Positions 1-21,450 of a stretch of DNA of 21,450 bases are shown piece after piece. A program made the translations under genes and the position numbers. How positions within the stretch are numbered: position 1 is the first letter of the stretch; every line of letters begins with the position of its first letter. Source of the stretch: a virus. Location of the stretch: positions 1-21,450 of the IMG/VR virus record IMGVR_UViG_3300043427_000968; one strand, written 5' to 3'. The notes below the pieces were generated by a model. The model was not told the DNA's origin and ran no database searches. It saw nothing but the letters and a program-made list of their open reading frames with translations.

Positions 1-847
1 TGCGTCGCTCGCCGCCTGTCTCGTACTCGGTTTCGGTGACGGTTTCAGGGATGTAGCTGTAAACGCTGCTGCCGACCTTGACGCTCTGCGGTGCGCCACG
101 GGTGACGGTGTAAACCCACGGGTCGCTCAGCCCGCTGCTGCTGTCTGGATCCTTGAGCCTGAGGGTGCTGTAGCTGACGGTGACCGCTTCGCCGGGGAGC
201 TGGCCGGTGCCAATTGGGCCGAGGTCCACGATGTCGGCAGCGGTGTAGACCGGGCCGCTGCCGCCGTCCTGGTCGAGGCTGACGATTTGCAGCACCTCGC
301 TGGTGTTGAGGTAGCCGAAGTAGGACTCGGATACCAGCAGGTCGCTCAGCACCTGGACGTAGCCGGGGCCAAAGTCAAACTCGGCAACTGAGAACTTGTT
401 GGTGAGCGGGCTGCTGGCAGCGGTGATGCCCAGCTCAGTCAGGCACTTGTCCATGACGCTGCTGGCATGGATCGGCAGCGTGACGATGCGCTGGTCCGCT
501 TCGGTGTAGTCGTTGTTTTCGTCGTCGTCAAACGCCGTCCAGACCACCGGCTCCTGCAGGTCGGACAGATAGGTGAGCTTGCAGCCCAGCTCGACTTTGG
601 TGGTGCGGCGGAAGGGATCAGCGAACGACGAAAGGACGCGCAGCTTGCGGGGGATGCTTGTGGTGACACCGCCCTTGGTGTAGCTGAAGGTCACCGCTGT
701 TCCTACGGCGGGGGTAATCAGGCCGCTGATTTCGCAGGTGCCGCGAGTCTTGACAAGCCCGCTGCCTTGCAGGTAGTCGTCCGAAATGCTGCCGCTAATG
801 AGGGTGCCGAGCGAGCAGGTGAGTGTGGCGCGGATGTCGATGGCCAT
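1..847 (-). CDS. Putative tail protein, 3' end cut by window edge
   Basis: An open frame of 282 codons starts at ATG 847..845 and runs off the left edge. Its start overlaps the stop of the upstream gene by one base (TAATG), so the two are translationally coupled. The visible part begins MAIDIRATLTCSLGTL and is rich in Thr, Ser and Gly with a beta-sheet look. A stretch around residues 130-190 (LLVSESYFGYLNTSEVLQ) resembles the way tail-hub or tail-tip proteins are built, but I cannot assign a family. It is the second gene after the tape measure, where siphophages usually encode distal-tail, hub or tail-tip proteins. That position, and not a motif, is the basis for the name. No frameshift is seen. 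Confidence 0.7.
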   Translation of the reverse strand, partial: MAIDIRATLTCSLGTLISGSISDDYLQGSGLVKTRGTCEISGLITPAVGTAVTFSYTKGGVTTSIPRKLRVLSSFADPFRRTTKVELGCKLTYLSDLQEPVVWTAFDDDENNDYTEADQRIVTLPIHASSVMDKCLTELGITAASSPLTNKFSVAEFDFGPGYVQVLSDLLVSESYFGYLNTSEVLQIVSLDQDGGSGPVYTAADIVDLGPIGTGQLPGEAVTVSYSTLRLKDPDSSSGLSDPWVYTVTRGAPQSVKVGSSVYSYIPETVTETEYETGGERR

Positions 848-1644
848 TACTTCACCAGCGCCAGGTCAACGCTGACGGTGTACCGAGTGCTCTTGGCACC
901 GCTGCTGATGATCACCTCAGCAGTGGCCGTCGGGGGCGAAATCGGGAACCAGCTGTTGACTGCCGGGATGGCGGCCACCACCTCCTCGTACCACGTTTGG
1001 ATGACGGCCCAGCTGGCACTGCTGGTGGTGCCCTCAATGCGGCGGACCTTGGTGGCCGTGAGCGGGCCCTGGATGACGTGGGCTCCTGTGGTGGTCAGCC
1101 CCAGCGTGGGACCGTCTTGGTAGGTCACCGGGTCGGCGGTGAGCACGATGGTGGCTGCTGCGGTTTCACCGACGCCCAAGCTCGGCACAATCTTGTCGGG
1201 GGTGTTGGTGACGATGTACCAGCTGCCAAAGCTGGGGAGGTTGGATTCGCTGCTCTGACGGCTCTTTTCTTGCTCGCGCAGCAGCACCGCCAAGGCTTGG
1301 GCGGCATCAACAAGGGTGACGCTGGCGCTGATGTAAGCCCCGGTCTGCTCACCGCTGGGGGGATCCGCAAACCAGCAGGCCAGGCTTGTCACGCTGACGC
1401 CATTGGCACTAGCCGTGAGCGCAATCGTCGTGCCAACAGTGCCGGATAGGGCCGTGTCTTGATCGGTGATGCGGGTATCGCGCCAGGTGTTGTACTCGCT
1501 CAACAGCGACTGCCACTGCGCTGGGGTCAGCAGCCCACTGATCTGGAACGTGCGAGCAGTCAGGCCCGTGCGAGCTTCACCCTCGTAGCCGAACGGCTGG
1601 ACCGTCAGGAAGCTGCAGGTAAACGAGCCAATGGTGGTGGTCAT
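847..1644 (-). CDS. Putative tail protein (distal-tail region), unknown family
   Basis: The predicted protein has 265 residues. It starts at ATG 1644..1642, overlapping the tape-measure stop by four bases (ATGA), and ends one base into the next gene. No transmembrane or signal segment is visible. The N-terminus (MTTTIGSFTCSFLTVQPFGY) leads into a segment reading SGLLTPAQWQSLLSEYNTWR, a helix-like stretch. The C-terminal half is Thr/Val-rich and beta-like. Genes directly downstream of the tape measure in siphophages usually encode the distal tail or tail-tip adaptor, which makes this a likely virion protein joining tube to tip. I do not recognise a Pfam-level family, so the function is inferred from position only. 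Confidence 0.75.
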   Translation of the reverse strand: MTTTIGSFTCSFLTVQPFGYEGEARTGLTARTFQISGLLTPAQWQSLLSEYNTWRDTRITDQDTALSGTVGTTIALTASANGVSVTSLACWFADPPSGEQTGAYISASVTLVDAAQALAVLLREQEKSRQSSESNLPSFGSWYIVTNTPDKIVPSLGVGETAAATIVLTADPVTYQDGPTLGLTTTGAHVIQGPLTATKVRRIEGTTSSASWAVIQTWYEEVVAAIPAVNSWFPISPPTATAEVIISSGAKSTRYTVSVDLALVK

Positions 1645-3590
1645 GATGGCACCGAGAAAGCACGGTTGCTTTGGTCAGCCATATCGCCAGAGGCACTCCA
1701 CATGCCATTTGCGCCTTGCGTCAATTGAACATTCCAATTTTTGTCTACAAGGCTTTGCACAGTTGCTGCAAGTAATTGATTTGTTGCGTTTAATGCGATT
1801 GTATTGGTGTCAAGTGCTTTTAATGTATCAGTAAACTCTTTGGTTGTGTTAAATTCATTGTTGACGCTATTAATAAAATTGCGGATAGCTTCGTTTACGC
1901 CAGCGGTTGTGCCGCTAAATTCAGGCGCCCGTGCGCCAGTTAAGCGTTCAAAACGTGCTTGTGCTTCTCTAAAACCTGGCAGCAGCTTTTGAAAGTCAAC
2001 CTCGGCCCGTTTCTGACGCTCTTGGGAATTCAGGAAACGGTTTAAGCCTTGCGGGTCGCTGCGAACCTTGGTGAACTCCACTACGCTGGTGCGAATGTCG
2101 TCGCGCAGCTTTTCACCGGCCTCGCTCAAGGCCAAAGCGCCTTTTTCAAGCTCTAATCGCGTTTGATTGGCGGCTACGACCTGATCCGATACCAGCTTTT
2201 GTGCATCATCTTCTTTACCAAGTCGCCTGGCCGCATCAATCTGTGCGCCGATTTCACGTTCACGGCGCTGAGCCTCGGCAATGCCAAATTGAATAGCCTG
2301 AACAGAGGCAAGCGTTTCACGAGCAACACCTCGCTCAGCTGCAGCCAAATCCTGCGTGGCTTCAACTTGCTCTTTAATGCTTTCTAGCTTGATATTGTTT
2401 AGGTCAATTTCTTTTTGTAGCTTGATGGTCTCTTTGTCGGTTGCGCTATCTGGCGTTTCTAGGTTGGTCCCAGCTAGGATTCCTTCAAACTCTTTTTTGT
2501 ATTTTTCATATGCCTTGCGGGCCTCTTCTGTTTGACCTGCAACGCCGCCCATTACCTTTTCAATTGTTAGCGCGGCGCCAGCTGCTAGTCCCAAGCCTGC
2601 TGCCAGCACGGCCCATCCTGTCGGGCCTTGCAGTGCCAATACGGCAGCCTGTGCAACAGCCGCCGCCTTGGCCGCAACCTGATAAGCCACCATGGCAGAG
2701 CGCACAACCAAGATGGCTGCAGCGAAAGGCGCCAGTGCCCGACCAAGCGCCAATGTCGCCACGACAAAGCCTTTGATTTTGCCGGCATTGTCTTGAACGA
2801 GCTTGGCAAAGGTCGCAACGCCTGCTGCGACTCCAGCCAATACTTGTACAACGCCTGGGCCTACTGCCGCTGCAATTTGCTCTTTAAGGTTCTCAAAGGC
2901 AACGCCTAGATTTTCGGTTTCTGTTTTGGCGCGGACCGTTTGGCCTGCAAACTTCTTGGCCGCCTCAAAAATCACGTCAGAAGTGATTTTGCCTTCGCCG
3001 CCCAGTTTTTTCAGCTCACCGACGCTAACGCCAAGTTGATCGGCAAGGGCTTGCGACAGTGCGGGAAGGCTCTCCAAAACGGAACGCAGTTCGTCACCCT
3101 GTAGCCGTCCAGACGCAAGACCCTGCTTAAGTTGCAGCAGGCCAGCAGATGCTTCTGCAGCGCTAGCTCCCGATGCTATGGCTGCCTTATTGAGGCCAAC
3201 GAACAAAACCTCAAGCTGCGTCGCGCCAATACCCGTACCCCGCAATGCGGCATAAAGCTGGGCATAGCCCTGCCGCGCCTCGGTGGCGCTGATGCCAAGC
3301 ACGGCCTGAATGCGGGCAACAGCTTCTGATGCCTTCTGCTGCTCTCCGTAAGCAGCCGTCAACGCTTCTAGTTGCAGCTTGGTCTTTTGTGACTCTTGAC
3401 CGGCTGCAATGACTTGTTGAGTAAAGGCGGCGATGCCAACAACACCAACGATCCCAGCCAGATTGCGAAAGGCTCCGGCAATGCTGTCTACCGTGCTAGT
3501 GGCTTGTGTTTTAGCCGCATTCAGCCCCGCTTTGTAGGCCGAGTCATCAACCGACAGCGTTAGTACGGCACTACCGAGACTCTCCGCCAC
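1641..3590 (-). CDS. Tail tape measure protein
   Basis: The protein has 649 residues and a GTG start at 3590..3588; the nearby ATG just upstream is in another frame. It sets tail length and fills the tail tube. Residues about 140-215 carry the classic tape-measure N-terminal signature, with LKQGLASGRLQGDELRSVLE followed by LPALSQALADQLGVS. An Ala/Gly-rich hydrophobic helical segment lies near residues 255-345, and a charged coiled-coil region (KEIDLNNIKLESIKEQ) lies near 395-510. At about 1.5 angstrom per residue this predicts a tail near 95-100 nm (established scaling rule, my arithmetic). The 3' part (about 1660-2560) is clearly more AT-rich than the 5' part and its neighbours. The upstream genes are on the opposite strand, so it must have its own promoter or be reached by antisense read-through. 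Confidence 0.93.
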   Translation of the reverse strand: MAESLGSAVLTLSVDDSAYKAGLNAAKTQATSTVDSIAGAFRNLAGIVGVVGIAAFTQQVIAAGQESQKTKLQLEALTAAYGEQQKASEAVARIQAVLGISATEARQGYAQLYAALRGTGIGATQLEVLFVGLNKAAIASGASAAEASAGLLQLKQGLASGRLQGDELRSVLESLPALSQALADQLGVSVGELKKLGGEGKITSDVIFEAAKKFAGQTVRAKTETENLGVAFENLKEQIAAAVGPGVVQVLAGVAAGVATFAKLVQDNAGKIKGFVVATLALGRALAPFAAAILVVRSAMVAYQVAAKAAAVAQAAVLALQGPTGWAVLAAGLGLAAGAALTIEKVMGGVAGQTEEARKAYEKYKKEFEGILAGTNLETPDSATDKETIKLQKEIDLNNIKLESIKEQVEATQDLAAAERGVARETLASVQAIQFGIAEAQRREREIGAQIDAARRLGKEDDAQKLVSDQVVAANQTRLELEKGALALSEAGEKLRDDIRTSVVEFTKVRSDPQGLNRFLNSQERQKRAEVDFQKLLPGFREAQARFERLTGARAPEFSGTTAGVNEAIRNFINSVNNEFNTTKEFTDTLKALDTNTIALNATNQLLAATVQSLVDKNWNVQLTQGANGMWSASGDMADQSNRAFSVPS

Positions 3591-3654
3591 GTCGCCATGC
3601 CATCCGTTCCATAGCTTGCCGCAAACGGAAACCTATCAACACAGGGGATAGGAA
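3591..3654. promoter_or_regulatory. Divergent intergenic region
   Basis: These 64 bases separate the minus-strand tape measure gene from the plus-strand connector gene, so they should hold promoters for both directions. A TTGATA hexamer reads on the minus strand about 3632-3637, but the best -10-like sequence downstream (CTATGG) is spaced about 20 bases, so no sigma-70 promoter is convincing. On the plus strand, GGGGATAGGA just before ATG 3655 is a good ribosome binding site. The regulatory role is inferred from gene orientation. Confidence 0.3.
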
Positions 3655-4050
3655 ATGGCCAGCGCTTTGATCGCACTAGCAAACGCGACCGCTTCCTTCA
3701 CTGTTCCTACCACTGGCACAACCACTGATGCCACTACCGGCAACGTGACAGCCAACACCGAAGCGGTCACAGTCACCCTGTATCTGCGCCAAGGCTCCCC
3801 ATCCAAAGAGGACTTGCCAGGCGTTGAGATGGATGCCGACTTCTTTGAGGGCTATGCCATCAACCCACAAGCCCTTGATGCCCGCATCAAGCCCGGCACC
3901 CGTGGCACGCTCAACTTCTCAGGCCAGGGCAGCCAAACCTGTGAGGTACTCGGCAGCCGCACGCCCTACGGCACCACCGGCCTGATCGGCTCCACCATCC
4001 AAACGGTGATTGGTGATCGGGTGCGGATCGTTCGTTACCGGCAGCGCTGA
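3655..4050 (+). CDS. Putative head-tail connector/structural protein (inverted cassette)
   Basis: The protein has 131 residues and is preceded by a purine-rich GGGGATAGGA ribosome binding site. The N-terminal 45 residues are Thr/Ala/Val-rich. The middle is acidic (KEDLPGVEMDADFFEGYAI), and the C-terminus ends IGDRVRIVRYRQR. It overlaps the next gene by one base (TGATG), so the two are coupled. Size and pairing with a gp10-like tail-completion gene suggest a head-closure or head-tail joining protein, but I recognise no family. It lies on the plus strand inside an otherwise minus-strand structural operon. Its codon and GC use match the surrounding genes, and the protein reads smoothly. The overlapping minus-strand frame is a shadow. 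Confidence 0.78.
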   Translation: MASALIALANATASFTVPTTGTTTDATTGNVTANTEAVTVTLYLRQGSPSKEDLPGVEMDADFFEGYAINPQALDARIKPGTRGTLNFSGQGSQTCEVLGSRTPYGTTGLIGSTIQTVIGDRVRIVRYRQR

Positions 4051-4478
4051 TGGCCGTTCAGGTTCAGGCCACCTACAAGCTGACCGGCTGGAACGCACCG
4101 CAACTCAAGTTGCGCGTGGCCAACATCATGACGGCCTACGGCAAGGCCATTGACCGGCAGTTCAAAGAGGAGATTCAACTGGTGCAGTTCCCATGGCCCG
4201 GCACCACCTACCGCCGCAACGGCACCATCGAAGGCAGCCCACGGGACATTGTGGACACCGGGGCGTTCCTGCGCAGCCAACGCCGTGAGCGCATCAATGC
4301 CACCACGCTGCAGTTCACCTGGGGCAACAGCGGTGTGAATTATGCCGGCTACATCCTGCAAGACGTGCCGGGTAAGAACTACCCAGCCCGCGACTGGATC
4401 AAGCCAGCCCTAACCAACCTGCCGTTGGACGGATTCTTCAAGGCTGAGTGGTCACGCCTAGCAGGCCGGGCGCTGTAG
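4050..4478 (+). CDS. HK97 gp10-like tail completion / neck protein
   Basis: The protein has 142 residues and its ATG is fused to the previous stop (TGATG). The layout is that of HK97-gp10-like head-tail or tail-completion proteins. A helical N-terminal half (about 17-45) is followed by DIVDTGAFLRSQ near residues 66-77, then GVNYAGYILQDVPGKNYPA near 94-112 and a C-terminal helix with RDWIKPAL. The order 'VDTG..L..S', 'YA..', 'PARDW' is what I used for recognition. Such proteins cap the tail tube and join it to the head. Normally they sit between the connector and the tail tube gene in the same orientation. Here the pair is inverted and lies beyond the tail tube gene. Confidence 0.75.
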   Translation: MAVQVQATYKLTGWNAPQLKLRVANIMTAYGKAIDRQFKEEIQLVQFPWPGTTYRRNGTIEGSPRDIVDTGAFLRSQRRERINATTLQFTWGNSGVNYAGYILQDVPGKNYPARDWIKPALTNLPLDGFFKAEWSRLAGRAL

Positions 4479-4480
4479 CC

Positions 4481-4512
4481 AAAGAAAAAGCGGCAGGCCC
4501 ACCACCTGCCGC
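4481..4512 (-). terminator. Rho-independent terminator after tail tube gene
   Basis: GCGGCAGG (4490-4497) pairs with CCTGCCGC (4505-4512) around a 7-base loop. On the minus strand the stem is followed by TTTTTCTTT, a typical U-tract. It lies just past the stop of the tail tube gene and would stop minus-strand transcription before it runs antisense into the inverted cassette. On the plus strand the stem is followed only by CCCATCTT, so any activity after the gp10-like gene is weak. Confidence 0.8.
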
Positions 4513-4536
4513 CCCATCTTCCACGCCTTAGCTTGC

Positions 4537-5283
4537 TCAGCTGACGGTGGCCACAGTCAGCACGCAAGCAGTGTCGCCACTGCCCAGCACCGCTGGATCG
4601 CTGATGGTCAGCACATCGCCCACCTTGTAACCCTGACCGCCGGCCACGATGGTGGCAGTTTGGATGACGCCAGAACCGTTGACGGTGATCGTCGCAGTGG
4701 CGTTCTTGCCAGAGCCATTGCCTTGAGCAGGGCTGGTCGAAACCAGTGCCACGCCCGTGCCAGCAGTCAGGCCCAGACCACCATCGGTGATGGTCAAGGT
4801 GGCCACCGGGTCGCCCTGGCGGTAGTTCTTTGGCGCTCCGTAGCCCAGCAGGTCAAAGCTGACGCTGGCCACCGAGCCAGCTTCTAGGCTCTCAGACCAG
4901 TTGGAGACGAATGCCACACCGGCATCCACTTGAGGATTGTCGTTGCTGGTGCCCACCAGCGGCAGCTCCCGATACCACTGGATTGCCACGTTGTTGGCCG
5001 AGGTCTGAGCGGCCCGCTTGAGCGTCAGGTAGCCCTCAGAGGTCGGGTCAAGGTTGAGGGCACAACTGATGTTGTAGCTGTTGCCGGTCACCAGCTGGCT
5101 AGAGAAGCCAAAATCGGTTGAGTAGTCCAGCACCGTTTGGGTGTCAGAGCTGACCGAGATGGAGGTGTTGGTCAGAGACAGCACCTCGGTCATGGTGCTG
5201 CTGGTGGTTGGAGCTGTGCTGGCCGTGGTGCCCAGCTTCACCCAGAAGCGGACATCAAGGGATGCAAAATAGGTGCCCGCCAT
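4537..5283 (-). CDS. Major tail tube protein
   Basis: The protein has 248 residues and starts at ATG 5283 after an AGGA sequence. Residues 1-160 have the composition and order of a siphophage tail tube protein: MAGTYFASLDVRFWVKLG at the start, a beta-rich core, LTLKRAAQTSANNVAIQWYR near 87-105, and SVSFDLLGYGAPKNYRQGDP near 141-159. The remaining 85 residues form a Gly/Thr-rich extension containing GGQGYKVGDVLTI near 215-227, a motif type seen in surface-exposed repeats of phage structural proteins. The extension may decorate the outside of the tail. Many copies per virion are expected, consistent with the strong terminator directly downstream. The gene follows the sigma-like gene by 20 bases. 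Confidence 0.85.
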   Translation of the reverse strand: MAGTYFASLDVRFWVKLGTTASTAPTTSSTMTEVLSLTNTSISVSSDTQTVLDYSTDFGFSSQLVTGNSYNISCALNLDPTSEGYLTLKRAAQTSANNVAIQWYRELPLVGTSNDNPQVDAGVAFVSNWSESLEAGSVASVSFDLLGYGAPKNYRQGDPVATLTITDGGLGLTAGTGVALVSTSPAQGNGSGKNATATITVNGSGVIQTATIVAGGQGYKVGDVLTISDPAVLGSGDTACVLTVATVS

Positions 5284-5303
5284 TGATCCTGTGGAGGTTT
5301 GTT

Positions 5304-5891
5304 TTAGGTTGCCGCCATTGCCAACTCTTCTTGCCGCTCAAGCCAATCCATCGGCGTTGGATAGTGCGAGCAGTGCAGATCAAACCCTTTAACATCGTGG
5401 GCGATGCCTGCAGTGGCCACTAGGGCTTCTTTGAGCTGCTCACGGTCACAACCCAGCTCGGCGCAGATGGCATCGGGCGCCATGCCTTGATCCACCAGCT
5501 TGCGGGCGGCATTGCCCAGCTCGCGCACCTTATGCGGCGCCTTGATGCCCCAGTTGCTGCTGCGCAGGTAATGCAAGCACTCACCGAGGGCAAAGCTCCA
5601 CAGGATGGTGCTGAGCTTGCCCCGCTCTGGCTTCCAAGCGCGGAATGCCTTGATGGCCGCAAAGTCCACGCAGCTATTGATGTCCTCGGTGGCCATGCAA
5701 TATCCGTATTTACGGGTCAGCTTGTTGGCGAAGAACTTGACCAGGCCAATGTTCTCGGCGTAGAGCTTGCCAAACGCTCGCTGCTCTTCGCGGGTCAGTG
5801 GTGTGGCGAGGTGATCTTCCGTGCGCAGCTTTTCTTCTGGCAGCCCTAATGCTGTCAGTAGGGAGAGCTGATCGCGGGAACGTTTAGCCAC
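5304..5891 (-). CDS. Sigma-70-family-like transcription factor
   Basis: The protein has 195 residues and a GTG start at 5891, chosen because AGGA lies 7-8 bases upstream. Residues about 40-112 look like sigma region 2. They include a helix (LYAENIGLVKFFANKL) that can match region 2.1, then EDINSCVDFAAIKAFRAWKP followed by ERGKLSTILWSFALGECLHY, which parallels the region 2.2-2.3 pattern 'DL.Q.G..GL..A...F.PERG..FSTYA...I...I'. WGIKAPHKVRELGNAARKL (114-132) resembles the 'IR.P.h' start of region 3. PDAICAELGCDREQLKEAL then looks like a region-3/HTH motif. Region 4 is absent or degenerate, as in some phage late sigma factors. It could direct host RNA polymerase to late promoters. It sits between a connector and the tail tube gene, an unusual place. 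Confidence 0.75.
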   Translation of the reverse strand: MAKRSRDQLSLLTALGLPEEKLRTEDHLATPLTREEQRAFGKLYAENIGLVKFFANKLTRKYGYCMATEDINSCVDFAAIKAFRAWKPERGKLSTILWSFALGECLHYLRSSNWGIKAPHKVRELGNAARKLVDQGMAPDAICAELGCDREQLKEALVATAGIAHDVKGFDLHCSHYPTPMDWLERQEELAMAAT

Positions 5892-5900
5892 TCAACCATC

Positions 5901-6458
5901 CTAACTCCGCAACACTGAGATTTGGCCTGCGGATGTTTTCGGGCCCGATAGGCACAAGCAACCGAGAACACCAACCAAATGGGGTAGCACTGTCAAGGCG
6001 TTTTGCACCACTGGGGCCCCGCCATCGCGGAAGTCCACGCTGAGCACGTCCACGCGGGCACTTTTGAGGTCGGCGTTGGGGATGCCAGGGATTAGTTCAG
6101 CGAGGCCCGCATTGGCCGGCTTGAGCAGCGTCGAATCATTGAGCAGCGCATCGGCCAGATCAAAGGTGGCGTACCTGATCTCATCGGGGATGACATCATC
6201 GGCATAATCCTTCTCGCCGCAGGTGGCCTCCTCGCGGGGCCAGAGCAGGGCTTGCGTGGTGGACGCCTTGCTGCCTACCCACTCAAGCTGATCCAGCGAG
6301 CGCGTGGCTGCAATGAGTGCCTTGCCTTTGTCATCGGTAGTTGCGGTGCCCCACTTCAGGGTGGTCAGCATGGTGGCTGCGATGGAATCAGCAGCAGCAA
6401 CCGACAGGTAGCTGTTGGCATCCGATGCTCCAACAGTGGCAGTGACGGTGACGGGCAT
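5901..6458 (-). CDS. DnaT-like / head-tail connector protein
   Basis: The protein has 185 residues. The N-terminal 110 residues follow the phage 'DnaT-like' connector pattern: SDANSYLSVAAADSI near 12-27, a Trp-containing helix (LKWGTATTDDKGKALIAATR) near 34-53, LDQLEWVGSK near 55-64, QALLWPREEA near 69-78, and IPDEIRYATFDLADALL near 89-107. These small helical proteins usually follow the minor head gene and form the first ring below the portal. The C-terminus (about 140-185) is more hydrophobic than usual and is not recognised. The gene starts 27 bases after the minor head stop, and the sigma-like gene begins 9 bases after its own stop, so it belongs to the same transcript. Confidence 0.8.
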   Translation of the reverse strand: MPVTVTATVGASDANSYLSVAAADSIAATMLTTLKWGTATTDDKGKALIAATRSLDQLEWVGSKASTTQALLWPREEATCGEKDYADDVIPDEIRYATFDLADALLNDSTLLKPANAGLAELIPGIPNADLKSARVDVLSVDFRDGGAPVVQNALTVLPHLVGVLGCLCLSGPKTSAGQISVLRS

Positions 6459-6485
6459 GGGACAACAGCGCTAAGACTAGTTTGC

Positions 6486-8438
6486 TCAGCGCTTAGCGCT
6501 CCACTGCTTAACGGCCTTGTCAAAGCTGATTTTGCCGCTGACCAGCTGATCACCAAGCCGCACCCCAAAGATGTCGCGGGCCGTCTCCGGGTTGTCCTTG
6601 ACCCAGTTCTTGGCCGCCCGCTTAAAGCTGACCGTCTGCTCACCGCTATCCCCTTCTGCAGGCCGCTTGGTGGCGACGGGCTCACCACTGGGGCTGGTCA
6701 TGTCCTCATCGCGCCACTTGGCCGGTACGAGGAAACACCGGCAATTATGAGTTAGAATGCCACTAGCAAAATACGCCCCGCTGAGCGTAGAAAAATCGTA
6801 TACAGGTACGTCATGCCGCTCCTCAACCTGGACGTTGACCACATTGTCCAGCTCTACCAATCCGGCATGAGCATGAACAAACTGGCCAACGCTCATGGCG
6901 TCAGCATCAAAGCCATCCGTAACTGCCTCAGGCGTGCCGGGGTCACCTTGCGAACCAAGCCCAACCCCGACTTGCTTTTGGTCGTTCAGCTCTACCGCTC
7001 CGGCATGAGCGAAAACCAGGTCGCTCACCATTTTGGCGTTGCTCGTGGTTGCATCCGCAAGCGGCTCATCAAAGCGGGCATCACTCCGCGCACGCAAAGC
7101 GAGGCGGAGTCGCTCAAGTGGAGTCAGATGACTGCCGAGCAGCGAAGCTGCCAAGTTGCTGCTGCCAACAAAGCCGCTCGCGGTCGCGTGCATAGCGAGG
7201 AGGAGCGCATCAAGCGTGCTCAAGTCGTCTACAAGCGCCAGCTGCATATCAGCGACAACGAAAAGCGCATCGCGCATGTGCTCCGCGCACATGGCTTGGC
7301 TGTTGAGCAGCAGTTTCCAGTTCACAGCTGCAATATCGACCTCGCCGTGCATCCCGGCCCCATCGCCGTGGAAATCCATGGGGGCGGCTGGCACGCAACC
7401 TCCAGCCACAGGCGCTTGATGGCTGAGAAGCGCAAACAGCTCTTTGGCCGTGGTTGGGCTTTGATTGAGGTTTGGATCGACAACCGCTTCTGCTTTGAGG
7501 CCGCTACAGACGAGCTGATCGCCCTCTTGGAGCAGCTTGGCAGGCTTCCATCCGTTGCTGGTGAGCACTGGATGGTTCTCGGTAACCGAAAGCAGCCTGT
7601 CGCCGTGCGTGCGGACAGTGACAACGTTTCCGCTGTATACGCTTCGCATACCAGCAGCGAGGATGCCGGGCTCAATCAGCGTGTCGCCTAAGACGCAATT
7701 CATGTGGGGGCTGACCTTGCGGTAGCTGGTGCCAAACCGCTTGCCATCAAGCCCAATGCAGATTGGGCACACCGCTGAATCCAGCACTGCCGTCCAGACC
7801 AGGCCCTGTTCGCCAAGCCAATCTGGGTCGGTCTCAAACTCGTAGATGGCCTGCTGAGCTGCATTGCCCACCTCATGCACGCCCGTGCGGATGATGGCCT
7901 CGACGTTGTTCTCTACGCGCCGGACCACCGCATCCTCAAAGGTACTGATCACCTCGCCGCCCACATCTGACAGCCCCAGTCGGATGTAGCGCTCCACCCG
8001 GTCCGCCACCTGAGCGGGCAGCGTTGCGGTCAACGTATCGGCCAAGGTTTTGCCATTGACCACGGCATTGTTGACCACCTGGCGCACCTGAACGCTGGCC
8101 GCACCTTCAGCGGAGAGCGTGCCCCCTGCTGCCTCAACCATTTGCCGGGCAAAGGTCAACTGCTGCTCAACAAACGGTGCCAACGATTCCTGCAGCGTGG
8201 CCAGCACCGGAACACCCCAGGTCTGCTGCACGCTGCGGGCCACCGCGTTGACCACAGCGCGGATGGTGTTCTCCCGGTTGATGCCAACGGCCAGCGTGCC
8301 GGACTGGACCACGATGCGCTCCACTGCGGCCATTGTGATGCGCAGCTCGCCAAGGGCCTGACGAATCAAACGGTCCTCCACCGCCTTGGACCGCAAGGCA
8401 TTGCGCAGGAACAGTTCAATCTCGTCAGAGATGGCCAT
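6486..8438 (-). CDS. Minor head protein (SPP1 gp7 / Mu gpF-like) interrupted by an intein
   Basis: The precursor has 650 residues; removal of the intein (residues 248-565) would leave about 332, a usual size for this family. The N-extein is helical. It carries RTGVHEVGNAAQQAIYEFET near 184-203 and then the family's Cys-rich signature: WTAVLDSAVCPICIGLDGKRFG near 215-236, KVSPHMN at 241-247. After the intein it continues C-R-C-FLVPAKW. Rejoined, this gives the conserved C..C...H..CRC motif of SPP1 gp7-type head morphogenesis proteins, which are few-copy head proteins linked to the portal and DNA ejection. The ATG overlaps the stop of the 44-residue gene upstream (TGATG). The C-tail (after about 580) is charged and Lys-rich. 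Confidence 0.9.
   Translation of the reverse strand: MAISDEIELFLRNALRSKAVEDRLIRQALGELRITMAAVERIVVQSGTLAVGINRENTIRAVVNAVARSVQQTWGVPVLATLQESLAPFVEQQLTFARQMVEAAGGTLSAEGAASVQVRQVVNNAVVNGKTLADTLTATLPAQVADRVERYIRLGLSDVGGEVISTFEDAVVRRVENNVEAIIRTGVHEVGNAAQQAIYEFETDPDWLGEQGLVWTAVLDSAVCPICIGLDGKRFGTSYRKVSPHMNCVLGDTLIEPGILAAGMRSVYSGNVVTVRTHGDRLLSVTENHPVLTSNGWKPAKLLQEGDQLVCSGLKAEAVVDPNLNQSPTTAKELFALLSHQAPVAGGCVPAAPMDFHGDGAGMHGEVDIAAVNWKLLLNSQAMCAEHMRDALFVVADMQLALVDDLSTLDALLLAMHATASGFVGSSNLAASLLGSHLTPLERLRLALRARSDARFDEPLADATTSNAKMVSDLVFAHAGAVELNDQKQVGVGLGSQGDPGTPEAVTDGFDADAMSVGQFVHAHAGLVELDNVVNVQVEERHDVPVYDFSTLSGAYFASGILTHNCRCFLVPAKWRDEDMTSPSGEPVATKRPAEGDSGEQTVSFKRAAKNWVKDNPETARDIFGVRLGDQLVSGKISFDKAVKQWSAKR
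6744..7697 (-). mobile_element. Intein in the minor head protein
   Basis: The segment is 954 bases and 318 residues. It begins at Cys1 (CVLGDTLIEPG, block A). Block B is GDRLLSVTENHPVLTSNGW with the TxxH motif at T39-H42. It ends with VPVYDFSTLSGAYF (block F) and ASGILTHN, then Cys+1 (block G, His-Asn-Cys). All residues needed for class 1 splicing are present: Cys1, block B Thr/His, penultimate His, terminal Asn and Cys+1. No LAGLIDADG or in-frame HNH endonuclease domain is seen. The roughly 230 residues between blocks B and F look compositionally odd (Ala/Leu/Asp/Val-rich, many His) because they are the antisense translation of the plus-strand gene at 6813..7691. The intein sits in the H..CRC motif, typical of inteins targeting conserved codons. 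Confidence 0.92.
6813..7691 (+). CDS. Homing endonuclease (HTH + Vsr/EDxHD-like), encoded antisense inside the intein
   Basis: The protein has 292 residues and starts at ATG 6813 after CAGGTACGTC, a weak ribosome binding site. Two tandem helix-turn-helix units come first: residues 8-48 (IVQLYQSGMSMNKLANAHGV...) and 56-94 (VQLYRSGMSENQVAHHFGVA...). They share the frame VQLY.SGMS.N..A...GV....IR..L..AG.T.RT. A basic linker follows. The nuclease core is about 147-243, with E150 (SDNEKRIAHVLRAHGL), D176 (CNIDLAVHPG), AVEIHGGGWH at 185-194 and LIEVWIDNRF at 217-226. This is the fold pattern of Vsr/DUF559-type and EDxHD homing nucleases. Residues after about 245 are unstructured-looking antisense of the intein N-domain. 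The TAA stop is opposite the TTA codon of intein Leu3. It presumably cuts intein-free copies of the head gene. Confidence 0.88.
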   Translation: MPLLNLDVDHIVQLYQSGMSMNKLANAHGVSIKAIRNCLRRAGVTLRTKPNPDLLLVVQLYRSGMSENQVAHHFGVARGCIRKRLIKAGITPRTQSEAESLKWSQMTAEQRSCQVAAANKAARGRVHSEEERIKRAQVVYKRQLHISDNEKRIAHVLRAHGLAVEQQFPVHSCNIDLAVHPGPIAVEIHGGGWHATSSHRRLMAEKRKQLFGRGWALIEVWIDNRFCFEAATDELIALLEQLGRLPSVAGEHWMVLGNRKQPVAVRADSDNVSAVYASHTSSEDAGLNQRVA

Positions 8439-8572
8439 CAGCGACCCTGACCCCGGTACGGCTTTTTACCGGCCTTAGCGCGGCTGCCACGCCCTGATCC
8501 TTGCGTGGTCTTGTGATGGACCGGCTCTTTACGGATGGTGCCGTTGAGGCCAGCCTTTGCTTTGACGGCCAT
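8438..8572 (-). CDS. Small basic phage protein (44 aa)
   Basis: The gene is ATG 8572..8570 to TGA 8440..8438. Both ends are fused one base deep to neighbours (TGATG with the 76-residue gene upstream and with the minor head gene downstream), so all three are translationally coupled. The protein begins MAVKAKAGLNGTIRKEP and ends with GSGRGSRAKAGKKPYRGQGR. It is strongly basic (Lys/Arg/His-rich). Short basic proteins with a terminal 'YRGQGR/K' tail are recurrent in phage structural modules. The function is unknown; a core/scaffold or DNA-contact role inside the capsid is a guess from charge and position. It is too short for many gene callers, but the double overlap supports it. Confidence 0.78.
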   Translation of the reverse strand: MAVKAKAGLNGTIRKEPVHHKTTQGSGRGSRAKAGKKPYRGQGR

Positions 8573-8802
8573 CAGCTGATGTAGGCAAGGACCTTGCCGC
8601 TGGTCAGCTTGATGCTGCTGAAGTTGCCGTAGATGGTGGTGCCAACTGGGATCGGCAGGGCGCTGATGCTGTCACCCGCGTAATCAAACACGCTAGCGGT
8701 GTTGATCACCGTGGCCTCCAGTGCCGTGATTGCCCAAAACCTGCCAGCGCGTGCAGTGGTATCGGTGATGTAAATGGCGCCGTTGTAATCACTGCGTTCC
8801 AT
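8572..8802 (-). CDS. Small phage structural-cluster protein (76 aa)
   Basis: I chose ATG 8802..8800 because AAGG lies 9 bases upstream; an in-frame GTG at 8823 would add seven residues but has no better site. The product starts MERSDYNGAIYITDTTARAG and ends IKLTSGKVLAYIS. The central pattern 'G.F.AI.AL..TV..T.S...Y.GD....IP.GTTIYG.F.S..L.SGKV.AY' is a compact beta protein that I associate with small proteins encoded beside capsid genes. It could be a decoration or cement-like protein; this is not demonstrated. It overlaps the 51-residue gene upstream by 14 bases in a different frame and shares its stop with the ATG of the basic 44-residue gene. Confidence 0.8.
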   Translation of the reverse strand: MERSDYNGAIYITDTTARAGRFWAITALEATVINTASVFDYAGDSISALPIPVGTTIYGNFSSIKLTSGKVLAYIS

Positions 8803-8944
8803 CAGGTTTGACCTTGCGGGCACGGGGTCTTCTAGTTTGCGCAGGCGGTTCCTGCGGCTGCTCTGACTGCTCTATAGAAAAAGAGGCCACCTCCAAAGAA
8901 GCAGCCTCCAGTTCACGCAGTCGCTTAAAAGCGAACATGCCCAT
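8789..8944 (-). CDS. Small charged phage protein (51 aa)
   Basis: The gene is ATG 8944..8942 to TGA 8791..8789, preceded by GGAAG with an 8-base spacer. A second in-frame ATG lies six bases further in. The product starts MGMFAFKRLRELEAASLEV, continues with a Glu/Gln/Pro linker and ends RRPRARKVKPDGTQ. An amphipathic helix followed by a basic tail is all that can be read. I see this arrangement as a small accessory protein beside the capsid gene, function unknown. Evidence for reality is the ribosome binding site, the tight six-base gap to the preceding stop (8950) and the 14-base overlap with the next gene. Confidence 0.72.
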   Translation of the reverse strand: MGMFAFKRLRELEAASLEVASFSIEQSEQPQEPPAQTRRPRARKVKPDGTQ

Positions 8945-8949
8945 CTAGA

Positions 8950-9333
8950 TCACTTCCGGTAAAAGATCACGGTGGACGATGTTGCCACCCGGCCAATGAA
9001 GGTGCCGGAGGTGCCAGGTTGCACCGCTGCCACGCCCGTCACGGTGACACCAGTGGTGCCAGCCGTGAAGGTCGAGGTGAAGGTGGAACCGCCGAGGTTG
9101 ACGACAACGACCTCAAAGGTCTGGCCGACTTTGGCTTGAGGGCCGAGTTCAGCGATGATCTCAGCGCCCGTGGCAGTGGTGACGGTCTTGTTGCTGGTAG
9201 GGGTGTGAACCACCACAGCGCCAACGCTCTGGGCAGCGGTCAGGGCCACGTCTGCGTTAGCAGCAGTGACCAGACCAAGGCCAGAAGACGAGCGGCCAAA
9301 GGAAGGCTGCTCCAGTTCAAAAAGGGATGCCAT
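8950..9333 (-). CDS. Probable capsid-associated (decoration-like) protein
   Basis: The protein has 127 residues and starts at ATG 9333 behind GAGGT with an 8-base spacer; that site lies in the stop region of the capsid gene. After MASLFELEQPSFGRSSSG the sequence is almost entirely beta-like and Thr/Val/Gly-rich, with VVVVNLGGSTFTSTFTAG near 74-91, ending TFIGRVATSSTVIFYRK. There is no Cys and no membrane segment. Position directly after the major capsid gene, short length and beta composition suggest a head decoration protein or spike, but the order differs from lambda-type phages, where the decoration gene comes before the capsid gene. The family is not recognised with certainty. Confidence 0.78.
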   Translation of the reverse strand: MASLFELEQPSFGRSSSGLGLVTAANADVALTAAQSVGAVVVHTPTSNKTVTTATGAEIIAELGPQAKVGQTFEVVVVNLGGSTFTSTFTAGTTGVTVTGVAAVQPGTSGTFIGRVATSSTVIFYRK

Positions 9334-9344
9334 CGTTAGTTACC

Positions 9345-10358
9345 TCAGAAGTTGGGGTTGGAGACGATGGACACGATCCCGAGGTTTTTGGTCTCGTAGA
9401 TCTGTTCCCAGTTGGTCACGGTCTCCAGCGTGGCGCGGGAGGGGTTCACACCACCAGCCTTGTAAGACAGGCCGAGGGGGTGATAGAGGTTGTGCCAGTG
9501 GACCGACATGGCATCACTCAAAGCGAGGATGTCACGGTCAGTTTCAGTGACCAGACCCATCTGGCTGCCGGAAGCCATTGCACCAGGGGTGAACAGGTAC
9601 GAGGCGTATTGGGTGCCGTCGTTGTTCACGTCGTCGGAAACGATTACGCGAAGGCCCATGTAGGTCGGCACGTTCACTTCACCGAACGAGCTGGCCACGC
9701 TGCCGCCAAAGGCGTCAGGCATGGAGCTGTCGGCAGTGGCGCGAGCCTCAGCGGCGGTCACATAGTCAATAGCCCGGCGCTCAACGAGGTCGTAGTAGAC
9801 CTTGCTGTGCATGGCAATCACGCTCAGCTTCTCGCCTTGGTCGCCCAGGGCAGCGCGAGCTTCAGCCACCTTGCCGGGGGACAGCACGGTTGCCGTGGCA
9901 TTGGAATCAATGGCCAGAGCTTTCAGCGCACCCGTGGTGTTGCTGGTCAGCGGTCCAAAGATGCCTTTGAGGATGGCGAACACATCCTTCTGCTGCTGGT
10001 GGGAGATGTAATCAGCCACCTTGCGGCCAATGGCAGCCATGGGGTCATCACCAGCGGCCAGAGCGGCCAGGGTGCGGACTTCCCATGCGCGGCCACGGTG
10101 CAGCACCGGGCAGATTTGCTTCTCGGCACCGATCTTGCCGGGGATCAGGCTGGTGGAATCGCTCAGCACTTCAGCGTCACCGCTGAGGTTGGCGGTCCAG
10201 CTGGGCACGTTGACATAATCGCCGCCTTCGGTGGCATTGAGGATGTCAAGGGGTTGGATGACGCCCGACTGCAGGAACGCAGAGCGGGTGGTTACAGCTT
10301 CATCAACGTAAGCCGAAAAAATCTCGGGAACGATGATGTCGCTACGCAGTGTTGCCAC
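9345..10358 (-). CDS. Major capsid protein (HK97 fold)
   Basis: The protein has 337 residues and a GTG start at 10358..10356, supported by a strong AAGGAG site 8 bases upstream. The N-terminal segment (IIVPEIFSAYVDEAVTTRSA, then FLQSGVI) is the coat-protein arm. VNVPSWTANLSGDAEVLSDS near 49-68 matches the strained strand before the spine helix. AAIGRKVADYISHQQQKDVF near 108-127 is the long spine helix, and the remainder has alternating strands typical of the A and P domains (GLRVIVSDDVNNDG, ILALSDAMSVHWHNLYHPLG). It follows a scaffold gene and is the icosahedral shell subunit. There is no obvious protease gene in the window, so maturation may not involve cleavage, or the protease is elsewhere. 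Confidence 0.93.
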   Translation of the reverse strand: MATLRSDIIVPEIFSAYVDEAVTTRSAFLQSGVIQPLDILNATEGGDYVNVPSWTANLSGDAEVLSDSTSLIPGKIGAEKQICPVLHRGRAWEVRTLAALAAGDDPMAAIGRKVADYISHQQQKDVFAILKGIFGPLTSNTTGALKALAIDSNATATVLSPGKVAEARAALGDQGEKLSVIAMHSKVYYDLVERRAIDYVTAAEARATADSSMPDAFGGSVASSFGEVNVPTYMGLRVIVSDDVNNDGTQYASYLFTPGAMASGSQMGLVTETDRDILALSDAMSVHWHNLYHPLGLSYKAGGVNPSRATLETVTNWEQIYETKNLGIVSIVSNPNF

Positions 10359-10432
10359 TGTAATAGCTCCTTAGTGGATGGTTTGTAGGTAGCCACAGGC
10401 TGCGTGGGGGCCACAAGCCATCCCAGTTGAAG

Positions 10433-11104
10433 CTACTTTGCCGCAGCTTTTAACCGTTGGTAGAGATCAGGGTCAGTTTTGTAGATCCTGGCTTGCTCTG
10501 TCAGGTTGAAATGTTCGCGGGTAAATGGATTCTTGGTTGTTGTTGGCGCGGTGCTGCTGGCCCGGTTACCGGCTGGTGCGCCGGAACCTTGAGGCTTGGG
10601 TGCTTTTTGCATCCAGGCTGGCAGGCTGCTGGCCCATTCTTTGACCGGCGTGCGTTGGTATCCATCCACCACCACGACGGTGCCATCGGGTTCGCGTTCC
10701 ATTTGCTCAGGCTTGAGCTTGAGGCGCAAGACTGCTTCAGGGTCGTGGACCACTTCAGCCAAGGCAGCCATGGCTGGGGATACCAATTCCAGCTCGCGCA
10801 CCTTGGCTTCTAGGTCGCTGATGCGTTGATCCTTGGCAGCCGTTTGCTCGCGGTATTGGGCTTCTAAGGCTTGGCGGGCTTCGGCGTACTTGCCTTCGGA
10901 TTCCAGCTTGGCCTGCTCATGGCGGTTGCGGAACTCGATCAGTTCCTGCACGTCAATGCCATCAGGAATGGATTGTGCTTTGGCCTTGGCTTTCTTGGCT
11001 TCGTCCAGTAGCTCACGGTTTTTACGCCGCAGGGCTTCCAGTTCAGCTTCAACGGCAGAGGGTTCTAGCGACTGCTCCACAGGGGCAGAGGATTCCTCAG
11101 ACAT
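10433..11104 (-). CDS. Capsid scaffold protein
   Basis: The product has 223 residues from ATG 11104..11102; a TTG at 11113 would add three residues. Residues 15-105 are a long charged coiled coil (ELEALRRKNRELLDEAKKAK and onward) with few hydrophobic core residues. A Pro/Ala/Ser linker follows (KPQGSGAPAGNRASSTAP), then a short basic C-terminal helix (ARIYKTDPDLYQRLKAAAK). The acidic coiled coil plus C-terminal basic capsid-binding helix is the standard scaffold architecture, and the gene lies directly before the major capsid gene. It would be lost from the procapsid during packaging. A good GGAAG purine run lies about 30 bases upstream of the ATG, too far to be its binding site. Confidence 0.88.
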   Translation of the reverse strand: MSEESSAPVEQSLEPSAVEAELEALRRKNRELLDEAKKAKAKAQSIPDGIDVQELIEFRNRHEQAKLESEGKYAEARQALEAQYREQTAAKDQRISDLEAKVRELELVSPAMAALAEVVHDPEAVLRLKLKPEQMEREPDGTVVVVDGYQRTPVKEWASSLPAWMQKAPKPQGSGAPAGNRASSTAPTTTKNPFTREHFNLTEQARIYKTDPDLYQRLKAAAK

Positions 11105-11164
11105 ACATACCAAGTCGTTACGCTTTAGATGTTACTTCCTTTTGGGAAGATGCAGCTATTGATG

Positions 11165-12667
11165 CTAGGCATCCTCGTTGTCGCCGTTGTTGGCTTCTTG
11201 GCTGTCGTTGGCTGGTGCAGTTGGCAACTCGTTGATGGCACCTTGCAATTGGGCCTCCTGCGCTTCTAGGCGGGCCTGCTGTTGGGCGGCGGTGGCTTCC
11301 AGTTCACCGTCTACCGAGAAGTCGTCATAGAGCCATTCCCCATCAGCCAATTGAATCAACAGAGTTTCTTGAGTGATGGCACCCGATTGCCAGAGCTTCA
11401 TCAGTTCGGCAGCGTGTCCGGGCTCAATGCGCTGGCTCACAAAGTCGGTGTTGACCATGCTGTTGCCAGGGTTGCTGATGCCCAGGTAGGCCGCGTGAAA
11501 CTTGAGGCAGTTGTCGATGGTGTCTTGGATGCCAAGGGCCACGGTCATGAGGGCTGAGTCGCCTTGGCTGCGGTCCATGGATTTGGCTAGGCCTGATTCG
11601 GCCACGTTCTTTTGGCCGAGGATGGCGGCTAGGCCCAGTTGATTGATCTGATCCCGGATGGCGTCTAGCTGCTGGAACTGATACTGGTAGCTGGTGCCTT
11701 GGGGCTCGACGAACTCAGCGCGGGCATCCACCGGCAAGGCCATGGCCGAATCAGGGCCTGCGGTGATCTCATCCAGCTCTGCCGGCACGCCATACAGGTG
11801 AAACCGTGGCACCGCAGCAATGTGCAGCTGATTGCTCAGGTCCGAGCCGACCCGGTAGGCCTGCAGATTGAGGAACGCCACCTCCTCTAGCGGCGGGGTG
11901 GATTCCAGTTGGCCGACGCGGTTGCCATAGGCCACCGCAAAGGGGATCTCGTCGAGGGTGGTGGGCCCTTCAGCAATCAGCTCGTAGTCGCCGCCTTTGC
12001 TGGGGGTCTTGCGGAACAACTGGAAGCTGCCGGGTTCCAGCACCCGGATCTGCTCAATGATCTGCTCGCCGTAGCCGTTGCCGCTTTCATACGGGGCCAC
12101 CACCTGCTCACGCAGACGCAGTTGGGTCAGCTTTTGGCTGCCGTTGAGGATGTCGGTGCGCCAGCCGAGAATGTCGCGGGGTGTGTAGGTCAGCCAATAG
12201 GGCCGATCCCCTTGGGCATTTTCATCGCCACGGGGAAAGTCCACCAGCACACCGCAGTGGCCGTAGCGCAGGGTTTTGCGGGCTAGGTCGTAGGAGAAGA
12301 CGTTGAGGTCGTTGCCTTGCAGGTCCGTGTCAAACAGGTGCTCGGTAATGACCTCGTTGACGTTATCGAGGCGGACCGGCTTGCGGTTGATCATGCCGGC
12401 CAACATCTGCTCAAGCCGCTGGTAATACGGTGGGCACACCGAACGGGCGAGGCGGGCCTTGTAGCTGTCGTCAGATTCTTTGGGTTCCTGCGGCAGCCAG
12501 CGGCGGCCTGCGGCCTGCATCATCAGCGTGCCACCGATGAGGGCTTCAATCAGTTCCCAGCGGGGCTCCATCCGCCGCCAGGCAAAACCCGGGTCCTCAA
12601 CGCGACAATCGATGATGTTGCCTGAGAACGCTAGGGGCTGATAGATGCCTGCAGCAGAGGAGTACAT
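11165..12667 (-). CDS. Portal protein (DUF4055-like)
   Basis: The product is 500 residues from ATG 12667..12665; AAAGGA is only three bases upstream, and a TTG codon directly precedes the ATG. Portal rings form the DNA entry vertex and bind the terminase. Features read along the chain: WELIEALIGGTLMMQ near 37-51, RRWLPQEPKESDDSYKARL near 55-74 (the 'YLP....E....Y..R' pattern of DUF4055 portals), GVLVDFPRG near 138-146, PYWLTYTPRDILGWR near 155-170 and DLSNQLHIAAVPRFHLYG near 276-294. The C-terminus is an acidic, Gln/Asn-rich tail, as is usual for portals. A strong terminator stem ends only about 30 bases upstream of the start, so its transcription needs an embedded promoter or antitermination. 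Confidence 0.92.
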   Translation of the reverse strand: MYSSAAGIYQPLAFSGNIIDCRVEDPGFAWRRMEPRWELIEALIGGTLMMQAAGRRWLPQEPKESDDSYKARLARSVCPPYYQRLEQMLAGMINRKPVRLDNVNEVITEHLFDTDLQGNDLNVFSYDLARKTLRYGHCGVLVDFPRGDENAQGDRPYWLTYTPRDILGWRTDILNGSQKLTQLRLREQVVAPYESGNGYGEQIIEQIRVLEPGSFQLFRKTPSKGGDYELIAEGPTTLDEIPFAVAYGNRVGQLESTPPLEEVAFLNLQAYRVGSDLSNQLHIAAVPRFHLYGVPAELDEITAGPDSAMALPVDARAEFVEPQGTSYQYQFQQLDAIRDQINQLGLAAILGQKNVAESGLAKSMDRSQGDSALMTVALGIQDTIDNCLKFHAAYLGISNPGNSMVNTDFVSQRIEPGHAAELMKLWQSGAITQETLLIQLADGEWLYDDFSVDGELEATAAQQQARLEAQEAQLQGAINELPTAPANDSQEANNGDNEDA

Positions 12668-12698
12668 CAATCCTTTAAGGCTAGTTTTCCTGTCTCAG

Positions 12699-12738
12699 AA
12701 AATAAAAAGCAGCTAAGAGACAGTGCTCTCAGCTGCTT
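12699..12738 (-). terminator. Rho-independent terminator upstream of portal
   Basis: AAGCAGCT (12707-12714) pairs with AGCTGCTT (12731-12738). GAGA (12717-12720) continues the stem with TCTC (12727-12730), with AA bulged out and a six-base loop. On the minus strand the stem runs into TTTTTATTTT (complement of 12699-12708). It would stop transcripts coming from the 13.2-14.3 kb genes and from the repeat array before they reach the portal gene. Confidence 0.85.
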
Positions 12739-12817
12739 CCAAGCCATACCCGACACGACCCAACTGCGCCATGCCCCACCGGGCGTTACCTCAGCACGCC
12801 TTGCCAAAACTGGATTC

Positions 12818-12855
12818 AAAAAACCCAGCAGAGAGGGCCGAAGCCCTCAGTGCTG
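12818..12855 (-). terminator. Array hairpin 1, with terminator U-tract
   Basis: CAGCA (12826-12830) pairs with TGCTG (12851-12855), and GAGGGC (12833-12838) pairs with GCCCTC (12843-12848) around a CGAA loop (TTCG on the minus strand). The minus strand continues GGTTTTTT, so this reads as a strong intrinsic terminator with a UUCG tetraloop. It is the only one of the three array hairpins that carries a U-tract. Confidence 0.82.
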
Positions 12856-12956
12856 AGATCATCAGCCCTAACTTGACCCGACCGCGCCGGAACCAACCGC
12901 GCCATGCCCAACCGCACCCCGCCGAAGCTAAGCGAACCCGACCCAGTCTGCTCTTG

Positions 12957-12996
12957 TGAGAGCAGCAGGGAGAGCCAAAGCCCTCCGTGCTGCCGT
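12957..12996 (-). repeat. Array hairpin 2
   Basis: GCAGCAGGGAGAGC, loop CAAA, then GCCCTCCGTGCTGC folds back with a mismatch. The inner stem GGAG.GC/GC.CTCC and outer GCA/TGC pairs are clear. The 3' flank GTGCTGCCGTCCGCA is nearly the same as in hairpin 3 (ACGCTGCCGTCTGCA). No U-tract follows on either strand, so it is not a standard terminator. Confidence 0.65.
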
Positions 12997-13083
12997 CCGC
13001 AACCCTTTCCGTACCAGTCCCCACCCAACTGCACCGTGGCCGACCTTGCCCGACCTAATGCAGCCACGCATGAACCACCAATG

Positions 13084-13124
13084 AAGGCGGCGGGGAAGGC
13101 CTAAGCCCTCCACGCTGCCGTCTG
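13084..13124 (-). repeat. Array hairpin 3
   Basis: GGCGGCGGGGAAGGC, loop CTAA, then GCCCTCCACGCTGCC pairs GGC/GCC and GGA/TCC, with GGC.GC outer pairs and internal mismatches. It shares the AGCCCTCC[AG][CT]GCTGCCGTC[CT]GCA arm with hairpin 2 and the GCCCTC core with hairpin 1. Spacing between loop centres is about 137 and 125 bases. Confidence 0.62.
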
Positions 13125-13246
13125 CAGCTGACACCAAACCCAACCGCGCCTAAGCGGGCCTAACCGCGAACTTGCCAAACCCGACCCATCCCAATGCAAC
13201 CGGACCCGACCATGCTGGGGCTTACACCCGAAGGATGCCCAGCGCA

Positions 13247-13879
13247 TCAGGCCACCTCAGCCAGCAAGCTGTTCAGTTTCTCAACCACCGGCACCACCTC
13301 AGCATCAAAGCGGCCATGTTTAGGCCGCCAATCACCAAGGCCCACCAGTTTCCCAGCATCAACTGCAATTTCTTCAATGTCGCGCTGGTTCAGCACGTCA
13401 GGGTCGTACTGAGCGAGAGCATCCAAGCTCCAACCACGAAAGATGGGCCTAGTCCGCATGACCTTGGCCATGCCGACCCGAACGCCAATGGTGTGCGTGA
13501 AGTCGCCCGACTCAAACATGGCCGCTAGCGACTCATCCGAGATGGCATCTGGCTTGCCAGGGAACTTCAGCACGGCATGTTCAGTGAAGAACAAGCCGCA
13601 CTTTGCCTGCGGACCACGCTTGGACTTTTTAGCACCCGCAATCATGGTGCTCTCAAGGACGTAATCAGGAATCACCAGCTCGCTGTTAAAGCGATACAGG
13701 CCAGCCAGCCATTCAAGGCGGGCCAGCTCGTCAAGGTCAGCATCCGTTTTCTTGCGCTTGCTGCTGACCGCTTTCATTGCCTTGGCGTAGGTATTTCGCG
13801 GATCGGCTGTCTGACCGTTGTGGCACAACAGTGGGCTCACGCCCTGCAAGCGGATCTGAACCGTTGGAAGGTTGGACAC
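13247..13879 (-). CDS. Conserved phage protein of unknown function
   Basis: I place the start at GTG 13879..13877, because GGAGA lies 4-5 bases upstream; an upstream ATG at 13936 has no such site and would add 19 odd residues. The 210-residue product starts MSNLPTVQIRLQGVSPLLCH and has HNGQTADPRNTYAKAMK, then SSKRKKTDADLDELARLEWL near 38-57, a Cys at about 94 and VMRTRPIFRGW near 140-150. The start 'V.I.L.G.SPLL.HN....DP' and the RKKTD helix look like a conserved phage family, but I cannot name a function. The first 143 bases overlap the end of the HNH frame upstream. It ends before a GC hairpin (13214-13243) and the repeat array. Confidence 0.8.
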   Translation of the reverse strand: MSNLPTVQIRLQGVSPLLCHNGQTADPRNTYAKAMKAVSSKRKKTDADLDELARLEWLAGLYRFNSELVIPDYVLESTMIAGAKKSKRGPQAKCGLFFTEHAVLKFPGKPDAISDESLAAMFESGDFTHTIGVRVGMAKVMRTRPIFRGWSLDALAQYDPDVLNQRDIEEIAVDAGKLVGLGDWRPKHGRFDAEVVPVVEKLNSLLAEVA

Positions 13880-14327
13880 GTTGTCTCCGAGTAGTAGGTG
13901 GAACCGATAGGGATGGTGTGGCGACGTGGACAGCATCAACGCGCTTGCGCGGGTCCAACTTGAAGCGCTGGTGCCGAACTGAGTTGGTAATGCCGTCGTG
14001 GCATTCGGAGCAAAGCGTCAAAAGGTCTGACAGGTGCTCGTTGCCAAACGATGGGTACGAGTAGTTCGGTGGGCCTGCGTTCTTGTGATGAACCTGCAGC
14101 GATGGCCAGCCCAGCTCTGTCAGTTGTGCAGCAGTAATGCCGCATCCTTGGCAGCGGTGGCCGTCGTGTTCAAGGCGTAGCTGTCGGCGTTGTTGCCACT
14201 GTCTCGACAGGTAGTAGCCGTTATCGGTGTTCAAGCATGATTGGACCAACCTCCCGGCTGGGCGAACGTGGCTGGCTTGGAGGCCAGGGGCATACCGGGC
14301 TGCACCCCGGTTTGTCCCGCCCACCAC
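13737..14327 (-). CDS. HNH endonuclease (second)
   Basis: The frame has 196 codons with a GTG at 14327. The true start is uncertain: a TTG at 14234 just before NTDNGYYLSRQWQQRRQL would give the usual HNH-protein beginning. The nuclease motif is clear: HDGHRCQGCG near 54-63, LQVHHKNAG near 78-86 (HH of HNH) and LSDLLTLCSECHDGIT near 99-114, with two CxxC pairs for zinc. The last 46 codons lie inside the next gene in another frame and look low in structure, so the functional protein may end earlier. Free-standing HNH genes of this kind are usually homing endonucleases. It sits in a small region also holding another HNH gene and a terminase remnant. Confidence 0.75.
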   Translation of the reverse strand: MVGGTNRGAARYAPGLQASHVRPAGRLVQSCLNTDNGYYLSRQWQQRRQLRLEHDGHRCQGCGITAAQLTELGWPSLQVHHKNAGPPNYSYPSFGNEHLSDLLTLCSECHDGITNSVRHQRFKLDPRKRVDAVHVATPSLSVPPTTRRQRVQPSNGSDPLAGREPTVVPQRSDSRSAKYLRQGNESGQQQAQENGC

Positions 14328-14385
14328 TACGGACGGGGCTCAGCGGCCTAAGCTGCTGATAGTCCAATGGTACCACGATCAGAGT

Positions 14386-14547
14386 ATGGCGGAAGGGGTG
14401 CGGGTTCAGATCGTGATGCCGGTGTCAGTTGCTGACGCGCTCAAGGCCAGGGCGCAGGCAGAGAAGCGCACGGTCAGCTCGCTGGGCTGCTACCTAGTGG
14501 AAAATGGGCTGAGAAACCTGCCGCCGCTTCCAAGCTCCGAGAAATAG
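14386..14547 (+). CDS. Ribbon-helix-helix DNA-binding protein
   Basis: The product has 53 residues from ATG 14386; the longer upstream frame is an antisense shadow of the HNH gene. It starts MAEGVRVQIVMPVSVADALK and continues ARAQAEKRTVSSLGCYLVENG. A short beta strand (VRVQIVMP), a first helix (VADALKARAQAE), a turn (KRTVSS) and a second helix (LGCYLVENGLRNL) give the CopG/Arc-type RHH fold. It would bind DNA as a dimer. It is on the plus strand against the flow of the operon, divergent from the HNH gene at 14327, and ends one base before the stop of the terminase remnant. It may regulate its own divergent promoter region (14328-14385), where an 8-base palindrome TGGTACCA is present. Confidence 0.75.
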   Translation: MAEGVRVQIVMPVSVADALKARAQAEKRTVSSLGCYLVENGLRNLPPLPSSEK

Positions 14548-14548
14548 A

Positions 14549-14635
14549 TCAGTACAGCTTGAGGTTCCGCACCGCCTTGCCTGCGGTGGCACGGCCCACT
14601 TCAAAAACGCGATGCACCAGATAGCCGGCAGCATC
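14549..14635 (-). pseudogene. terL: Stranded second copy of the terminase large subunit C-terminus
   Basis: On the minus strand, immediately after the HNH stop (14637), a 28-codon segment reads DAAGYLVHRVFEVGRATAGK followed by AVRNLKLY and a stop at 14549. It aligns with the end of the intact terminase, DALSYGVIGVFDPVH..., GKAIRNVRLY-stop. Shared are DA..Y.V..VF[ED], then GKA[IV]RN[VL][RK]LY-stop with the stop in the same place. The nucleotide sequences differ at many positions, so this is not a recent tandem copy but a homologous end from a different allele. No start codon or ribosome site is present. It looks like the original 3' end of terL, displaced when the HNH element and a replacement end arrived. 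Confidence 0.82.
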
Positions 14636-14636
14636 C

Positions 14637-15350
14637 CTAAAGCAGCTTGGCGCCCTTGCGGATGTTGTCCGCAGCCCAGAGCGGCTGGAGGTTCGTGTAG
14701 TGAAAGCAGATGCGCTGCTGAGCTGGATCGCTTAGGTCAAAACTGGCGCAGGGCCGGATGTGGTCAATGTGCCAGCCATTGCGGCCATAGTTCTGCCAGG
14801 TCATGCCTTCGCTGAACTGGGACTGCAAGTGTCGGCGCAAAGCCAATACAGAGCAACCAATCAAAGCCTCCGTTGAATTGGATTTTGTTGCTTTGTAGCG
14901 GATCATTGCAATGGTGATCCTGTTCCTCAAGTTGAGAGCAATAGCTCTATCGGTGCCTTGATCGCGCTGGCGTTGCCAGTACCGTCGATAAATTGCTTGG
15001 ATCTTGGCTCTGTATTGCGGATCTGCGTAATAACGGTCGCGCCTTTGCTCTGTGTATTGCTTGAGACGGTCCTTGTTGCGCAGGCGCCACGCCTGGATTA
15101 CTGCTCTTTTCTTGTTGCTGTGTTTGCGAGCAGATCGACGCTCGTTCGCACGGACCCTTTCAGGGTCGCGCAATCGCTCGTTTGCCTTTTGCTGCCTATC
15201 GCACTCTAAGCAGTTCCACTTGCGCACACCACGGACGGAGACATGGCCATTGCTGCAAGGGATGCCAGTGATGTAGTGCCTTAAACCTTGAGCAATGGCT
15301 TGATCCCTGCTCAGGAAAGGCCCGTAAACAAGTTGTGCGATGATTTCCAT
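14637..15350 (-). CDS. HNH-type endonuclease next to terL
   Basis: The protein has 237 residues from ATG 15350, with AGG five bases upstream. The N-terminus has A..QGLRHYITGIPCSNGH near 20-36 and KWNCLECDRQQ near 44-54, a CxxGH...CxxC zinc-finger type common in phage and algal-virus HNH proteins. A long Arg/Lys-rich helical region (55-135) probably contacts DNA. The C-terminus has GCSVLALRRHLQSQFSEGMT near 165-184, NGWHIDHIRPCASFDL near 191-206 (the 'DHI.PC..FDL' HNH core) and FHYTNLQPLWAADNIRKG near 217-233. The gene lies between the intact terL (63 bases upstream) and a remnant terL end (next base downstream of the stop), which strongly suggests a homing element inserted at the terL 3' end. 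Confidence 0.87.
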   Translation of the reverse strand: MEIIAQLVYGPFLSRDQAIAQGLRHYITGIPCSNGHVSVRGVRKWNCLECDRQQKANERLRDPERVRANERRSARKHSNKKRAVIQAWRLRNKDRLKQYTEQRRDRYYADPQYRAKIQAIYRRYWQRQRDQGTDRAIALNLRNRITIAMIRYKATKSNSTEALIGCSVLALRRHLQSQFSEGMTWQNYGRNGWHIDHIRPCASFDLSDPAQQRICFHYTNLQPLWAADNIRKGAKLL

Positions 15351-15375
15351 GTTGCCTGGTGACTCAGGTGGCCGG

Positions 15376-15402
15376 GTGCAGGGGGTTGCCGCCCCGCTGC
15401 AC
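15376..15402 (-). other. Hairpin between terL and HNH gene
   Basis: GTGCAG (15376-15381) pairs with CTGCAC (15397-15402), and GGGG (15382-15385) pairs with CCCC (15392-15395) with one bulged G. No U-tract follows on either strand, so it is not a standard terminator. It lies in the 63-base gap between the terL stop and the HNH start and may mark the junction of the inserted element. Confidence 0.5.
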
Positions 15403-15413
15403 CATCCATTCTA

Positions 15414-16739
15414 TCAATACAAGCGCACGTTGCGAATTGCTTTCCCGCTGCTGCTCTTCCACGGATGCACCGGGTCAAACACCCCAATCACGCCATAGGA
15501 CAACGCATCCCAGCCGTGATCGAAACCACTGTCCTTGTCGGGCATGTTGGTGCCTTCCTTAAACGTCAGGTTGCGCAGGCTCTTGATTGTTTGCTTGCAA
15601 CGTGGGTGGATGAACAGGCGCCGCGTGCCATTGGCATCGCACACCATTGAGTTGATGGCGTTGCGCTTGTCATCCTGCATATATGGCCGCTTGTTTTCCG
15701 ACACCCAAAGGCCACGGCTGCGCAGGATGCCATGGTCGGTCTTGCCACCAGCAGAGGTTTTGCGGGCATGGCCGGTGGGGTCTGGATACACCCTAATGGT
15801 GCGCTCTGGATAGCGCCGCAGCAGTTCGGTGGTGGCCTCGTCGGTATGGGTTTCACGGATGTGGATCTCGTCAATGCAATGCAGCTGATCCTTGACTTTC
15901 TGACAAATGATCCAGTGCATAGGCGAGACGTTGAAGTCGGCGCAGACGATCAGCTCGCCACCAAGGTCCTCTAGGTCTTCGCGGATGTTGTCGTCATTGA
16001 AGTCGGGCACGACGCGACCCACGAGGTTGACAAAGCTGGCCTCGTATTCCTGAGAGAAAGTGCGGGCGTCAAGTGTGCGGCGTGCAGCATCCACTTCGCT
16101 AGGGCTGACTTGGCCGCCTTGCAGGGTGTTAAAGGTAAAGGTGCTGGCCTCGGGGTCATCGTCGGCAGCATCCCAAGCTTCCGCAAACCAGTTGAGGCCT
16201 GCTGGTGTGGTTGTGAACCAGGCTGGCCCTTGCTGATCAGACAGCGCAGGACGCAAGACCATGGTCCAAGCGTCCTCGCGGACATACGCAGCCTCGTCGA
16301 TCACACAACCGGCAAGCGAAACACCCCGAAGGCGGTCTGGGTCCTCTGCCCCCTTGAGGTAGATGGTGCTGCCGTTAGCAAGGTGGACCGATAGCTCGGT
16401 TTCGTTCTTGCGGTCAAAAACCTGTGGCGGGACCATCTGCTTGAGCTGCACCCAAGCAATCTGCTTGGCCATGCGGTAGGTCGGGGCGACGTAGTAGAAC
16501 ATGCCGCCAGGGCGCTCTAGACCCCAGTTGATCAGACGAGTGAGGGACAGGTAAGTCTTACCAAAACGCCGTCCTGAGCAGAGGTAGGTAAAGCGCGTGG
16601 AAGCGTCATAGACCTGCCGCTGAGCTGGGGTCAGAGAGCTGACTAGCTCCTGCTGCAACGTAGCAAAACAGTTTGATTGATCACTTGGCGCAAGGAAGCC
16701 AAGCAAGGGGCCATCGGCAATGCCGGCCAGCAGGCTCAT
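15414..16739 (-). CDS. terL: Terminase large subunit
   Basis: The protein has 441 residues and its ATG is fused to the terS stop (TGATG). It is the ATP-driven packaging motor and nuclease. Walker A is SGRRFGKT at 55-62. Walker B is CVIDEAAY with D148-E149. The coupling motif TTTPAG lies near 176-181. The nuclease domain has ADFNVSP with D268, VYPDPTGHAR with D320, and SGFDHGWDALSYG with D407/D411. All expected catalytic residues are present, so the gene should be functional. The last 35 residues match in position and pattern the remnant found beyond the HNH gene, implying that its 3' end was exchanged. It lies in the usual order terS-terL, but portal does not follow directly. Confidence 0.95.
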   Translation of the reverse strand: MSLLAGIADGPLLGFLAPSDQSNCFATLQQELVSSLTPAQRQVYDASTRFTYLCSGRRFGKTYLSLTRLINWGLERPGGMFYYVAPTYRMAKQIAWVQLKQMVPPQVFDRKNETELSVHLANGSTIYLKGAEDPDRLRGVSLAGCVIDEAAYVREDAWTMVLRPALSDQQGPAWFTTTPAGLNWFAEAWDAADDDPEASTFTFNTLQGGQVSPSEVDAARRTLDARTFSQEYEASFVNLVGRVVPDFNDDNIREDLEDLGGELIVCADFNVSPMHWIICQKVKDQLHCIDEIHIRETHTDEATTELLRRYPERTIRVYPDPTGHARKTSAGGKTDHGILRSRGLWVSENKRPYMQDDKRNAINSMVCDANGTRRLFIHPRCKQTIKSLRNLTFKEGTNMPDKDSGFDHGWDALSYGVIGVFDPVHPWKSSSGKAIRNVRLY

Positions 16740-17062
16740 CAGCTCATTTCAAAGCGCAGCAGCTTTGCCTGATCTTCAAGTGCCTTGAGGGCAATGCCGA
16801 GCTGGTTGGATTCAGCAGCGCGGCGCTCGTATTCAGTGAGCCTTGCAATGGCTGCGGCAAGCCACTGCGGGCGCTCTAGCTCGGCGTCAAGCTGCATCAG
16901 CTGACGTGCGCGAGCAATGTAGTCGTCAGTTTGCCGTGGGGATACGTTCCAGGTATTTGCGGCGTGCTGAACAATTTGATGCCTACTGTATGCGCGCAAA
17001 AGCAAGTCGTAGACGGCGTTGACACGCTCGTCAATTTCTACGTTGGTTGCTTTTTTGGCCAT
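16739..17062 (-). CDS. terS: Terminase small subunit
   Basis: The protein has 107 residues from ATG 17062, ending in a one-base overlap with terL. It recognises viral DNA and forms a ring that hands it to the large subunit. Residues about 8-60 form a helical DNA-binding unit (IDERVNAVYDLLLRAYSR, then HQIVQHAANTWNVSPRQTDD with an HTH-like turn at NVSPRQ). The C-terminal part is a helical oligomerisation domain (AIARLTEYERRAAESNQLGI, ALKALEDQAKLL). Length and architecture fit the short terS type. The 104-residue gene upstream ends 9 bases before, so it is part of the same operon. A cos or pac site could be nearby, but I cannot identify one. Confidence 0.88.
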   Translation of the reverse strand: MAKKATNVEIDERVNAVYDLLLRAYSRHQIVQHAANTWNVSPRQTDDYIARARQLMQLDAELERPQWLAAAIARLTEYERRAAESNQLGIALKALEDQAKLLRFEMS

Positions 17063-17071
17063 TGGCTAAGT

Positions 17072-17386
17072 TTAACCGGGTGATGGCATAAAGAGGGTGC
17101 CATCTTGTGCCAATACGGTAAGGCGTAGCTGGGCGTCGTCGTAGGAGTGTGCCCAGATGGTGGCTAAGCGGGGAATGGTTTCAGGAGCAACGGTGTAGGT
17201 GAAGAGGTAGTGCCCGTGAAGGGGGTAGTTGTCGTGGGTGGGGAAGTAGGTGCCGGTGACGCGGTAGGTGGAGAGCAGTTGGCGGGCGATGTATTCGGCT
17301 TCGGTGAAGGTGGAATCGTCTTGCATGACGAGACCAAACGGCTCACCGTCAAAAGGGTATTCGCCAACAATGGACCAGGGTTCCAT
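17072..17386 (-). CDS. Unknown phage protein (104 aa)
   Basis: The start is ATG 17386 with AGG five bases upstream. A longer frame to 17563 exists but overlaps rusA out of frame and reads as low-complexity Pro/Ser, so I reject it. The product has an acidic, Tyr-rich start (MEPWSIVGEYPFDGEPFGLV), TFTEAEYIARQLLSTYRVTG near 25-44, HDNYPLHGHYLFTY near 49-62, and a C-terminal part with ATIWAHSYDDAQLRLTVLA. It appears to be a single small alpha/beta domain of the type seen in short phage proteins of unknown role. It lies between rusA and terS with gaps of 19 and 9 bases. No function can be assigned. Confidence 0.75.
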   Translation of the reverse strand: MEPWSIVGEYPFDGEPFGLVMQDDSTFTEAEYIARQLLSTYRVTGTYFPTHDNYPLHGHYLFTYTVAPETIPRLATIWAHSYDDAQLRLTVLAQDGTLFMPSPG

Positions 17387-17405
17387 GGGACCTGGACGGC
17401 TGCCG

Positions 17406-17828
17406 TTAGCTTGCCAACGGGATGATGGTGATGATGGCACCGGGATGTTCTGAGGGTGTGATGTAGCGCTTGGTGTGGGAGGAGATAGCAATGCGAGCGT
17501 CGTCTTGCAGAAGGCCAGCGTCCACAAGAGCATCTTCAGTAGAGCGGAGACACTTGCTGCCATCGGGTTTGACGGAATGGAAGGTAGGGGCGGAAGGTTT
17601 GAGGGTGCCTTTGGCGGTGTAGTGGGACTTGGGGCGTGGGAAGAGGAAGATGCAGGAGAGGGATACGGGGCCGGTAATGGTGGGTTGGTTGAGGGCGACG
17701 GCTGCTTGTTGAACGAGGAAGCGCCAAGGCTTGACGTTTTTGGAGGACTCGATCATGCGGCCATTACCAACGTGGCGCTTTGATCCCTGCGGCGCAGGCG
17801 GCATCCCTGCCACGGTGAAGGTGATCAC
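17406..17828 (-). CDS. rusA: RusA-like Holliday junction resolvase
   Basis: The protein has 140 residues and a GTG start at 17828 in a GTGA overlap with the preceding gene's stop. It resolves branched DNA before or during packaging. Recognition rests on the N-terminal strand ITFTVAGMPPAPQGSKRH, FLFPRPKSHY near 61-70, and the core KPDGSKCLRSTEDALVDAGL near 86-105 followed by LQDDARIAISSHTKRYI. Acidic residues in 'PD', 'EDAL.DAG' and 'DDARI' correspond to the RusA catalytic set, although the usual 'PD.DN' is 'PDGSK' here, as in many phage members. It is found in the expected place, a short distance before the terminase genes. Confidence 0.9.
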   Translation of the reverse strand: MITFTVAGMPPAPQGSKRHVGNGRMIESSKNVKPWRFLVQQAAVALNQPTITGPVSLSCIFLFPRPKSHYTAKGTLKPSAPTFHSVKPDGSKCLRSTEDALVDAGLLQDDARIAISSHTKRYITPSEHPGAIITIIPLAS

Positions 17829-18028
17829 AGTGCTGCGCGGTCTTGTAGGAGGTTGCGCAGACGCTGCAGCTCACCTTTGGCTGAAGGTGCTAGGGGATGT
17901 TGCAGACGGTCTTCCAAGATCCAGAGGATGCCGTTGATGGTGTCTTGGGTGGCCTGCTGATATGCCGCAGAGTTAGGGTCTACGGGTGGCCGCTGCAGGG
18001 CCTGACGTAGGGCAGCGGTAGGGATCAT
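17825..18028 (-). CDS. Small unknown phage protein (67 aa)
   Basis: The start is ATG 18028 fused to the stop of the gene upstream (TGATG), and its own stop overlaps the rusA GTG by four bases. The product is helical: MIPTAALRQALQRPPVDPNS, then QQATQDTINGILWILEDRLQ and a Leu-rich C-terminal helix (KGELQRLRNLLQDRAAL). The two tight overlaps and absence of stops support a real coupled gene. No family is recognised; a small helical dimer is plausible. Confidence 0.72.
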   Translation of the reverse strand: MIPTAALRQALQRPPVDPNSAAYQQATQDTINGILWILEDRLQHPLAPSAKGELQRLRNLLQDRAAL

Positions 18029-18408
18029 CAGAGGCTGCGGATGGTCCAGAAGGTGGTGAGCTTGGTTTCGACTTCGCCAAGGGCAACGGCCAGTTCTTGC
18101 GCTGCTTTGAGGGCAGTTTGCTGTTGGGTGATGTAATCCGGGTAGGCGTAGGACTTACGAGTGGTGGTGGTGAGCTTGTAGTCGTTCCAGAGAAGGGGTT
18201 CGTCTGGATTGACTTCACCGGCATCAACTAGAGCGTCTAGATCGGCCAGGGCGGCTTGCAGGGCCGCTTCCCAGTCTTTGATGGCTGCTTTAGCAGCGGT
18301 GACACGTTCAAGGGTGTCCTCAAGCGTGGGCAATGATGACGGCGAAGATGGCTGTGAAGAAGAGGAAGACGTAGAGGTCGGAGCGGTCAACGCGGCGGTG
18401 CGTGGCAT
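18028..18408 (-). CDS. Conserved phage protein, helical (start uncertain)
   Basis: The frame is 126 codons from ATG 18408. Residues 1-26 are a Ser/Thr/Pro string (TSTSSSSSQPSSPSS) that is just the out-of-frame reading of the overlapping 50-residue membrane protein gene, and no ribosome site precedes the ATG. A TTG at 18333 (LPTLEDTLERVTAAKAAIKD) may be the real start, giving about 101 residues. From there the protein is clearly coding: a helix (IKDWEAALQAALADLDALVD), LLWNDYKLTTTTRKSYAYPD near 73-92 and a C-terminal helix (LKAAQELAVALGEVETKL). The 'W..Y.L....RKSYAYP' centre resembles small phage proteins of unknown role in DNA-metabolism clusters. No function is assigned. Confidence 0.72.
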   Translation of the reverse strand: MPRTAALTAPTSTSSSSSQPSSPSSLPTLEDTLERVTAAKAAIKDWEAALQAALADLDALVDAGEVNPDEPLLWNDYKLTTTTRKSYAYPDYITQQQTALKAAQELAVALGEVETKLTTFWTIRSL

Positions 18409-18472
18409 GGCTGTTCACGGTGAGGATGGGGTGATTGAGGAAGGGGAAAAGGCGTGGGTTGGGGCTGGTCAT
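18320..18472 (-). CDS. Small membrane protein (50 aa)
   Basis: ATG 18472..18470 overlaps the stop of the upstream gene in ATGA, the same coupling used throughout this operon, and the frame closes at TGA 18322..18320. The product starts MTSPNPRLFPFLNHPILTV, has HRRVDRSD before the membrane, and ends with a hydrophobic helix LYVFLFFTAIFAVIIAHA. This is a single-pass membrane protein with the positive charge on the N-terminal side. A holin or accessory role is possible for such a protein, but nothing specific points to one. It overlaps the following gene's frame by up to 89 bases, so only one of the two frames can be fully constrained there. Confidence 0.65.
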   Translation of the reverse strand: MTSPNPRLFPFLNHPILTVNSHATHRRVDRSDLYVFLFFTAIFAVIIAHA

Positions 18473-18684
18473 TCCAGTTCCATGAGCAGGACGCGTTCGA
18501 GGGCTTCAATGGCACCGGAGATGTGGCCATCGGCCCAACTGCCGGGGGTGAACTCACGGATGCGGGCCTCGTAATCAGCGAGGAGTCGTTTGATGGCTGA
18601 GCGCTCCACATCGAGGGTGGGTTCAGTGCGGCGGTGAGTGAAGTGGCGGATCCCAGCGGTGGTGCCGTAGATGGGTTGAGTCAT
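18469..18684 (-). CDS. Small unknown phage protein (71 aa)
   Basis: The gene begins at ATG 18684. The product starts MTQPIYGTTAGIRHFTHRRT, followed by a long helix (LDVERSAIKRLLADYEARIR) and EFTPGSWADGHISGAIEALE before the C-terminus RVLLMELE. The second helix pattern 'I...AL..L' suggests a helical hairpin. Its stop overlaps the start of the membrane-protein gene (ATGA). Function is unknown; it reads as genuine coding sequence because of amphipathic helices and gene coupling. Confidence 0.72.
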   Translation of the reverse strand: MTQPIYGTTAGIRHFTHRRTEPTLDVERSAIKRLLADYEARIREFTPGSWADGHISGAIEALERVLLMELE

Positions 18685-18715
18685 GGTTGCGGCTCGTTAG
18701 TGCTAGGGGTTGTGG

Positions 18716-18937
18716 TCAGCGGAGATTGGGGTTGCGTTGGCTTGGGGTCAGGGCTGAGACGTACCAGGAATCACCATCGTCCGAGTCGCGGTCTGACAGG
18801 GGAACGATGGGGAAGTGCTGGACGGTGTAGGGCTTGCCTGAGAGTTGGAACATGACGTGGAAGTCGTGCAGCTCGGTAGGGCCGCAGGTGTCTTCAAAGT
18901 CAGGGGAAAGGAAGTGCCAGTGTTCCTGCTCGTCCAT
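18716..18937 (-). CDS. Unknown phage protein (73 aa)
   Basis: I place the start at ATG 18937 (MDEQEHWHFLSPDFEDTCGP). The frame extends upstream to an ATG at 19063, but that part is a Pro/Ala/Cys-rich string with no strong structure and may be non-coding. The downstream portion contains TELHDFHVMFQLSGKPYTVQ and HFPIVPLSDRDSDDGDSWYV near 21-60, a small beta-rich acidic protein. No family is recognised. Bases 18938-19069 otherwise hold GC-rich sequence in which I see no RNA gene. Confidence 0.65.
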   Translation of the reverse strand: MDEQEHWHFLSPDFEDTCGPTELHDFHVMFQLSGKPYTVQHFPIVPLSDRDSDDGDSWYVSALTPSQRNPNLR

Positions 18938-19069
18938 GGACGGGGGTGCAGGGGGCAGGAGGGTGCAAAGGGGTGCTGGGCCTCCGATACCGCCACACGC
19001 GGCGTCCTGCCTTACGGAAAGGACCGACCCAGCGTGCGGAAGCGTAGGGGATAGATGCTGCATGGCTGA

Positions 19070-19258
19070 TCAGACCAGCGCTGCGGCATACTCCGTCATG
19101 GCCTGTTGACGGGCCTTGGTGGCTGCAACCATGGCGGCCTGCAGCTTGAGCTGTTTGGCGGTCATGGCTGAGCCGGCAGGGCCAGCGGCAGCCCAGAAGG
19201 CGTCTTTGGCTGCTTTTTCAGCGGCTTGCAGGTGACGGACTTGTTGAAGGGTGGTCAT
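19070..19258 (-). CDS. Small helical phage protein (62 aa)
   Basis: The start is ATG 19258. The product is Ala-rich and helical: MTTLQQVRHLQAAEKAAKDA, FWAAAGPAGSAMTAKQLKLQ, then AAMVAATKARQQAMTEYAAA. Two helices separated by a GPAG turn suggest a helical hairpin. On the minus strand upstream, a TATAGT sequence (19301..19296) about 40 bases before the start could be a -10 element, though no good -35 is visible. Function is unknown. Confidence 0.65.
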   Translation of the reverse strand: MTTLQQVRHLQAAEKAAKDAFWAAAGPAGSAMTAKQLKLQAAMVAATKARQQAMTEYAAALV

Positions 19259-19361
19259 GGCTGTGCGGTGTGGTGGGGTCGCCCCCTTGCTCTGAACTAT
19301 AGCCCCTAGGTTGCGCTAGCGCCACCGCCAAGCTGTATTGCTGCCTAGTGCTAGTAAAAGT

Positions 19362-19955
19362 TCACAAAGCAAGCGGCAGTTGGCTGGCCAGTGCTGGCAG
19401 GGGTTTGCCACCCCATTGGTCTGCCATCGCATCGGCAATGCCTTGGTAGGTGCGAGAGCGTTCTTTCCAGCGATCAGGGCCTGGGGGCATCCGATGCACC
19501 TTGGCCTCACGGCCCTGCACCAACTGTGTTGGCCTAAGCCGTGGCAAGTTTTTCAGCCAGAGACAAGTGGCCTTGGTTTCACCGTGGCCGAACTCCCATG
19601 GCTGAATGATCTGCTGGGGCGGGGCAATGGAGCTGCTGATCACGCTCACCGGGTTTTCAATGGCCCAGCGTTCTATGGGCGCATCCATAAGAAGCCGCAC
19701 AAAGTCGAGAGCTTCGGCCTGCTCGCGTTGCTTGCGGTGAAAGTGACGGCTGCCAGAAACGGCCAGATGGGTGCAGGGTGGATGAGCCACCATCAGATCC
19801 CAGCCATCGGCTAGCAAGGGTTCCACCGGCTGCTGCAGGTGGTAGCGCGGGTCGCCTTCGCAGTCCAAAAGGTCACATGACCATGCGTCGTGGCCATGGC
19901 GGCGAAAGGCATCGCGCACCCTGCCGCTGTATTCGCAAGCCACCAAGACGCGCAT
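19362..19955 (-). CDS. DNA cytosine methyltransferase-like protein
   Basis: The product has 197 residues from ATG 19955; the frame extends to 20003 but overlaps the nuclease gene without need. The N-terminus MRVLVACEYSGRVRDAFRRH has the position and pattern of the SAM-binding motif I of cytosine methyltransferases ('L..FE.SG.....F...GH'). WSCDLL follows as an acidic motif II-like turn. WDLMVAHPPCTHLAVSGSRH near 67-87 carries a PPC that parallels the catalytic Pro-Cys motif IV. AIENPVSVISS near 112-122 resembles the 'ENP' motif. It is much shorter than a full 5-methylcytosine enzyme and lacks an evident target-recognition domain, so it may be a reduced phage type or a relative with another role. 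It starts 2 bases after the nuclease stop. Confidence 0.65.
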   Translation of the reverse strand: MRVLVACEYSGRVRDAFRRHGHDAWSCDLLDCEGDPRYHLQQPVEPLLADGWDLMVAHPPCTHLAVSGSRHFHRKQREQAEALDFVRLLMDAPIERWAIENPVSVISSSIAPPQQIIQPWEFGHGETKATCLWLKNLPRLRPTQLVQGREAKVHRMPPGPDRWKERSRTYQGIADAMADQWGGKPLPALASQLPLAL

Positions 19956-19957
19956 GG

Positions 19958-20668
19958 TCAAAACGGCCTGAAGCGGGCCTCGTACTGGTCCAACACGGAC
20001 CACCAGCTATCAAGGCACTGCTGCGCGTCGTGGGTCTGGACCTGCAACCCACCAGGGCGTGCCCAGAGGCTGAGGCACCGGCTAAAGAGCAGGCCATAGC
20101 GGTCGCCAGCCATGTGGACACCAGCGCCAAGCTGGGGGCTGATGTCATAGGGCTTGCCGGCAGGACCAAGAGTCTTGAGGTCGGCAATGCCGTAGGTACC
20201 GTCTGGAAACTGGAAGATCAGGTCGAGGGTGCCCGCCACGTTGCGCTTGAGGCAATAGACCATCAGCTCAGAGCCAATGGGCGTGATGGACTCCCAGATG
20301 GGGTGCTCAAGGATGGGGCGGATATAGGAGCCAAAGGGCTTGTACTCCTCAGAACTCGCATTCGGCGGGGTCTTCCAGGTACTCGCCGGGTTCCAGCGAT
20401 GGTTGACGAAGTGCTCCAGCGCTTGGTGTGTGGTGTTGCCACGAGCTTCCCAGACGTGGCGTTTGGCCATGATCTGGGCCATCTGTTCCGGGGTCTTGGT
20501 GACCGCTGAGATCACCCCCGTGACCGAGATCGGGAACCTGTGGCTCTGGTGGCCATCGTTGAGGGAGTAGGTCCACGTTTCTGGGTCCCTCGTTAGGCCT
20601 AGGGACGGCAGCCACGTCAAAGTCGCGGGGGCTGATGGGTTGGACGGCTTCGGCGGGGGGCTGATCAC
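19958..20668 (-). CDS. PD-(D/E)XK exonuclease (Cas4/RecB-like), probably 5'-frameshifted
   Basis: The frame has 236 codons from GTG 20668, which follows an in-frame TAA by nine bases and has no ribosome site, so this start is doubtful. Nuclease motifs are clear: ARGNTTHQALE near 75-85 ('G...H..LE'), ELMVYCLKRNVAGTLDLIFQ near 134-153 with the D149 metal ligand, and YGIADLKT near 159-166 with D163 and K165 (D-x-K core). QLGAGVHMAG follows near 179-188 with the Gln of RecB-type nucleases. These enzymes act in phage recombination or DNA degradation. The N-terminal piece probably lies in the frame at 20349..20840, joined through the G run at 20655-20660. Confidence 0.82.
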   Translation of the reverse strand: MISPPPKPSNPSAPATLTWLPSLGLTRDPETWTYSLNDGHQSHRFPISVTGVISAVTKTPEQMAQIMAKRHVWEARGNTTHQALEHFVNHRWNPASTWKTPPNASSEEYKPFGSYIRPILEHPIWESITPIGSELMVYCLKRNVAGTLDLIFQFPDGTYGIADLKTLGPAGKPYDISPQLGAGVHMAGDRYGLLFSRCLSLWARPGGLQVQTHDAQQCLDSWWSVLDQYEARFRPF

Positions 20669-20840
20669 GGAGGAGGTTTAGGTAAGGGGGATGGACAAAG
20701 GCGGGGATATGGGTGGCCTGTTCTTTGGTCTCTAGCCATCCTCGACTGGGCTGGTCAAGATCAGCAAGGGTCCAATAACCGGCATGAATGCCGCGCTGCA
20801 GGGTCAAGCGAACCGAGTAGCTGTCAAAGGCTGGGTTCAT
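20349..20840 (-). CDS. Frame with the probable N-terminal part of the nuclease
   Basis: The frame is 163 codons from ATG 20840. The first ~60 residues look real (MNPAFDSYSVRLTLQRGIHA, GYWTLADLDQPSRGWLETKE, IPAFVHPPYLNLLRDQPP). From about residue 62 on, the frame runs antisense-free but out of register with the nuclease and reads as a low-complexity Pro/Gly/His string. The simplest reading is that one base was gained in the six-base run at 20655-20660 (G6 on plus, C6 on minus). With five bases the frame would continue QPPPKPSNPSAPATLTWLPS straight into the nuclease, giving about 290 residues. Alternatives are a sequencing error, slippage on the homopolymer, or two truly overlapping genes. Confidence 0.6.
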   Translation of the reverse strand: MNPAFDSYSVRLTLQRGIHAGYWTLADLDQPSRGWLETKEQATHIPAFVHPPYLNLLRDQPPAEAVQPISPRDFDVAAVPRPNEGPRNVDLLPQRWPPEPQVPDLGHGGDLSGHQDPGTDGPDHGQTPRLGSSWQHHTPSAGALRQPSLEPGEYLEDPAECEF

Positions 20841-20903
20841 TGCTCAATTGCAGGCGGAGCCCTGAAGCCAAGGCAGAAGCCTAGCCCTAGGTACCGCTAG
20901 CAG

Positions 20904-21224
20904 TCAATTCCAAGACGAGGAGCCGGCATAGCGGCTTTGGATCAGGTCGCGCTCGTAGGTCTCCTTCGCCTGCGCTGCCAAGGGGTGCCGCGCATAGCGG
21001 CCTAGGCCACCGTGACGGCCATCAATCGGTGGAAGGTAGGTGCAGAAGCAGCCTTCCTCGTCGTAGCGGCCCACCTGATGCGGACCAGCAAGCTGCCAGC
21101 CCTGCTTTTCCCAGTTGTCCGCACTGTCGGTATTGGTCAGCTGGTAGGTGGTCGGCTCACCGGGTTTGCCCTTGGTCATAGGCCAGACGAACGTGCCGGC
21201 CTTGGTGGGGTCGTACAGCTTCAT
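20904..21224 (-). CDS. Unknown phage protein (106 aa)
   Basis: The start is ATG 21224 fused to the preceding stop (TGATG). The product starts MKLYDPTKAGTFVWPMTKGK, contains LTNTDSADNWEKQGWQLAGP near 29-48 and VGRYDEEGCFCTYLPPIDGR near 51-70, and ends RDLIQSRYAGSSSWN. A CFC pair and several Trp and Tyr residues suggest a compact fold, but no family is recognised. It precedes the nuclease gene with a 63-base gap (20841-20903) that holds nothing obvious. Confidence 0.72.
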   Translation of the reverse strand: MKLYDPTKAGTFVWPMTKGKPGEPTTYQLTNTDSADNWEKQGWQLAGPHQVGRYDEEGCFCTYLPPIDGRHGGLGRYARHPLAAQAKETYERDLIQSRYAGSSSWN

Positions 21225-21450
21225 CACAGCACCGTCTGGCCAGGGATGATCAGCTCAGGCTGCCGCGTCTGATGGCGTTCCAGCAGCGCTAGGTAGCAGC
21301 AGTCCCGAAGCCAACGAAAACAATCCGGCATGGCCACCGTGAAGCCCCGTGGGCTGCGTAGTTCCGCGTGCTGCACGTCCATGGCCATCTGCACCGCTCG
21401 CAGCAGGTCCTCGGGCCGTACCTCGTCGCAGGCGGCCTTCCATTCGTCGA
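21224..21450 (-). CDS. Unknown phage protein, 5' part cut by window edge
   Basis: Only the last 74 codons are visible (codons from 21448). They read DEWKAACDEVRPEDLLRAVQ, then MAMDVQHAELRSPRGFTVAM, PDCFRWLRDCCYLALLERHQ and a C-terminal IIPGQTVL. A helix with Trp and two adjacent Cys residues (LRDCCYLALLERH) is the clearest element. The longer minus-strand frame at 21255..21443 in another register is a shadow. Translational coupling to the next gene (TGATG) supports this frame. No function is assigned. Confidence 0.7.
   Translation of the reverse strand, partial: DEWKAACDEVRPEDLLRAVQMAMDVQHAELRSPRGFTVAMPDCFRWLRDCCYLALLERHQTRQPELIIPGQTVL

Follow-up and report, generated by a model that had tools for sequence, protein, structure and literature searches.

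The window analysed here, the whole 21,450-nucleotide stretch of IMG/VR record IMGVR_UViG_3300043427_000968, carries on its minus strand an open reading frame (positions 8438..6486) for the precursor of a MuF-like minor head protein of 650 amino acids, which matches phrog_15127 over its entire length (2e-44). Residues 1–247 (7698..8438, minus) form the N-extein, recognised by the Pfam family Phage_Mu_F (1.1e-4). This is followed by a class 1 intein of 318 residues (P0001 residues 248–565; 7697..6744, minus; Pfam Intein_splicing, 2.7e-5) and by a C-extein made up of residues 566–650 (6486..6743, minus), assigned from the sequence and from intein-less alleles. The intein starts at Cys248, has its block B at TENHP (7569..7583, minus) and ends with the His-Asn pair of block G, of which the asparagine is Asn565, directly before Cys+1 (6741..6749, minus). 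These limits are fixed by the intein-less alleles, which read ..SPHPQ^CRCF.. across the junction, and the complete class 1 intein proposed in the first-pass annotation (Cys1, TENHP, His-Asn and Cys+1) is confirmed. The intein-containing frame is uninterrupted, without the two separately translated halves of a split intein, and it does not contain an endonuclease domain; the nuclease is located on the opposite strand.

There, wholly within the intein and in exact antisense codon register with it, lies a putative homing-endonuclease gene (HEN) of 292 codons (6813..7691, plus), supported by tblastn relatives, an omega of about 0.2 and an AlphaFold2 model. A Shine-Dalgarno-like AGGT (6804..6807, plus) is present 5 nucleotides upstream of its ATG. 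The encoded protein starts with two helix-turn-helix (HTH) units, the first formed by residues 8–41 (6834..6935, plus; Pfam HTH families) and the second by residues 54–87 (6972..7073, plus; Pfam HTH_7), both with corresponding helices in the model. The nuclease domain comprises residues 148–242 (7254..7538, plus) and is identified by Pfam MTES_1575 (4.6e-9), by profile search and by Foldseek. The TAA stop codon (7689–7691) is the complement of the codon for Leu3 of the intein. No stop interrupts the frame, and none of its 47 leucine and serine codons is TTA, CTA or TCA. What had been read from the letters alone, an intact plus-strand gene with two HTH units and a Vsr-like nuclease lying codon against codon inside the intein, stands in each of its parts, with Pfam assigning the HTH units and a REase_MTES_1575/Vsr-like domain. 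A promoter scan recognised no sigma-70-like promoter for the plus gene, the orientation of which opposes the transcription of its neighbours. Elsewhere in the window, an Endonuclease VII-like protein (14637..15350, minus; phrog_1035, 1e-15) adjoins the large terminase gene and is possibly another, free-standing homing nuclease.

The AlphaFold2 model of the plus-strand protein (pLDDT 88.5) contains the two HTH units and an alpha/beta nuclease. Foldseek relates this model to Vsr and to I-Bth0305I (PDB entry 3r3p) with a probability of 1.00, at E-values of only 5.6e-3 to 7.1e-3. A profile search of solved structures finds 3r3p at an E-value of 8.4e-6, while the same search with the single HEN sequence gave no match. 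Among the relatives, Glu150, Gln167, Asn174, Asp176 and Glu187 are invariant, which gives a catalytic signature of E-D-E with an additional Q and N; no invariant histidine or aspartate follows. From these comparisons the predicted nuclease is related to the EDxHD/Vsr group, but strict membership is not claimed, because conservation does not extend to the second half of the EDxHD signature.

A long antisense frame could also arise without being a gene, simply from GC-rich codon bias in a linker coded on the sense strand. Within the window by itself the evidence against this is thin. Avoidance of TTA, CTA and TCA in the window's nuclease alone, where 3.6 such codons are expected, has a P of about 0.02 and was rejected as proof, all the more as a longer antisense frame of 353 codons (9327..10388, plus) lies, also in codon register, over the major head gene (10358..9345, minus; phrog_247, 8e-75). 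No PHROG or other family match was found for this second frame, which acts as a negative control for long antisense frames. That the HEN frame is beyond chance is a conclusion from homology, selection and conservation in relatives, all read from sequence.

A tblastn search with the plus-strand protein retrieved 127 GenBank phage records; in the loci examined, from phages of Gordonia, Vibrio, Idiomarina, Aggregatibacter, Salmonella, Klebsiella and Escherichia, the relatives are encoded opposite minor head proteins, in antisense orientation. About 66 distinct loci, with GC contents from 35 to 69%, were collected by scanning viral contigs and genomes. The arrangement is not unique to the window phage: in 64 of the roughly 66 loci the nuclease gene is antisense, codon on codon, within a MuF intein, with a frame open through the whole nuclease match, a widespread class. 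The sense proteins contain Phage_Mu_F in 52 of 60 cases and an intein splicing domain in 53 of 60. The first-pass observation is confirmed and reaches far beyond a single window.

Two loci are exceptions to the open register frame. In Acinetobacter phage IME285 (455–1348) a free-standing relative of the nuclease, with 12 antisense stops, adjoins a MuF gene that lacks the intein and is oriented convergently with it; this relative may be a homing gene that stands alone and has the same target. Homologues of the plus-strand protein thus exist outside the antisense context, as does the nuclease domain, which matches unrelated solved nucleases. The second exception, in IMGVR_UViG_3300010222_000170 (about 2327–3079), is an HNH-type nuclease that has only the DNA-binding module, the HTH and a QSEAExLKWSQM motif, in common with HEN. 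As this module is here carried by an HNH nuclease, the locus suggests that DNA-binding modules are swapped between nuclease types. At another locus (L046, 1181–3190) the HEN frame is 670 codons long from stop to stop, compared with the usual 240–370, and the protein seems to carry additional N-terminal HTH sequence. Two copies (L048 and L073) have decayed, with a stop in the nuclease and the intein frame still open.

For a sample that does not depend on the nuclease, the carboxy-terminal end of the intein, G-I-x-x-H-N-C-R-C, was searched for, yielding at least 120 contigs. Among the matches listed, 104 of 120 contigs (90 clusters at 90% identity) have the antisense nuclease, and the sense frame is open across the nuclease match in all 104. 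The nuclease cores of these listed loci are likewise free of stops, bar one uncertain case (L234) near the start of the match. Apparent stops occur in 19 of the 104 listed nuclease matches, nearly all at the natural carboxy-terminal end, 78–105 residues beyond the catalytic glutamate; two are located right where the match begins, and one of these belongs to L234, the motif position of which is uncertain. The listed contigs without the nuclease comprise four complete inteins of another type, the rest being mostly cut by contig ends. A shortened version of this intein type was not seen among the sampled loci listed.

The exact codon register makes it possible to class every substitution as synonymous or not in each of the two frames. 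Over the intein linker, in two separate clades, omega is 0.16–0.23 for the HEN frame and 0.43–0.59 (about 0.45–0.6) for the sense frame, and the 95% bootstrap intervals exclude 1 in both. As a control, the exteins have an omega of about 0.16 in the sense frame and of about 1.0–1.5 in the antisense frame. Across 59 loci, some 440 leucine and serine codons that would break the sense frame are expected in the nuclease, and none is seen. The pair counts behind the omegas, the count of frame-breaking codons, and the tests of the shared motif and of the start and Shine-Dalgarno codons described below, treat related sequences as independent, so no exact probabilities are claimed. Checked by dN/dS, then, the plus frame is under purifying selection and the intein frame under moderate constraint; as far as comparison of sequences can establish it, the two genes show the constraint on each frame that is required of a pair overlapping in antisense. 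A by-product of codon bias is hardly credible in this light: the purifying selection that acts specifically on the plus frame (omega of about 0.2) already refutes it, and it is opposed by the homology to solved nucleases with a high-confidence fold, by frames that remain open in genomes of 35–45% GC, by the free-standing relative and by the embedded start codon and Shine-Dalgarno sequence.

These latter signals can be followed in the codons of intein block F. In relatives where this block reads H-V/I-Y-N-L, the histidine codon is CAT in 27 of 28, which provides the HEN ATG on the other strand, and the leucine codon is CTC in 23 of 33 (background 0.19), which places GGAGGT or GAGGT before that ATG. 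The window's own AGGT is weaker than the GGAGGT found at the equivalent place in many relatives. To judge from this codon usage, the predicted start codon of the nuclease gene, in many relatives together with its Shine-Dalgarno sequence, is written into synonymous codons opposite block F.

A second shared element is located in the nuclease core (7362..7373, both strands), where the window encodes FHGD in the intein and I-A-V-E, residues 184–187, in HEN. Among the relatives, [VI]-A-V-E is almost always coded by [AG]TC GCC GTG GAA, which is F-H-G-D on the other strand. Alanine is GCC in 64 of 64, valine GTG in 57 of 57 and glutamate GAA in 61 of 66, against backgrounds of 0.32, 0.41 and 0.40, respectively; the sense residues F, H, G and D are kept in 60–64 of 66. 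Ten of the twelve bases are almost fixed among very different genomes, as they might also be if these codons carried a signal in DNA or RNA, such as a site of regulation or one bound by a nuclease, and not two protein motifs. Such a signal appears improbable, since what variation there is, GAC/GAT (V or I in the nuclease) and more rarely CAC/CAT (V or M), falls where both proteins tolerate change. The codons used are the intersection of what the two motifs allow, which indicates that the sense motif is under a constraint of its own. When FHGD was searched for with free codons, 23 contigs were obtained, with the nuclease frame open in all 23, which ties FHGD to the overlap. As a general intein motif FHGD was rejected, no FHGD intein without the antisense nuclease having been found among these 23 contigs. 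Whether the two motifs are mutually locked, with a catalytic strand [VI]AVE and an FHGD needed for splicing read from a common twelve bases, is in our estimate evenly balanced. If they are, almost any deletion or shift of the nuclease would disrupt a head protein that is essential; the decay usual among homing endonucleases would be slowed, which would explain the intact cores in the listed loci (104 of 104) and the absence of shortened inteins; and a mobile element would provide a natural, widespread case of Rodin-Ohno-like coding of sense and antisense motifs.

On the intein side, the residues of the splicing reaction are invariant among the relatives: Cys1 and the block B histidine in 65 of 65, the terminal asparagine and Cys+1 in 64 of 64. 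The penultimate histidine is present in the window intein and is a serine in many relatives. In the AlphaFold2 model, residues 1–65 and 280–318 of the intein, mostly at pLDDT 77–96, form a Hint core, which Foldseek matches to the RecA, GyrA and DnaB inteins, including Mtu RecA and Mxe GyrA, at probabilities of 0.97–1.00. Self-splicing of the precursor is inferred from the invariant residues and this fold. Between the two parts of the core, the pLDDT is below 50 over most of residues 132–279, and the stretch facing the two HTH units is disordered, while residues of about 80–130, around FHGD, are partly ordered beside the Hint core. The sense frame might accordingly be thought merely passively open, an inert, stop-free read-through linker opposite a real nuclease; the low pLDDT and a linker that is less constrained than the nuclease would fit. 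Applied to the whole linker this seems rather unlikely, given sense omegas with intervals below 1, an FHGD kept beyond what the nuclease requires and the partial order near the Hint core, and it is partly true, for the HTH-facing half. The linker between blocks B and F had been described at first as resembling no known intein domain and as a splicing linker. Its HTH-facing part does look disordered, but it is not mere filler as a whole, and residues of about 80–130 with the conserved FHGD appear to belong to the intein as a segment under selection.

Signs of mobility come from the exteins. Intein-less MuF alleles (L095–L099) are 91–96% identical to the window exteins, with the exact insertion point ..SPHPQ^CRCF.., and the intein-bearing and intein-less forms are both present in metagenome 3300043427. 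On the extein tree the distribution of the intein is patchy: L001, which has the intein, clusters with L095 and L096, which lack it (support 0.97), and the window, again with the intein, falls outside this group. Among cultured Guernseyvirinae, the intein-bearing phage Snoke has many intein-less relatives at 85–90% identity; NicoleGrasset_Bas72, a Kagunavirus without the intein, reaches about 90% in MuF. The higher DNA similarity of inteins than of exteins was rejected as proof of transfer, because the overlap itself slows change. Weak matches of HEN to Cbp1 HTH repeats and to restriction and defence models leave room for a transcriptional regulator or a defence nuclease in place of a homing enzyme, which we regard as very unlikely in view of the single fixed gene site across phages, the presence/absence polymorphism and patchy distribution of the intein, and I-Bth0305I as the nearest solved homing relative.

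On the computed anatomy, register, conservation, selection and presence/absence polymorphism, we consider it highly probable that the locus is a mobile intein with its homing endonuclease encoded antisense, codon against codon, in the intein's own frame. The minus strand would be translated as the MuF head-protein precursor, from which the intein would splice itself out. From the plus strand would come a protein of its own, in which two HTH units are joined to a Vsr/I-Bth0305I-like nuclease. This nuclease is inferred to act on MuF genes that lack the intein, cleaving them at the conserved ..N/Q^CRC site, and repair from an intein-bearing copy would move intein and nuclease together. The FHGD segment of the antisense-coded linker may have become a selected part of the intein, by which the two genes would be interlocked. 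Splicing, cleavage, transcription and expression of the plus gene, and homing are inferred.

Canonical mobile inteins such as PI-SceI, PI-PfuI and TliVMA (PMC8966425, PMC6801210) likewise have a Hint domain, a conserved host site, intein-less alleles and endonuclease information between blocks B and F. Their endonuclease is in frame, however, while that of the window intein is a separate protein of the opposite strand, with the intein frame as its antisense. I-Bth0305I (PDB entry 3r3p; PMC3943268) has a nuclease core akin to that of HEN, likewise preceded by an elongated DNA-binding region, but resides in a group I intron, whereas HEN is an antisense gene in an intein and does not conserve the His/Asp signature. 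Endonuclease genes on the complementary strand of the element that carries them are known from the Porphyra S1506 group I introns, where they are mostly decayed (PMC2585584); what lies opposite the gene there is a loop of the intron RNA, whereas in the window family it is a protein frame that is translated and under selection, and nearly all copies of the gene are intact. The bacterial antisense overlapping genes laoB and ano, which likewise lie opposite another protein frame, are short and have a narrow distribution (PMC5810103, PMC5960689; reviewed in PMC7457138), in contrast to the roughly 290 codons of HEN, its occurrence in many phage groups and the selection measurable in both frames. 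Capsid-gene inteins have been annotated in the Jerseyvirus and Kagunavirus phages Snoke, UPWr_S and vKMB36 (PMC8425127, PMC11162368); Snoke belongs to the family of the window intein, and UPWr_S2–S5 match Snoke. Those annotations note the intein only, and an antisense gene is absent from the annotation of every nested locus whose annotation was examined. The split-intein fractured-gene loci of Dassa et al. (2009) reportedly contain a free Vsr-like endonuclease gene between the intein halves; the window locus resembles these in that its Vsr-like endonuclease has a gene of its own, and differs in that the intein is contiguous, with codons that overlap the endonuclease gene. In the open-licence literature, to which the search was limited, no account was found of an endonuclease gene lying opposite an intein frame that is itself translated. 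Endonucleases in frame with inteins, at split-intein loci and antisense in group I introns are the known relatives, beside which the architecture described here and its reach are unusual.

If the reading as a mobile intein with an antisense endonuclease holds, the family illustrates a novel hiding place for selfish genes, with the endonuclease on the other strand of codons that the host must keep open, and one stretch of DNA would encode two proteins, both kept by evolution. Long phage genes of this class, opposite head genes, have also escaped annotation. Its size and its occurrence in cultured phages open the family to direct tests of three questions: does coding overlap shield selfish genes from decay, how do two proteins evolve when they share their codons, and which parts of an intein can a Hint domain acquire from antisense sequence?
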